In this document: piece after piece, positions 1 to 64,000 of the stretch
Layout: every line of letters starts with the position of its first letter
Numbering within the stretch: the stretch's first letter is position 1
Source of the DNA: Methanocaldococcus fervens AG86
GTDB taxonomy: Archaea > AGJL01 > Methanococci > Methanococcales > Methanocaldococcaceae
DNA: 64,000 nucleotides
Direction: 5' to 3'
NCBI RefSeq assembly: GCF_000023985.1
Contig: NC_013156.1
Span: 1,414,363 to 1,478,362, forward strand
Notes under the pieces: generated by a model
Database searches by the model: none
The model's input: the letters and a program-made list of their open reading frames with translations, nothing else
Told to the model about the DNA's origin: nothing
Position numbers and translations under genes: made by a program

Positions 1-962
1 TTCAAATACTTGCTAAATATCTCCGCAACTTTCTCGTTGAACAAATTTGCCTTTATATTTTCAATTAATACATTTGCGTTATATTTGTCAGCTAAATCTT
101 TACATTTTGATAACAAAGATTCTATTGCCTCATAGTTAGGCTCTGGGAAATATGGATTTATTAGTTTTTTCCCCCTCTTGTAATCTAAAAAATCTGGGGC
201 AGATAAAACAATCCTCTTAACTCCCTCTTTTAACAAATCCTCAACCTCTTTTAAAATATCTTCTTCATCCCTACTTCTTGCATATCCAAAGACAGATGGG
301 ACTGAGCAGAAACCACAACCTGGATTTATATTTAATGGGCATTTTAATGTTCCCTCTTTGCATAAATTGCATTTTTTATTGGTGCATAGTAACAGAGGTC
401 TTTTAAAATTACTACACCCTCTAACAACCTCAACATAAACCCTTGCAGAGAAGTAGTTTTTATAATCTTTAATCTCAGTTGACGGTGTTATCAACTTTAA
501 ATCAGTTAAAATTTCCCTTAATGGATTTATTTTTAGTTCATCCTCATCGTAATCCCAGTAAGTTGTTCCTTTCACACCTTCAGCGTTAAACTCCTTTTTT
601 ATCAACTCCCTTATCGTTACCTCCCCCTCTCCAACTATACTTATATCCGCCTCTATTTTTTCTAAAAGGTTTATGTCATTGGCTACTGGTCCTCCAACAA
701 TTACATTACTGTTAGTTTTTAATTTAATTCGCTCAACCAATTTTTTAACACATTTAAAGTCAGAAGTCATTGCACTAATAAAAATTAAGTCGTATTTTTT
801 AACATCGTTAATGTTTAAATCTTCTACTGGTTTAATCTTAGCTTCAATTCCCTCATTCTGCAAAATACCTTTAACCGTTCTCGGCCCAGCTCCAATAACA
901 TCCCTTGCTAAAACTCTTTTTCCATCACCAGAAGCTAAGCAATCAATAATTAATGCCTTCAT
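1..962 (-). CDS. B12-binding domain radical SAM protein (partial, C-terminus outside window)
   Basis: The first ~120 residues read as a Rossmann-like cobalamin-binding domain (MKALIIDCLASGDG..., later IVGGPV and IVGEGEVTIREL). A cysteine-rich segment follows, with RGCSNF, CTNKKCNLC and PGCGFCSVPSVFG. This layout is typical of the B12-binding/radical SAM superfamily, which does methylations and other radical chemistry; the substrate cannot be told. The exact cysteine triplet that holds the Fe-S cluster is not certain. The ATG at 962 has a GGGA motif just upstream. The gene runs off the left edge, so its length is unknown. It is divergent from the biotin ligase gene. Confidence 0.75.
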   Translation of the reverse strand, partial: MKALIIDCLASGDGKRVLARDVIGAGPRTVKGILQNEGIEAKIKPVEDLNINDVKKYDLIFISAMTSDFKCVKKLVERIKLKTNSNVIVGGPVANDINLLEKIEADISIVGEGEVTIRELIKKEFNAEGVKGTTYWDYDEDELKINPLREILTDLKLITPSTEIKDYKNYFSARVYVEVVRGCSNFKRPLLLCTNKKCNLCKEGTLKCPLNINPGCGFCSVPSVFGYARSRDEEDILKEVEDLLKEGVKRIVLSAPDFLDYKRGKKLINPYFPEPNYEAIESLLSKCKDLADKYNANVLIENIKANLFNEKVAEIFSKYL

Positions 963-1762
<800 letters not shown>

Positions 1763-1774
1763 TTGGCTGATACT

Positions 1775-2146
1775 ATGAAAATAATAAAAACTGAATATGA
1801 TAAGATTAAGCCGTATATAACAAAAGATGGCTCAATAATTAGAGAGTTGATGCATCCAAACATTTATGAATGGGTAAAGCAGAGTTTAGCAGAGGCTATA
1901 GTTCCAGTAGGTTCTAAAACCTTGTTGCATAGGCATCACAAATCAGAGGAGATATACTACATATTAGAGGGAAAGGGATTGATGACATTAGGTGATGAAA
2001 AATTTGAAGTTAAAGAAGGAGATACGATATTAATTCCTCCAAAAACAGACCATAAAATTGAAAACATTGGTAGCGTTCCTTTAAAGATACTGTGCTGTAG
2101 TTATCCGCCCTATTCTCATGAAGACACAGAGATATTGGAAGAATAA
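1775..2146 (+). CDS. small cupin-domain protein
   Basis: A 123-residue single-domain cupin. The metal-binding motif 1 (LLHRHHKSEEIYYILEGKG) and motif 2 (GDTILIPPKTDHKIENIG) are both present, so a metal-binding beta-barrel is expected. Reaction and substrate are unknown; relatives include sugar-phosphate isomerases and small-molecule sensors. An upstream TTG at 1763 would overlap the birA stop. The ATG at 1775 is preferred because a GGCTGAT motif sits at normal spacing. It is probably co-transcribed with birA. Confidence 0.75.
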   Translation: MKIIKTEYDKIKPYITKDGSIIRELMHPNIYEWVKQSLAEAIVPVGSKTLLHRHHKSEEIYYILEGKGLMTLGDEKFEVKEGDTILIPPKTDHKIENIGSVPLKILCCSYPPYSHEDTEILEE

Positions 2147-2178
2147 TCAAAAATATTTTAATTATTCTATTTTTATTT

Positions 2179-2442
2179 TTATTTTATTTTTAATCCAAAG
2201 GCGAATAAAAATATCCAAATAATCATCAATATTGCAATTAATACGGAAAGCATCATTAATCCCGGAGAATTTCCAAAAACTATTGGTATCGGCCCTATCA
2301 TTACAATTCCAGAATATTCTACATCCTCTTCAGTTTCAGTATCTTTATACTCTTGATGGCTTGGTAAAAATATCCCTAAAGTCATTATAAAAAATCCTAT
2401 AAACATCAATATAATACCTAAAAATATTAATATTGGTCTCAT
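2179..2442 (-). CDS. DUF131-type (TIGR00304) small membrane protein
   Basis: An 87-residue protein with two predicted membrane helices, at residues ~4-26 and ~62-84, joined by an acidic loop (YKDTETEEDVEY). It resembles the archaeal DUF131/TIGR00304 family, whose function is unknown. It lies downstream of guaB on the same strand with a 35-bp gap, so it may share that transcript. Confidence 0.65.
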   Translation of the reverse strand: MRPILIFLGIILMFIGFFIMTLGIFLPSHQEYKDTETEEDVEYSGIVMIGPIPIVFGNSPGLMMLSVLIAILMIIWIFLFAFGLKIK

Positions 2443-2477
2443 ACCTATCCCTTTTTAAAATTAAAAAATAAAATAGT

Positions 2478-3977
<1,500 letters not shown>

Positions 3978-4110
3978 TTAGTAACCTTTTTAAGTATATT
4001 TAGAAGAGGGGTATTTATACTTTTTATGTGGTGATTTTAAATATTTAACTTTTTAATTACAAAAAATTTTAAAAATATTTAAAAAGATTATAATTCAATA
4101 GGTGGAATGT

Positions 4111-4866
4111 ATGAAAATTGGGGTGTCAACGAGCTTATTTCTGGATACAGATAAAACTTTATCTAAAGCCCTTGAAATTTTGGAAGAAAAAGTTAAATAT
4201 GTGGAGTTGGGATGCGATGGGAACTTAAATATTATGTTAAAGGAAAATGTTGAGATAACTCAATCTTACAATTTAAAATATACTCTACACTGCCCAATAA
4301 GTGATTTAAATCTATCTTCTTATAGGGAAAGGATTAGAAAAGTTAGTTTAGATTTCATAAAAGATGTTTTAGAATCAGCAACAAAAGTTAATGCCAAATT
4401 ATTGGTTTTACATCCTGGTTATTGTGTTTTTAAATATGATTATGAAAAATCTTTATCCTCACTAATAAAGAGTTTGAAAGAGTTAAACAATATTCAGGAA
4501 GAGTTTGGAGTTCAAATAACCATTGAAAATATGCCATCCTACGATATGTTCATGTTTAGGAACCCAGATAAAGAGATAATTGAAAACTTAGATGAGCTAA
4601 AAATAACATTTGATATTGGACATTCTTTTTTAAACAACAACATTCAAGATTTTCTAAAAATCTCCGATAAAATAGCTCATATCCATATACATGATAATAA
4701 CGGAGGGTTTGATGAACATCTACCTATAGGCAAAGGAAAAATTAACTTTAATAATTTTAATAAAGATTTAAAAAACATTAATGTAATAAAGATGATAGAA
4801 TTGCAAAATAAAAGTATTGGTGATTTGGATTTATGCATAAATAATTTAAAAAATCTTTTAAGGTGA
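4111..4866 (+). CDS. sugar phosphate isomerase/epimerase-like TIM-barrel protein
   Basis: A 251-residue protein of the AP-endonuclease-2 / xylose-isomerase-like TIM-barrel superfamily. Metal ligands expected for the fold are visible in LVLHPGY, ITIENMPS, FDIGHSF and HIHIHDNNGG...HLPIGKGKI. Whether it acts on sugars, DNA or other substrates is not clear. A GTG nine bases upstream is in frame, but GGTGGA directly before the ATG makes 4111 the better start. The next gene begins 4 bases after the stop. Confidence 0.75.
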   Translation: MKIGVSTSLFLDTDKTLSKALEILEEKVKYVELGCDGNLNIMLKENVEITQSYNLKYTLHCPISDLNLSSYRERIRKVSLDFIKDVLESATKVNAKLLVLHPGYCVFKYDYEKSLSSLIKSLKELNNIQEEFGVQITIENMPSYDMFMFRNPDKEIIENLDELKITFDIGHSFLNNNIQDFLKISDKIAHIHIHDNNGGFDEHLPIGKGKINFNNFNKDLKNINVIKMIELQNKSIGDLDLCINNLKNLLR

Positions 4867-4870
4867 AATT

Positions 4871-5635
4871 GTGGAAAAAATTTTGGAGATGGACGATTGG
4901 AAGGCTTATAAAATTCCCCATACCGTTGAAATTGACAATACCTCTGAGAAAACAAAAACATTTGTTGTTGAGTTCGAAAATAAAAGAAGGGCTTTATCAA
5001 CGAGGGAGGGATTTAAAGAAGTAAAATATGTTGGAAATCACTCAATTCCTGAAATATTTTGGAATAAGGTTCATAGCTACAAAGATTATGAAAATCAAGT
5101 TTTGAATAAAATTGGTATTAAAAAGGAAGATATTGCTTTATTATCAACTGGAGCTAACATGGATAATTTGGCAGTTGCAAAAGAGGAGTTTGATGAGTTT
5201 TATGTTGTTGCCTTTACAACAGCTGGAGCTAAGTATAATGCAATAAGGTTGGGGGATGAGGAGGCTGATTACATTGAAAAAGATTTTAAAACGTATAAAG
5301 TAGTTGATGGAAAACTAATACCAAAAGAGGAAATAGGAACTGTCAATATCATCTTAATAACAAACGCAAATCTAACCGATGGAGCGATGGCAAGGGCGAT
5401 AATAACGATAACTGAAGCAAAAACTAACGCATTCCAAGAACTTAATATAAGAAGCACAAAACATCCAGAACTTTTAGCTACTGGAACTGGAACAGATAAT
5501 GTAATAGTTGTTAAAGGTTTTGGTAGGGGTGTTGATTACACTGGAGGACATACAAAGATGGGTGAGATGATTGCAAAAGCTGTTAAAAAAAGCGTAATTG
5601 AAGCTTTGATAAAACAAGATAGGATAATGATATAA
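4871..5635 (+). CDS. cbiZ: adenosylcobinamide amidohydrolase (CbiZ family)
   Basis: CbiZ removes the aminopropanol side chain from adenosylcobinamide to give adenosylcobyric acid, which lets archaea salvage incomplete corrinoids. Family motifs are RRALSTREGFKEV near the N-terminus, LLSTGANMDNLAV, TTAGAKYNAIRLGD, NANLTDGAMARAI and the C-terminal TGTGTDNVIVV. The start is GTG with AGGTGA four bases upstream. Cobalamin supply matters here for methyltransferase cofactors; cbiF is at 20.5 kb. Assignment is from recalled family motifs, not from a search. Confidence 0.75.
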   Translation: MEKILEMDDWKAYKIPHTVEIDNTSEKTKTFVVEFENKRRALSTREGFKEVKYVGNHSIPEIFWNKVHSYKDYENQVLNKIGIKKEDIALLSTGANMDNLAVAKEEFDEFYVVAFTTAGAKYNAIRLGDEEADYIEKDFKTYKVVDGKLIPKEEIGTVNIILITNANLTDGAMARAIITITEAKTNAFQELNIRSTKHPELLATGTGTDNVIVVKGFGRGVDYTGGHTKMGEMIAKAVKKSVIEALIKQDRIMI

Positions 5636-5662
5636 TATAATAAAAAATAATAAAATATTTAA

Positions 5663-6895
5663 TTAAGCTCCAAACTTCTCATTTCTTCCTGTTAAATCCA
5701 ACAGTATCTTCATTATATGCTCTCCTTTAATCCAGTGTAAAGCTCCTTTAGCACAAGCAAATTCATTAAACTCAGTTACGTCATCAACTCTAACACTCTT
5801 ACCCCAAATAACTATTGGAATAGGGTCTGCCGAGTGGTCTTTCATCTCTATTGGTGTTGAGTGATCTCCAGTCAATACAAAATAAACTTCATCTTTTTTA
5901 ATATGCTCAAATACATAGGAGAGCATTTCATCTATCTTCTCTAAAACTTCTTTTTTAAGCTCATATTTCCCATCATGGCTTGCTTCATCAGCTCCTTTTA
6001 CATTAACTAAGACAAAATCATACTCTTTTAAAGCCTCAACTAAAGCCTTAGCCTTACCCATAAAGTTTGTTTTTGGAGTTCCTGTAGCTCCTTCAACTTC
6101 TATAACATCCAACCCAACCATTACAGCGATTCCTTTTATCAACCCAGTTCCGCAGATACAAGCTCCTTTCATATTGTATTTTTCAGAGAACTTCTCTATC
6201 TTTGGAACTACTCCTGCTCCCCTTGGTAATATTATATTAGCTGGAGGCAAACCTTTTTTTCTCCTTTCTTCATTTATTGGGTGCTTATCTAATTTTTCAT
6301 AAACGATCTTTAATAATTTATTTAAAATCTCAGCAGTTCTCTTAGCCTCTTCTGAATCATCTAAAGGTTTTATTTCATCAACTTTAACCCCTTCCTCATG
6401 AGGGTCTCCATCGGTAACTCTGCAAGATAATCCCTCTCCTCTCAAAACTAAAACTCCTCTGTATCCTCTTGAAGATTTGAAAATAACCTTGACTCCATCA
6501 ATCTCCAAACCATCAATTTCTTTTTCCAACTCTTCAGCCTCTTCTGGGCTTATTCTTCCAGCTCTTCTATCTAAAACAACGAAGTTTTCATCAACAGTAG
6601 CAAAATTGCATCTAAAAGCTACATCTCCCTCTTTTAAATCTAAACCAACACCAAAAGCCTCTAAAGGTCCTCTACCAGTATAAACCTCGTAAGGATTATA
6701 GCCTAAAATAGCTAAATGGGCTGTATCACTTCCAGGCCTTACACCAATATCTATGGCATTCATTAAACCACAAATCCCTTCTTTGGCAATTCTGTCCATT
6801 GTTGGAGTCTTTGCTTCTTTTAAAGGTGTTAAACCCTTCTCATTTGGCCTATCCCCCAATCCATCTATAACAAATATAACGCACTTCTCTTTCAT
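5663..6895 (-). CDS. apgM: 2,3-bisphosphoglycerate-independent phosphoglycerate mutase (archaeal type)
   Basis: Interconverts 3- and 2-phosphoglycerate in the alkaline-phosphatase superfamily. Metal and phosphate residues are in IFVIDGLGDRP, GSDTAHLAILGYNPYEVYTGRGPLEA and TGDHSTPIEMKDHSADPIP. From the ATG at 6895 it has 410 residues, near family length. A GTG at 6907 overlaps the upstream GH57 stop (GTGA). ATG is preferred because GAGGGAG precedes it and the family begins close to KCVIFVIDGLGD. The overlap suggests translation coupled to the GH57 gene. Confidence 0.9.
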   Translation of the reverse strand: MKEKCVIFVIDGLGDRPNEKGLTPLKEAKTPTMDRIAKEGICGLMNAIDIGVRPGSDTAHLAILGYNPYEVYTGRGPLEAFGVGLDLKEGDVAFRCNFATVDENFVVLDRRAGRISPEEAEELEKEIDGLEIDGVKVIFKSSRGYRGVLVLRGEGLSCRVTDGDPHEEGVKVDEIKPLDDSEEAKRTAEILNKLLKIVYEKLDKHPINEERRKKGLPPANIILPRGAGVVPKIEKFSEKYNMKGACICGTGLIKGIAVMVGLDVIEVEGATGTPKTNFMGKAKALVEALKEYDFVLVNVKGADEASHDGKYELKKEVLEKIDEMLSYVFEHIKKDEVYFVLTGDHSTPIEMKDHSADPIPIVIWGKSVRVDDVTEFNEFACAKGALHWIKGEHIMKILLDLTGRNEKFGA

Positions 6896-6903
6896 CTTCT
6901 CCC

Positions 6904-8325
6904 TCACGTAATTATAAATCCTTCCTTGTCCTTATCTCCTTTTTTATTTTGGCTATAAATATTTTCTGTATCCTTTATATCGTTTTTTGCAATCAATATA
7001 TCGGATTCTACTGGATTTTTTTCAACTTTATTTTTTGTATCCTTTTCTTTTTCATTTTTTATAGTTTTTTGTTGACGTTTTAATTTAAAATCTCCATCCT
7101 TATCTCCGCTAATCTCAAATTTGTTTAATAATTCTTTTATGTAGTATTCAAAATCATATAAAATGTTTAAATAGCTTGCATAGGCATCAAATGGTGTGTC
7201 AAAGTGGCTAAAATAGTTGTGAACGTCCATATCTCCAAAACCTTTAGTGCATTGATAATAAAAGTTATCGCTCGTTTGTAATATCTTATACATCTTATAA
7301 ATTTCGTCAAATTTTCCTAATTTCTTTAATTTATTTTCATTTTCTTTTATGAATTCTCCAATATCCTTCAATTTTTCAAAAGATATTCTCTGCATCTTAT
7401 TTCCTAACCATGCACTCACATCCCTCTCACTGTCTGCCCAAGATATTGTGGCAAATTCATGCACGTAAATCTCTCCTCTCGGCTCCAATCTTTCAACAGC
7501 TTCGCTGACATTAACTACTTCTAAATGCTCATGTTTAGCTATTTCCACAGGTAAATATCTTAAAAACTCAAATATCCCACATTCTTTCCAGTGATGCTCT
7601 CCAAACGTCTCATAATCCATATAGATGTTTATAACCTCTCCAGGTGTTGACGCCAGCCAAATAGCGTATTTATCAGCTGTTAGTGGATACTGGTCCCAAT
7701 CCCTTGATGAAAATCTAAAACCTATGTCATCGCTCAACCTATAATTCCTTAGCAGAATTTTCATACCATCTGGAGAGTGATAGAGATAGTTTGGACTTCT
7801 CCATCCTAAAATTTTCTCTGTACCTTCTGTAAATATCGCCTTAAATCCTAAATCTCTTGCTATCCTCGCAATTCTGTTGTTATATATTAGCTCAGTATTT
7901 CTAAATACATCTGCTTTAAAACCAAAAATTTCTTTATAGAGATTTCTATGCATCTCAATGTCTTCAATAAACTCCTCTTCGCTTTCAAATAAGCTTGATA
8001 ATGAATGGTGATAAGTTTCAGCAATTAACTCAACGTTTCCAGTTTTTACCAAATCTTTGAACAAATCTAACACGTATTCGTTAAATTCCAACGCTTGTTC
8101 TATAAAAACTCCAGTAATTGAGTAATTGACCTTAAAATCATACTCATCAATAAGCTCTAATATCAACTCGTTTGTTGGGATATAACATTTTTCAGCCACT
8201 TTGTTAAAAACTTCTTTATTTAATTTTGTATCCACATATTTTTCCCATAGTGAATTTCCTTTCTTGTTTACATCTTTATTCGACCTATGTGGTTGATGAA
8301 CTTCAAAATTAAACGTTATTAACAT
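6904..8325 (-). CDS. glycoside hydrolase family 57 alpha-amylase
   Basis: A 473-residue GH57 enzyme predicted to cut alpha-glucans. It opens with ITFNFEVHQPHR, the family's first conserved region. FTEGTEKILGWR and YMDYETFGEHHW (about residue 235) carry the conserved acids. After about residue 405 the protein turns into a Lys/Asn/Asp-rich low-complexity tail, likely not catalytic. A TTG at 8337 is in frame, but GGGGGAAAAT just before the ATG at 8325 decides the start. No signal peptide is seen, so the enzyme acts on intracellular glycogen. Confidence 0.88.
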   Translation of the reverse strand: MLITFNFEVHQPHRSNKDVNKKGNSLWEKYVDTKLNKEVFNKVAEKCYIPTNELILELIDEYDFKVNYSITGVFIEQALEFNEYVLDLFKDLVKTGNVELIAETYHHSLSSLFESEEEFIEDIEMHRNLYKEIFGFKADVFRNTELIYNNRIARIARDLGFKAIFTEGTEKILGWRSPNYLYHSPDGMKILLRNYRLSDDIGFRFSSRDWDQYPLTADKYAIWLASTPGEVINIYMDYETFGEHHWKECGIFEFLRYLPVEIAKHEHLEVVNVSEAVERLEPRGEIYVHEFATISWADSERDVSAWLGNKMQRISFEKLKDIGEFIKENENKLKKLGKFDEIYKMYKILQTSDNFYYQCTKGFGDMDVHNYFSHFDTPFDAYASYLNILYDFEYYIKELLNKFEISGDKDGDFKLKRQQKTIKNEKEKDTKNKVEKNPVESDILIAKNDIKDTENIYSQNKKGDKDKEGFIIT

Positions 8326-8352
8326 ATTTTCCCCCAATTATTTTTAGTTTAT

Positions 8353-10197
8353 TTATGGAATTATGACATTGTCATCCTTATATAGGTAGATTAAAAACAT
8401 TGCATTGCTCCAGCCCAAAGGCATTGCAGACATTGGAATGCCGAGGTCCTTATGTATCTGCTCTGGAAACAAACCGTTAAAGCTGTATTTAACTGCCCAA
8501 TCAAACAATTTTTTAGATTTTTTTAAATATTTCTCTGCCATATCATTTTTATTTTTCTCTTTTAAAACCTTGGATAACCTTCTATAATATAAAGAAATCC
8601 ACAATGTCGTTATAATCCATGGGTTCCCTCCAAAATAAACATCATTAGGATATCTCCCAATCCCACCAACTTTGTAGTTAAATGCATTTTCAATAGCCTC
8701 AGCTGTTTTTATCATCCTTTCATCATCAACATCAATTAAGTTAAATGGATAGCTCAATCCCAATATGCTAGCGTCTATCTCCTTATCCAATGGATTTATT
8801 GATTTAGCAAATCTTTCCTCATCTTCTAAATAAAATCTCCTTGGAACTTCCTTTTTCAAAAATTCAATAGCTTTTTCCCAATGTTTAACCTTATCCCTCA
8901 TATCAACAGCTTTACTCATACTATAAGCAGCTTTTAATCCCGCATAGATTGCTCCCATAGTATATGCAAAAACTCCAAACTTTTCTTCCCATAAATCAAA
9001 GCATGGTGTGAAGTTTAAAGCGGCAGAAGTTAGATAATTTCCAGCTTTTTCTATAGTATTCCAATACCTCTCAACAAACTTTCTATTTCCAGTTAATCTA
9101 TAATGCACATCCATAGCCCACAGTATAGAGCCAATTTGGTCAATCTGCATCGCTGTTAATCTCGGTTTTCCATTTGTGTAGTAGTTTTGTAGCCATGAAC
9201 CATCATCATTTTGAATTTTAGACATGAATTCAAAGAATCTATCGGGAATTCCTCTAATTCCAAATAAATCTAATGCAACTGCTATATAAGCCCCATCCCT
9301 CCCCCAAACATACCTATAGTCTGGATGTAGTGAAGGAGCGGCTATAATCCCCCCATCTTTATCACAAAGCATTAGAAGAACCATTAAAGCCCTTTTAGCT
9401 ATAGGACATATTTCTTTATCTGAATGAAATTGAGGATGGATATGTTCTTTTATATTTCCAATGCTATTTTTCCAATAGTTCATTGAAAGGTCTTTGATAT
9501 GTACAGTATTGTTCATTATAATCTTTAACTGCTCGGTTATTATTGATAAATCTCCATCAAATTTTTGTAGAAGTATATAGATATTAAACGCTAAGCTCTT
9601 TCCTTTATCAATCTCTATATTCCACGATATTGCACTATCTGTCATCAGTCCATGGCTTTCTTTATGTTCCATCAACAATCCGTTTTCAATATCTACGTAT
9701 GCACTGTTTTTGCTGTATCTGTTTCCACACTGGAACGAATCTATCTTTTTATTACTTCCAATGCAGAAAACATATTTTTCGTTATATTTAACGATACATC
9801 CCTCATCCTCTAAAAATCTTACGGCATTTTCTGTAGGATACTCCCCAATCCTTAAATTTTCATAAAAAAATAGCTTAAAATTCAATTTTTTATCGAGTTT
9901 ATTTTTTATATGCAACCTTCTAATGATTACATTGTGCGAAACTGGAACAAAATCTTTAATTGTCAATATTATTTTATCGTCTTCCAGTATAGTTTTGAAT
10001 ATATTTGTTTCTTCAATATATTTTTGAGAGATGTCCCAATCATCATCCCAATGCCATTTTACTTTTTTATCATACACTGCCAATGCAGAATCGAAGAAAT
10101 GGGTTTCATAACCCACATGAGGATAGAAAACATAACTAATTTCCCCATAATCTCCGATTTTTACTAATAGGTTGTTATTTCCAATTATTCCGCCCAT
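8353..10197 (-). CDS. glycoside hydrolase family 15 glucoamylase-like enzyme
   Basis: Predicted to release glucose from alpha-glucan ends. An N-terminal beta-sandwich (about residues 1-260) precedes an (alpha/alpha)6 barrel. The general acid is expected in CFDLWEEKFG and the general base in NGLFPEQIHKD near the C-terminus; YVWGRDGAYIA is the substrate-binding loop. Starting at the ATG at 10197 gives 614 residues. A GTGAT motif lies upstream of it, and the family begins at MGGIIGN. No signal peptide is present. It ends 27 bases before the GH57 start on the same strand. Confidence 0.88.
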   Translation of the reverse strand: MGGIIGNNNLLVKIGDYGEISYVFYPHVGYETHFFDSALAVYDKKVKWHWDDDWDISQKYIEETNIFKTILEDDKIILTIKDFVPVSHNVIIRRLHIKNKLDKKLNFKLFFYENLRIGEYPTENAVRFLEDEGCIVKYNEKYVFCIGSNKKIDSFQCGNRYSKNSAYVDIENGLLMEHKESHGLMTDSAISWNIEIDKGKSLAFNIYILLQKFDGDLSIITEQLKIIMNNTVHIKDLSMNYWKNSIGNIKEHIHPQFHSDKEICPIAKRALMVLLMLCDKDGGIIAAPSLHPDYRYVWGRDGAYIAVALDLFGIRGIPDRFFEFMSKIQNDDGSWLQNYYTNGKPRLTAMQIDQIGSILWAMDVHYRLTGNRKFVERYWNTIEKAGNYLTSAALNFTPCFDLWEEKFGVFAYTMGAIYAGLKAAYSMSKAVDMRDKVKHWEKAIEFLKKEVPRRFYLEDEERFAKSINPLDKEIDASILGLSYPFNLIDVDDERMIKTAEAIENAFNYKVGGIGRYPNDVYFGGNPWIITTLWISLYYRRLSKVLKEKNKNDMAEKYLKKSKKLFDWAVKYSFNGLFPEQIHKDLGIPMSAMPLGWSNAMFLIYLYKDDNVIIP

Positions 10198-10283
10198 ATA
10201 AATCACGCTAAAATTGATTTAAAATTATTTAATTCAAAATTAATATTTAGAAACAAAAAATAAGATTTAATTTTATTTTTATT

Positions 10284-10496
10284 TTATTTCAGTTTAATAA
10301 TCCACTTTTTGACATCTTTCAATACAAATATTTTATCTTCCCTTGCCAACCATCCAATAGCCATTTTTACAATATTGGAGTTATATCCCTCTTTTCTTAA
10401 AATTTTTTCTATTTGGGATAAGCTTTTCTCCCCTCCTTTCAGTAGGTGGTAGACTCTTCCAGCGGTTTCACCAATTTTTCCCCACATATCTTCCAT
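10284..10496 (-). CDS. small winged helix-turn-helix protein (DUF2582-like)
   Basis: A 70-residue protein that reads as a single winged helix: helices in WGKIGETAGRVYHLLK, SLSQIEKILRK and SNIVKMAIGWLAREDK, then a wing (KIFVLKDVKKWIIKL). It resembles the DUF2582 family, in which DNA binding is assumed but not shown. One base separates it from the glycosyltransferase stop... upstream gene order makes it part of the glycogen operon, so it may regulate sugar genes. Confidence 0.65.
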   Translation of the reverse strand: MEDMWGKIGETAGRVYHLLKGGEKSLSQIEKILRKEGYNSNIVKMAIGWLAREDKIFVLKDVKKWIIKLK

Positions 10497-10497
10497 A

Positions 10498-11670
10498 TTA
10501 TCGCCTCATCATCTCTATAGCTACTTTATAAACTTCTACAGTTTCTTTAGCTATGTTATCCCAACTATACTTTTCGTAAGCATCCTTTTTGGCGTTATTA
10601 ACAATATACTCCCTAAACTCCCAGTCAGATAAAACCCTATCAACCCCCCAAGCAATTGACTCAGGATTTTTTGGATAGACCCAAATGCCATTATACTCAT
10701 GCTGTATAATCTCTCTCAACCCTCCAACCGAGCTTACAACTACAGGTGTTCCAGCGGCCATAGCCTCTAAAGCCACTATACCAAACGGCTCATAGATTGA
10801 AGGAATTACAGCCAGATCAGCTGATTTGTATAATTTTTTTAGCGTATCACCATTAGTAAACCCTAAAAAAACTACTTTATGCCGTACCCCCAATTGATAG
10901 CATAAATCTTCCAAATAACCCCTCATGTCCCCAGACCCGGCTATAACCAACTTTACATTATGCCTTTCAAGGATTTTTGGCATTGCCCTTATTAAATACT
11001 CTACTCCTTTTTGATACGTTAATCTTCCAACAAATAAAATCATCTTTTCATCATCATGAATGCCCAAACTTCTTCTAAAATTTATTCTCTCTTCCCAGCT
11101 CATATTAATATCAAACTCCCAGGGATTTATACCGTTATAAACAACTTTAACCTTATCTTCTGGCGTATTGAATGTGGAGCAAACCTCCTCTTTCAAAGAA
11201 TAACTTACAGTTATTACCTGGCAGGATTCATAGGTTGAGAGATACTCTATCGTATGTATCGCCTTTGAATCATCTGAATGCAGCCCTCCACACCTTCCAA
11301 TCTCCGTGCTATGTATTGATTGGACATAAGGCATTTTACATGCATGCTTTAAATTTGCCCCTACAAAGTGTGTCATCCAATCATGGCAGTGAATTACATC
11401 ATATTTATCAACCCCTAAAATCCCCAACTTTTTTTCCATCTCTTCAGCCATGAATGTAGCCCAGGTTAAAAAATGCGGATGAGTTATTGGTTTTACTCTA
11501 TAGACGTTAACTCCATTTATGTTTTCATAATCCGGCATGTTATAACTAACAGTTATGACATCTACTTCATGTCCATTCCTAACTAAACCCTCTGCCAAAC
11601 CTTTGCAATGAATTGCCAAACCTCCAACGATTCTTGGAGGATACTCCCAGGTTATTATCGCTACCTTCAT
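10498..11670 (-). CDS. glycosyltransferase family 4 protein, glycogen-synthase-like
   Basis: A 390-residue GT-B fold glycosyltransferase. The N-terminal glycine loop (EYPPRIVGGLAIHCKGLAEGL), the nucleotide-site motif FVGRLTYQKGVEYLI and the EPFGIVALEAMAAGTPVV acid pair are all visible. Its location beside a second glycosyltransferase, amylases and glucose-6-phosphate enzymes suggests work on glycogen; a glycolipid or glycan role cannot be excluded. A TTG at 11688 is in frame; the ATG at 11670 fits the family N-terminus MKVAIITWEYPP. It is divergent from the GT5-like gene, 80 bases away. Confidence 0.8.
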   Translation of the reverse strand: MKVAIITWEYPPRIVGGLAIHCKGLAEGLVRNGHEVDVITVSYNMPDYENINGVNVYRVKPITHPHFLTWATFMAEEMEKKLGILGVDKYDVIHCHDWMTHFVGANLKHACKMPYVQSIHSTEIGRCGGLHSDDSKAIHTIEYLSTYESCQVITVSYSLKEEVCSTFNTPEDKVKVVYNGINPWEFDINMSWEERINFRRSLGIHDDEKMILFVGRLTYQKGVEYLIRAMPKILERHNVKLVIAGSGDMRGYLEDLCYQLGVRHKVVFLGFTNGDTLKKLYKSADLAVIPSIYEPFGIVALEAMAAGTPVVVSSVGGLREIIQHEYNGIWVYPKNPESIAWGVDRVLSDWEFREYIVNNAKKDAYEKYSWDNIAKETVEVYKVAIEMMRR

Positions 11671-11750
11671 AATATCATCATATAGCAAGATTTAAATAAG
11701 CTCGTTAATAGAAATTATTATGTTGATAATATAAAAAGGTTGTGATATCC

Positions 11751-13316
11751 ATGAAAATAGCAATTCTTGCTCCAACGATAACCCCTATTGTCTCCTATGG
11801 TGGATTAGGAGATGTGATGAGGGATTTACCAAAATTTTTAAAAAATGGTAATGATGTTTTAGTCTTAACAATAAATCATTACAATAGATATTTTGATATC
11901 CCTCATGAAGTTGTTAAAAAAATAACTGTTGTTTATAAAGGTTCTAAGATTAAATTCGATGTTTTAAAGACGAGGCATCCAACAACCGGTGTTGAGTTGA
12001 TTGTATTTAGCAATGAAGAAATTAACAACTTAGATGTTTGGGATCCTATAAAGTATGAAATCTTTGCTGATTTGGTTGTTGAGTGTTTAAATGATGTGGG
12101 TGATATTGATGTCGCCTCTGGGCATGATTGGATGTGTGGTTTAGCTATAGCCAAATGTAGTGATATATTGGATTTGCCAACAACTTTGACTATACATAAT
12201 GAGGCTTTTAAAGGGGAGATGGTTGAGTATAAAGGAGAGGTTATGACTTTCTTAGAGTTGGGAATTAAATATGCCGATGCAGTCAACACCGTAAGTCCTA
12301 CACACGCTGAAGAGATAAAAAACTGCCCATATATAAAGAAATATTTGGATGGTAAGCCATTTGTTGGAATTCTAAATGGTATAGATATAGATGAATACGA
12401 CCCTATAAAAATAATAGATAGAATGATAACCCTTTCAAATAACAAACTCGATCCGAGAAATTACGCTTATATCTCACCGTACTCAGCTGAAGATGCTTAT
12501 GATGTAAAGCCAAAAATAAAATATTCGTGGTTTTATAAGGGAGGGGTTTATGAATACGTTGAAGATTGGAATAAAATAAAAGATAGGGGAATTTCAGCTA
12601 CGGAAGTTGAGGTGCATGGTGGACTGAAGGGGGAGGTTGAAACTCCATTAATTGGATTTGTAGGTAGGGCTACATATCAAAAAGGATTTGATGTAATGTT
12701 CGAAGCAATTCCTGAACTTTTAGAAAAACATGACATAAGATTTGTATTTTTAACAAAGGGGGAGAGGGAAATTGAAGATAAATTAAAAAATCTCGCTGAG
12801 GAATATGATGGAAAGATTTTGGCTTTAATAGGTTATTCTCTCCCACTTTCATCGCTGGTGTTTGCTGGAAGTGATTGGATGGTTATGCCTTCATATTGGG
12901 AGCCGTGTGGTTTGGTTCAAATGGAAGCGATGGCGTACTGCACTCCAGTTATAGCCACAGAGACTGGGGGTTTAAAAGACACTATAATACCTCTCCACTA
13001 CAACCCTTACGAATTCCCAAACTTTAATAAAGCAACAGGTGTATTATTTAAAGTACCTGATAAAGCAGGATTTATGTGGGGTGTTGAACATGCGTTAAAT
13101 TGGACATTTTATAAAGTTAGTGAGGTGTGTATGTTTTTACAGTATGAAGCATACAAATGCCCTACTCGACCATATGACGAAAACGCCCCTCTTTCCATGA
13201 TGATGAGAAATTGTTATTACCATGTTCTTAGAAACTTAAGCTGGCAGAACTCTCCATCTATAAGGAGATACAAGGGTTTGTTTGGTGGTGCAGTTTACAA
13301 TCATTATTTAAAATAG
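11751..13316 (+). CDS. glgA: glycogen synthase (GT5 type)
   Basis: Predicted to extend alpha-1,4-glucan from a nucleotide-activated glucose. SYGGLGDVMRDLPKFLK matches the glycine-rich donor loop of bacterial and archaeal glycogen synthases. FVGRATYQKGFDVMFE and SYWEPCGLVQMEAMAYCTPVIA hold the phosphate and catalytic residues. It has 521 residues. Of two in-frame starts (GTG 11742, ATG 11751) the ATG has GTGAT at good spacing. pgi and the ADP-dependent sugar kinase follow on the same strand, forming a glycogen and glycolysis operon. Confidence 0.85.
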   Translation: MKIAILAPTITPIVSYGGLGDVMRDLPKFLKNGNDVLVLTINHYNRYFDIPHEVVKKITVVYKGSKIKFDVLKTRHPTTGVELIVFSNEEINNLDVWDPIKYEIFADLVVECLNDVGDIDVASGHDWMCGLAIAKCSDILDLPTTLTIHNEAFKGEMVEYKGEVMTFLELGIKYADAVNTVSPTHAEEIKNCPYIKKYLDGKPFVGILNGIDIDEYDPIKIIDRMITLSNNKLDPRNYAYISPYSAEDAYDVKPKIKYSWFYKGGVYEYVEDWNKIKDRGISATEVEVHGGLKGEVETPLIGFVGRATYQKGFDVMFEAIPELLEKHDIRFVFLTKGEREIEDKLKNLAEEYDGKILALIGYSLPLSSLVFAGSDWMVMPSYWEPCGLVQMEAMAYCTPVIATETGGLKDTIIPLHYNPYEFPNFNKATGVLFKVPDKAGFMWGVEHALNWTFYKVSEVCMFLQYEAYKCPTRPYDENAPLSMMMRNCYYHVLRNLSWQNSPSIRRYKGLFGGAVYNHYLK

Positions 13317-13330
13317 GATTGGGGGGAAAT

Positions 13331-15920
<2,590 letters not shown>

Positions 15921-15925
15921 TAATT

Positions 15926-16606
15926 TTATTTCTTCAAGGTTTTTACACCTTTTTTTGTCCCTACTAAAACTTTATCTACCTTTGTAAAGATTCCATTCTC
16001 AACAACTCCTGGTATGTTGTTGATTTCCTTCTCAAGCTCTACTGCATCATCAACTTTCATAAACACATCTATAATCATATTCCCATTGTCAGTTATAACC
16101 GGTCCTCTTTTCCTCTCCCCTAACCTAATAACTGCCTCTCCACCCATTTCTGACAAAGCTCTAATCACAACTCTATAAGCTGATGGAATAACCTCTACAG
16201 GTATTGGAAACTTTTCCCCCAAATTTTTAACCAACTTGCTTTCATCAACTAAAACAACGAACTCATTAGCGTTGTAATCAACTATTTTCTCCTGGGTGTG
16301 GCAACCTCCTCCTCCCTTTATTAAAAATAACGTTTTTTCTTCAACCTCATCTGCTCCATCAAACGCAATATCAACATCGTACTCATCCAAAGAAACTAAT
16401 GGTATTCCATACTGCATAGCCAACATTTTAGCCTCAAATGATGTAGGGATTCCAAAGACCGTTAATTCCTCCCCCTGAATTCTATTTCCAAGCTCTCTGA
16501 TAAATAAAGCTGCTGTTGAACCTGTCCCCAATCCAACAACCATTCCATCTTTAACTAACTTCACAGCCTCTTTAGCTACTTTTAACTTTAAATCTTCGTT
16601 TGACAC
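15926..16606 (-). CDS. rpiA: ribose-5-phosphate isomerase A
   Basis: Converts ribose-5-phosphate and ribulose-5-phosphate. Family motifs are GLGTGSTAALFIREL, DGADEVEEKTLFLIKGGGGCHTQEKIV (catalytic Asp, Glu and Lys) and PVEVIPSAYR. It has 226 residues, the normal size. The start is GTG with GAGGGAT upstream. It converges with the ADP-dependent kinase gene with only 5 bases between stops. In methanogens it works with the reverse ribulose monophosphate route to supply pentoses. Confidence 0.92.
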   Translation of the reverse strand: MSNEDLKLKVAKEAVKLVKDGMVVGLGTGSTAALFIRELGNRIQGEELTVFGIPTSFEAKMLAMQYGIPLVSLDEYDVDIAFDGADEVEEKTLFLIKGGGGCHTQEKIVDYNANEFVVLVDESKLVKNLGEKFPIPVEVIPSAYRVVIRALSEMGGEAVIRLGERKRGPVITDNGNMIIDVFMKVDDAVELEKEINNIPGVVENGIFTKVDKVLVGTKKGVKTLKK

Positions 16607-16897
16607 ACGTATCCCTCTCGTAATCTTTTAATTTTACATTTAAATATTTCTATTTATTTAACCCACGTGAGATATAGAAATTAAGGGTTTGGGAGTTTTA
16701 AAATTTTTTGCTTTGACATTTCATTATAGTAGTCAAGATAACAGTTAAATAGTTATTGGCAATTATTATTATCAAAGCAAACATTACACTATTATGATGT
16801 AGTTATCATCAATTCACTTTTCACTTAAAACTTTTTTGCAATTATTAATATTTGATTTAGGATTATTTTAAAATAATTAAGTTTATCGGTGATGATT

Positions 16898-18001
16898 ATG
16901 GGAATTGAAGAGGAAATTAGAAGGATAGAAGAAGAATTAAAGAAAACACCATATAATAAAGCTACACAGAAACACATTGGTAGGTTAAAAGCAAAATTAG
17001 CTAAATTGAGGGAACAAGCTCAAAGTAGAGGGGGAGGCGGAGGAGGAAAGGGCTACGCTGTAAAAAAGAGTGGAGATGCTACTGTGGCTTTTGTTGGATT
17101 TCCATCCGTTGGAAAATCTACCCTGCTAAACAAATTAACAAATGCTAAATCAGAAGTTGGAGCTTATGCCTTCACAACCTTAACAATTGTCCCCGGAGTT
17201 ATGGAGCATAAAGGGGCTAAAATTCAACTTTTAGATGCTCCTGGAATTATAGTTGGTGCTTCGTCAGGAAAAGGTAGAGGGACTGAGGTTTTATCAGCGG
17301 TGAGAAGTGCAGATATGATTTTATTAACCGTAGATATATATACATTGGAGCATCTCCCAGTTATTGAAAAAGAACTCTACAATGTTGGAATTAGGTTAGA
17401 CCAAACTCCTCCTGATGTTAAAATTAAGGTTAAAGAGAGAGGAGGAATTAATGTTAGCTCAACAGTCCCACTAACTCATATAGATGAAGACACGATAGAG
17501 GCGATATTAAACGAGTATAGAATACACAACGCAGATGTTGTTATTAGGGAGGATATTACATTAGAGCAGTTTATCGATGTTGTTGCTGGAAATAGGGTTT
17601 ATATTCCATCTTTGGTAGTTGTGAATAAAATAGATTTGGCAGATGAAGAATATTTAAAATACATTAAGCAAAAATTGGAGGAATTTGGGAAGGATTATGT
17701 TTTAGTTTCTGGGAATAAAGGAATTAACTTAGATTTATTGAAAGATAAAATATACGATAAATTGGGCTTTATAAAAATTTATTTAAAGCCACAAGGGAAA
17801 AAGCCGGACTTTGATGAGCCGTTAATTATGAGGAGGGGAGCTACTGTAAAGGATGTTTGTGAAAAACTACATAAGGACTTTGTTAGGAATTTCAGATATG
17901 CCCAAGTTTGGGGAAAGTCAGCAAAACATCCAGGGCAGAGAGTTGGTTTAGACCACAAATTAGAGGATGAGGATATATTAACAATTGTTATAAAGAGATA
18001 A
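16898..18001 (+). CDS. DRG-type Obg-family GTP-binding protein with TGS domain
   Basis: A 367-residue GTPase of the developmentally regulated GTP-binding (DRG) type, thought to act on ribosomes. After a coiled-coil start and a Gly-rich linker ([14 protein letters not shown]) come G1 [10 protein letters not shown]3 LLDAPGI and G4 VVNKIDLA. The last ~75 residues ([24 protein letters not shown]) form the TGS domain. Upstream in-frame GTG and ATG exist at 16889 and 16892, but GGTGAT at 16888-16893 best serves the ATG at 16898. The 280-base region before it shows no clear structure. Confidence 0.9.
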
Positions 18002-18045
18002 AAATAATTGAAAATGAACAATAATAAAAAATTAGAGATGAAAGT

Positions 18046-18930
18046 ATGGAGATTGAGGGTTATGAAAAAATTATAGAGGCGGGAAAAATAGCTTCTAAGG
18101 TTAGAGAAGAAGCAATAAAATTAATAAAACCAGGAGTTAAATTGTTAGAGGTTGCTGAATTTGTTGAAAATAGGATTAAAGAGCTTGGCGGAGAGCCAGC
18201 TTTTCCATGCAACATATCAATTAATGAGATAGCTGCCCACTACACACCAAAATTAAATGACAATTTAGAATTTAAGGAGGAAGATATTGTTAAATTGGAC
18301 TTAGGGGTTCATGTAGACGGCTATATAGCAGATACGGCCATAACAGTGGATTTATCAAACTCTTATAAAGATTTGGTAAAGGCATCTGAGGATGCACTAT
18401 ATACAGTTATTAAAGAGATAAATCCACCAATGAATATTGGAGAGATGGGAAGGATTATCCAAGAGGTTATTGAGAGTTATGGTTATAAGCCAATATCTAA
18501 CCTCTCTGGGCATGTGATGTATAGATATGAATTACACACAGGAATTAGCATTCCAAATGTTTATGAAAGAACCAATCAAGTTATTGATGTTGGGGATTTA
18601 GTGGCAATAGAGCCATTTGCAACGGATGGCTTTGGAATGGTTAAAGATGGGAATCTTGGAAATATATACAAGTTTTTAGCTAAAAGACCAATTAGATTAC
18701 CACAAGCAAGAAAACTTTTAGATGTTATAGCAAAGAACTACCCATATTTACCGTTTGCTGAAAGATGGGTTTTGAAAAATGAGAGTGAGAGATTGGCTTT
18801 AAACTCCCTAATTAGGGCATCTTGCATTTATGGTTATCCAGTATTAAAGGAGAGAGAGAATGGCATAGTTAGCCAAGCGGAGCATACAATATTAATAACT
18901 GAAAATGGTGTTGAGATAACAACAAAATAA
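18046..18930 (+). CDS. map: methionine aminopeptidase, type II
   Basis: Removes the initiator methionine from nascent proteins. The five metal ligands are recognisable: two Asp in LDLGVHVDGYIADTAITV, His in LSGHVMYRYELHTG, Glu in AIEPFATDG and Glu in SQAEHTIL. The ~60-residue insert near WVLKNESERLALNSL marks the type II enzyme of archaea. It has 294 residues. It follows the GTPase gene by 44 bases and may share its transcript. Confidence 0.92.
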   Translation: MEIEGYEKIIEAGKIASKVREEAIKLIKPGVKLLEVAEFVENRIKELGGEPAFPCNISINEIAAHYTPKLNDNLEFKEEDIVKLDLGVHVDGYIADTAITVDLSNSYKDLVKASEDALYTVIKEINPPMNIGEMGRIIQEVIESYGYKPISNLSGHVMYRYELHTGISIPNVYERTNQVIDVGDLVAIEPFATDGFGMVKDGNLGNIYKFLAKRPIRLPQARKLLDVIAKNYPYLPFAERWVLKNESERLALNSLIRASCIYGYPVLKERENGIVSQAEHTILITENGVEITTK

Positions 18931-18952
18931 ATAACAATTATTGGGTGTAATC

Positions 18953-19888
18953 ATGCCCAAAGTTCAGCTTGGAGTATTGGAAGAAATAGAAATAGATAAA
19001 GTTTTTGAAAATGAACGGGATTTAAGTGATTGGCTTAAAGATAACATAGAATTATTATCCCAAAAACTTCACTTAGAATTTGATGAACTTCAGAGAGAAT
19101 ATCCAATAGGAAACTTTAGGGTAGATATTTTTGGTAAGGAAATTAACACAAACACAAAGGTTATTATAGAAAATCAGTTTGGAAAAACAAACCATGACCA
19201 TTTAGGGAAGATACTAACTTATGCATCTGGAGTTGATGCAAAAATCATTATATGGATTGCTGAAGAATTTACCGATGAACATAAACAAGCACTTACATGG
19301 CTAAATGAAAACACTCCCGAAGAAATTGGATTTTTTGGTATTGAGTTAAAAGTAGTTAAAATTGGAAATTCAGATCCTGCAGTAGATTTTGATGTTGTAG
19401 TAGCACCAAACCAATGGGTAAAAATATCAAGAAATCCACAGATATCAGAGAGAAATGAAACTTATAGAAGGTTTTGGGATGAACTTTTAGAAAGATATGG
19501 AAAAAATCTAACTCCACAGCCACAAAATTGGATGTCTTTTAGTGCAGGGAAAAGTGGAATAGAATATAGTTGGGTATTTAAACAGGGTAACAAATTTTCA
19601 GTTGAACTATACATTGGGACAAAAGATTCACAAAGAAATAAGCAAATATTTGAATTCTTAAAGCAAAATAAAGAAAAAATAGAAAACGAAATAGGATGTA
19701 GTCTTGAATGGACTCAAGCAGAAAAATCTAAAAAAGGAGCATATAGAATAGCAACATACAAACAAATGTCTGGGAATATCCTCCAAATTGATAAAAATGA
19801 ATGGAATGAGCTTATTGAGTGGGGCTGTGAAACTATGAAAAAGTTTGAAAACACCTTTTCAGGATTTTTAAGTAGATGCCAACAATAA
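18953..19888 (+). CDS. DUF4268-type protein with PD-(D/E)XK nuclease-like N-terminal domain
   Basis: A 311-residue protein. Residues ~20-130 look like an endonuclease fold: GNFRVDIFGKEI gives the Asp, and KVIIENQFGKTNHDHLGKI gives the Glu-x-Gln pair often seen in NucS-like and DUF4268 proteins. The C-terminal half (ETYRRFWDELLERYG..., SWVFKQGNKFSVELYIG) matches the DUF4268 region. Such proteins are scattered and sometimes linked to defence loci, but no partner is here. The start is ATG 18953 with GGTGT upstream. It sits between two housekeeping genes and looks acquired. Confidence 0.65.
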   Translation: MPKVQLGVLEEIEIDKVFENERDLSDWLKDNIELLSQKLHLEFDELQREYPIGNFRVDIFGKEINTNTKVIIENQFGKTNHDHLGKILTYASGVDAKIIIWIAEEFTDEHKQALTWLNENTPEEIGFFGIELKVVKIGNSDPAVDFDVVVAPNQWVKISRNPQISERNETYRRFWDELLERYGKNLTPQPQNWMSFSAGKSGIEYSWVFKQGNKFSVELYIGTKDSQRNKQIFEFLKQNKEKIENEIGCSLEWTQAEKSKKGAYRIATYKQMSGNILQIDKNEWNELIEWGCETMKKFENTFSGFLSRCQQ

Positions 19889-19903
19889 ACTTAGGTGATA
19901 AGA

Positions 19904-20473
19904 ATGATTATTATCTTAGACAACGGAGGGCAGTATGTTCATAGAATATATAGGAGTTTAAAGTATATTGGAGTTGTCTCAAAGATAGTTCCAAATACAA
20001 CGCCATTGGAAGAGATTGAAAGCAATGAAGATGTTAAAGGCATTATACTAAGTGGAGGACCAGATATTGAAAAAGCAAAATGTTGTATAGATATTGCTTT
20101 AAATGCTAAACTCCCTATTTTGGGGATTTGTTTAGGGCATCAGTTAATTGCACTGGCTTATGGTGGAGAGGTCGGAAGGGCTGAGGCAGAGGAATATGCT
20201 TTAACAAAGGTTTATGTTGATAAGGAGAACGATTTATTCAAAAATGTTCCAAAGGAGTTTAATGCATGGGCTTCACATAAAGATGAGGTTAAAAAAGTTC
20301 CAGATGACTTTGAGATTTTGGCTCATTCTGATATATGTGAAGTTGAGGCGATGAAGCATAAAACAAAGCCAATTTATGGGGTTCAATTCCATCCAGAAGT
20401 TGCTCATACTGAACACGGCAGTGAGATTTTAAAAAACTTTTGTAAGGTTTGCGGATATGAATTTGATGAATAG
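19904..20473 (+). CDS. guaAA: GMP synthase glutamine amidotransferase subunit A
   Basis: Hydrolyses glutamine to feed ammonia to the separate synthetase subunit of archaeal GMP synthase. It is a class I amidotransferase: nucleophile in GICLGHQLIALAYGG, and His-Glu in GVQFHPEVAHTE. It has 189 residues and no synthetase domain, as usual in Euryarchaeota. GGTGAT five bases before the ATG at 19904 decides the start over GTG 19895. guaB at 2.5-4 kb makes its XMP substrate. Confidence 0.92.
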   Translation: MIIILDNGGQYVHRIYRSLKYIGVVSKIVPNTTPLEEIESNEDVKGIILSGGPDIEKAKCCIDIALNAKLPILGICLGHQLIALAYGGEVGRAEAEEYALTKVYVDKENDLFKNVPKEFNAWASHKDEVKKVPDDFEILAHSDICEVEAMKHKTKPIYGVQFHPEVAHTEHGSEILKNFCKVCGYEFDE

Positions 20474-20482
20474 AGGGAAATT

Positions 20483-21247
20483 ATGGAAAAAAAAGTTACA
20501 ATTGTTGGAGCTGGACCAGGAGACCCAGAATTAATTACATTAAAAGGAAAAAAAGCTATTGAAGAGGCAGATGTTATTATATACGCTGGTTCATTGGTTA
20601 ATGAAAAGCTCTTAGAGTATAATAAAAAGAACGCTGAAATCTACAACAGTGCAAATATGGGTTTGGAAGAAATCATTAATGTAATGGTTAAGGCGGTTGA
20701 TGAAGGGAAAAAAGTTGTTAGATTACATACTGGAGACCCATCTATTTACGGAGCTATAAAAGAACAAATTGATGAGTTAGCAAAGCTTGGTATAGATGTT
20801 GAAATAATTCCAGGAGTTAGCTCTTTGTTTGCGGCAACTGCCTCGTTAAAAGTTGAACTAACGCTTCCAGAGGTTTCTCAAACTGTTATCATTACTAGGC
20901 CTGAAGGAAGAACCCCAATGCCAGAAAAAGAAAAACTTAAAGATTTGGCTAAGCATCAAGCAACAATGGCTATCTTTTTAGGCGTTTCAATGATTGATAA
21001 GGTTGTCAATGAGTTAATTGAAGGAGGTTATAAAGAAGATACCCCAGTAGCTGTTGTTTATCATGCTTCATGGAATGATGAAAAGGTAGTTAAAGGAACT
21101 TTAAAGGACATAGCTGAAAAGGTAAAAAAAGAGGGAATTAAAAAAACCGCCCTAATAATTGTTGGAGAAGTTTTAAATCCAAAACATTATGCATATTCAA
21201 AGCTCTATGATAAAGATTTTGAACACGGATATAGGAAAAGAAAATAA
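20483..21247 (+). CDS. cbiF: cobalt-precorrin-4 C11-methyltransferase
   Basis: SAM-dependent methylation at C-11 in anaerobic cobalamin synthesis. The tetrapyrrole methylase fold starts with VTIVGAGPGDPELITLKG, the SAM loop. VRLHTGDPSIYGAIKEQ and IIPGVSSLFAATA continue the family pattern, and TRPEGRTPMPEKEKLKDLAKHQATMAIFLG is characteristic of CbiF/CobM. It has 254 residues and starts at ATG with GAGGG upstream, 9 bases after guaAA. Confidence 0.9.
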   Translation: MEKKVTIVGAGPGDPELITLKGKKAIEEADVIIYAGSLVNEKLLEYNKKNAEIYNSANMGLEEIINVMVKAVDEGKKVVRLHTGDPSIYGAIKEQIDELAKLGIDVEIIPGVSSLFAATASLKVELTLPEVSQTVIITRPEGRTPMPEKEKLKDLAKHQATMAIFLGVSMIDKVVNELIEGGYKEDTPVAVVYHASWNDEKVVKGTLKDIAEKVKKEGIKKTALIIVGEVLNPKHYAYSKLYDKDFEHGYRKRK

Positions 21248-21265
21248 AAAATATGAAATTTTAAT

Positions 21266-22192
21266 TTAGAGCTTTCCTATCCCTAATATTCTGACTTTTG
21301 CACTACCATCTATTAAGCATAATTTATCTCCAGCATCGTAAGCTATCTCTTTTTGTAATGAGAGTTTTATTTTGTTATTATTAACTTCCTCAACAACGCA
21401 TGGAACGCTTTGCAAACCAACAATTATTTGATAATTCTCTCCTTCTTTTACTGTTTTTTGCATGAATGGATTCCAGTTGATGTTAATTTCAATCTCTTTG
21501 GCTGTATTTAAATCACCATTTGATAGTATCATTCCTCTATCTAATTCATCTGTTGTTATTCCTTTTAAAGCTAAACCTACTCTATTTCCAGCCTTCGCCT
21601 CTTTAAAATCATTGTCATGTATTTGAATGCTCCTAACCATTACTGTTTTATCTGTTGGATAAACTCTTAAGTTATCATGAACCTTAACAGTTCCAGTTTC
21701 AACCTTTCCCAATATAACTGTTCCAACACTTCTAACTGTAAAGTAATGATCTATTGGGATTTTTACAGCTCCTTCATAATCTCTATCTACACTTAAATTG
21801 GCCATCTTTTCTCTAATATTTATAAAATCTTTTTCTAAGATTTCAAAATCCTTCATGGATGTTTGTGATACTATATTTTTTAACATGTCCAGATCAACAT
21901 AATCTCCTACAACAAAAGCTCCTTTATGTACTTCAAACATGTCTAAAGCTAAAAGAGTTTCTCCCAACTCTCCAGTAATCTCATTAATAAAAACTAAGGC
22001 ATAATCCATCATGTTTATTGTATATATTAGAGGATTTATTCTATCTGGATATCTTGTTGGCCCTATATAGCAAATAGCTTTATCTCCCTGCTTGTAATTG
22101 TATAGAGTTATGTCTGTTGATGTTCCTTTTTTTCCTAACTCTTTTCCAACTCCTTCAATATGACCAAATAATCCTACTGATAAGCCTTCCAT
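21266..22192 (-). CDS. EF-Tu/SelB-like protein with degenerate GTPase domain
   Basis: A 308-residue protein built like a short translation GTPase. Residues ~150-300 read as EF-Tu domain 2 and following barrel (VRSVGTVILGKVETGTVKVHDNL, AKAGNRVGLALKG, DRGMILSN). The G domain is shrunken. The P-loop is replaced by GHIEGVGKELGKKGTSTD, and neither DxxG nor NKxD is recognisable (only VHKGAFVVGDYVD remains). It therefore probably does not hydrolyse GTP in the usual way. It is too short for SelB. Function unknown. Confidence 0.7.
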   Translation of the reverse strand: MEGLSVGLFGHIEGVGKELGKKGTSTDITLYNYKQGDKAICYIGPTRYPDRINPLIYTINMMDYALVFINEITGELGETLLALDMFEVHKGAFVVGDYVDLDMLKNIVSQTSMKDFEILEKDFINIREKMANLSVDRDYEGAVKIPIDHYFTVRSVGTVILGKVETGTVKVHDNLRVYPTDKTVMVRSIQIHDNDFKEAKAGNRVGLALKGITTDELDRGMILSNGDLNTAKEIEININWNPFMQKTVKEGENYQIIVGLQSVPCVVEEVNNNKIKLSLQKEIAYDAGDKLCLIDGSAKVRILGIGKL

Positions 22193-22220
22193 CTAATCAC
22201 CCAAATTTATTTTGTTATTT

Positions 22221-22955
22221 TTAATAAATATCAAACAACTCTCCCAATGTTATTTTTTTGTCTGTCTTAACTAAATCAGGAATTTTCCCTTTAATTCCTA
22301 CTTTATCTTTTACAACAACAAAAACTCCATCTATTCTTTCAATTTCATCTGCCTTTTCTAATGCGTTATTTATCATCTCTTCCTCATCTCTACCTCTTGA
22401 CGCATTGCAGATAGATGTTGCTGCTGCATCAGCTATAGCAGAACTTTTAGCAAATACGGTAACTGCATCCGCCTCTCCAAAGCTTATTGAATGTCCTACA
22501 GTTGCTGATGATGTGCAAACACCATAAATATTTTTAATCATCTCTTTCTTTAGCTTAAATCCAACCTCTCCAGTAATTTTTGAATTTCCAGCATATAATC
22601 CTACAACAACATCCTTTTTAGCTCTTAAGCAGATATCTCCACCATTTTCAGCAATGATATTCTTTGCTCCAACACTTCTAACCAACATCTCTGATATGGC
22701 ACCAGCAACACTTGCCATAGGGCCAACATTTGCGATTTCTCCAGCTAAAGCCATCAGTTTTACAATTTCTGGAGCATCATCTTCTATATCAATTGGATAG
22801 TATGATGTTAAAAAATAGGGATTTCTAAATATATATCTTTCCAATTCAAACCTATTTTTTAAAATAATATCTTCAGCTATTTTAAAATACCTCTTATCAT
22901 CCACTTTTAAAAGCATGTTTGTTTCCTTTATTATGATTCTTTTTTTAAACCACAT
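22221..22955 (-). CDS. UPF0280 family protein
   Basis: A 244-residue protein of the UPF0280 family, distantly like ApbE flavin-transferase folds. Conserved stretches are GPMASVAGAISEMLVRSVGAKN, IIAENGGDICL, VCTSSATVGHSISFGEADAVTVFA and ADAAATSICN. Biochemical role is unknown. It starts at the ATG at 22955, one base from the bioB stop, so it is the second gene of a bioB operon, which may hint at cofactor metabolism. Confidence 0.75.
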   Translation of the reverse strand: MWFKKRIIIKETNMLLKVDDKRYFKIAEDIILKNRFELERYIFRNPYFLTSYYPIDIEDDAPEIVKLMALAGEIANVGPMASVAGAISEMLVRSVGAKNIIAENGGDICLRAKKDVVVGLYAGNSKITGEVGFKLKKEMIKNIYGVCTSSATVGHSISFGEADAVTVFAKSSAIADAAATSICNASRGRDEEEMINNALEKADEIERIDGVFVVVKDKVGIKGKIPDLVKTDKKITLGELFDIY

Positions 22956-22956
22956 A

Positions 22957-23937
22957 CTATTTCACCAAATTGTAAAAATCCCTAAGCATTTTTAAATCAT
23001 CTTCTAAGCTTCTTCCTTTTGTTGTTAAATAGTTCCCAACCATCAACCCATCTAAAGCCATTAAAGCAAAGGGTTGGAAATCTCTTAAATTGTGTAATCT
23101 CCCTCCAGCTAATCTAATCTCCGCATAGGGCAGAATTATTTTATATAAGGCAATAGATTTCGAAATATCTGAAATAGTTAATGGTTCAATTTCTCCATTT
23201 TTTATTTTTTCGTAGATTTTAGTCCCTTCAATTGGATGTAAAATGTTTATAGGAACACTATCAACCCCTAAATCCCTAAGTTCAAAAGCCAGTTTTAACC
23301 TCTCTTCTAAGCTCTCCCCGAGTCCAAATATTCCTCCACTGCACACCTCTAAACCAATTTTCTTCGCCTCTTTAATAACTTTTATCTTATCTTCATAGCT
23401 GTGAGTTGAGCAGATGTTTTTAAAATAATCTTTTGATGTCTCTAAGTTGTTGTGAATCCTAACATTTAATTTTTTCAACTCCTTTAATTTCTCCCTATCC
23501 AACAAACCTAAAGAGCAACATACCTTCAAGGTTGTTTCCTCTTTTATAAGCTCTATAGCCTCAATAATTTCAGTAAATTCATCGTTGTTAATATTTTTGC
23601 CACTCGTTACTATGCTAAACCGTTCAACAATTCCATCAAATTTTTTGGCACAATCTAAAATTTCTTTTTTTGATTTTAAAAGATATGTTGGGATGTTACA
23701 ACTGCTATAAATTGATTGTGAGCAAAAAATGCAATCTTCTGGACATTTTCCACTTTTGGCATTTATTATGGCACAGAGTTTAATATTTTTAGTGTTATTT
23801 TTATTATTTATTTCATTTTTTACCTTAAAAGCCAAATACAGCAAATCTATGGCATTAAAATTGTTGTAAAGGTAAAGAGCATCATCAAAAGTTATTTTAT
23901 TTTTTAAAGATTTCTCTAAAAAAGTCTCTATCTCCAT
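22957..23937 (-). CDS. bioB: biotin synthase
   Basis: Radical SAM enzyme that inserts sulfur into dethiobiotin. The 4Fe-4S motif is in SGKCPEDCIFCSQS. GGIFGLGESLEERL, VPINILHPIEGT and RLAGGRLHNL are BioB signatures, the last with the conserved Arg. Start choice: ATG 23937, with GGTGAA four bases upstream (a GTG at 23946 lies inside that ribosome site). It has 326 residues. No bioA, bioD or bioF is in the window. Its neighbour is the transporter bioY. Confidence 0.9.
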   Translation of the reverse strand: MEIETFLEKSLKNKITFDDALYLYNNFNAIDLLYLAFKVKNEINNKNNTKNIKLCAIINAKSGKCPEDCIFCSQSIYSSCNIPTYLLKSKKEILDCAKKFDGIVERFSIVTSGKNINNDEFTEIIEAIELIKEETTLKVCCSLGLLDREKLKELKKLNVRIHNNLETSKDYFKNICSTHSYEDKIKVIKEAKKIGLEVCSGGIFGLGESLEERLKLAFELRDLGVDSVPINILHPIEGTKIYEKIKNGEIEPLTISDISKSIALYKIILPYAEIRLAGGRLHNLRDFQPFALMALDGLMVGNYLTTKGRSLEDDLKMLRDFYNLVK

Positions 23938-23985
23938 AAATTTCACCGATGAAAACTAAAAATAAATTTAATAAAAATAAAAAAT

Positions 23986-24627
23986 TTATGCATCAACTTC
24001 TTCTCCAAATGATTGCTTTGGCAATATTACTGCTGCTATACTAGCGGCTAATACTGCCTTTATTATATCTCCTGGAACAAATGGGAATGCCCCCATCCAC
24101 AATAACTCCCAAATTCCTGGGAAGGAGCCTTTAATTAAAGCTAACCAAAGTCCTAAGCCCAATAATCCAAATCCATAAATTATGACGAAGTTGGCAAATA
24201 ACATAACTGCGAGCATAGGTAAAAAGTTCCTTGATTTTACGTATTTATCAACTACATATCCAATGAATAAAGCCGCTACAACAAATCCAATTAAATACCC
24301 ACCAGTTGGACCTAAAAGATGAGAAAATCCTCCTGAGAAATTGGCAAACCATGGAACCCCTAAACCTCCCAATAAAATATATATTGCCTGACTTAAACCT
24401 CCCCATCTCCTACCTAATACGACTCCATCTAATAAAACAGAAAATGTCTGCCCAGTTATAGGCACTGGAGTCCATGGTAAGAATATCCTTATTTGTGCCA
24501 AAGCTCCGGTTAAACAGGCTAATCCAAAAGCTAAGAGGAATTTGTTTGCTGTAGATGTGTTGTATCTCCACGTAAAAAACTGTAATCTTGCTCTTTCATA
24601 CCTACTTAATAAATGCTTAATCTCCAT
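23986..24627 (-). CDS. bioY: biotin transporter substrate-binding subunit BioY
   Basis: A 213-residue membrane protein with about six hydrophobic helices, the S component of an ECF-type biotin importer. Family features are LPWTPVPITGQTFSVLLDG and LLGPTGGYLIGFVVAALFIGYVVD. Energy-coupling partners (BioM/BioN) are not in the window, so it must use subunits encoded elsewhere or work alone. It is directly upstream of bioB on the same strand, 48 bases apart. Confidence 0.88.
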   Translation of the reverse strand: MEIKHLLSRYERARLQFFTWRYNTSTANKFLLAFGLACLTGALAQIRIFLPWTPVPITGQTFSVLLDGVVLGRRWGGLSQAIYILLGGLGVPWFANFSGGFSHLLGPTGGYLIGFVVAALFIGYVVDKYVKSRNFLPMLAVMLFANFVIIYGFGLLGLGLWLALIKGSFPGIWELLWMGAFPFVPGDIIKAVLAASIAAVILPKQSFGEEVDA

Positions 24628-24663
24628 GCTCTCACCTTTATTTCCTATAGTAAATAATTTTAT

Positions 24664-25062
24664 TTAAAGCTTTTTATTACTTCGTGAAAGGAACCAGAGG
24701 CATTTTGATTTCCATTCACAATCACCACATACATCTAAAACATCATAAAAATTTTCAAATCTTTCATTTACGAGGGAGATAAGGTCTTTGGCTCTAACTC
24801 TTGAGCCCTCCTTTAAATTTAGTTTTTTAAGAACCTTCAGATCCATGTCCTCAACTTTCCCTTTTTGGCATTTTCCATTTATATTGTATGGACAGTAAGA
24901 GCAGATTACATCACATTTGGCAATCACTTCTATTTCAGGATTTAAATCTATAACCTCAACAATTTTAGCCATGTTTTTTATAAACTCTTCACTATATCCA
25001 TATCCTTGAAATCCCTGCATGCATAGAAGGTGATGAGCTCGAATTTTTAAAATATTTTTCAT
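24664..25062 (-). CDS. DUF1284 cysteine-rich protein
   Basis: A 132-residue protein with the start LKIRAHHLLCMQGFQGYGY typical of DUF1284. Cysteines are grouped as CDVICSYCPYNINGKC and CGDCEWKSKC, which suggests an Fe-S cluster or zinc sites. The function of the family is unknown. It has an ATG start at 25062 with a GGTGAG-like site, and lies on the bioY strand 37 bases upstream of it. Confidence 0.7.
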   Translation of the reverse strand: MKNILKIRAHHLLCMQGFQGYGYSEEFIKNMAKIVEVIDLNPEIEVIAKCDVICSYCPYNINGKCQKGKVEDMDLKVLKKLNLKEGSRVRAKDLISLVNERFENFYDVLDVCGDCEWKSKCLWFLSRSNKKL

Positions 25063-25090
25063 TTACTCACCAGTTAATTAAAATGTTGCT

Positions 25091-25399
25091 TTAACAGCTT
25101 TTCTGATATATCTCCAATATGGGGAATTTATATTTCTCACCGTTATAGGCTTTAACCATCCCAACAATCCCTAGAATAATTATCGCTATAGTTATTAGTG
25201 AGAGATAACCTTCCAATAATTGGATTACCGAGATAATTATCACTGCAAAATGTAAAATTAAAAATGTTACAAATGACTGCATAGCGTGGAATTTTATAAA
25301 TTCATCCTCTCTTTCCAACAACAAAAATATTAATCCGCTAACCCAAAACAATAAATAACATAAAGCTCCCTCAACGTTCCTACTCAATCCAAAAGCCAT
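25091..25399 (-). CDS. UPF0132-type small membrane protein
   Basis: A 102-residue membrane protein with three hydrophobic segments. It begins FGLSRNVEGALCYLLFWVSGLIFLLLE, and the family signature EREDEFIKFHAMQS follows the first helix. Family function is unknown; it is common in archaea and bacteria. GGTGATATT before the ATG at 25399 sets the start. Confidence 0.7.
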   Translation of the reverse strand: MAFGLSRNVEGALCYLLFWVSGLIFLLLEREDEFIKFHAMQSFVTFLILHFAVIIISVIQLLEGYLSLITIAIIILGIVGMVKAYNGEKYKFPILEIYQKSC

Positions 25400-25483
25400 T
25401 AATATCACCAAAAACTATAATCTTTCAAAATATTAAAATGGTGCCCATATACTCTTTCTATTCTACAAAAGAAATTATAAAAA

Positions 25484-26656
<1,173 letters not shown>

Positions 26657-26677
26657 AATAAGTTTTGGTATGGGAAC

Positions 26678-27148
26678 ATGATAATAAGAAAATTTACATC
26701 TAAAGATATAAGTGCTGTTGAAGAAATTGAGAAAGAGGCATTTAGAACACCATATCCAACCAATTTACTTTTAGGAATATGGGCAATGTATCCAAACTGT
26801 TTTTATGTTGCAGAGGTTAATGGAAAAGTAGTTGGCTATATATTGGGTAGTATGGATTGGGGGAACGGGCATATAGTATCCTTGGCTGTAAAAAAGGAAT
26901 ATAGAGGGCAGGGGATTGGAACAGCTTTATTAAAAACATTGGAAGATTATTATTTTAATGAGGCCAACTGCAACTACGTAGTTTTGGAAGTTAGGGTTTC
27001 AAACACTGTTGCAAGAAAATTTTATTATAAGATGAGGTATAAAGATAGGAAGCTCCTACCAAAATACTATGAAGATGGAGAAGATGCTATATTGATGATA
27101 AAAAAGAGACCGAATGCAAAAGGTCCTTTGATAATTACATTATGGTAG
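26678..27148 (+). CDS. rimI: GNAT N-acetyltransferase (RimI-like)
   Basis: A 156-residue GNAT enzyme. The acetyl-CoA loop is VKKEYRGQGIGTALLKTLEDYY, and VLEVRVSNTVARKFYYKMRY is the following conserved strand-helix seen in RimI/Ard1 proteins, which acetylate protein N-termini. The substrate here is not proven. It follows ogt closely and may be in the same transcript. Confidence 0.85.
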   Translation: MIIRKFTSKDISAVEEIEKEAFRTPYPTNLLLGIWAMYPNCFYVAEVNGKVVGYILGSMDWGNGHIVSLAVKKEYRGQGIGTALLKTLEDYYFNEANCNYVVLEVRVSNTVARKFYYKMRYKDRKLLPKYYEDGEDAILMIKKRPNAKGPLIITLW

Positions 27149-27210
27149 TAAAATTAAAATAAAAATAATCTCACTCCTTAGTTTTCTATTAACATGCTTC
27201 TCAAGAAGAG

Positions 27211-27270
27211 GCATTGCTTCCTTACGGAAGCAATGCATCCCGGTATACCAATAGGGCGGAGCCCTATGGT
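27211..27270. repeat. tandem GC-rich hairpins upstream of hisA
   Basis: Two strong inverted repeats lie back to back. 27211-27221 pairs perfectly with 27226-27236 (11 bp, loop TTAC). 27248-27258 pairs with 27261-27270 (10 bp, one bulged A, loop GGA). They are richer in GC than their surroundings and sit 21 bases before the hisA start. They may be a structured mRNA leader, a terminator for rimI, or a remnant of a small mobile element of IS200/IS605 type. Confidence 0.7.
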
Positions 27271-27291
27271 TTCTAAAAGGTTGGTGATATA

Positions 27292-28005
27292 ATGTTAATA
27301 ATACCGGCAGTTGATTTAAAGGATAAGAAATGTGTTCAGTTAATCCAAGGAGATCCAAACAAAAAGCATTTGGAGATAGATAATCCCGTAGAAGTTGCTA
27401 AAAAGTTTGTGGAAGATGGGGCTGAGTATTTACATATAGTTGATTTAGATGCTGCACTTGGAACAGGAAATAATAGAGATGTTATTAAAAACATTATAAA
27501 CGAGATTAATGTCCCAGTTGAAGTTGGAGGGGGAATTAGAAGCTTGGATGTGGCAAAAGAGTTAATAGATATGGGAGTTGATAGAGTTATAGTGGGAACT
27601 AAGGCAATTTTAGAGCCAAAATTTATAGATGATTTAAATAAAGAGATCGGGAAGGATAAAATTGTTTTGGCTGTAGAATGCAAAGAAGGAAAAGTTGCTA
27701 TTAAAGGATGGAAAGAGAAAATTGACAAAACTCCAATAGAGGTTATTAAGGACTTTGAGGATAAAGTTGGTTATATCCTATTTACAAACGTAGATGTCGA
27801 AGGCTTGTTAAAAGGGATAAATGTTGAGATAATCAAGGAAATAATAGATAAGACTGATATTCCCATAATTTACTCTGGAGGAGTTACAAGTATGGATGAT
27901 ATAAAAGCTTTAAAAGAGCTTGATATTTACGGTGTTGTTATTGGATCAGCACTCTATAAGGGGCTGATAGATTTAAAAGAGGCAATCAAGATAAGTAAAA
28001 AATAA
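27292..28005 (+). CDS. hisA: ProFAR isomerase (histidine biosynthesis)
   Basis: Catalyses the ProFAR to PRFAR Amadori rearrangement in histidine synthesis. It is a 237-residue TIM barrel with two phosphate sites (VEVGGGIRSLD and IYSGGVTSMDD). The catalytic Asp residues are in IPAVDLKDKKCVQL and FTNVDVEGLLKG. It starts at ATG with TTGGTGATATA upstream. No other his gene is in the window, as is common in scattered archaeal his pathways. Confidence 0.92.
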   Translation: MLIIPAVDLKDKKCVQLIQGDPNKKHLEIDNPVEVAKKFVEDGAEYLHIVDLDAALGTGNNRDVIKNIINEINVPVEVGGGIRSLDVAKELIDMGVDRVIVGTKAILEPKFIDDLNKEIGKDKIVLAVECKEGKVAIKGWKEKIDKTPIEVIKDFEDKVGYILFTNVDVEGLLKGINVEIIKEIIDKTDIPIIYSGGVTSMDDIKALKELDIYGVVIGSALYKGLIDLKEAIKISKK

Positions 28006-28018
28006 TTTTAAAAATAAT

Positions 28019-29932
28019 TTATTGAATATCAACGTATATATCTCTACCTTCATCTATTGCATCTAAAATCTCCCTTCCAACCTTTGTTTTTTTGTTTATT
28101 CTAACTGTTCCATCATTTCTAACCGTAACAGTTGTTAATAACTTTCCATCAATGTATATTCTTATATTCTCCCCGGCATAATCCTCTCCAACATCTACAA
28201 CCACATATTTATCTGTTTCATAAATCTTTGTTGATTCAAGTTCGTTTACAAATTCATACTTTCTATATATGTTTTCCATGTCTTTTTCTTCTTCCTTTTC
28301 CTTTTCTTTAACTGAGATTTTTAATCCAAGCATGTCTTCCAATTTTGATATTTCCCTTCCTCCTTTACCTATAATAGCTCCAATATATTTCTCTGGCACA
28401 ATTAAATCAATTGAATTATCTCCAGTAACTTTTACCATCGGCTTAGCCTTTCTTGGCAAAATTTTTTTCAATATCTCTTCCAATTTTTCTTCAGCGTAGC
28501 TGTATATTGGAGCTTTTTTGCCACCTTCTTCTTTAATTGGCATAACAACAACTTGCTCTCCATAGGTGTAGATTTCATATTCGACCTTTCCAGTTTCAAA
28601 ATCTTTAACTTCAATAACTGGTCTTGCTAAATCCTCTTCAACCATTCCATAAGGCACTTTAACTGTAAAATCGATTTCATAAACCTTCTGTATTTTTCCA
28701 TCTTTTATAAATATTACAGTATCAACAACTTGTGGAATTACTCCAAGCTCAACTCTCCCAATTAACCTTTGAATAGCATCTATAGGCTTTGAAGCATGTA
28801 CAACCCCAACCATTCCTACTCCAGCCATTCTCATATCTGCAAATATCTCAAAATCCCTCGTTTTTCTAACTTCATCATATATTGTGTAATCGGGCCTAAC
28901 TAACAGCAAAATATCGCATGTCTTTTCCATATCTCCTTCTAATGGTGCATATTGGGTTATCTCCTTACTAACTTGCAAATCCCTTGGACTTTCCATTGTT
29001 TTAACTATTTTACCCTGACTTTTGTAAAATTCAGCTAAAGCTGCAACAAATGTTGATTTTCCACTTCCAGGAGGTCCGGAAACGAAGATACCTTCTGCCA
29101 TCTCTTTTAATCTTTCCATTAACTTATCTGATAGCTGATAATCTTCTAATGAAGCTTTAACGACTGGTCTAACCGCTGTAACTTCTAAAGCCTCAGAGAA
29201 TGGAGGTCTTGCAATTGAAATCCTAATATTTCCTAACTGAATAACTGTGGCTCCTTTTCTCTGAATTTCAAAGAATCCATTGTTTTGTTCTGCATACTTT
29301 ATAATATTATCAATTATATCTTCCATCTCTTCTTTAGTTAGTTCTTTATCACCTATTGCTACAAGTTTAACCTCTCCGGGCTTCCCCTTTTTAGCATAAG
29401 GTAAACATCCCTCTTTTAAATGCACGGACATTGTTTCTTCATCGAAGTATTTGTCCAATACAAGCTCAACTTCTTCTTCTGAAGTTTCTAAATAATAAGC
29501 TTCGATACCTTGAGCTTTAGCTAAGTTGTATTGAATCCAGTCACTTGTTAATAATATAGAGTTTGTTTCTTTAGCTACTTTTCTAATCATCGCATCTATT
29601 TCTCCACTTTTTGCTAAAAATATCTCTTCTCTTGTAGGTCTCTCTCCATAGTATTCAACTTTAATATTATGTTCATTAGCCTTTTCTGTTAATTTTCTAA
29701 GCTCTTCTATCCCTTTATATCCAATTTCTCTTCCTTTATTTGCCTGAAATTCCAATTCAGAAACTACTGCTTCAGGAATTATTATTGTAGCATCTTTTAA
29801 TTTTCCTTTTTCAATCAATTCAGTTATTCTACCATCTATAACAACACAAGTATCTACACAGACTTTTTTTCCAATTAAATCCAACTCTTCAATAGATTTT
29901 GTTTCTATTTTCTTCCTTTCTTCAAGATTCAT
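28019..29932 (-). CDS. PIN-domain, PilT-like ATPase, KH-domain protein
   Basis: A 637-residue archaeal protein of three parts. Residues ~1-150 form a PIN nuclease domain (KVCVDTCVVIDGRITELI, IDAMIRKVA, LLTSDWIQ). Residues ~225-430 form a secretion-ATPase-like core with Walker A GPPGSGKSTFV. A KH domain (IIGKGGREISKLED) is near residues 510-560. An RNA-processing or decay role is likely but unproven. GGTGG before the ATG at 29932 sets the start; the reading extends to 29953 without a ribosome site. Confidence 0.85.
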   Translation of the reverse strand: MNLEERKKIETKSIEELDLIGKKVCVDTCVVIDGRITELIEKGKLKDATIIIPEAVVSELEFQANKGREIGYKGIEELRKLTEKANEHNIKVEYYGERPTREEIFLAKSGEIDAMIRKVAKETNSILLTSDWIQYNLAKAQGIEAYYLETSEEEVELVLDKYFDEETMSVHLKEGCLPYAKKGKPGEVKLVAIGDKELTKEEMEDIIDNIIKYAEQNNGFFEIQRKGATVIQLGNIRISIARPPFSEALEVTAVRPVVKASLEDYQLSDKLMERLKEMAEGIFVSGPPGSGKSTFVAALAEFYKSQGKIVKTMESPRDLQVSKEITQYAPLEGDMEKTCDILLLVRPDYTIYDEVRKTRDFEIFADMRMAGVGMVGVVHASKPIDAIQRLIGRVELGVIPQVVDTVIFIKDGKIQKVYEIDFTVKVPYGMVEEDLARPVIEVKDFETGKVEYEIYTYGEQVVVMPIKEEGGKKAPIYSYAEEKLEEILKKILPRKAKPMVKVTGDNSIDLIVPEKYIGAIIGKGGREISKLEDMLGLKISVKEKEKEEEKDMENIYRKYEFVNELESTKIYETDKYVVVDVGEDYAGENIRIYIDGKLLTTVTVRNDGTVRINKKTKVGREILDAIDEGRDIYVDIQ

Positions 29933-30155
29933 AATTATCCACCTATTAATCATTTGATAATCGTAAAAAATCGTGATAGTTCTCTTAATTCATTTATATT
30001 ATTTAACAGTTTTTGGCATTTAAACATTTTTCTTAAAATTGGATATTTTTTCCAAGTGAATTGATACCCCCTATCAAAAATTTTTACCTCTATAAATATT
30101 TTTCGATTTGCAATAAAATAGAAAACTTAATTACTACCATAAAATAAAAGATTAA

Positions 30156-31187
<1,032 letters not shown>

Positions 31188-31196
31188 ATTGACTAA

Positions 31197-31226
31197 CTTT
31201 ATTTTTTTATTTTATTTTTTTATTTT
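31197..31226 (+). terminator. oligo-T termination region after mer
   Basis: Three runs of 5-7 T residues directly follow the mer stop, the usual archaeal termination signal for a highly expressed gene. It overlaps the upstream region of the next gene. Confidence 0.6.
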
Positions 31227-31239
31227 ATGAGGTGATTTT

Positions 31240-32091
31240 ATGAAAAGGCTATTATTTTTTGTTATTTTTGTAATTGCCATTTTGTTATGTGGATGCACCA
31301 CAAATAAAACAGCAAATGTAAATAATGGAATAGATAATATTGAAGCAAATAAAACTTTAGATGAAACTAAGCTAAAAGAAATAAAATACATGTACATTGT
31401 TAAGGAGGGAAATAAAACAAAAATCCAGTTTGCCTTAGCTTATGGCAACGGTAGTTTGGCGAGGGTTGATAACGGTAAAGTTGCAGTAGAGGTGTTTGAT
31501 GATACTGGTTTACTGTTTAAAAAGAGTTATGATGTTAAAAACCTTCCTATAAAAGCAAATTACTATTATGAGGTTGAGTTGCCAAGAATTAAAGGCTTTT
31601 ACAGCGATGCAAAATTTGTATTAACATTTGAAGATGATGATGTAAAGCCGTCAAAAACAACATATGGAACAATTGAGAGATACTCAGCTGAAGAGATGAA
31701 AGAAATCTTTGAAAAAGAATATCATGAAAACTCAATAAAAACCAATATAGAAGAGGTCAGGGATGATATAGGAATAAAATTCATTGTAAAAGAATACGGA
31801 TATTATAAGATTTATAATAATCGAACTGATGAAATTGAGGAAAGATTTAGAGTTGATTTTGCTGTAAAAAATCTAAATCCTGATACATATAAATTTGTTC
31901 CTAAAGAAATATGCCTAGTTTCAGGAGATGAAAAATATTGGAAAATTGAAGGCGTTGATGAACTTGAAATTGGAATTAATCAGGAGGCTGAAGGATATTG
32001 GATATTCAAAAAACCAGATAGTACAGAAGATTTAAGGTTGAACTTTAAAATAGGAGATCTTGTTTTTGATATAAAACTTTCACAGGAGTAA
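31240..32091 (+). CDS. predicted lipoprotein of unknown function
   Basis: A 283-residue protein that starts with a signal segment MKRLLFFVIFVIAILLCGC, ending in a lipobox-like LCGC, so it is probably exported and anchored at the membrane by a lipidated Cys. The mature part is charged, with two similar beta-rich stretches (residues ~60-135 and ~165-280), the second resembling a DUF4352/FxLYD-like shape. I do not recognise the family. GGTGATTTT precedes the ATG. Confidence 0.7.
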   Translation: MKRLLFFVIFVIAILLCGCTTNKTANVNNGIDNIEANKTLDETKLKEIKYMYIVKEGNKTKIQFALAYGNGSLARVDNGKVAVEVFDDTGLLFKKSYDVKNLPIKANYYYEVELPRIKGFYSDAKFVLTFEDDDVKPSKTTYGTIERYSAEEMKEIFEKEYHENSIKTNIEEVRDDIGIKFIVKEYGYYKIYNNRTDEIEERFRVDFAVKNLNPDTYKFVPKEICLVSGDEKYWKIEGVDELEIGINQEAEGYWIFKKPDSTEDLRLNFKIGDLVFDIKLSQE

Positions 32092-32100
32092 AAACTTATT

Positions 32101-33006
32101 TTATAATTTTTGCAGGTATTTAATAACATTCGCCATAGCTACACATCCATCTCCTACAGCCTTTGCTACCTGCATAACCCCTCCCCTAACGTCCCCTACA
32201 GCGTAAATTCCATCTATATTTGTTTTACAATTTTCATCTGTTTTAATAAATCCTTTTTTATCTAATTCTATGCCACTATCTTTTAAAAATTCGGTGTTTG
32301 GGACATGTCCCAAGCTTATAAATATCCCATCTGCCTTTATTACCTCCTCTTTTCCATCAACCAATATCTTAACTCCTTCAGCTTTATTCTCTCCAACAAT
32401 CTCCAATGGTTTGGCGTTGTATATTATCTCAACATTTTTAGCTTCTTTAAGCTTATCCAACATTATTGGTTCAGCAGCTTTTAACTCCGATTTGTCAGTT
32501 ATTAATATAACTTTTTTAGCAATGTCCTTTAAGTTTATGGCACTCATTATTGCTGGAGTATCCCTTCCAATAACTATAACCTCTCTATTCAAATAGAAGA
32601 AGGCGTCACACATTGTGCAATAGCTAACACCTTTACCAACAAACTTATCTTCATTTAGGTTGAGCTTTTTAGGTTTTGTCCCAGTTGCTATAACTATAGT
32701 TTTAGCCAAATAAGTTGAATTTTTTGTTATAATTTTGAATGGTCTTTCATTAGTTTCTATTTTAACAACTTCATCATAAACTATAGGTAATTTAAATTTT
32801 TCAGCATGAGTTTTAAATTTTTCAGCTAACTCGTATCCTCTGATCTCCTCAAATCCAGGATAATTTTCAACGATCCCGGCTTCTGCAATTCTTCCCCCAG
32901 CGTTTTCTTTCTCTATACATAAAGCTTTTAATTTCCCCCTCATTGCGTAAATGCCAGTCGTTAAACCAGCTGGTCCACCACCTATAATTATCGTATCATA
33001 AATCAT
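32101..33006 (-). CDS. trxB: thioredoxin reductase
   Basis: A 301-residue FAD-dependent disulfide reductase. FAD site [14 protein letters not shown] at the N-terminus, redox pair in [10 protein letters not shown], the second nucleotide site [17 protein letters not shown], and [22 protein letters not shown] for FAD. The usual GxGxxA/G of the NADPH site is altered to IGRDTPA, in keeping with the M. jannaschii type of enzyme that does not rely on NADPH (known for the family, inferred here). Confidence 0.9.
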
Positions 33007-33015
33007 TCTTTCACC

Positions 33016-34857
<1,842 letters not shown>

Positions 34858-34898
34858 TGGTTGTAGTGAGTATTCAACATTAATCTAATTTTGACCGT

Positions 34899-34911
34899 AA
34901 AATTTATATAC
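34899..34911 (+). promoter_or_regulatory. TATA box for tRNA-Ser
   Basis: AAAATTTATATAC lies about 35-45 bases before the tRNA 5' end, the usual place for an archaeal TATA box with a short 5' leader. Confidence 0.6.
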
Positions 34912-34944
34912 TAAATCATTATATTCATCATATGTCTGTTTTGT

Positions 34945-35034
34945 GCAGGGGTAGCCAAGCCAGGACTACGGCGCTGGACTTGAGATCCAGTGGGGCTATG
35001 CCCCGCCTGGGTTCAAATCCCAGCCCCTGCGCCA
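34945..35034 (+). tRNA. tRNA-Ser(UGA)
   Basis: A 90-base class II tRNA with encoded CCA. The acceptor stem is GCAGGGG (34945-34951) with CCCCTGC (35024-35030), discriminator G. The anticodon stem CTGGA/TCCAG encloses CTTGAGA, giving anticodon TGA at 34981-34983. A long variable arm (GGGGC-TAT-GCCCC) and the T arm CTGGGTTCAAATCCCAG are clear. It marks the host-provirus junction: viral genes start about 230 bases downstream. Confidence 0.95.
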
Positions 35035-35066
35035 TTGATTTAACAACCTAACAGGGCTTTTTTGAT

Positions 35067-35158
35067 ATAGTCCAGTGGTGAAGTTAAGCTGTTTTATGTA
35101 GAATCTACAAGGAGCATTTAGAGGACTATGGTTTTTTAAGTTATGCATAACTGGACTA
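35067..35158. repeat. tRNA-like dyad just after tRNA-Ser
   Basis: ATAGTCC (35067-35073) pairs perfectly with GGACTAT (35123-35129), enclosing a small hairpin TGTAG-AAT-CTACA. A second copy, ACTGGACTA (35150-35158), pairs with TAGTCCAGT (35068-35076). The 7-bp outer stem and inner hairpin recall a degenerate tRNA. It may be an attachment-site arm, a small RNA or a tRNA relic. The rest of 35159-35264 holds nothing recognisable. Confidence 0.45.
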
Positions 35159-35264
35159 AAATTTGATGCGGTAAGTTATTGATAAATTTAAAGATAAAAA
35201 TATAAGTGATGATAAAAAATATGAAAGTGAAACCCTCTGCAACCCTCCGAAACTATTGTCAATT

Positions 35265-35696
35265 TTAAAGGTCAATGTCATCAGCCCCCTCTTTATCTTC
35301 AGTAAGTTGCAGTAACTCCTTCATTTCTTTTATTGCCATGACTAAATTTCTACCAGCGACTTCTTTTTCTCTTGCCGTTGCCTTTGGATTTTCTAAATCT
35401 TTTTTTGCTGTTTTAATCATTGTAAATAAACCTTCTAATGCCAAACCAAAATTTTTTGCAAGCTCTTTATACATTTTTGAGTAAATTTCTGTAGTTTCTT
35501 CTTCTATTGCTTCAAGTAGTTGGGGCTTTACGTGATTTTGCATGTGTCTTAAAATCGCACTGTATGAGATGTCTTCGTTATACTTTTCCTTTAAATATTT
35601 TGATATTCTTTTAGCTCCCCAACCCTGGAAATACAGTGCTTCTATCTCAGCCCTGTGCGGGGAGTTACATACCTTGCATAATTTGTTATTTGGCAT
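35265..35696 (-). CDS. probable terminase small subunit
   Basis: A 143-residue protein with an N-terminal zinc-knuckle-like [16 protein letters not shown], a helix-turn-helix ([31 protein letters not shown]) and a long helical C-terminus. This plan fits small terminase subunits that bind viral packaging sites. It is the last gene of the leftward block, after portal and large terminase, so packaging context supports the call; the order (after the portal) is unusual. ATG with GGGGGG upstream. Confidence 0.6.
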
Positions 35697-35697
35697 G

Positions 35698-37533
35698 CTA
35701 ATCCCCCCTATAAGGAGTTATTGTGCATCGGCAGTTGTAGCCAAGAGGAGGAACTAACTCTGGATGTTCTGCTGGAACAAAAACAAGCCCATGTAGTTTT
35801 CTATGAGCTGGTCTGACTCTGTCATCTTTCATTGTGATATAAACAACTTTATCATTCCACCATCTGGCAGCTCTTGCAGTGTTGTATGTTTTTGTCAGTT
35901 CTTGCCTTGCCCTTTGTTGTAATCTTTGCCCTTTAATGTTTCCAATGACTTTTTCTAATTCTTTTTTAAGTTTTTCTTCACCGTAACCCTTTCTAATTCC
36001 ATCATTTAGGACGTCTAAAACTTGCTGGGAATAAGATGAATAGATGTTTTTAAACGCCTGCTCCCAAATTGGCTTTAATTGTGTTAAAATATCCGCAGGT
36101 AAATCATCATAAACATGTAGAGCGTTCATCGCTGGGATGACATAATCAATTATAAACCTATCAACTTCCTCCCTTGCAAATTGGCTTAATAAATTGTCGT
36201 CGAAGTTTGGATATTGCATAATAAAGTTTATGAATTTTTTGATGCTCTCTTTTCCAAATTTGTCTCCTTTCTTTGCTAAGTATTCCATTACTTTTCTTAG
36301 TTTTTCCCGTTCTTTTTCTAACTCCTGCAGTTTCTTTTCATCAGTGATGTAATAAAGCCCACTATCGATTGTTTCTACAAGCCCTTCTTTTAGTGGTTTT
36401 GCTTTTTTCAATAATCTTTCGACTTCTTTTTCAGTTAAATCAATTGTAGATGCCATTATTTCATTTTCGTATTCATTGCTCGGGAATATTCTTTCAATGT
36501 ATGCACTCATGTCTTGTCCTGTTACTGCCTCAACTTGTTTTAATTGTGCAACTGCTTGTATTTTTTGTAGTTGCATGGTGTCAAACTCTGGGTCTGGATT
36601 TTTGAATTTAATCCAAACGTTTTTGTATCCCATTTTTTGTAACTGCTCATAAATCCATGTTTCTACTTCTTTTTGATAGCCCAAGACAATCCTTAATAAA
36701 TTCCTGTCTATTGTTCTTGATGTAGTTAATTCTTGCCCTGATGCTTTTACAGTTGAGATACTTGTTCCCAGAGCCATAAAGATGGAGCTGTCATATTGGT
36801 AGAGTAAAAGCTCGATTAAATCTGTGGGGATTTCCTTGCCGATGGAGATTGTCTCAATAACTGCGTTTGTTGATGGAACTACAATCCTTGTATGATTTTG
36901 CCAATTAGCAAATGCCTTTTTTAAATACTCTAAGACCTTTTTTTCGTCACTTTTACCTATCACAAGTGGAATTAAAGCCCTCTGCACCATCATAGGGGAG
37001 ATTGTATAAAGTATTTGTTCTTTAATCTTAACGATTTTTTCAACGGTCTCATGTGAAGGAATTGAATTGTAAAACACTGATAAATATCTGCTGTCATAAA
37101 TTTCATCTGCATCAATTTTATCCCAAATTTCTTTTGGGGCTATAACTATTTTCTTAGCTTCCACTTCACCATTCCACCATTCTCCTGCAGGAATGTCAGC
37201 GGTGTATTCAACGTAATAATCCTTTCCATTTGTTCTGACAATGGCAGTATCTGGGTTTATTCTATTGAGTTGATATAAGATGCATTTTCCTTTTAATAAA
37301 TAATCAATGAAAGCCAATTTTATGTCTTCGAGTTTTTCTTCAATTAAATCAGCAACTTTATTTTTTATCTTGTTGTTGCTACCTTCAACTGAAAATTCTG
37401 TAAAAATTTGAGTTAATAAAACTCTTATAGCCATATTGACAGCATAGTCCTTTGCTAAATCCACTACTTTATTTTCTTCGCCTATTGGAGGGAGTAGGCC
37501 ATCTTTATCAGATAACAGGAATTCAAAGCTCAT
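35698..37533 (-). CDS. portal protein fused to MuF minor head domain
   Basis: A 611-residue protein. The first ~380 residues fit a portal protein by position, size and a helical, Gln/Lys-rich wing ([29 protein letters not shown]). The C-terminal ~130 residues are a MuF domain: [20 protein letters not shown], then [13 protein letters not shown] and [11 protein letters not shown]. Portal is usually a separate gene; the fusion puts the minor head protein at the portal. ATG 37533 has GAGGGAT upstream; an ATG at 37545 overlaps the terminase stop. Confidence 0.78.
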
Positions 37534-37541
37534 GTTATCCC

Positions 37542-39131
37542 TCATAGTAAGCTTTTGAATTCAATAATTTCATCATCATCTAATAACTGCTGGAGCTCAA
37601 AGTCGTCAAATAAATCCCTTGTTAGCATGTTCATGGAGCATTCATAAACAGCTCCGATTAAAGCATCGGCTAAGTCAGGACTTTTCTCTCCAAAATACTT
37701 AACTTTGTTTTCTTCCACTTGATGCTGTAAAATCTGCAATCTTAATTTTTCATTTTTCTGGATTTTTATCTGCTGGCTTTCTATTAGTTTTTGAAGTTCC
37801 TTCCACATCTTAACTTGTTGTGGCATGCTCCAATTGAGGATTTTTGCGTTGCTAAACTTCTGGGCGAAATAGGCACTGTTAAATTGGTCGAATGAAATAT
37901 AAGCTGTGAAATGTTTTCTTAAATGCTCTATAAACTCTTCAACTGCTTTATAATCAACGATGTGGTTTTTTGTTGGCTGTATCTCAATAATGTCGCTGAC
38001 GATGATTTTATCCCCTTCTGTGTATGCAATGGCAATGGCAGTTGAATCGTGTTTTAGGGATAAATCAAAGTGGGCAAAAATAGGCACATCAACGCTTCTA
38101 ATTTGCTTAAACTCTAAGATTGCTTTTCCTTCTTTATAAACTACTCTGTGCTGAAATAAAGGGACTAATTCAACCATGCAGGCGTCTAATTTGGCAACAT
38201 CTATGAAGTAAGCATCTAAGTCAGGTGGCTCGCACTCATACATTTTCTTGGCGAGTATGGGGTTTCTTTCGTAATCATCTGCAAAGTCCTCTTTTTTCCT
38301 GAATGGATTTATTTCCCATGTTTTACCTTTGAATGTGAAGACGTTATCAATATTTTGGTTCTCAATAAACAGTTTGTAGCCAACGTCATCTAATGGGTTT
38401 GGTGTTGGGAATCTTGTCCATGTTATAACAATCAATTTTCCATCAGTTCCAAATCTTGTTTTTATACTGCTAAGAAGTTGGTAAAATAGTTTTTCAGCAT
38501 TATAAAAGTTTTCATCACTAATTTCATCAATTACTGCGCATAATACATTCATTCCCTCAAAGCTCGTTGAATGTGAGTGTCCGCTAACTAATTCAATGTT
38601 GTCTCCAATGCTAACGCTTGTTTTTGTCAGTCGTATTGGAGCTTTACCTGTGTTTTTTTCTTCTTCAAAGCCAACTGCCTGCCATAATAAACATTTTTTA
38701 AACCAGTGCTTAAACTCCTTGAAGAAGACCTTATTAGCTAATTCCATGTTCGGGGCAATATTGACAAAATTAACTCTTGAATATAAATTCTCTTTGAGTG
38801 TTGCCTTCATTAACATATAATTAAATAATAATGATACCATGAAGTCCTTTCCACTTCCTTTTCCTGCTAAGATTATTGATGTTGGGTATTCAGCCATTCC
38901 TTTTAAAATCTCTTTCTGTTTTTCTCCTAAGGTGTTAATTCCTATAACTTTCTCAGCAAACTCTACAATGTCAATGTCTTTAAGTGTTTCTACTAACTCA
39001 TAAAATGCCTGTTTAAACCAGCCCTTTCTTTTTGTTATTGGAATGTTTAAGTTATTGCAGAGTTGGATAAATGCCTCTTTGTTTAATGTTTTATTCTTAA
39101 TTGCGAGTTTAAAGAGTTCTTTGAGATACAT
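37542..39131 (-). CDS. terminase large subunit
   Basis: The packaging motor of the virus, 529 residues. ATPase: Walker A-like ILAGKGSGKDFM, Walker B LCAVIDEIS, coupling motif near KLIVITWTRFPTP. Nuclease: AHFDLSLKHDSTAIAIAY, ISFDQFNSAYF and SPDLADALIGAV supply the acidic residues of the RNase H fold. Start: ATG 39131, served by GTGATG; ATG 39137 and GTG 39140 are also in frame. It overlaps its neighbours by a few bases on each side, showing tight coupling. Confidence 0.88.
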   Translation of the reverse strand: MYLKELFKLAIKNKTLNKEAFIQLCNNLNIPITKRKGWFKQAFYELVETLKDIDIVEFAEKVIGINTLGEKQKEILKGMAEYPTSIILAGKGSGKDFMVSLLFNYMLMKATLKENLYSRVNFVNIAPNMELANKVFFKEFKHWFKKCLLWQAVGFEEEKNTGKAPIRLTKTSVSIGDNIELVSGHSHSTSFEGMNVLCAVIDEISDENFYNAEKLFYQLLSSIKTRFGTDGKLIVITWTRFPTPNPLDDVGYKLFIENQNIDNVFTFKGKTWEINPFRKKEDFADDYERNPILAKKMYECEPPDLDAYFIDVAKLDACMVELVPLFQHRVVYKEGKAILEFKQIRSVDVPIFAHFDLSLKHDSTAIAIAYTEGDKIIVSDIIEIQPTKNHIVDYKAVEEFIEHLRKHFTAYISFDQFNSAYFAQKFSNAKILNWSMPQQVKMWKELQKLIESQQIKIQKNEKLRLQILQHQVEENKVKYFGEKSPDLADALIGAVYECSMNMLTRDLFDDFELQQLLDDDEIIEFKSLL

Positions 39132-39136
39132 AGCCA

Positions 39137-39673
39137 TCACATTTTTTTAATAGCTTTTTCTATGATTTTTGGAAGATTCTTTTGGACTTTTTCTAACGCT
39201 GGTTTTATAAACGGTCGGGCTGGAATATTCATATTCCTTGTATGAGCTTTTACCCTAACTTTGTTAGATTCGTTTTTATCTTTCTTTTTTGTCATTCCCT
39301 TTTTGCCTTTTTTCCCTTTCTTAGATTTTGGTTTCTTTCTATAATGTTCCTTAACATTTACAGTTCCTGAAAATCCAAACTCATGCACTGCGGCATATTC
39401 CATATTGTTTATAACTTTAACAGTTATCCCTTTTCTATCAACTTTAATCCTACTTTGAGTAGCTTTTACTAGATGCCCATGCTTCATTAATCCTTCAGTG
39501 TTCCAGCCATGTGTTTCTTTGTATTTTTTGTATTTTTCATTCAGAGGTTTCCATTTTAGTTCTTTCTTTTCAAATCCTCTTCTTATATTGTCATCAACCT
39601 CAGCAGTTAGTTCTTTCTCAATCTCATGAGCTACTGTCTCTTTAAATTTCCTAATCCATTCATCATAATCCAT
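39137..39673 (-). CDS. virion morphogenesis protein (Mu gpG / tail completion-like)
   Basis: A 178-residue basic protein. The pattern LKWKPLNEKYKKYKETHGWNTEGLMKHGHLVKATQ, then MEYAAVHEFGF, and the closing NIPARPFIKPALE matches phage virion-morphogenesis/tail-completion proteins. A Lys/Gly-rich insertion (about residues 110-140) is unusual. Its stop overlaps the large terminase start region. It likely joins head and tail. Confidence 0.65.
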   Translation of the reverse strand: MDYDEWIRKFKETVAHEIEKELTAEVDDNIRRGFEKKELKWKPLNEKYKKYKETHGWNTEGLMKHGHLVKATQSRIKVDRKGITVKVINNMEYAAVHEFGFSGTVNVKEHYRKKPKSKKGKKGKKGMTKKKDKNESNKVRVKAHTRNMNIPARPFIKPALEKVQKNLPKIIEKAIKKM

Positions 39674-39984
39674 TATTTCAACCTCAATGGCTTACCTGTC
39701 AAAATCAAATAAGCAACATAAGCTCCTAATAGTTGATGTCCATAAGCCTCTGCAATTTCTTCTTTTGTATAGTCATCACAAGCCAGTTCTATGACTTTTA
39801 GATAGTTTAAAGTTCCATTTTCAAGCCCGTGTTTAATTGCCTTGTCTATTGCTTCAATAACCTCCTCTTTAATATCGTCTGGAAGACCAAAAGCTGTATT
39901 TATGATTCTTAGGATTCTTTTATCAACGTCATTACCCATATCGGCAGATTTTTCTTTTTCTTGGATTTTCTTCCAAAGAGACAT
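39673..39984 (-). CDS. hypothetical viral protein
   Basis: A 103-residue, mostly helical protein I do not recognise. The region FGLPDDIKEEVIEAIDKAIKHGLENG and CDDYTKEEIAEAYGHQLLGAYVAYL are two helical bundles. Start: ATG 39984 with GGTGG upstream. Its stop overlaps the next start by one base. Position between membrane genes and head-tail genes gives no firm role. Confidence 0.6.
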   Translation of the reverse strand: MSLWKKIQEKEKSADMGNDVDKRILRIINTAFGLPDDIKEEVIEAIDKAIKHGLENGTLNYLKVIELACDDYTKEEIAEAYGHQLLGAYVAYLILTGKPLRLK

Positions 39985-39985
39985 T

Positions 39986-40099
39986 TTAACCACCTAAGAG
40001 TTTTAAAAATTCAATTAGAATCATTAACAATTGGGATAACGCAGGAGGAAGAAGTTTTGAAGCTATTATCATTCCTGCTATGCTTTCTATTGTCCTCAT
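39986..40099 (-). CDS. possible 37-residue membrane peptide
   Basis: An ATG-started reading of 37 codons, MRTIESIAGMIIASKLLPPA..., with one hydrophobic helix. It lies in another frame across the 3' part of the 40011-40391 gene, ending just before the next gene. No clear ribosome site precedes the ATG. It might be a holin-like partner or only a chance reading. Confidence 0.25.
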   Translation of the reverse strand: MRTIESIAGMIIASKLLPPALSQLLMILIEFLKLLGG

Positions 40100-40391
40100 T
40101 ATAATGTATTTTTTGAGTTTCTTTTTCAATTCTAATGATTGTGTTGTTTGATGCTTTTGAATCGCCCACAACAATCTTTTTAACTCTTTGATGAGGTGGT
40201 TTAAGAACATCTGAAATAGCCGAAATAATCCCACCATTACCTTTAATACCGTTGTATAGAAAAAACAATAAAGAGAAAATCCCAAAAACAACCAAAGTTA
40301 ATGCCATTGATTGATATAGCCCTTTTAAATAGAAAACTAATTCCAAAACCAAAAACAATGCTACAAATCCGATAACTGTTTGTTTGTCCAT
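40011..40391 (-). CDS. small viral membrane protein
   Basis: A 126-residue protein with two membrane helices in the first 55 residues (TVIGFVALFLVLELVFYL and LTLVVFGIFSLLFFLY) and a polar, Lys/Asn/Ser-rich C-terminus. The topology fits a holin, but sequence alone cannot show that. Start: ATG 40391 with GGTGAAAAA. It begins 4 bases after the regulator stop, so it belongs to the regulator's transcript. Confidence 0.6.
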   Translation of the reverse strand: MDKQTVIGFVALFLVLELVFYLKGLYQSMALTLVVFGIFSLLFFLYNGIKGNGGIISAISDVLKPPHQRVKKIVVGDSKASNNTIIRIEKETQKIHYNEDNRKHSRNDNSFKTSSSCVIPIVNDSN

Positions 40392-40395
40392 TTTT

Positions 40396-40671
40396 TCACC
40401 AGTTATCAACGATAATCAGCTTTTTTCCCAAAGCTTGTAGAATTTTTAAAACAGTATCAATTCTTGGATTGGCTAATTCATTGTTTTTAATTGCGTAAAG
40501 GGTTCTGACATTCACACCTGTCTTTTTGGATAGGGCGTGGTATGAAGTCCCATTTAGTGCTTCACTTACAACTTTTGATAGTTCATCGAGTAATTGCTCT
40601 GTTGTGGGTATGAGAGTTCCTTCTGCTTTAATTGAAACTGCTATACTTGCTGTTTCTACCTTAGCAGTCAT
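40396..40671 (-). CDS. Cro/CI-type helix-turn-helix regulator
   Basis: A 91-residue DNA-binding protein. The C-terminal half is an XRE-type helix-turn-helix: SYHALSKKTGVNVRTLYAIKNNELANPRIDTVLKILQALGKKLII. The N-terminal ~35 residues are Thr/Ala-rich and may dimerise. ATG with GAGGGGAT upstream. It is the first gene of the leftward head block and divergent from the rightward capsid block, a classic place for a repressor or late switch. Confidence 0.8.
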   Translation of the reverse strand: MTAKVETASIAVSIKAEGTLIPTTEQLLDELSKVVSEALNGTSYHALSKKTGVNVRTLYAIKNNELANPRIDTVLKILQALGKKLIIVDNW

Positions 40672-40818
40672 ATTATCCCCTCATTTACTTTTATTCAAAC
40701 TCATATAAATACTTTTGTTTATTTGAGTAAATAAAAACTTAAATATGAGAAAACTAAGGATAAATGTAGGGGCTGTGGGGCCCCACACTAATATCAATAC
40801 AACAAAAAGGTGTTCGTT
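40672..40818. promoter_or_regulatory. divergent late promoter and operator region
   Basis: Between the regulator and the rightward block. CATATAAATA at about 40702-40711 can act as TATA box for the leftward gene, and CTTAAATATG at about 40738-40747 for the rightward one. Partly symmetric TTTATTCAAA / TTTATTTGAGTAAATA motifs between them are candidate operators. A perfect 14-bp GC-rich palindrome, TGTGGGGCCCCACA, is at 40774-40787 in the rightward leader. Confidence 0.5.
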
Positions 40819-41115
40819 ATGGCGTTGTTTGGTAAGAAAGAAGCTGAGGCGGTTGATGACTTAGTTCCTAAAAAAAGTGATTTTGTTGAGAAGATTGCTC
40901 AGGAGGTAATAAGGAAGGATAAGGTTGATGGTTTAGTTAGAAAACATGAGATGGAGCAGTTCTATCATGAAAAATCACAAAGTGAGAAGATTGCAGAATT
41001 GAAGGCAGAGTTAGCTAAGAAAGATAAAGAAATTGAAGAGTTGAAGGAGGAGATTAGAGCATTAAGGGGTAAAGCTGGGGGAGTTGGAATGGGAGGTAGC
41101 CCAGCTGGTAGGTAA
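40819..41115 (+). CDS. small coiled-coil viral protein, first of capsid block
   Basis: A 98-residue protein. Residues ~15-45 are polar helical and ~50-80 a strong coiled coil (SEKIAELKAELAKKDKEIEELKEEIRALRG), ending in a Gly-rich tail. Its site before the protease and capsid genes suggests a scaffold or assembly factor, without proof. ATG 40819 follows GGTG. T-rich runs at about 41150-41170 after the gene may terminate some transcripts. Confidence 0.6.
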   Translation: MALFGKKEAEAVDDLVPKKSDFVEKIAQEVIRKDKVDGLVRKHEMEQFYHEKSQSEKIAELKAELAKKDKEIEELKEEIRALRGKAGGVGMGGSPAGR

Positions 41116-41185
41116 ATTGGAAGTATTAGAAAAGATTGTTTTAAAGAAGCTTTAATTTCTCTTCTTTTCCATTTTGGTGGTTAAA

Positions 41186-42283
41186 ATGCAGATTTGGATG
41201 AAAGTTTTAGAACCAACAACTATTGACGGGAGGGAGATAACAAAGGACTTCATTATGCAATATGCTCCAACTTTGAAAGGAAAGCCAGTTAATATAGACC
41301 ACAATTATTTCAATGCTTCAAATACAGCAGTTGGAGAGGTTAAACAAGTAGCAGTTAATCCTGAAACAGGAGAGCTTTATGCGTTATTGGAGATTTTTGA
41401 TGATGTATATAATCAAATTAAAGATGAACTAAAAGGGGCTTCAATTGAATGGAACGCCAACCCAAGTGGCGATACTGGAATGTTTAGGGCTGTTGCCTTG
41501 TGTGTTAATACAGTTCCAAAGGTTCCAACTACAATGGGAACCCAAGCTGAGGTTGTTGCTGCTTCCCCCTCTCATAAATCAAAAATGGAAGTTGTTGATG
41601 GGAATTGGGATAAAACAAAAGCTATCCAAGCTTTAAGAAAATGGGCAAGTTCAGACGGAAGTGGAGATAAAGACAAGATAGACTGGGATAAGTATAAGCT
41701 TGGCTTTGCTTATTACGACCCTAACAAAAAAGAAGATTTTGGCAGTTACAAGTTCCCTCACCATACGGTTGTTAATGGCAAGCTGGTCCTACATAAGCAG
41801 GGGCTTTTTACTGCAATGGCTTATGTTAATGGTGCTATGGGTGCTACGATTCCTGAAAATGTTAGAAAAGAAGTGTATAAGCATTTAAGAGAACATTACA
41901 AGAGGGATTTGGGTATGAAAAGTGATGAAGTTCCTGAGTTTAAGGCATCTGAGAAATTAGAGCAAGAGTTAATTGAGAAGGTTAAAAAAGCAGTTGTAGA
42001 GGATTTAAAGAAAGATATGCCTGAGATTATGGCATCTGCGTTAAAAAAACAATTGCCTGAACTTCTCGCATCTATAAAGGAAGTGAAAAAAGAGCAAAAT
42101 GAGACAAAAGAAGTTAAGGAAATCAACGCATCTGAGATTTGTGAAAAGCTAAACAACATAGAAGCTTTATTGAAAACTATCGTTAAGAAGCAGTTAAACT
42201 CATCTGAAATAAGTGCTTCAAAACCTCCATCAGGAAAAGGAAAACCAGATGTTTATGAGAATGGGGTTATAATTGACTTGTAA
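41186..42283 (+). CDS. prohead (capsid maturation) protease
   Basis: A 365-residue protein. His39 in GKPVNIDHNYF and Ser86 in LKGASIEW match the His/Ser pair of HK97-type prohead proteases. A middle module (ALRKWASSDGSGDKDKIDW ... GSYKFPHHTVVNGKLV ... VYKHLREHYKRD) recurs in other viral protease genes. The Lys/Glu-rich helical C-terminus (residues ~240-350) could be a fused scaffold. Start: ATG 41186 with GGTGG upstream. Next come the capsid cement and major capsid genes. Confidence 0.7.
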   Translation: MQIWMKVLEPTTIDGREITKDFIMQYAPTLKGKPVNIDHNYFNASNTAVGEVKQVAVNPETGELYALLEIFDDVYNQIKDELKGASIEWNANPSGDTGMFRAVALCVNTVPKVPTTMGTQAEVVAASPSHKSKMEVVDGNWDKTKAIQALRKWASSDGSGDKDKIDWDKYKLGFAYYDPNKKEDFGSYKFPHHTVVNGKLVLHKQGLFTAMAYVNGAMGATIPENVRKEVYKHLREHYKRDLGMKSDEVPEFKASEKLEQELIEKVKKAVVEDLKKDMPEIMASALKKQLPELLASIKEVKKEQNETKEVKEINASEICEKLNNIEALLKTIVKKQLNSSEISASKPPSGKGKPDVYENGVIIDL

Positions 42284-42292
42284 GGTGAGACA

Positions 42293-42619
42293 ATGGCAGA
42301 GGTTGTTTCATTACCAATTGCGGCTACTGAATTAGAGCCATATACTTTTGTTAAAATTACTGATACTGGCTTAGTAGTTGGTAACTCTACAGGCATTGAT
42401 GGAGTTGTGTTGCCAAGAGCAGCTCCTTTAGTTAAGGGGGCTATTGCGGATGTTATAGTTTTAGGAGTTGCAACAGTAAAACTTGCAGATGGAGAAAATC
42501 CAAAGGTAGGAGATTATGTTTTAGCAGATACATCTGGATGTGCAGTTGTTGATAATGAGAATGGTAGATTTAAAGTCATTAGAGTTCATGGGCAGTATGT
42601 TGATGTTTTGATTAAATAA
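42293..42619 (+). CDS. capsid cement/decoration protein (DUF2190-like)
   Basis: A 108-residue beta-rich protein: ATELEPYTFVKITDTGLVVGNST, GIDGVVLPRAAPLVKGAIADVIVLGVATVKL, then NPKVGDYVLADTSG. This resembles phage DUF2190 decoration proteins, which stabilise heads. It lies directly before the major capsid gene, the usual place. ATG with AAGGTGAG upstream. Confidence 0.65.
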   Translation: MAEVVSLPIAATELEPYTFVKITDTGLVVGNSTGIDGVVLPRAAPLVKGAIADVIVLGVATVKLADGENPKVGDYVLADTSGCAVVDNENGRFKVIRVHGQYVDVLIK

Positions 42620-42632
42620 TTGAGGTGATTTT

Positions 42633-43391
42633 ATGGCTTTAACTGCAAGAGAGGCAGAGATTGTAAAGAAAGCATTTAAGCAAATACATGATTCTCAGAA
42701 TTTCATTAGGAAAATCATGCCAAAACAGAAGATAGATAAAGACAAGGAAGTTTATACGGTTGAAACTATTGAATTGGATGAGTCAATTTTGTCAGAAACA
42801 AGTATGGAAGTTATTGAAATCCCTTATAAAACTTCATCAACATCTAAGAGAATATTTGATTTAGCCGCAAAATTAACAAGACCGAGAAGATTATTAACTC
42901 CTGACAATTTTACAAAATTAAGTTTAATGCTTGCTAAAATTATCACAAAATCTGAAAACTATTACGGAATTAATGAATTGCTAACTAATTCAACAGTTGA
43001 AAGTGCATCAAAATCTTGGGATGCTGCTACGCCGAAAGATATTGTTAAAGATATTCAAAATGCTGTTATTCAAATACAACAATACACTAACGCACCAATA
43101 AACATGGTTTTACCAACTTCAAAGGCGACTTACTTTAAAACACCAAATGATTATGGATTATCTCCTGAAAATCTACTAAAAGGGACTATTACAAATGTAT
43201 TTATCACAAATTTAGTTAAGGATAAGGCAATATTAGTTCCTGCAGACCCTACAGTTGTGTCTTTCAATGTGGCTGAGGATTTGAAAGTGGATAAAAAAGA
43301 GGATTTAAACACTGCAATTATTTGGGCTACTGAAGCAATCTGTCCAAGTGTTGATTTAAAAGAAGCGGTAATTGTATTGAGTGGAATTTAA
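42633..43391 (+). CDS. major capsid protein (HK97 fold predicted)
   Basis: A 252-residue protein after protease and cement genes. Recognisable traits: a helical N-arm (AREAEIVKKAFKQIHDSQNFIRKIMP), a spine-like helix region with TPKDIVKDIQNAVIQIQQY, and the A-domain end VKDKAILVPADPTVVSFNVAEDLKV. The fold is inferred from gene order and length. GAGGTGAT precedes the ATG. Confidence 0.72.
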   Translation: MALTAREAEIVKKAFKQIHDSQNFIRKIMPKQKIDKDKEVYTVETIELDESILSETSMEVIEIPYKTSSTSKRIFDLAAKLTRPRRLLTPDNFTKLSLMLAKIITKSENYYGINELLTNSTVESASKSWDAATPKDIVKDIQNAVIQIQQYTNAPINMVLPTSKATYFKTPNDYGLSPENLLKGTITNVFITNLVKDKAILVPADPTVVSFNVAEDLKVDKKEDLNTAIIWATEAICPSVDLKEAVIVLSGI

Positions 43392-43400
43392 GGGATGATT

Positions 43401-43706
43401 ATGGTTGATGTTTCGGAAGTTTTAGCTAAGATGAAGCCACTCTTAGGAATGAGTGCTGATGAGGACTTTGCCAATCATGAACAAGCAGAGGCATCTGCAA
43501 ACTTAGCAATAAAAACATCCCAAGTTGAAGATGCTGACATTATTGCTATATTGGCTTGCTATTATTACACTGAATCAAGGGATATGAAAACTGACGAAAA
43601 CGTTTCAGTTATGGCTAATCACTTTTATAGAATGTATCAAATTGCTATTGAGGAAGCAAAACAGAAGGAATTAAATGAAGAAGAGGGGGCGGTGTTCTTT
43701 GACTAA
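43401..43706 (+). CDS. head-tail connector-like protein
   Basis: A 101-residue helical protein right after the capsid gene. Helices in [48 protein letters not shown] and [19 protein letters not shown] fit head completion/adaptor proteins, in which ring subunits are helical. GGGATGATT serves the ATG at 43401. Its end overlaps the next gene. Confidence 0.5.
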
Positions 43707-43998
43707 CTACACTAATGCAAAGGCGTTAGTTGAGGAAATCATCAATAAGCTAAAAGAATCTGGTGTTAAAGTTAAATCTCCTTTATCCAAAATTCAAGAT
43801 TTCCATTGTGAGGCAGATTTTTCTATTGAGATTGAAAATAGAGTAGCTTATGTAGATGCAACATTTACTTTTGATAAACCACCAAATTCTAACATGGTTG
43901 AGAAAATTGAAGCAGTTATGACAACGTATAACTCTTATTTGGAAAGGATTGACTTTGAGGCAGATTATACTAAGTTAGAGTTTAGGAGCGTGAGATAA
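43699..43998 (+). CDS. viral head-tail or tail-terminator-like protein
   Basis: About 99 residues from a TTG at 43699, which follows GGCGGTG and overlaps the previous stop; an ATG at 43675 would add 8 residues but has a poor ribosome site. The mixed alpha/beta reading ([20 protein letters not shown] ... [20 protein letters not shown] ... [17 protein letters not shown]) fits tail terminators by size and order. Function is from position only. The next gene starts in its stop (TAATG). Confidence 0.45.
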
Positions 43999-44702
43999 TG
44001 GTGCTTCCAATTAGTATTCCAGACCAAAGTAATATTTTAGGTTCTGGAAAGTTGGCAATTTTTGGAGCTAAATCTCAAATTGATACATTTACAGGAGATG
44101 GGGCGACAAAGGAATTTTCATTAACAAAGGATAACGCTGTATTGGGTTCTGAGGTTGTAAAAGTTGATGGAGTTCCAAAGGTTGAGGGGACTGATTACAC
44201 TGCTGTGCATGAGAATGGTATTCTAAAAAGTATTAAGTTTAACACAGCTCCAGCAAATGGTGCAGTTATTGAAGTTGAGTATTTGTATTTGGATTTACCA
44301 CTCGGAGGAGCTTCTGAATTGAGTTTGAAAGAGGATAAAGACAAGGAGGAGGTAAGTGTTGATTGTTCTTATTCAACTATTCAAATTGAAAAAGGGGCTA
44401 AGATATCATTTAGTTTTAAGGACTTGCTTACAGTTGGAGATATCAACTTAACATCCTATTTTACTGGAGAGATTGAAGAAGGGAGCAGTTATGTTAGGTA
44501 TAAAAACGGAGCTTCAAAGAGTGGGAACATTGCCGTCTTAGCTTATTCAAAAGAGGCCACATTAGCTCATGGAAAGGAAGCTCCTAAAAGAATCATCTTA
44601 ATCTATGGAGCTATGCCAAATAGCTTGGATATTGATATTTCTGGAGCTACGAAGAGTTTTGACTTGACAGCTCAGGCATACAGAGTTATTGACTTAAAAT
44701 AA
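43998..44702 (+). CDS. major tail tube protein
   Basis: A 234-residue beta-rich protein. SQIDTFTGDGATKEFSLTKDN and VEVEYLYLDLPLGGASELSLKEDK are followed by a tube-like barrel (VSVDCSYSTIQIEKGAKISFSFKD, KRIILIYGAMPNSLDIDISGATKSFDLTAQAYRVID). Its place directly before the tail chaperone and tape measure is the standard tail-tube site. It overlaps the preceding stop by one base. Confidence 0.65.
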   Translation: MVLPISIPDQSNILGSGKLAIFGAKSQIDTFTGDGATKEFSLTKDNAVLGSEVVKVDGVPKVEGTDYTAVHENGILKSIKFNTAPANGAVIEVEYLYLDLPLGGASELSLKEDKDKEEVSVDCSYSTIQIEKGAKISFSFKDLLTVGDINLTSYFTGEIEEGSSYVRYKNGASKSGNIAVLAYSKEATLAHGKEAPKRIILIYGAMPNSLDIDISGATKSFDLTAQAYRVIDLK

Positions 44703-44711
44703 GGTGATTAG

Positions 44712-45077
44712 ATGAACAATCACTTAGAATTCTTAAAACAGTTAGATGAGAAGTTTAAGGAATCAGAACAAAAGAATCTCGAAGCATTAGAAAAAATTAG
44801 GTCTAATTTACCTCAATTAGAAATTGAGATATTTGGAGAAAAATTAACGGCAATAATTCCACCACTCTCAGTAGAAAAGGAAATGATTGAAGATGCGAAT
44901 AAATTAGACCCTTTGAACTTTGCATTAAAATACATCCCAATTTTATATGGCATTCCAAAAGAGAAAGTTGAGGAATTACCTTCGATTGTTATTGCAGAAC
45001 TTATCAAGAATTACTTTGAGGCTTATAAGAAGTTAAACCAGGATAAATCCTTTCGCAATAGAGTGGGCGTTAAGTGA
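44712..45077 (+). CDS. tail assembly chaperone, short product
   Basis: A 121-residue acidic helical protein (LEFLKQLDEKFKESEQKNLEALEKIRSNLPQLEIEIFGEKL..., SVEKEMIEDANKLDPLNFALKYIPILYGIP) in the lambda gpG position between tail tube and tape measure. Such genes usually yield a second, longer product by frameshifting, and the +1 frame here stays open over the end of the gene. GGTGATTAG precedes the ATG. Confidence 0.7.
   Translation: MNNHLEFLKQLDEKFKESEQKNLEALEKIRSNLPQLEIEIFGEKLTAIIPPLSVEKEMIEDANKLDPLNFALKYIPILYGIPKEKVEELPSIVIAELIKNYFEAYKKLNQDKSFRNRVGVK
45051..45057 (+). promoter_or_regulatory. putative +1 programmed frameshift site (TTT CGC A)
   Basis: Codon 114 of the chaperone is TTT, followed by CGC, a codon rare in this AT-rich genome. 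A Phe tRNA on TTT could slip by one base to TTC while CGC waits, giving GCA ATA GAG next. The overlap of the two frames is only 45037-45077, so the shift must occur in this short stretch. Confidence 0.6.
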
Positions 45078-45225
45078 TGATGCAACAGAACTTTATTTAG
45101 TCTGCAAATTCCTAAGAATCCCCCCAAGTGAAGCGATAAAGCTAAATAGGATGGATTACAACATTATATTAGGATTTGCAATTAGAGAATTGAGGGATAA
45201 GCTAAAATATGGGGGGATTCTATGA
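45055..45225 (+). CDS. frameshift extension of tail assembly chaperone (gpGT-like)
   Basis: The +1 frame reads AIEWALSDDATELYLVC and onward for 56 codons to TGA at 45223. The only in-frame ATG (45148) would leave 25 codons, and no ribosome site exists at the frame's beginning. It therefore looks like the T domain of a G-GT chaperone pair, adding 56 residues for a product of ~170. It ends where the next gene begins (overlap CTATGA). Confidence 0.6.
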   Translation, partial: AIEWALSDDATELYLVCKFLRIPPSEAIKLNRMDYNIILGFAIRELRDKLKYGGIL

Positions 45226-45593
45226 GATGGCTCACACCATTCGGTATGTTGTTCATAAGTGGGACGTATTATGGATTAATATTTTTTGGCTTAATTATGG
45301 AAGTTATTCATAATGCATTGGTTAGTTTAGTTTTAGCATTTTTTGTAGTATTTGTATGGGATTTAATTTTGTCCATAATATATGGTTTAAGATTTGTTAA
45401 AGAAGGGGAATATCTATATTTAGAATGGAATGGGCAGTTTCCAGACCCTTATGGATTGTTTGCAAGCACGTGCCTTTCAGCAGTGATTTGGACATATACA
45501 GATTCATTATTATTGGGTTTAATTGTCCCAGTTATTGTTGTATTCTTAGGAAAGCAGTTAATGCGTGGATTGTATGAAAAAGTTAAAAGTTGA
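45222..45593 (+). CDS. viral membrane protein between tail chaperone and tape measure
   Basis: A 123-residue protein with about four membrane helices: MLFISGTYYGLIFFGLIMEV, ALVSLVLAFFVVFVWDLI, LFASTCLSAVIWTY and SLLLGLIVPVIVVFLG. I know no standard tail gene like it. It could help genome passage or host membrane steps. The ATG follows GGGGGG and overlaps the frameshift product's stop; its end overlaps the tape-measure start. Confidence 0.65.
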   Translation: MRWLTPFGMLFISGTYYGLIFFGLIMEVIHNALVSLVLAFFVVFVWDLILSIIYGLRFVKEGEYLYLEWNGQFPDPYGLFASTCLSAVIWTYTDSLLLGLIVPVIVVFLGKQLMRGLYEKVKS

Positions 45594-48114
45594 AGGAACT
45601 TTGGAATTGAAATTGGATGATAAAGATGTAAGGAAAAATCTAAAATCATTAGAAAAAATAAAATCAAAATTAGAGATAGAAGGTAATATCAACGCAATAA
45701 TTAAGCAATTGGATGAGTTAAAAAATGTCAAATCAGAAGTTGAATTTAAGAGTAATATAAACATGATTATTAGGGAGTTGGAAGAGATAGAGGCAGAAGC
45801 ATCTAAAATGAACATAAACTTTGATTATGATTTATCAAAACTAAAAAGTGAATTAGAACAATTGAAAAACACAAAAATCGATATTAAAACAAATACAGAC
45901 TATATATTAAAACAAATCAATAAAATAAAAAGTGAATTATCTGAAAAACAAACAATTAGGGCAAAGGTTGAAGTGGATAGAACAGAATGGGATAAACTAA
46001 AGAAGGAATGGTCTGAAAAATATCACATAGATGCCATTGCAGATGTGGCAAGTGTAGGAACTGCATACATGGGGATTTCCGACGCTGAAAAATACAACGA
46101 ACTAATAACAATTTTAAGAGAAAGGGGTTTGACTAAAGACCAAGCAGAGAGGTTAATACAACTTGGCTTATATAACGGCTATTCTTTGGATGAAATTAAA
46201 GATGGATTAGGATATGCAAATGAGGCAGTTTTGAAGTTAGCAGCATCAAATGATAAATATGCGGCTCAAATATTGGCAGCAATGGCAATGGCTGAAAGGG
46301 GAGGTAGTGAGTCAGGAGCAGATGACATTAGAAGGATGATAACCGCACTCGCTGCTTTAGGGAAGTCAAATGAAGAAATAATGAAAATGGTGAATGCTGA
46401 AGTTTTAGAAATGAAGCAAGGGCATACAGAAGTCGCAGAAGCAATTAGAGAATTCAGCATAACAATGGGAGATACCTTAGACCCAGAAACGTTTGCATCA
46501 ATATTGATTCAGGCACAAGCAGCAGGGGCTCAAGATGTAGGGCAGTTAGCAGATGCCATAAATGCATTAGCGTTAAATGCAAGACAGATGGGATTTGATG
46601 TAAAAACTGCACTAAAAGAGATTCAAAAAACAAAAGATGATAAAACATTGGCAGAGTTGGCAAAAAAATATGGCTTAACTTATGAACAAATAGTTAAAAT
46701 TCATGATTATTTACAGAGGGTAGATTTAGATAAGGGCTTGCCAGACAATACCAACGAACTTGATAGGTTAATAAGCATAAATAAAGACCAAAGGGGAATT
46801 TTAGAAACGATTAAGCAGGATATTGAAGGGTGGTTAGCAGGTCATGGGTTTTTACAATATGGAGCAGAGCTTGGAGTAACTCTTGGAGGTCTTGGAAAAA
46901 TACTTGAAATAGCAATTGGTGCAGCAATTGGTTCTGCGTTAAAAGATGCTTTTGGTAAAATTAAATCCATATTTGGTAAAATTAGTTTGGATAATTTAAA
47001 ACTTCCAGAACTCTCAAAAATCAAATTACCTGTTGATTTAGAAATCCCAAAAATTCCAAAACTCCACATGCCTAAGATTAAACTGCCAGTAGATTTAAAA
47101 CTACCTAAAATTCCAGAAATCAACATACCAAAAATTAACCTGCCAAACATCTCTGGATTATCTAATGCATTTAGGGGTTTAGGTGAAGCTGTTAGGTTTG
47201 CTGGAAGAGCTTTTGGAGTTTTATCAGTAGTTATTGAGCCATTAAAACAACTATTAAAAGGAGATATACAAGGAGCTATAGAGCATTTAAAAATAGGGCT
47301 TATTGAATTAGCCGCATGGCCAGTTGCTTTGGGAGAGATGTTAGCAGCTGTTACATTAGCTGTTGGTGATTTCTTAGGATTGTTTGACTTAGATGGAGAC
47401 AGTCCATTAGCAGCTGCAAGAGCTGGGATTCTAACACTCTTAGCAGCATTTGAAAGCATTTATTCATTTATCACTGGTGATTGGAGTGTTGTAACTAACA
47501 CACTGCAAGAAGCGTTTGAAACACTTGGAATGAAAGAGGATGAAGCCAGACAAGCAGCTGAAAACTTAGCCCAGCAATGGCAACAATTACCTCAGCAAAT
47601 ATTAGACGCATTTAATGGCTTTGTTGATAATATTAAACAAACATTTAATAGGTGGTGGTATGAATTGAATATATGGTGGTCTCAAAAAATAGAAGAAGCT
47701 AAGAACTGGGGTAGTGATTTGATTCAAAATATAATTGATGGAATAAAAAGGAAGTTTTCAGAGTTGAGGAATGCTGTAAGTCAAGCTGCGAGTATTATAT
47801 CGAACTACCTACACCATACCACACCTGAAACAGGCCCATTAAAAGACGATGATAAATGGGGAATCCACTTTATGGAAAACATTATTGGTGGAATTAGAAA
47901 AGAAATTCCTAACTTAAAGAAAACTATTGATTATACTGCTCAACTGATGAGCTCCGCAAATCCTAAAAATTGGAAAATTCAACAAGTAGGAATGACACAC
48001 AGCACATCTTACTCTTATGGAGATATACACATAAATGTAGTTGGAAATAGCTTTAATGAGCATCAATTAGCTCAAAAAATTGCTTTAATTCTAAAAAGAC
48101 AACAATTCAGATAA
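45574..48114 (+). CDS. tail tape measure protein
   Basis: An 846-residue protein, the longest in the block. The first ~145 residues are coiled coil (IKSKLEIEGNINAIIKQLDELKN). Residues ~155-410 are a helical domain. A proline-rich stretch at ~475-525 repeats PKI-P-L/I-PKIKLPVDL units. Hydrophobic helices follow (residues ~530-640), then a C-terminal domain with a closing IHINVVGNSFNEHQLAQKI. At about 0.15 nm per residue the tail would be ~125 nm. ATG 45574 follows GTGGA. Confidence 0.8.
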   Translation: MKKLKVEGTLELKLDDKDVRKNLKSLEKIKSKLEIEGNINAIIKQLDELKNVKSEVEFKSNINMIIRELEEIEAEASKMNINFDYDLSKLKSELEQLKNTKIDIKTNTDYILKQINKIKSELSEKQTIRAKVEVDRTEWDKLKKEWSEKYHIDAIADVASVGTAYMGISDAEKYNELITILRERGLTKDQAERLIQLGLYNGYSLDEIKDGLGYANEAVLKLAASNDKYAAQILAAMAMAERGGSESGADDIRRMITALAALGKSNEEIMKMVNAEVLEMKQGHTEVAEAIREFSITMGDTLDPETFASILIQAQAAGAQDVGQLADAINALALNARQMGFDVKTALKEIQKTKDDKTLAELAKKYGLTYEQIVKIHDYLQRVDLDKGLPDNTNELDRLISINKDQRGILETIKQDIEGWLAGHGFLQYGAELGVTLGGLGKILEIAIGAAIGSALKDAFGKIKSIFGKISLDNLKLPELSKIKLPVDLEIPKIPKLHMPKIKLPVDLKLPKIPEINIPKINLPNISGLSNAFRGLGEAVRFAGRAFGVLSVVIEPLKQLLKGDIQGAIEHLKIGLIELAAWPVALGEMLAAVTLAVGDFLGLFDLDGDSPLAAARAGILTLLAAFESIYSFITGDWSVVTNTLQEAFETLGMKEDEARQAAENLAQQWQQLPQQILDAFNGFVDNIKQTFNRWWYELNIWWSQKIEEAKNWGSDLIQNIIDGIKRKFSELRNAVSQAASIISNYLHHTTPETGPLKDDDKWGIHFMENIIGGIRKEIPNLKKTIDYTAQLMSSANPKNWKIQQVGMTHSTSYSYGDIHINVVGNSFNEHQLAQKIALILKRQQFR

Positions 48115-48125
48115 AGGTGATATTT

Positions 48126-48683
48126 ATGCCAGCAGGACCTGAACAGTCACAATCACTTGTAGCAAAAATAAATCAATTGGTATTACTTGGAAAAGGGACG
48201 TTTGTTTATTGTGAATTTGATTCACAGGCAACTGAATCAGATAAAGCACTTACAATTGTCGATAACACAATAAGATTTAACTTACCTCCGAATTATTACC
48301 CAGTTATAGTTGATATTGTAGCCGTAGATGAAAATGGTAATGAAATTTATGGAATTCCAATTAGTAAAATAACATACGATTACGATGAATTACCACAAGG
48401 TAACCGTCAAGTGATTGCAGAACCCTCAGAAAACAATACAATTGACGAATCCAAACATTGGATTGCTTATGTGGTCTGTATTGGAATCGACGACACCAAA
48501 CCAATTGTTGACGTAAAAAGTCAAAGTGGTAGCGTTGAACCAAAGGGGAGAATATACCTCATTAATTATAGTGATACTAACGGAACAGATGAAATAACGA
48601 TACAATACTTTAATGGAACATCGGAAACAATAACTGTCGATAAAGCCAACTTATGGACAGTGAATCCATACACATTGGGGTAA
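48126..48683 (+). CDS. viral tail-region protein, unknown
   Basis: A 185-residue beta-rich protein with no family that I recognise. A readable motif is VDIVAVDENGNEIYGIPISKITYDY, then NNTIDESKHWIAYVVCIGIDD. By order, after the tape measure, it is a distal tail or baseplate part. GGTGATATTT precedes the ATG at 48126. Confidence 0.6.
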   Translation: MPAGPEQSQSLVAKINQLVLLGKGTFVYCEFDSQATESDKALTIVDNTIRFNLPPNYYPVIVDIVAVDENGNEIYGIPISKITYDYDELPQGNRQVIAEPSENNTIDESKHWIAYVVCIGIDDTKPIVDVKSQSGSVEPKGRIYLINYSDTNGTDEITIQYFNGTSETITVDKANLWTVNPYTLG

Positions 48684-48701
48684 TGTAAAAGTGGTGATAT
48701 T

Positions 48702-49751
48702 ATGTCCCCAATCCTCTCTAACACCAATTCTTTTTTGTCAAACAGTGATTACAGTGACGGTAACACTAACAGTGGGCAAACCAATAGTTCCACACAACCT
48801 ATTTTGTCAAACACATCAAATGTGTTATATAATACAGTGCAAACAAGCCAGACACCAACAACAAACACAAGCACTGCGACTCCAATATTATCAAATGCGG
48901 CTGATACACTTTACAATACAATAGCAACAAAACAATCAAATTCAGCTACAAATGTAACAACACCAATATTGTCAAATATGGCTAATATGCTTTACAACAC
49001 TATATTATCAGCAAAACAATCAAATTCAGATTCAAACATCACAACACCAACATTGATGAACGCGTCAAATGCACTTACTAATACAACAATAACAACAACT
49101 CAACAGACAACTACGCCAACGCCAAGTGTAACAGTTATAGAACACAAAGTTTGGAGGGAAGGAAACACTGTTTATTCAAAAATCGTTTATTCTGATGGAA
49201 CAGAAGATTTAAAAACATTAGATTTAACCGATTATTACAATGAAGCTTATAACGAAGGTGTAAATAGTGTTGATTTTAGTAAAACAAATCATACAATTGA
49301 AAATGGAATTATCAAAGTAACAACTACACTAACTAATGGAAAATCACAAGAATATGCTATCACTCTTGATGAAAACTTAATTGTTAGTTTGTATAATCAA
49401 ATTATGGCAAATAGAAGTAGTTGTTTCCAAATTAGACAAAATGAAACAGAATATAGCTTTTTAGTTGAAAGCAGACAGTATCAGCCACAACCAAACTTAG
49501 CATATCAGCCCGCAGTTGATGGAACACCGGTCTATGAAATTTTAGGAAAAGAGCAAAAAACGTGGAATTTCACACTTTATGTTGATACTATCCCAAAAAT
49601 GCAGTTTCTTCAACAGTTAGCAAGTAATCCAGTATGTGAAGTATATTTCGATGAAATTGATGATTGGAAACAGGCGTTAATCACTTCCATAAGCTTGACA
49701 AGAATAACTACTGGACATTACTATGCCGATATTGAACTGGTGATTTTATGA
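48702..49751 (+). CDS. repeat-containing distal tail / host-contact protein
   Basis: A 349-residue protein in two parts. Residues 1-140 are Thr/Ser/Asn-rich with five copies of a 27-30 residue unit beginning P-I/T-L-S/M-N, at residues 3, 33, 61, 88 and 116; the core is PILSN...LYNT followed by an N/T/S-rich linker. The rest is a compact domain ending FTLYVDTIPKMQFLQQLASNPVCEVYFD, in keeping with a distal tail protein. Many N-x-S/T sites suggest glycosylation. GGTGATATT precedes the ATG. Confidence 0.65.
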   Translation: MSPILSNTNSFLSNSDYSDGNTNSGQTNSSTQPILSNTSNVLYNTVQTSQTPTTNTSTATPILSNAADTLYNTIATKQSNSATNVTTPILSNMANMLYNTILSAKQSNSDSNITTPTLMNASNALTNTTITTTQQTTTPTPSVTVIEHKVWREGNTVYSKIVYSDGTEDLKTLDLTDYYNEAYNEGVNSVDFSKTNHTIENGIIKVTTTLTNGKSQEYAITLDENLIVSLYNQIMANRSSCFQIRQNETEYSFLVESRQYQPQPNLAYQPAVDGTPVYEILGKEQKTWNFTLYVDTIPKMQFLQQLASNPVCEVYFDEIDDWKQALITSISLTRITTGHYYADIELVIL

Positions 49752-50302
49752 AGACAATAATAGTTGATAAATCAGTTTCCTTAAATATAGAGTATTCAAT
49801 TAATGCCATTGACCAGTGTAATATAACTTCATTAAAGGATTTACAAATCCAACCTTTCGATAGTGTAGAGGTTATCTGGAATGATAAGACAATTTTTAGA
49901 GGATATTGTATAGATGCAAGATTATCTCAAGCATTTGGACAACAACAGTATGAATACACAATAAACTCTCCATTGTGGATATTATCTCAGCAAAAAACAG
50001 ATGCGAAGACAACCTTTTTACAACTGTTTTTACAAGAATGTTGTGATTTATGTGATTTGGAGTTAGATTATCAATTTTCAACAAATCCACTTATTTACAT
50101 TGAAGAAGGTAAGTATTTTGATGCATTGAAGAAATGTATTTTATACACAAAAAACTACAATACGAGGTTTTATGTCGATTATGACCAAAACAAACTAATT
50201 TTCACTGACAAAATAGATGATGATAAGTTCTACCCATTGGCAAAATGTGTAGGTTACGAATTTGAATGGGACACAGAAATTATAAACCAAGTTATATGGT
50301 GA
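49748..50302 (+). CDS. tail hub-like protein
   Basis: A 184-residue protein with the feel of a gpD/gp27-type baseplate hub: VSLNIEYSINAIDQCNITSL, DSVEVIWNDKTIFRGYCIDARLS and FYVDYDQNKLIFTD are hub-like strands. It starts 4 bases inside the preceding stop (ATGA). The next large gene overlaps its end region and may be a broken-off second half of a longer hub/fibre protein. Moderate confidence. Confidence 0.55.
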   Translation: MKTIIVDKSVSLNIEYSINAIDQCNITSLKDLQIQPFDSVEVIWNDKTIFRGYCIDARLSQAFGQQQYEYTINSPLWILSQQKTDAKTTFLQLFLQECCDLCDLELDYQFSTNPLIYIEEGKYFDALKKCILYTKNYNTRFYVDYDQNKLIFTDKIDDDKFYPLAKCVGYEFEWDTEIINQVIW

Positions 50303-50307
50303 AGAGT

Positions 50308-52665
50308 ATGGTTCAACTAAATGCTACTGGTTATGTTTCAAATTATAATTGGGAAAAAAGAATATTTGATGCTGTTTGTTACACATCTAATGAAGTTCAA
50401 ATTGGTCAAATTACACCGCCACCAAAAGGTTGGTTGATTGTCGATAGTGCAATTTGTCAATCACCAGATAGCGGACCTCTTCGCTATTATTCTGAAGTTC
50501 CTGTAACCTCAACGTACATTCTAGAAGATTATAGGGGTAATAGATCGATAGCAGCAATAATACGAGGGGATATTAACGCTCCTGACAAAAAAGAATATAT
50601 TACCGTCAGAACTGTTGGATTCGATATATCTGCACAATTCAATATTGTTGAAACTGTAAAGTCTTCGGGAGTATTAAGGGTTGAATTACCACCTGTACAC
50701 ATAACTGATGAGATTGAAATCGTCTATCACTTCCATACTGAATCATTCGAAATAAACATACATAGGGATAATTCGAACAAAAACTGTTGGATTGAATTTC
50801 TTGACTATTTCAACCCAGATAACTATAAAAGTTCTTTTATAACAAATTTGCCTAAAAAACCTGATGATGAAGATATGGCAGTTTTAATTGATGGTGTAAC
50901 ATTAAGCGGTGAGGTTATTTTTGAAGTTACGGCTGGGAATGAAAAACGGTATGTAAGAGTACATTTTGATGACTTTGAACTTGAAATAGACCCAATATAT
51001 ATTGCAGAAGTTTATACCATCTCCAATTACGGTCTACTGGTAGATATATTTGGAATAGTTTACTATGTAGGAGGGTTGACAAGTTTTATACTACCGCTTG
51101 TTCCACATTTCTATATTAGAGTGGACGATGTTGCCATACCGATTGAAATTGAATACCAAGCCAATTTCAAATGCAATGGTGGTTCTAAACAGTATTCCAA
51201 ACGGCAAATAATAACGGATGGAGGGTTGTTTGTTCCAATATTGCCAGCAAGTGAAGGAATAACAGATACTACCGTCAATGCCTGGGGAAGGTGGGTATTA
51301 AACTGGACAAAAAATGGAGACACATTTACATTCACATTCAAAAACTTCACATATTCAGTTTATGACTATGATTGGCTACAGTGTGATGATGTCAAGGCAG
51401 AAATAGAACATAAAATCGTCTTACATTACGTTGATGGTTCTACTAAAGAGTTTGACCTTGAACCTGTTGTTGCTACAAGTGATGTATGTTCTCAACTGCC
51501 AAAGAAAGACGTTTTTGCTGAATCATTTGATTCGATAACACCTGCCTGTGTTTGTTATAGAAACAGCGAAGCATCAAAAACAGTTACTTACACAATTAGT
51601 TATTTTACGAGAGATTATAATCCAAAGCTTTACAATATCAAATATTCACTCCTTAGAGTTTATTATGATGATGTTATTTTGTATGACGGTGTTGCGAAAG
51701 AAGAGATTACGATAACGTTCAATTTACCAGAAAATACTGTGAAGCACGTGGTATTCGAGCTATATGGTGATGGATATGTTGCAGATAGAAAGACTGTCAT
51801 TGTTGAAAGGCGACAATACTGCCACGCTATAAACATAAATGCCAAGACCTATGATTTAGAAGGTAATGAAACAAACAAATTCCCTCATCCAACAAGTGCA
51901 GATTATGATGAAAATAAACACTCTGAAATAATTGTCAAAATCAAAATAAAAGATGAACAGGGGAACTACATTGATGTTCCAGTTGATAAAATCAAAACCA
52001 ATTGGCAATACAACGTAGAGAAAGTAGATACTGGCGTCTATCAAATGAAAATACTAAACACTGCCGATAATGCACTGAATATCCAAGATTATGGAATATC
52101 GGTTTATATTGATAAACAATGGTGCAATGAAAACGGTTACTACAACAAATATAACATTGAAGCTGAAAACATAATAATAAATAGCGACAAAATAGAAAAG
52201 ATTGGATTATGGAATTTTAACGGCATCGACCATTATGAAAACGGTGTAACCTATCTAAAACAGAAATATGAAAAAGTTTCTGGAATATTTGTAAATCCAA
52301 TTGTTGAATTCTCCATAGTAGAACAACTAAACAAAGAAAGAGATAGGTGGCAATATTCATACTGTTATAGGATTTATGACAGTCCAATGGAATTGAATCT
52401 ACCAACTTACACAGATGAGGAAAAGAAAGAACTTGCTAAGGCAATAGTAAGAGAAATGGGAAAACCAAGAAAAATAGAAACCTTCACAATATTATCAAAA
52501 GAGATTCCCAAAATCAATTCATCAATTACTGTAAATTATAATGGGCAACTAATTTCAATGCCTGTATATTCTGTAAGATTCAGTTTAGAAAACTCGAACA
52601 TTCAAATTCAAATAAGAAACGACCAATTAAAATTGTTGAAAGATTATCTATCACTAATTAAATAA
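50308..52665 (+). CDS. large tail-tip / fibre protein
   Basis: A 785-residue, beta-rich protein, last of the tail block. It shows several Ig-like stretches (DEDMAVLIDGVTLSGEVIFEVTAG; VTYTISYFTRDYNPKLYNI) and a C-terminal hub-like segment KIETFTILSKEIPKINSSITVNYNGQLISMPVYSVRFS. Host recognition is plausible. The ATG at 50308 follows GGTGAAGAG; an in-frame reading continues to 50266 over the preceding gene. Its 3' end faces the leftward early block with 42 bases between. Confidence 0.62.
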   Translation: MVQLNATGYVSNYNWEKRIFDAVCYTSNEVQIGQITPPPKGWLIVDSAICQSPDSGPLRYYSEVPVTSTYILEDYRGNRSIAAIIRGDINAPDKKEYITVRTVGFDISAQFNIVETVKSSGVLRVELPPVHITDEIEIVYHFHTESFEINIHRDNSNKNCWIEFLDYFNPDNYKSSFITNLPKKPDDEDMAVLIDGVTLSGEVIFEVTAGNEKRYVRVHFDDFELEIDPIYIAEVYTISNYGLLVDIFGIVYYVGGLTSFILPLVPHFYIRVDDVAIPIEIEYQANFKCNGGSKQYSKRQIITDGGLFVPILPASEGITDTTVNAWGRWVLNWTKNGDTFTFTFKNFTYSVYDYDWLQCDDVKAEIEHKIVLHYVDGSTKEFDLEPVVATSDVCSQLPKKDVFAESFDSITPACVCYRNSEASKTVTYTISYFTRDYNPKLYNIKYSLLRVYYDDVILYDGVAKEEITITFNLPENTVKHVVFELYGDGYVADRKTVIVERRQYCHAININAKTYDLEGNETNKFPHPTSADYDENKHSEIIVKIKIKDEQGNYIDVPVDKIKTNWQYNVEKVDTGVYQMKILNTADNALNIQDYGISVYIDKQWCNENGYYNKYNIEAENIIINSDKIEKIGLWNFNGIDHYENGVTYLKQKYEKVSGIFVNPIVEFSIVEQLNKERDRWQYSYCYRIYDSPMELNLPTYTDEEKKELAKAIVREMGKPRKIETFTILSKEIPKINSSITVNYNGQLISMPVYSVRFSLENSNIQIQIRNDQLKLLKDYLSLIK

Positions 52666-52707
52666 ATCCAAATTAATAAATGTAAATTGGAAATAAAAAA
52701 TAAAAAA

Positions 52708-53025
52708 TCATTTAAATCCAAATAACAACTTTATCAACTCGATGGCGTTAGGATTAGTTATAATTATAGCAAATAGGATAATCAAAGTGTGAATAATAAG
52801 CTTATATTCCAACTCTTTTTTAACCATGTCAATCTTTCCCTCTAAATATTTAACATCCTCCTTCGTAGCTAACTCTCCTCTTAACTCATCCTTTAACTCA
52901 TTCTTAACTTCTATCTTTCCTTCTTTCATTAATTCAATTATTACATCATAAAACTCCCGTGCCTCCTTCTCATCCTTAACCTTTTTAAGAATCAACTCAT
53001 ATAATTTAGCATAGGCAATAGCCAT
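52708..53025 (-). CDS. coiled-coil protein with C-terminal membrane anchor (DUF1640-like)
   Basis: A 105-residue protein. Residues ~30-75 are a coiled coil (KNELKDELRGELATKEDVKYLEGKIDMVKKELEYK), and the C-terminus has one membrane helix (IIHTLIILFAIIIT). The KEDVKYLEGKID heptads resemble DUF1640 proteins, which are common in hyperthermophilic methanogens. A virus role is unknown. It is the last gene of the leftward early operon. GGTGGTGTT precedes the ATG. Confidence 0.6.
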   Translation of the reverse strand: MAIAYAKLYELILKKVKDEKEAREFYDVIIELMKEGKIEVKNELKDELRGELATKEDVKYLEGKIDMVKKELEYKLIIHTLIILFAIIITNPNAIELIKLLFGFK

Positions 53026-53092
53026 AACACCACCACGTAATCATTAATTCCTATTATTGACTCAAAGTATATTAAAGTTATTGATTTGGAAA

Positions 53093-53335
53093 TTATTTTA
53101 AACGCTCTTTTAACTCTTTGATTGTCTCTTCATTAAATTTTAGTATTTTTAAACAGTTCTCAATCTCAATCTTTAATAACTCTTCTGTTAATTTACAGCC
53201 CTTACCCCTAATTAAGTTTAAAGTCCTCTTATAATCTGCTATTTTATTCCTCAACTGTTTATTCTCTCTTTTCAAATGATTTATTTTAATAATCAACTCT
53301 ATTCTCTCAGTTCTACATTTATGCTTTATTGACAT
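53093..53335 (-). CDS. short coiled-coil protein
   Basis: An 80-residue Lys/Glu-rich helical protein, strongly coiled-coil ([28 protein letters not shown]) with a second helix after GKGCKLTEE. No family recognised. GGTGGTG before ATG 53335 decides the start. Confidence 0.6.
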
Positions 53336-53374
53336 AAACACCACCAAAAAAGTTTTAAGTTTTAAAAAAAAGAA

Positions 53375-54307
53375 TTATTTAGTTATTGAAATCTCATCCC
53401 CCTCCCTTACAACCCTACAAATCCTTGATAACTTTCCAACAACTCTACTCCTCCATGCAATCACATCAACAACTGTTTTATTTGGCTTCTGCTCCATTAT
53501 AATAGTCCTATAAATCTCCTTCACGAAAAAACTACCTTTATCACCAAACGGGTCAGTAACTATAAACTTTTTTCCACCATATTGGAAATATTCCGTTTTA
53601 TTCATCTCAGAAGTTGGTTGATTGGTAACCAAAGCATAGCAGTCATTTTCCACACAATAATCCTTTAAAGCGTATAAAATAGCTTGAACATTCAACAACA
53701 CATTACCTTTACCCCTCATATTTGCAACTGCAAACTTTCCAAGAGCTGGAAGCCCTACAGAATCCAAAACCAAATAATTATATCCTTCTGGAAGCTTTTC
53801 AGTTATGAATTCAACAAGCTTATCAAAGTTAATTATGCACCTGTAATCACATCCAGAAGATTTCAATAACTCCCTCTGCTTTTTGGTCATATTTCTTTCA
53901 GTGTCAATATACATGACTTTATTTCCAGCCTTTGCCTTTTCTAAAGCCCAGTTAAAAGCTATAAACGTTTTCAAACTTCCAGTATCTCCAAACAATTCAA
54001 TTATATCAGGGTCCTCTAAGTTTGCCTCTAAGATGCTAAAATCAACTTTTATTCCATTCTTTACCTCTTTCTTTTCCATGGTAACGCCATTCTGCCCATT
54101 CACAGTTCTCACCTTCTTATAATCATCTAAAAGTTTCAACTCCTTCAACCACATCACAAAAGCCCCCTTTTCATCCAACAACCCCTTACTTGCTTTAACC
54201 CTATCCATCACTTGCTTTCTAATTTCGTTGGGATTAATCTCCGCACCATAAACCTTCTTGTGAATAACTGCCGCTCTTAGGTAATTAACTTCTACATCTG
54301 TAGCCAT
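53375..54307 (-). CDS. RecA/RadB-like ATPase
   Basis: A 310-residue protein with a RecA fold in residues ~85-300. The nucleotide loop is ELFGDTGSLKTFIA, the strand-two end VMYIDTERN, Walker B NYLVLDSVGLP, and the sensor ALVTNQPTSEMNK. The P-loop lacks the usual Gly before Lys (GSLKT in place of GxGKT). The first ~80 residues are helical. It probably handles viral DNA recombination or replication. GGAGGGATT precedes the ATG; it overlaps its upstream neighbour by 23 bases. Confidence 0.75.
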   Translation of the reverse strand: MATDVEVNYLRAAVIHKKVYGAEINPNEIRKQVMDRVKASKGLLDEKGAFVMWLKELKLLDDYKKVRTVNGQNGVTMEKKEVKNGIKVDFSILEANLEDPDIIELFGDTGSLKTFIAFNWALEKAKAGNKVMYIDTERNMTKKQRELLKSSGCDYRCIINFDKLVEFITEKLPEGYNYLVLDSVGLPALGKFAVANMRGKGNVLLNVQAILYALKDYCVENDCYALVTNQPTSEMNKTEYFQYGGKKFIVTDPFGDKGSFFVKEIYRTIIMEQKPNKTVVDVIAWRSRVVGKLSRICRVVREGDEISITK

Positions 54308-54548
54308 TCAAATCCCTCCGATTAACTTTCAATCTTTTCATCAACACTTTTCTTCCATCTGATTCCAACACCTGCTTTCTAACCTTCTTAAACATCTTCA
54401 CACCAACTTTTTGAACTTTAATATCATTAGCCAAAGCTTCAATAGCCTCCTTCCTTTCTAAGAATTCTTTACGGCTTTTAGCACAGCCATAAGAAACAGC
54501 CCTCCCAGCTTTTAAAACGATAAAATAAATCCTACCTTTTGAAGCCAT
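54285..54548 (-). CDS. small basic protein
   Basis: An 87-residue, strongly basic protein (many Lys and Arg: KMFKKVRKQVLESDGRKVLMKRLKVNRRDL). It may bind nucleic acid. No family recognised. GAGGGATT before the ATG. It overlaps both neighbours, so it is within the same operon as the RecA-like gene. Confidence 0.6.
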   Translation of the reverse strand: MASKGRIYFIVLKAGRAVSYGCAKSRKEFLERKEAIEALANDIKVQKVGVKMFKKVRKQVLESDGRKVLMKRLKVNRRDLNGYRCRS

Positions 54549-54675
54549 AATCCCTCCCTCGCTTATCCCCTCTCCCCTTTATCACTCCAAAAAACGACTT
54601 TCTACCGTTATTCTCAATAACATAAGTCTGCTTAATCCTGCCATTTTCTTGCTTACTAAATGCCAATATTTGCAT
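54532..54675 (-). CDS. 47-residue small viral protein
   Basis: Read directly: ATG at 54675, stop TAG at 54532-54534. The protein starts MQILAFSKQENGRIKQTYVI and ends RGRDYGFKR. It is basic with a single-sheet look. GGTGGGAAT lies just before the ATG, at ideal spacing, which argues that the gene is real. It overlaps the next gene by 17 bases. Function unknown. Confidence 0.6.
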   Translation of the reverse strand: MQILAFSKQENGRIKQTYVIENNGRKSFFGVIKGRGDKRGRDYGFKR

Positions 54676-54741
54676 ATTCCCACCTAAGGATTTATTAAGG
54701 CAAAATATTTAAGAGTAGAAAATTAGAAAAACAAAAAGTGC

Positions 54742-55026
54742 TTAGGCAGTTATCTCTGCAACTGATACTCCATAAATCTCCTCAATCAACGCAGCTAAAT
54801 ACCCATTATCTTCTATAGCTTCGATTATATCCTCCTTCTTTATGGTTTTCCTTCCTGATTTTTGTGCATTCATTCTTGCTTTAACTAAAATCTCAACCAA
54901 AATCTTTTGCAAGTGGTTGTTAAGTTCCTCAACAGCATCATTAGAAATCCTAAAATCATAACCACTCTCAGGATAATTATCAGCAATATTTTTCATAACC
55001 CTCTTCAAAGTTGCCTTAGGAATCAT
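54742..55026 (-). CDS. virus-encoded histone-fold protein
   Basis: A 94-residue archaeal histone homologue. Core: [47 protein letters not shown], with the RIS and RKTIKKEDI loops that touch DNA. It differs from a plain ~67-residue histone by an insert after the first helix ([12 protein letters not shown]) and by a C-terminal extension ([19 protein letters not shown]). It shares the opening and extended plan of M. jannaschii MJ1647, which bridges DNA. GGTGAGAGT precedes the ATG; the upstream stop overlaps it. Confidence 0.8.
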
Positions 55027-55277
55027 ACTCTCACCTCATGCTTTTCTTTAATTCTACTTACAAAACCAGCCCTCAAATCAATAATCTTATTAGGAAAATC
55101 AGCAATCATCTTAACAATCCAATCCGCAACCTCTTCAGCATCTCCTTTAGCCTTTATTTTAACCTCTCCACCACTGTATTTGATTATAATAAGATTTCCA
55201 AAACTCGAAATCTCCTTAATCTCATTAACATTAATCCTCTTAGTTTCACTGCCCTTTTTAACAACCAAAAACTTCAT
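55023..55277 (-). CDS. small viral protein, first gene of histone/RecA operon
   Basis: An 84-residue protein. It starts with [44 protein letters not shown], an all-strand opening like PH/LytTR-type folds, then one helix ([16 protein letters not shown]). No family recognised. ATG 55277 is supported by GGTGGAGGG; the longer reading to 55325 is not. It overlaps the histone start by 4 bases. Confidence 0.65.
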
Positions 55278-55315
55278 AATCAACCCTCCACCTCTTTTTA
55301 TAAACAATAAATAAT

Positions 55316-55443
55316 GGGGCTTCATCCCGCCCCGTCTTTTTTAAAAAAAATTATTAGATGTGGGGGAGGGGTTTAGTGTTTCGGGGCTTACATCCCACCC
55401 AAGGGGTCCCAGCAGATAAAGCTGGTTATCCTCAGGTGGTCAT
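55316..55443. other. GC-rich internally repeated noncoding element (possible structured leader RNA)
   Basis: In this AT-rich provirus these ~125 bases are unusually GC-rich. A motif GGGGCTT(A)CATCCC(G/A)CCC occurs twice, at 55316-55333 and 55383-55400. A CCAGC/GCTGG hairpin is near 55410-55427. On the minus strand the element would be in the 5' leader of the histone/RecA operon. In hyperthermophiles GC-rich islands often mark structured RNA; an IS200/IS605-type relic is the other reading. Confidence 0.55.
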
Positions 55444-55450
55444 TTAATAC

Positions 55451-55492
55451 TTACAATTTAATAGTTGTAAGCTTACAATTATAAAATTGTAA
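55451..55492. promoter_or_regulatory. two tandem 20-bp palindromic operators
   Basis: Site A is 55451-55470 and site B is 55473-55492, both TTACAA-N8-TTGTAA (B has 8-bp arms). TATA-like AT runs at 55490-55505 flank B in both directions, so either divergent promoter could be controlled. The same motif is at 61766-61785 and 61802-61821 beside a winged-helix regulator. Confidence 0.7.
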
Positions 55493-55614
55493 TATAAATA
55501 TAAAAACCTTTCTCTCTAAATTTGTTAATTGATGATATTAAAAAAGTTAATAACCATAATCAAAAAATAGCAAAACAATCATCATAAAAATTATAAAATA
55601 AACCTGGGATGATT

Positions 55615-55836
55615 ATGGATGAAAAACGGAAGCTTTTATTTGACAAAATAGCTAATGCTGGAATAGTTTTTGTAGGATACGAATTTTTATTTATGTTGTA
55701 TGTCATCCTAAATACTGCATCTGGAATGATGACCTTGCACATGGGAGTTGTGCTATTTATTGGAGATGCCATTGCAATACTAATAACAATCTGGCTATTA
55801 TGTGCAATATTGTATGACATCTATAAAAAGCTTTAA
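55615..55836 (+). CDS. small membrane protein
   Basis: A 73-residue protein with two membrane helices (IVFVGYEFLFMLYVILN and MGVVLFIGDAIAILITIWLLCAIL). GGGATGATT before the ATG at 55615 sets the start. It converges with a 41-residue membrane gene with overlapping stops. Control by the operators upstream (55451-55492) is likely. Confidence 0.6.
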   Translation: MDEKRKLLFDKIANAGIVFVGYEFLFMLYVILNTASGMMTLHMGVVLFIGDAIAILITIWLLCAILYDIYKKL

Positions 55837-55958
55837 TTAGTTTCTAATGCTTTTTTACCTCCTAATTTGAAATACCACACATACAACCCCAATGATAATA
55901 AAACAATCAATCCCAAAGAAGCCAAACCCATAAGTGTAACTATAGTTTGATTATCCAT
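55833..55958 (-). CDS. 41-residue single-helix membrane protein
   Basis: Read directly from the minus strand: ATG 55958, stop TAA at 55833-55835. It reads MDNQTIVTLMG, then one long hydrophobic helix (LASLGLIVLLSLGLYVWYF) and a basic end KLGGKKALETN. An ATG two codons upstream (55964) is also possible; GAGGTTGAT serves either. The N-out, positive-inside pattern supports a real protein. Its stop overlaps that of the convergent membrane gene. Confidence 0.6.
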   Translation of the reverse strand: MDNQTIVTLMGLASLGLIVLLSLGLYVWYFKLGGKKALETN

Positions 55959-56148
55959 AAACATCAACCTCTTTTTTGCTACTATAATCTTATATTGAAA
56001 GTTGATTTTATATATTTTGGAAACCTTCTCCTAAATTTGTTAATGGCAGATATTATAAAAGTTAATAACAAATAATGACATTATTAAATTTTTTCTATTG
56101 GACTCAAAAGCAACATATTTATATAGAAGTTAAACCCATAAAGACATT

Positions 56149-56172
56149 TAAAAACAGCAATCTCTGTTTTTA
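56149..56172 (+). promoter_or_regulatory. 9-bp inverted repeat in leader
   Basis: TAAAAACAG and CTGTTTTTA around CAATCT. It lies 17 bases before the next start and about 30 bases after a TATA-like ATATTTATATAG (56114-56126), so it may be an operator at the transcription start. Confidence 0.45.
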
Positions 56173-56188
56173 TCTGAGGGAACTCGTT

Positions 56189-57022
56189 ATGGATATCTTA
56201 TATATTTTAGTAGCATTAGGTTTAGGAGTAATGGGTATTTTAGGATATTTTGCAACAGTTGCTGGAGTAATTCAATTTGGAGAATATATCTTAAAATTTA
56301 AAAAATTGTTAGCCCGTAGTGTAGCTATTAAAAGAGTTATCTGGTGGGCAATCAACAAAGAAATCCATATTGAATTTAAAAGTAATAAAAAATACCTTGA
56401 AAAAATTAACCCTACACAAAAAGATTTAACAAACATTAGAAAAATCGTAGTAGATATATTCACCAAAGAGTTTGGAGGAATAAACAAAGATTCTGGAAGA
56501 ATGGGAGTTAATTACATACTCATAATTCCAAAAGAATTCAACATTCCCGTTGAAATCAGTATTCTCCCAAATATAGAATTAGACCTATCATTAGATTATG
56601 AAGATTTAAAAAAATATTCAAAACTCATGCAAGACCAATATATCAAAGAATATGGTGACATTCTACCAAGTGATTTAGGTAGAGAATGTCATATAGGGAC
56701 CGCAATCAGCATAAACTTATTTGGGACTTTAGTATTCACCTATAGGAAAACTAAAAACTATGAAAAGCTTTTAAATGTCATCGATAAAATATACTCAAAA
56801 ATAGAAGAATATTATGGACTTCATAAACCATTTCATGAAGAATACCGCTTAAAACTGAAAGTATCTGAAAATGTAATACAATCAGAAATCCACCCAATTA
56901 AAATCAGAGAATCAGATTTCTCAGTTACTATTAAAGACACAAAAGTAGTAATATGGTCAAAAACTATAAATTATTTGAGAGATGCAATTAAAAATTACCT
57001 ATTGAAAATACCCATACTCTAA
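56189..57022 (+). CDS. membrane-anchored viral protein of unknown function
   Basis: A 277-residue protein with an N-terminal membrane helix pair (ILYILVALGLGVMGILGYFATVAGVI) and a soluble domain with two similar alpha/beta stretches. No family recognised. GAGGGA lies 8 bases before the ATG at 56189; the reading upstream to 56075 lacks a site. Its end overlaps by 4 bases the convergent gene at 57019. These two lone genes have their own promoters and may be accessory (exclusion or lysogenic conversion). Confidence 0.55.
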   Translation: MDILYILVALGLGVMGILGYFATVAGVIQFGEYILKFKKLLARSVAIKRVIWWAINKEIHIEFKSNKKYLEKINPTQKDLTNIRKIVVDIFTKEFGGINKDSGRMGVNYILIIPKEFNIPVEISILPNIELDLSLDYEDLKKYSKLMQDQYIKEYGDILPSDLGRECHIGTAISINLFGTLVFTYRKTKNYEKLLNVIDKIYSKIEEYYGLHKPFHEEYRLKLKVSENVIQSEIHPIKIRESDFSVTIKDTKVVIWSKTINYLRDAIKNYLLKIPIL

Positions 57023-57777
57023 AATGTCATATAATCTTCTAAGTAGTTCTCAATGACTTCTAATACTCTTTGATTGGCTTCCATATCTGAATCATACTTT
57101 TTATATAGGGTAATCGTTCCTTTTTTAGTTACTCTAACCTTTATTATCTCATTATCCATATCTATTTTTAATCCTAAAAATCCCTTCTTGGTGTTACTAA
57201 CCTCAGAATATAACTCATCGTCTATATCTATATCCTCCCCATACATCGTTCCACTATGGACGCTTCCGGTCCTACCTTTGAAACTAAGCCCCCACATACC
57301 TGCTCCAATAACTCCATTTCTTAAATCTTCCTCAAGTTTTTCAACTAAAAAAGTAACTGGCTTAATGCCATTCTTCCTTTTAAACAACATATAGGATAAT
57401 TCTGCTAAACCATCTCCCTCTATACGTGAGTTTTTAAATAAGATGTAATTTTGGTCTAAATATAACGACATCCAAAAATCAATTGTAAATGTCCTTCTAA
57501 TAATTCTACTACTCTCCTTAATTTGTATCTCATGATTTCCAATCTGTTCTATTTCATAATCTATAATTGGGAACTCTATCTGATAATATAATCTGCCCCC
57601 CACATATTCAATATCGTTAGATGCAGATACTACTGGAGGGTCAAATACAATAACTTTATATAATTGATACTCTTTACCATCTATTGTGTCCAAGACTTTA
57701 TTTTTACCTAAGATTTCTTCAGGGTCTATAACTATAGAAGAATCTACAGCACACACCCACCTGTTAGTAAAACTCAA
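57019..57777 (-). CDS. viral accessory protein, unknown
   Basis: A 252-residue protein without transmembrane segments that I do not recognise. Sequence is rich in beta strands (VGGRLYYQIEFPIIDYEI; FLGLKIDMDNEIIKVRVTKKGTITLYKKY). The start is uncertain: TTG 57777 follows GGTGGTG at good spacing, while GTG codons at 57783 and 57786 overlap that site. It converges with the membrane-anchored gene. Confidence 0.5.
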   Translation of the reverse strand: MSFTNRWVCAVDSSIVIDPEEILGKNKVLDTIDGKEYQLYKVIVFDPPVVSASNDIEYVGGRLYYQIEFPIIDYEIEQIGNHEIQIKESSRIIRRTFTIDFWMSLYLDQNYILFKNSRIEGDGLAELSYMLFKRKNGIKPVTFLVEKLEEDLRNGVIGAGMWGLSFKGRTGSVHSGTMYGEDIDIDDELYSEVSNTKKGFLGLKIDMDNEIIKVRVTKKGTITLYKKYDSDMEANQRVLEVIENYLEDYMTF

Positions 57778-57881
57778 ACACACCACCTACTAAAAATACT
57801 TTAACTTTATAATTTTAACATTAAAAAATATATAAGCTTTTTGATTAATCACTCTTTTACATTGACATCTCATAGGACCAG

Positions 57882-57935
57882 CAGACAACACACCAAAAAA
57901 GAGAAAGGTTATTTTACAGTCAAATCATAGCATTT
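57882..57935. repeat. direct repeat, left copy
   Basis: ATAGGACCA (57882-57890) and, further on, a 27-bp block at 57909-57935 that is identical to 58905-58931. The blocks flank the toxin-antitoxin-like pair. The remainder of 57787-58052 holds no gene that I can see. Confidence 0.8.
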
Positions 57936-58052
57936 ATAAAATCATTTAAATATGCCCTCGTTTAGTTAGTAATACTCACTATATAAAGTGGATATGAACA
58001 CCACATAATTGAGGTATTAATGGAAACTTTTTAATACAACATATCACAACAA

Positions 58053-58084
58053 TACTATAGTAAAACTATGGTTTTACTATAGTA
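58053..58084. promoter_or_regulatory. 32-bp palindromic operator of TA-like module
   Basis: A perfect 14-bp inverted repeat, TACTATAGTAAAAC (58053-58066) and its complement (58071-58084), with a 4-base spacer TATG. It is ~50 bases before the start of the first module gene. Autoregulation by the antitoxin complex is the natural reading. Confidence 0.75.
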
Positions 58085-58135
58085 GGATAATAACCATACA
58101 AACCATCAAAACTACAGGTGGTAAGAAGGGGCAAC

Positions 58136-58459
58136 ATGGATATTGATGAGGTTATTGAAATATTATCAGAAATAGAAGAAGAAAATATAACTATAACAAA
58201 CCATTTTATAGAAAGATGTGAAAGTAGAAAAGATAAACTTCCCAATATATCTAAAATAAAAAATATGCTATTAACTCAAAAACCTGTAGGAATCTTAAAG
58301 CAGAGCGGGAACAAATTCCGATTATATTATGAACTCGATGAAAAATATGACCTAATCATTGTTATTAGTGTTTGGAATACCAATCCTATAGAGATAAACT
58401 TAGTAACCACTTACCCACAAGAGAAAAAGAAAAGGGAGAGGAAAGATGAAAGAATATAA
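58136..58459 (+). CDS. toxin-like protein (DUF4258 / RelE-fold type)
   Basis: A 107-residue protein. ITITNHFIERCESRK, then ISKIKNMLLTQKPVGILKQSGNKFRLYYELDEKYDLIIVISVWN, matches the DUF4258-type mRNA-interferase-like pattern with a conserved His-Arg start and a beta sheet. The ATG at 58136 has AAGGGGC close by. It overlaps the partner by 14 bases. That partner is a DUF2283 protein, the usual antitoxin companion. Toxicity is inferred only. Confidence 0.6.
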   Translation: MDIDEVIEILSEIEEENITITNHFIERCESRKDKLPNISKIKNMLLTQKPVGILKQSGNKFRLYYELDEKYDLIIVISVWNTNPIEINLVTTYPQEKKKRERKDERI

Positions 58460-58808
58460 AGCAACAAACTTAGATTATGACATGAGAAACGACAGCTTAT
58501 ATATCTACACAAAAGGGAAAGAATATAAAGGTTCATTAGACTTAGGGGATATTATAATTGACTTCAGCGAAGATGGAAGTCCTAAGGGAATTGAGATATT
58601 AGATGCCTCAAAAAAATTCAAAATCCCAAAATATGACCTAAAAAATATCGTAAGCTTTAATAGCATAATAGAAATTACAAAAGACGTTGTAAAAATAGAA
58701 ATGAAAATTACAGTATTGAAAAGAAATAAAGAAGTGGAAAAATCAATTATTGCTAAGGGCTTAAACGAGATGAACTTAGCAGAAGGCATAGCAACAATGA
58801 CATGCTAA
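58446..58808 (+). CDS. DUF2283 antitoxin-like protein
   Basis: A 120-residue protein. The family core is LDYDMRNDSLYIYTKG, then DLGDIIIDFSEDGSPKGIEILDASKKF, the hallmark of DUF2283. The C-terminal ~50 residues (IEITKDVVKIEMKITVLKRN...) extend beyond the core and may hold the toxin. It overlaps the toxin gene, so the pair forms one operon behind the 58053-58084 operator. Confidence 0.75.
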   Translation: MKEYKATNLDYDMRNDSLYIYTKGKEYKGSLDLGDIIIDFSEDGSPKGIEILDASKKFKIPKYDLKNIVSFNSIIEITKDVVKIEMKITVLKRNKEVEKSIIAKGLNEMNLAEGIATMTC

Positions 58809-58872
58809 GCACGTCTTTTTTATTAACATATTAATTTGTATATTTGAATGTAATTACACAATCTCCTATTTT

Positions 58873-58931
58873 ATAGGACCAGAAAAAAGAGAAGTTGAAA
58901 GGGCTTATTTTACAGTCAAATCATAGCATTT
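58873..58931. repeat. direct repeat, right copy
   Basis: ATAGGACCA at 58873-58881 and the 27-bp block at 58905-58931, identical to the left copy at 57909-57935. The distance between copies is 996 bases. It lies in the noncoding gap after the antitoxin-like gene. Confidence 0.8.
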
Positions 58932-58966
58932 TAAAATAACATGTTTAAGTTTCAGTTGGATAAGAT

Positions 58967-59281
58967 TTATATAACTCCCCTATCTTTTAAATACCCAACA
59001 TACTCTTCATAACTCATAGAACATTCAATAAATCTACCAAAAGAATCCCAATCAATCTTATTATCACTATTAACAAAACTTAACTGTCTTGCAATTTTTT
59101 TAATAATGTTATCTGATATTTCAGTAGTCCTATCACTATGACTTATTTTGGTGCGAATCGGTGTCTTTTTCCCATCAATTTTTAAAATTAATTTGATGTG
59201 ATGAGAATTCTTTCGTTCAAAACCTTTATTAGTCAGGGAGTTTATTATATCATTTCCCCTATATCTCCTTGACTTAACCAA
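58967..59281 (-). CDS. HicA-like small RNA-binding protein
   Basis: A 104-residue protein. YRGNDIINSLTNKGFERKNSHHIKLIL looks like the HicA dsRBD-like fold, whose active His sits in such a GSHH segment; TKISHSDRTTEISDNIIKKIARQL continues the pattern (HicA has ...H...EI..GTL..I..Q). A ~30-residue C-terminal tail is extra. The start is TTG at 59281 with GGGAGGGAG before it, overlapping the upstream stop. It is linked to a large HicB-like partner. Confidence 0.6.
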   Translation of the reverse strand: MVKSRRYRGNDIINSLTNKGFERKNSHHIKLILKIDGKKTPIRTKISHSDRTTEISDNIIKKIARQLSFVNSDNKIDWDSFGRFIECSMSYEEYVGYLKDRGVI

Positions 59282-60260
59282 GGTCTCCCTCCCCTAAAAT
59301 TTCTTTAAGTTTCTTTTTTAACCTAAGAGCAGACTCATGAAGATTTTCATCACCTTCATAAAGATACTCCTCAATCATGAAATCAAACTCCTCTTCCAAA
59401 TCTTTAATAGCATCCTCTAATGTATTCCCACACCCTACAAGATTTAACTCCCTATTATCCAGATACCAAACTTTATCATCATAAATAACCTTGAATTTTA
59501 ACGGTTCTTTAAGTTTATATTGTCCTATCTCATATAATTCAATTTCTTTGAGTGGTTGGAAATCCAGTATTATTTCAAATTTTTTCTTGTTTTCATTCAA
59601 TACTCCTATAACCTTAACAGGTTCTTCAAGTAATTTTTTAATCTTTTCTTTTAAGTCAGGATTCTCTCTTGGGTCAAATTCACCTTTTATAATTTTTCCA
59701 TCCATTGTATATAATCCGAAAGTATTTGGTTCTCTATCCAACTCTACCCTTGTTAAAGTCCCATATACTTCAGTTTGATACTTTTTAAGGTATTCAACAT
59801 AAGTATCTTTGATATACCTTCTTTTTTTAGGATTTAAATAAATATATTCTGCATCGGTTGGATTTTCACCAACTCCAATACTTATATGATTATCATCATC
59901 TGACCAAATTTTTTCCAATCTTTTTAAAATATTAATAGCTTTATACTCTGGAAACTTAGACAAAATTTCTTTCAACTCGTCCTTTGAATTGACATTACTT
60001 ATTTTCTTAAAAAACCTTAATGTTATATCATGGGCTGGACCACCATCTGTCAAGTGACAAGTTAAAGGATTAACACCAAAAACCGCACTACCCCTCTCGA
60101 AATTTTCAAGATATAACGTAACATAATCAGATTTCAAACGTCTTGGCTTTAAATCATACAACAAACGTTGAAAATTTGATAGTATATGAGACAACGTCAG
60201 CACTTTTATTTTATGGCCCCTCACATCCCTACCCTCAACCTTTATCCATATTTTTTTCAT
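59274..60260 (-). CDS. large protein with HicB-like C-terminal region
   Basis: A 328-residue protein translated before the HicA-like gene with an 8-base overlap. The last ~90 residues, VIYDDKVWYLDNRELNLVGCGNTLEDAIKDLEEEFDFMIEEYL, read like a partial RNase H fold HicB module (GxGxTxEEAxxxL). The first ~230 residues are unlike any antitoxin I know and may sense or bind something. ATG 60260 follows GGTGATATTT, which fixes the start; reading continues to 60275. Confidence 0.55.
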   Translation of the reverse strand: MKKIWIKVEGRDVRGHKIKVLTLSHILSNFQRLLYDLKPRRLKSDYVTLYLENFERGSAVFGVNPLTCHLTDGGPAHDITLRFFKKISNVNSKDELKEILSKFPEYKAINILKRLEKIWSDDDNHISIGVGENPTDAEYIYLNPKKRRYIKDTYVEYLKKYQTEVYGTLTRVELDREPNTFGLYTMDGKIIKGEFDPRENPDLKEKIKKLLEEPVKVIGVLNENKKKFEIILDFQPLKEIELYEIGQYKLKEPLKFKVIYDDKVWYLDNRELNLVGCGNTLEDAIKDLEEEFDFMIEEYLYEGDENLHESALRLKKKLKEILGEGDLG

Positions 60261-60401
60261 AAATATCACCAACAATTTCCCAACATAAACAACAATACAA
60301 TAACAATAAATTTACCAATTTCGATTTTTAATATAATTGTATAACTATATAACGATTACTATATGAGTTTAGAATATCAAAGATTGATAATGTTTAAAAA
60401 A

Positions 60402-60890
60402 TCATTTACCTTCTCTATGGAAAAAGACTTCAATGTTCTTTGACGGCTGACCTATTAACATATTTATATATTCTATAAAAACATAAACAATTAATGACAT
60501 AATTTGTGCAGGAGTATAATCTTTAGGAGGGTAGCATAACCACGGAGTTCTCCAATCATTATTTTCATCAATAATCATCAAAGATATAGGACCTACACTC
60601 TTATGTTTCATCCAGCACTTTCCATCATCCAATTTTTTATAAGAAATAGTGCATAGAATTTCATGTGGCGTTACATTTAAATAGTAATATCGCTTTTCAA
60701 GCCAATCAACGTATATCTGCACTTCTGAGACTATCTGTCTGTCATGTATAATCTTACCAAACTGTTGCAATATGTCACAAAACGAAATTACATCCGACAA
60801 TGTCCAATAATTTACCTGTTTTTTATCCAATCTTTTTAATCTACTTACTAATCTTTTTAGGTCGTTACGGTCCTCAGGTGATAGTGCCAT
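60402..60890 (-). CDS. hypothetical viral protein
   Basis: A 162-residue protein, helical in its first half (SPEDRNDLKRLVSRLKRLDKKQ) and with a Trp/Tyr-rich second half (WRTPWLCYPPKDYTPAQIMSLIVYVFIEYINML). I do not recognise it. GGTGGCAGT precedes the ATG. It is next to the dyad-rich noncoding stretch, so a replication or maintenance role is possible but not shown. Confidence 0.55.
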   Translation of the reverse strand: MALSPEDRNDLKRLVSRLKRLDKKQVNYWTLSDVISFCDILQQFGKIIHDRQIVSEVQIYVDWLEKRYYYLNVTPHEILCTISYKKLDDGKCWMKHKSVGPISLMIIDENNDWRTPWLCYPPKDYTPAQIMSLIVYVFIEYINMLIGQPSKNIEVFFHREGK

Positions 60891-60950
60891 ACTGCCACCA
60901 TATTTAAGTTTGTTGATATTTGTAGGATAGTGTCCCGAGATGTGTCGGAT

Positions 60951-61235
60951 TTAGAGATAAATATAATTCTTTGAGATTTTACAAAATTCTAAATAATTTA
61001 TGTCCTATTTTTGGTTTAGAGTCCAAATTATGAAATCGTATAATTTGGGCTTATCTCTAAGGTATTCAAACTTAATTGTTCTTATTTTCTTGGTTTAGGG
61101 AATATAAACCGTTATCTAAGTATCTCGGTTTAAATGTTACTAAACCGCATAATCTCAATAAATTGACCTTTTAAGTCCAGAGATGAGAACATTTTAAGCT
61201 TTTTTACAAATAAGACTCTAAACCAAAAATAAACC
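60951..61235. other. candidate viral replication origin (dyads and GGTTTA iterons)
   Basis: The gap 60891-61305 has no gene but is dense with repeats. A perfect 18-bp inverted repeat links 61006-61023 and 61214-61231. Others are TTAGAGATAA/TTATCTCTAA at 60951-60960 and 61051-61060, and a 9-bp dyad at 61023-61031/61040-61048. The hexamer GGTTTA occurs on the plus strand near 61013, 61092 and 61127 and reversed near 61105, 61141, 61219 and 61230. The viral helicase gene is ~800 bases away. Confidence 0.5.
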
Positions 61236-61305
61236 ATTTTTCTTTGAGTTTTGAACAAAATAAGGCAAATGTTTGTCCATCTCAGAATTGATATATAGTT
61301 CTATA

Positions 61306-61659
61306 TTACCCATGCTCAGATATGGAATTTTGTGAATCCAAATCTATGACTTTGAAATGAATTTCAAGTGCTTGGTTATCTTTTAACTTTTCAAATGTTT
61401 TCAATAGCTTTAAGATTTTTAACGCTTCTTTACCTCTTTCAGTGATTGAATAATATGATTTTACTCTACCACCCTCATAATCGCTTTTTTCTGTTTTACT
61501 TACTAATCCTTCAAGCAATAACTCTGATAAAAGCAATGTTAAATTACTTGGATTTATGCCTGTTTTTCTTTGAAGTTGTCCAAAAAACATCTCACCCTCT
61601 TCCTCAAGAAGTTCAAGAATTTTATCAACGTTTTTCTTCATTAATGTTTTTCTAATCAT
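61306..61659 (-). CDS. winged-helix transcription regulator
   Basis: A 117-residue DNA-binding protein. A winged helix-turn-helix (ILELLEEEGEMFFGQLQRKTGINPSNLTLLLSELLLEGLVSKTEKSDYEGGRVKSYYSITERGKEAL) of the MarR/ArsR/PadR type is followed by a helix for dimerisation. The ATG at 61659 suits GGTGATAA better than 61662. Upstream it faces a control region that has the palindromic operators also found at 55.45 kb, so it is the best candidate for their binder. Confidence 0.8.
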   Translation of the reverse strand: MIRKTLMKKNVDKILELLEEEGEMFFGQLQRKTGINPSNLTLLLSELLLEGLVSKTEKSDYEGGRVKSYYSITERGKEALKILKLLKTFEKLKDNQALEIHFKVIDLDSQNSISEHG

Positions 61660-61700
61660 CATTTATCACCCATTAAAGTTGCAAAATTCCAAATGTAATT

Positions 61701-61821
61701 TTACAGTTGTAATTTATAGAACGTAAAGTTTATATACTTGTATCACAAAAATAACAGTTGTAAATTTACAACTAATAAATTGTAAATGATGAACATTATA
61801 ATTACAATTTTATAATTATAA
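61701..61821. promoter_or_regulatory. control region with palindromic operators beside regulator
   Basis: TTACAA-N8-TTGTAA at 61766-61785, a one-mismatch copy at 61802-61821, the 16-bp palindrome GTTGTAAATTTACAAC at 61757-61772, and adjacent half-sites at 61701-61712. A TATA-like GTTTATATAC is at 61728-61737 between the two genes. Sites lie where either divergent transcript would start, suited to repression. Confidence 0.7.
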
Positions 61822-61833
61822 TTTGGTGGGATT

Positions 61834-62001
61834 ATGGACTCCAAAAAAAGAGGTAGAAAAACTGAGAGAATCGAAGGGAAATGCTACATTTGTAAAGGAG
61901 TTCCAGTAGGAGGGTCTTGCAGACCTTATCCTTACTTGCCAAAAGATTGTGTGGGGAAAACATTGATAATAATTCCTATTGACTCTGAAAATGAAGAATA
62001 G
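61834..62001 (+). CDS. 55-residue zinc-finger-like miniprotein
   Basis: Read directly: ATG 61834, TAG at 61999-62001. Basic N-terminus (MDSKKRGRKTERIEG), then four cysteines at residues 17, 20, 29 and 39 (CYIC, SC, DC), consistent with a small zinc site, and an acidic end. GGTGGGATT precedes the ATG. It starts 13 bases after the last operator and ends 9 bases before mcm, so it heads the mcm transcript. It may bind DNA or a replication partner. Confidence 0.65.
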   Translation: MDSKKRGRKTERIEGKCYICKGVPVGGSCRPYPYLPKDCVGKTLIIIPIDSENEE

Positions 62002-62010
62002 CGTGAGATT

Positions 62011-64000
62011 ATGGCTTATGATAATATAAAAAGAGAAATTATAAGCATGTTAAAAAGAATGCCTAACAAACAGGCGGATTGGGATAATGATTTATTACCA
62101 ACTTTAAAGGCAATGTTTAACCCAAAATCTGTTTCAAACGCCAAATCCCAATTAATCTCAGAAGGCTGTATATCTCAAGAAATTATTGATGGAAGAAAAA
62201 TTATAACCCTCATTAAAGACCCTTATGAAATATCCTCCCCTAACACTTTTGATGAAGAATTTTTCTTAGCTAACTATGAATATAAGATAAAAAAATACTT
62301 CAAAGAAAAGTTATCAACTGAAGGACCAGAGTGGAATGTTTTTGATGTTGAGGAATTTACATATCATTTCATAGATTGTTTGGAGATAAATGATAAGATA
62401 GTTAATAATCCTTATGAGTGTAGAAGATTGATAAATGAGATTTATAAAGAAGCTTATGAGGAGATTTTTGGTGGAGTTCCTGAAAGTATTGTTAGGATAA
62501 GGAATCTTAGAGAAAATATGGTTAAGATTTCTGAACTTCAAAGTAAGCATGTTGGTAAGCTTATAGAGTTTGAAGGCATGATTATTCAGGCAGGAAAGCC
62601 AATGAGTAGGGTTGCAAAAGGGGCGTTTGAATGTCCAAGATGTGGTAGGGTTAAGTATGTTGAGCTTGATATTTGGGATGACCCTATTAACGTGGCTAAG
62701 GAGTTAAGTTGTCCTGAATGTGACATAAAGGGTTTTAGGTATTTAGAGAGCGAGTCAGAGCATGTCAATTTCCAAGAAATTTATGTTCAGCAACCTTTGG
62801 AGTTAAGTAAAGACGGGAAACAACACACAATAACAGTGTTTGCTGAGGGGTTTCCACCAATATATAATGGTAAGGTTAAGATTACTGGGGTTGCTATTAA
62901 GAAGAAAATTAAGGGTTCTGTGTCAAAGATATTTATTAGAGCTTTTAATATTGAGCAGTTGGATAAAATAGACATTGAGATAACTGAGGAAGACATTGAA
63001 AAGATTAGAAAAGTGGCTAAGGATAAAAATGTAATTGAGAAATTAGCAAATTATATGTTTAGGGAGATTAAAGGGCATGAGATAGTTAAAAAAGCTATTT
63101 TTCTACAACAAATTAAAGGAATTACTTTTTTAAACGGTAAGACACTCAAAAGGGGAGATATTAATATTCTACTCATTACGGACCCGGGAATTGGAAAAAC
63201 TACAATTATGAGGAAGTTAGAATTGTATGGGAATAAGTATGTGTCTGGAGCTACTACAAGTGTTGCAGGTCTTGCTGCAGCTGTAGTTAGAGGACCTACG
63301 GAATTTGGAGAAGGGTATATTTTAAAGCCTGGGGCATTGGTGTTAGCAGATGGTAATACTTGCTGTGTTGATGAGATTGGGGTAAATAAAGAATTAACTA
63401 AGGCATTACTCGAAGCTATGGAGAGTCAAACAGTTCATGTTAATAAAGGTGGTTTTGATGCTGTATTACCAGCAAGATGTGCAATTTTAGCCGCATGTAA
63501 TCCAAAGAGGGGGAGGTTTGATAGGAATAAGACAGTTATAGAACAGATTGAGTTGTCAGCCCCTATGTTTAGTAGGTTTGATTTAATATTTCCGTTAATG
63601 GACATTCCGGATAAAAACAAGGATGCTGAGATTATAGACCACATTATTGATGAAATAAATAGAGCAATTGATGGAAAAAAAGAAAAACTTGTTATAAATG
63701 GCGTAGAAATAGATGATGAGTTTATTTTAAAGTATATACTCCATGCGAGAACATACATGCCTAAGATTAGTAAAGAAGCAAAAGAGGTTTTAAAGAACTA
63801 TTATGTTGAAATGAGGAAGTTGGGTGAGGGGGATAATCCAATACCTATAACGGCAAGACAAGCCGAGGCAATTATTAGATTAGCAGGAGCGATAGCTAAG
63901 GCTAAGTTAAAGAAAATTGTAGGAGAAGACGATGTAATGGAAGCCATTGAAATTATGGATTATTGCCTAAAACAAATCGCCTACGACCCTGAATCTGGAA
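62011..64000 (+). CDS. mcm: viral MCM-type replicative helicase (partial)
   Basis: At least 663 residues, open at the window edge. An N-terminal winged-helix-like part (MAYDNIKREIISML...) is followed by the MCM N-domain with zinc site CPRCG...CPEC near residues 207-235. AAA+ core: Walker A TDPGIGKTT (~391-398; Thr replaces the usual Gly), Walker B CCVDEIG (~451-456), sensor LAACNPKRGRF and Arg-finger SRFDLIFP. It would unwind viral DNA. GTGAG precedes the ATG. Its origin candidate and regulator lie just upstream. Confidence 0.92.
   Translation, partial: MAYDNIKREIISMLKRMPNKQADWDNDLLPTLKAMFNPKSVSNAKSQLISEGCISQEIIDGRKIITLIKDPYEISSPNTFDEEFFLANYEYKIKKYFKEKLSTEGPEWNVFDVEEFTYHFIDCLEINDKIVNNPYECRRLINEIYKEAYEEIFGGVPESIVRIRNLRENMVKISELQSKHVGKLIEFEGMIIQAGKPMSRVAKGAFECPRCGRVKYVELDIWDDPINVAKELSCPECDIKGFRYLESESEHVNFQEIYVQQPLELSKDGKQHTITVFAEGFPPIYNGKVKITGVAIKKKIKGSVSKIFIRAFNIEQLDKIDIEITEEDIEKIRKVAKDKNVIEKLANYMFREIKGHEIVKKAIFLQQIKGITFLNGKTLKRGDINILLITDPGIGKTTIMRKLELYGNKYVSGATTSVAGLAAAVVRGPTEFGEGYILKPGALVLADGNTCCVDEIGVNKELTKALLEAMESQTVHVNKGGFDAVLPARCAILAACNPKRGRFDRNKTVIEQIELSAPMFSRFDLIFPLMDIPDKNKDAEIIDHIIDEINRAIDGKKEKLVINGVEIDDEFILKYILHARTYMPKISKEAKEVLKNYYVEMRKLGEGDNPIPITARQAEAIIRLAGAIAKAKLKKIVGEDDVMEAIEIMDYCLKQIAYDPESG

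Follow-up and report, generated by a model that had tools for sequence, protein, structure and literature searches.

The window considered here is a stretch of 64,000 nucleotides that carries a provirus 100% identical at the protein level to MFTV1 (Methanocaldococcus fervens tailed virus 1, MT711370, Fervensviridae), so that what is seen here is MFTV1 residing as a provirus in M. fervens, its host, or in a near-identical strain. The host genome comprises two contigs (1,507,251 bp), with a chromosome of 1,485,061 bp. The tail region of the provirus contains the following features.

43998–44702, + strand: candidate gene for the major tail (tube) protein, immediately upstream of ORF A, named from its position, with weak library matches.
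44712–45077, + strand: ORF A, the zero-frame product (G-like) of the putative tail assembly chaperone, 121 aa, with the stop codon TGA at 45075–45077.
45037–45225, + strand: ORF B, the +1 frame (T-like extension), with post-shift residues from 45055–45222 and the stop codon TGA at 45223–45225.
44712–45225, + strand: predicted trans-frame fusion (G-T type), 170 aa, 19.8 kDa, with the joint (slash) at ...NQDKSF/AIEWALSDD...
45045–45054, + strand: predicted shift site AAA_TCC_TTT_C (divided into zero-frame codons), the same in each of the five elements compared below.
45051–45056, + strand: predicted slip codon TTT, followed by the A-site codon CGC, the rarest codon in the window.
45222–45593, + strand: gene for a small hydrophobic protein, the ATG of which overlaps the ORF B stop codon as ATGA (45222–45225).
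45583–48114, + strand: gene for the tail tape measure protein (PHROG 58, E 1.3e-15), in an ORF open from 45565.

The candidate tail protein gene, homologues of which are 44–46% identical in three Methanococcaceae genomes (G018–G020), is thus followed by the overlapping pair and then by the tape measure gene, with one small hydrophobic gene between them. The product of this small gene is probably a membrane protein. The gene is also kept in a second Methanocaldococcus element (G003), and its location between chaperone and tape measure is an unusual insertion in such a gene order. ORF A is preceded by the Shine-Dalgarno-like sequence AAGGTGATTAG. In the public record MT711370, only ORF A is listed (11406–11771, “hypothetical protein”) and the next feature begins at 11916, leaving the +1 ORF unannotated.

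Assignment of a function to this pair draws mainly on its position and on the frameshift, with moderate support from structure. Tail assembly chaperones are a fast-evolving group that is commonly missed by sequence libraries, and neither ORF A nor the fusion has a convincing match among PHROG, Pfam, or NCBIfam families. When the two ORFs were folded separately by AlphaFold, ORF A was modeled as a long helix, a beta hairpin, and further helices (pLDDT 75) and ORF B as a helical protein (pLDDT 80). Foldseek comparison of the ORF A model with viral models returned several matches annotated as tail assembly chaperones, the best of these being A0A8S5QLA8 (probability 0.98, E 0.042); the best E value of any match was 0.0086, with none at or below 0.001. 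No structure in the PDB matched the ORF A model, and two weak hits from a profile search of solved structures, 8fje (E 0.0016) and 1i8t (E 0.0049), were taken as chance. A chaperone role is what we infer from this combination.

The arrangement of the two frames is as the preliminary description gave it, with the first ending at 45077, the second running from 45037 to 45222, and TTT CGC located at 45051–45056. As the ORF scan shows the +1 frame to open only after a TAA that precedes 45037, and as ORF A ends at 45077, a shift between the two is possible only in this interval. Of 5,000 dinucleotide shuffles, 35 (~0.7%) had a +1 frame open over 56 codons, so that the open frame by itself carries modest weight; it is conservation that decides the matter. 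CGC is the rarest of the 61 sense codons in the window (5 of 17,984 codons, 0.28 per 1000). In-frame TTT-CGC occurs once among the ORFs of the window, at the shift site, as does TCC-TTT. A tRNA search recovered tRNA-Phe with the anticodon GAA only, a single species for both UUU and UUC, and tRNA-Arg(GCG) once. Evidence for a stimulatory RNA structure was sought both upstream and downstream of the site, where folding was no better than in shuffled sequences (z 0.13–0.68). An internal Shine-Dalgarno-like sequence, AGGAT, lies upstream in MFTV1 and was rejected as a candidate stimulator, as it is not retained in G018–G020.

Relatives were found by searching with a virtual fusion of ORF A and ORF B, and the alignment called for in the preliminary description could thereby be made. 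Five independent elements have the two-frame arrangement: MFTV1, G003, and the Methanococcaceae elements G018, G019, and G020. Identity to the MFTV1 fusion is 91% in G003 and 32–34% in G018–G020, and in each element ORF A is followed by only a short tail after KSF, with ORF B in the +1 frame. The alignment of the five fusions is free of gaps across the joint, KSF/xIxWA, in which K-S-F is invariant and I, W, and A follow at fixed spacing. In the codon alignment, the longest run of nucleotides identical in all five, AAATCCTTTC, lies at the predicted site and measures 10 nucleotides, as compared with 6 for the next longest. The serine codon at the site is TCC throughout, though TCC accounts for only 7–11% of serine codons in these genomes, and synonymous sites elsewhere have diverged almost to saturation between the two clades (dS 1.67 for ORF A). 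Both the overlap and the predicted slip site (UCC_UUU_C) are therefore conserved in all five elements. The zero-frame codon after TTT varies, being CGC in MFTV1 and G003 and CTG in G018–G020; CTG, at 1.6–1.9 per 1000, is also among the rarest codons of the Methanococcaceae genomes. The invariant core is (UCC_)UUU_C, the wider family conforming to UUU_C only and not to CGN. Within clades, omega is 0.10–0.18 for ORF A and 0.025–0.126 for ORF B (four comparisons), the latter range indicating purifying selection on the second frame; these low values argue that both frames make protein.

A related observation comes from the metagenomic virus contig IMGVR_UViG_3300026488_000077 (L011), in which the chaperone is identical to that of MFTV1 and the upstream capsid genes are clearly different. 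This pattern points to an exchange of modules near the tail genes.

The setting of the homologous genes in Methanococcaceae is of a different kind. In G018–G020, MFTV1-like genes for terminase, protease, capsid, and tail protein lie in one host-flanked block of ~14 kb, and a portal gene was found in the G018 and G019 sets. The frameshifted chaperone and a short (~240 aa) ORF are found ~240 kb away from the block (G018) or on another contig, with a ribD-like gene and a histone gene nearby. In G018, the two locations on contig C2 are at about 116,100–130,300 and 371,100–372,400 (L014, L041), and the same layout is seen in G019 and G020. A conserved set that is split in this way and has no integrase close by is reminiscent of a gene transfer agent, and is possibly the VTA of Methanococcus voltae.

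Taken together, the region 44712–45225 can be read as encoding a two-product tail assembly chaperone of MFTV1, the two products being joined by a programmed +1 frameshift at TTT_CGC, a reading to which we assign a probability of roughly 0.9. The preliminary description had proposed this shift, with re-pairing of the Phe tRNA to TTC, and it is the best explanation for the conservation among the five elements, the selection on both frames, and the gap-free joint. According to this model, most ribosomes would translate ORF A as far as its stop codon, which ends at 45077, and release the 121-aa G-like chaperone. In a minority, tRNA-Phe(GAA) held on UUU in the P site would wait for decoding of the zero-frame CGC and slip from UUU to UUC, yielding the 170-aa G-T type fusion. 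Such a slip would improve the pairing of the P-site tRNA and would replace CGC in the A site by GCA, which is common. Slippage on the preceding UCC_U would produce the same peptide and is inseparable by sequence from a slip on UUU. In phage lambda, the abundant short product of the gpG/gpGT pair coats the tape measure protein and the scarce long product recruits the major tail protein; by analogy, the two MFTV1 products may divide their roles in the same way.

Comparison with known systems illustrates both how well this site fits a recognized class and where it departs from it. The gpG/gpGT pair of lambda and the corresponding genes of HVTV-1, HCTV-1/2/5, and Hardycor1 resemble those of MFTV1 in gene order, in their two overlapping products, and in an inferred role in tail assembly, but shift by -1 on X_XXY_YYZ heptamers, whereas the MFTV1 shift would be +1 on UUU_C. 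Among archaeal viruses, -1 chaperone shifts are described for HVTV-1 and HCTV-1/2/5 and a very likely +1 shift for HSTV-2 (PMC5009743; PMC8211752), and in the HF1 group a shift was proposed at TTT-CGC within a perfectly conserved 15-bp stretch, with eukaryotic TTT-CGn sites pointed to as parallels (PMC7230728). The preliminary description expected +1 events to be uncommon in archaeal viruses, which understates the precedent. Of the Hafunaviridae, the family of HSTV-2, HF1/HF2, Serpecor1, HRTV-5/25/27, and HJTV-2, seven viruses from four genera were compared here. In each of them the +1 frame is open and either TTT_CGC or TTT_CGT lies close to the ORF A stop; in HSTV-2 the site reads TCC_TTT_CGC. 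Like MFTV1, these are archaeal tailed viruses with a chaperone pair in +1 relation located between tail tube and tape measure; unlike MFTV1, they are contractile-tailed and infect halophiles. As no homology between their chaperones and those of MFTV1 was detected (hhalign probability 0.4%), the shared site is either convergent or too old for a common origin to be seen.

The closest mechanistic parallel is provided by influenza A PA-X, for which the site, UCC_UUU_CGU, and the +1 direction are proven by mass spectrometry and a slip from UUU to UUC is favored; shifting there has a frequency of ~1.3% and was lowered, but not abolished, by changing UCC or by changing CGU to CGG (PMC3498833). The MFTV1 site has the sequence elements of this UUU_CGN class: a P-site UUU followed by C and read by a single tRNA-Phe(GAA), a CGN codon in the A site, and UCC in the E site, as in PA-X. 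The plant amalgavirus +1 sites share the P-site UUU_C and the A-site CGN (PMC5052127). Both eukaryotic cases involve eukaryotic ribosomes and unrelated genes, and the MFTV1 family differs from them further in that its Methanococcaceae members use CTG in the A site. These comparisons bear on the weight that the preliminary description gave to CGC as a rare codon. Its rarity in the window stands, but it does not account for the whole mechanism: the Methanococcaceae homologues have CTG there, and HSTV-2 uses CGC commonly (21.2 per 1000), TTT being the rare codon (4.2 per 1000). Given the HSTV-2 usage, a rare A-site codon is not a shared requirement and is not supported as a general cause, in line with the remark that the effect of CGN codons may arise otherwise than through tRNA supply (PMC5052127).

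Two methanogen viruses considered as further +1 cases, psiM2 and Blf4, both look to be -1. In psiM2 (L126), a chaperone candidate at 13712–13948 has a -1 frame open past its stop codon, the second frame being unannotated; in Blf4 (L127), the candidate at 13336–13620 is likewise followed by an open -1 frame, and GAA AAA AAC at the overlap resembles a classical -1 heptamer.

Among other routes by which ORF B might be expressed, a -2 shift leads into the same frame and would differ from +1 only in the peptide formed (...SFFAIEW...). Some annotation favors this direction, in that Hafunaviridae records (NC_062755, NC_062759, NC_062760) describe the shift at TTT_CGN as a “putative programmed translational -2 frameshift”. 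Nevertheless, UUU_C permits cognate re-pairing to UUC at +1, whereas a -2 movement from UUU would require re-pairing with CCU, which mismatches tRNA-Phe, and the PA-X peptide from UCC_UUU_CGU is +1, with no -2 peptide found (PMC3498833). A -2 shift at the MFTV1 site is accordingly improbable, and the direction we infer is +1. As for the Hafunaviridae records themselves, although annotated as -2, TTT_CGN fits the proven +1 class and the annotation may deserve revision. The computed tryptic peptides spanning the MFTV1 joint are SFAIEWALSDDATELYLVCK for +1 (2273.09 Da monoisotopic) and SFFAIEWALSDDATELYLVCK for -2 (2420.16 Da); at the same point, tryptic digestion of the unshifted ORF A product would give SFR only.

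Expression of ORF B as a separate gene, whether from an internal start or through coupling to termination of ORF A, perhaps with a non-standard start codon, is very unlikely. The first start-like codon of the +1 frame is the ATG at 45151, but it would yield just 24 codons, misses the conserved SFxIxWA region, and is absent from the Methanococcaceae homologues; as the preliminary description had held, this is not a usable start. Conservation of ORF B continues unbroken into the shift site, and in the homologue L006, ORF B lacks ATG, GTG, and TTG altogether, a strong argument against separate initiation. What is conserved across relatives is therefore a second ORF that overlaps the first and has no usable start of its own. 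Transcriptional slippage would also merge the frames, but usually needs much longer homopolymers than the runs of just three T and three A at this site, and as the conserved element is codon-structured, it is scarcely credible here. Finally, although a single base change would join both frames, a sequencing error is ruled out and a gene broken by recent mutation is so unlikely as to be negligible, given that the site is identical in MT711370 and IMG/VR contigs, that the layout recurs in G003 and G018–G020 under purifying selection in both frames, that L006 ORF B is startless, and that a search of 36 genomes of the order, together with viral contigs, genome contigs, and phage records, turned up no relative in which the two frames are fused into one. 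None of the findings that the preliminary description had named as fatal to its proposal, whether a sequencing error, a usable separate start, or relatives without the overlap, was thus encountered.

In its broader context, the MFTV1 shift would be a further, well-supported instance of a mechanism already known and not a novel one. A 2021 review (PMC8211752) counted just one demonstrated programmed frameshift in Archaea, a -1, with +1 shifting there only predicted. What MFTV1 adds is a UCC_UUU_C sequence deeply conserved across two archaeal families, with a core identical to the influenza and halovirus sites. A more general proposal, which we advance tentatively and regard as somewhat short of an even chance, is that UUU_C (typically UCC_UUU_CGN) is a general +1 site of archaeal and eukaryotic ribosomes, driven by UUU-to-UUC re-pairing and an intrinsic effect of CGN in the A site rather than by codon rarity, adopted independently by unrelated tail chaperones in Methanococcales and Halobacteria, and persisting in domesticated gene-transfer-agent-like elements of Methanococcaceae. 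Because the MFTV1 site is small, structure-free, deeply conserved, and carried by a provirus in a cultured host, and because it shares its core with a proven eukaryotic viral site, it would allow one to test cleanly whether the ribosomes of Archaea and of eukaryotes have a common sensitivity to UUU_CGN. For MFTV1 itself, the predicted fusion would restore a 56-residue domain that is missing from the annotation of the public record.

Follow-up and report, generated by a model that had tools for sequence, protein, structure and literature searches.

Mirrored words beside a winged-helix MCM gene mark a candidate replication origin of the Methanocaldococcus virus MFTV1

In SV40 large T antigen and papillomavirus E1, the replicative helicase carries its own origin-binding domain, and short inverted sites recruit two helicase rings. 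Bacterial plasmid iteron origins place repeated short initiator sites, mostly direct repeats, beside a replication gene. Among archaea, MCM helicases of Thermococcales viruses with an extra N-terminal winged helix have been proposed to join origin recognition and helicase in one protein, as set out in a 2026 preprint (PMC12934983). Origins in the pT26-2 plasmid family, which includes pMEFER01, have been predicted by repeats or skew, most often near a Rep/MCM gene, with no conserved consensus and at variable locations (PMC6972569). The Methanococcales have no recognizable Orc1/Cdc6, and their replication start has been described as an open question (PMC3984812); replication of the plasmid pURB500 needs several regions (PMC4379921).

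We analyzed a 64,000-nucleotide stretch of the Methanocaldococcus fervens AG86 chromosome (the window), in which a sequence-only reading had proposed a likely viral origin. The locus would appear to be a mobile-element origin whose words are mirrored, differ between replicons, and go together with a winged-helix MCM. Its likeness to T antigen and E1 is one of logic, not ancestry; helicase and fold are unrelated, and the archaeal words span ~220 bp rather than being pentanucleotides. Unlike iterons, which are mostly direct repeats, the words have a mirror axis. As in the Thermococcales viruses, a viral MCM with an N-terminal winged helix occurs where a viral Orc1/Cdc6 is absent; there, the extension is ~200 aa long and the available part of the preprint (PMC12934983) mentions no cis element, whereas the MFTV1 domain comprises ~72 aa and goes with mirrored DNA that is conserved. 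To the idea in that preprint we would add a candidate for the DNA partner, one that is conserved and that recurs elsewhere with different words. Compared with the predictions for the pT26-2 family, what is conserved here is the mirror arrangement of the words rather than their sequence. Archaeal origins of the Orc1/Cdc6-ORB type likewise combine inverted recognition sites, an AT-rich region, and an adjoining replication gene, but the Methanococcales have no recognizable Orc1/Cdc6 (PMC3984812), and the common (DoriC) form of ORB has no match in the window at up to 3 mismatches. The Methanococcaceae form has one window match, which lies outside the stretch and is below the chance count. On sequence grounds, the stretch is not an Orc1/Cdc6-ORB origin.

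Window positions 34979-64000 hold the MFTV1 provirus of M. fervens, assigned to this virus (Caudoviricetes, Fervensviridae) by 99.99% identity to MT711370 1673-30691; the host genome consists of a chromosome of 1,485,061 bp and a second replicon, pMEFER01, of 22,190 bp. The candidate origin (60915-61290, ~375 bases, 27.6-28.0 kb in MFTV1 coordinates) sits upstream of the start of a minus-strand gene (60402-60890) and is faced, on its other side, by the 3' end of a small winged-helix (ArsR/PadR-like) regulator gene, a module member on the minus strand (61306-61662; Pfam HTH_5, 7.8e-6). A small plus-strand DUF2080-like gene (61834-62001) is degenerate in MFTV1 (E 0.04) and clear in relatives (2.1e-25 and 5.9e-10). 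These two small genes lie between the stretch and mcm, which starts at 62011 on the plus strand, runs to 63999 and continues beyond the window end (MT711370 28702-30933), and encodes an element-type MCM helicase of 743 aa (Pfam MCM, 4.6e-72). A minus-strand protospacer at the candidate origin's margin (60901-60939) is matched at 92% by a 39-nt spacer from a CRISPR array in another Methanocaldococcus genome (G011, L010:1180-1218), so the bearers of this spacer have probably met viruses carrying this region. Elsewhere in the provirus, two intergenic direct-repeat pairs of 40-50 bp and 88-93% identity (55504-55554/56021-56069 and 57903-57942/58897-58937) have similar counterparts in the M. jannaschii provirus and are perhaps shared promoter or recombination cassettes.

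An 18-bp perfect inverted repeat, further dyads, and seven GGTTTA hexamers had been reported for the stretch, and all of them were located. The left repeat arm (TATTTTTGGTTTAGAGTC, 61006-61023, plus strand) recurs as its reverse complement at 61214-61231 (minus strand), the two arms being 190 bp apart; a third copy does not occur in the 64 kb at ≤3 mismatches, where 0.25 chance matches are expected. Additional dyads include 61020-61031/61040-61051 and 60951-60960/61051-61060. GGTTTA is the most overrepresented hexamer of the stretch (7 vs. 0.35 expected, P ~1e-7), with three forward copies at 61013, 61092, and 61127 and four reverse copies at 61105, 61141, 61219, and 61230. The actual order is thus forward, forward, reverse, forward, and then three times reverse, and the described succession of forward and then mostly reversed words does not hold strictly, although the seven words themselves do.

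The sequence-only reading did not contain the mirror axis that the words share. The spacings are 79, 13, 22, 14, and 78 bp, followed by 11 bp, and three pairs are mirrored about 61118.5-61119: word 1 (GGTTTA, 61013-61018) in the left repeat arm with word 6 (TAAACC, 61219-61224) in the right arm, word 2 (GGTTTAG, 61092-61098, plus strand) with word 5 (CTAAACC, 61140-61146, minus strand), and word 3 (TAAACCG, 61105-61111, minus strand) with word 4 (CGGTTTA, 61126-61132, plus strand). Word 7 (TAAACC, 61230-61235, minus strand) is without a mirror partner. We expressed this arrangement as a mirror score, the summed inverted matches sharing one axis, with dinucleotide shuffles as controls. The stretch scores 24 (axis ~61118.5), compared with 9.8 ± 2.1 for the shuffles, of which 1 in 1,000 matched it; this is the top peak within the 64 kb, the runner-up being 17. 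When seven words were placed at random, three mirrored pairs on one axis arose in 0.34% of trials. With an AT content of 0.62-0.80 along its length, the stretch presents the repeated, dyad initiator-like sites, the gene-free AT-rich DNA, and the nearby replication gene of an origin.

Relatives of the MCM locus came from a search of 36 Methanococcales genomes. The M. jannaschii provirus (L009) holds the same stretch, 88.3% identical and gapless over 60915-61290, with flanks at 45-58%. All seven words are conserved there, at 42/42 bases, vs. 290/334 for the other bases of the stretch (P 0.004). Beyond the stretch, DNA identity is 54.6% for the arsR-like coding sequence, 45.0% for the next spacer, and 49.4% for the DUF2080 gene; it then rises to 92.1% (93% at the amino acid level) over the first 72 mcm codons and is 67.5% in the following mcm DNA, the rest of the MCM protein being 51-56% identical. 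Two islands of conservation, the stretch and the N-terminal codons of MCM, are thus separated by ~700 diverged bases. They are hard to account for by one recombination block, whereas a constraint joining the stretch to the MCM N-terminus could explain them. Viral and genome collections scanned for exact patterns yielded one contig only, which reads the same as the window over the stretch; related loci sought with MCM in these collections were not found, and a DNA search of a plasmid collection gave no match to the query DNA. Weak 40-nt matches in two genomes (G001 and G008; L005 and L006) look like chance matches in AT-rich intergenic DNA.

The same comparison bears on whether the stretch is instead a long regulatory region, made up of lysis/lysogeny operators or the promoter of the 60402-60890 gene. 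Its position upstream of that minus-strand gene and beside a regulator gene would fit such a role. Yet the M. jannaschii provirus keeps the stretch although the downstream gene has been swapped for an unrelated one, identity over the 24 bp on the promoter side of the gene is only 58%, and it is the 3' end of the regulator gene that adjoins the stretch; we give this explanation little probability. It is more improbable still that the stretch is a structured RNA or the source of a 51-aa protein annotated in the MFTV1 record (QNO11509, MT711370 27824-27979; window 61130-61285, minus strand). A strong fold is predicted on both strands (z -4.0 and -4.9), as would follow from DNA words that are mirrored; compared with the relative, 13-18 predicted pairs are lost and 1 is compensated, and the stretch has no Rfam match. 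The annotated reading frame begins with CTG, is interrupted by an in-frame stop in the relative, and has changes spread over the codon positions without bias (10/6/6). We do not regard it as a credible gene, and with this qualification the earlier description of the region as gene-free holds.

The N-terminal island of mcm (62011-62226, plus strand) corresponds to a domain of ~72-75 residues that chromosomal-type MCMs of the order do not have: matches begin at query residue 1-13 in element-type MCMs and mostly at 76-135 in the chromosomal type. For the isolated domain, AlphaFold predicts a winged helix (pLDDT 93.4). Structure comparison and profile searches both match it to DNA-binding domains of the winged-helix class, with a structural Z of 10.8 to the winged helix of P. 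abyssi Rpa2. A shared fold alone is no proof of DNA binding; the domain, which is co-conserved with the stretch, is our proposed reader of the words. The relation between shared words and MCM N-terminal identity differs among groups: it is clear for MFTV1 and M. jannaschii and for G011 and G009 (N-terminus 77% identical vs. 45% in the ATPase part), weak for G023 and G032, and absent in the group with ATTCAC words, where conservation of the N-terminus is no higher than that of the remaining MCM.

Every winged-helix MCM gene found in the 36 genomes has a nearby gene-free stretch with words mirrored on one axis. The words vary by group while the layout is constant: GGTTTA in MFTV1 and M. jannaschii; ATTCAC in G005, G029, G033, and G022, three of which have an FtsK/HerA-like ATPase gene close by; GTTTATCTC in G011 and G009; TATGAWAAT in G023 and G032; and ATTCGG in pMEFER01. 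We then restricted the comparison to mirrored stretches ≤1.5 kb upstream with z ≥ 3 vs. shuffles, for 76 MCM genes of Methanococcales. Such a stretch precedes 11/11 MCM genes with the N-terminal domain and 8/65 without it (Fisher 1.3e-8, Mann-Whitney 1.9e-7), a contrast that may be understated, since two of the eight are extrachromosomal elements (L078 and L079). Three loci with nonextended MCMs score z ≥ 5. The Thermococcus plasmid pTN3, with a long MCM (919 aa), has no mirrored stretch (score 14).

These loci also bear on which protein would read the words. The stretch could be an origin whose words are read by the ArsR/PadR-like protein or by the AbrB-like DUF2080 protein, with MCM recruited indirectly, and the genes for both small proteins do flank the origin stretch in most winged-helix MCM loci. 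The provirus in G029 speaks for this arrangement and does not fit reading by the MCM N-terminus alone: its stretch has 84-89% identity with the G033 and G022 stretches, and its MCM N-terminus (38%) and ArsR-like protein (41-43%) are both less conserved than its DUF2080 protein (53-55%). Either the winged helix of MCM is not the sole reader, or the G029 locus is recombinant. On the other hand, where MFTV1 and the M. jannaschii provirus have all seven words in common, the ArsR-like and DUF2080 proteins are 44% identical vs. 93% for the MCM N-terminus, and the ArsR-like gene is absent beside the stretch in G011/G009 and in pMEFER01. The ArsR-like protein, diverged where the words are identical, is weakened as a candidate reader, and indirect recruitment of MCM by either small protein seems unlikely, leaving the winged helix of MCM itself as the reader that we favor.

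Cumulative GC skew places a minimum near the axis in both replicons of this strain, at 28,472 in MFTV1 (axis 27,814, 0.66 kb apart) and at 12,472 in pMEFER01 (axis 13,106, 0.63 kb apart), although skew is confounded by gene direction and the corrected MFTV1 minimum shifts to 1.2 kb. Short inverted word arrays are also typical of partition sites, and winged-helix proteins can bind centromeres, as TubR and AspA do. Instead of an origin, the stretch might accordingly be a centromere-like segregation site or a packaging site. No partition ATPase gene adjoins it, though, and the link that recurs across elements is to a helicase gene; the same layout in plasmids without a tailed virion, pMEFER01 and pURB500, speaks against packaging. 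We consider a segregation or packaging role quite improbable.

pURB500 of M. maripaludis is an autonomously replicating plasmid used for shuttle vectors. Its strongest mirrored stretch (L082:3957-4742), with ATCGAACAT words, lies in a gene-free gap. It shares with MFTV1 the gene-free gaps and the mirrored words of an autonomous replicon; unlike MFTV1, it has no MCM, its words are different, and it encodes an 870-aa protein without a Pfam match. Among the strongest mirrored stretches is also one from FS406-22 (L077:4290-4840; score 38), with CAATGACA words. It adjoins the gene for a 781-aa protein that has weak AAA-like Pfam matches only and is not a recognizable MCM; this is possibly an unrecognized replication protein.

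A viral origin, as the sequence-only reading had suggested, is the best supported explanation, because the stretch and its words are conserved while their neighbors have diverged, the mirrored layout stands beside winged-helix MCM genes, and the skew minimum is close. We propose that 60915-61290 is probably the MFTV1 replication origin, with its words read most likely by the N-terminal winged helix of MCM itself; the origin part of this proposal is well supported by the sequence comparisons. What we infer, namely that the stretch acts as an origin, that the MCM N-terminus reads its words, and how the rings are loaded, would play out as follows. The (T/C)GGTTTA copies, which lie pairwise equidistant from the axis and oppositely oriented on its two sides, would be bound by the winged helix of MCM, and the opposed words would bring in two MCM rings pointing in opposite directions. 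Between the rings, the AT-rich DNA would then open, and a fork would depart each way. Orc1/Cdc6 would not be required, which fits a host order without a recognizable one.

The proposal may extend to mobile replicons of the Methanococcales more widely: an MCM with a swappable winged helix would read replicon-specific mirrored words and load opposed rings without a separate initiator or loader, a plan that the host chromosome may share. We hold this generalization to be possible, if somewhat doubtful. A helicase that reads its own words could explain how copying starts in such elements without the usual archaeal initiator, and having such words defined for a virus that has been isolated and for cultivated plasmids would make the Methanococcales replication start directly testable. 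The mirrored layout offers a way to find origins of archaeal mobile elements where consensus has failed (PMC6972569). It may also serve vector building for these methanogens.

On the host chromosomes, we observed a near-identical inverted pair of a 23-bp sequence, TTTTCGAGTTGCATGTATGTATA, ~340 bp apart around an AT-rich core, for example in L147 (G000:C1:971261-971624) and L148 (G003:C1:693639-694000). The pair differs from the DoriC motif for Methanococcaceae. Complete copies occur once per genome in nine Methanocaldococcus genomes and in two of another genus (g5), with partial copies in others. The pair, with a mirror score of z 8-10, adjoins an Orc-like AAA gene and a winged-helix gene, which we take to be of the MJ0774/MJ0773 type. 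In M. jannaschii, the candidate chromosomal origin region, at its published position, contains an inverted pair of this kind, and the TTTTCGAGTTGCATGTATGTATA pair is possibly the chromosomal origin.
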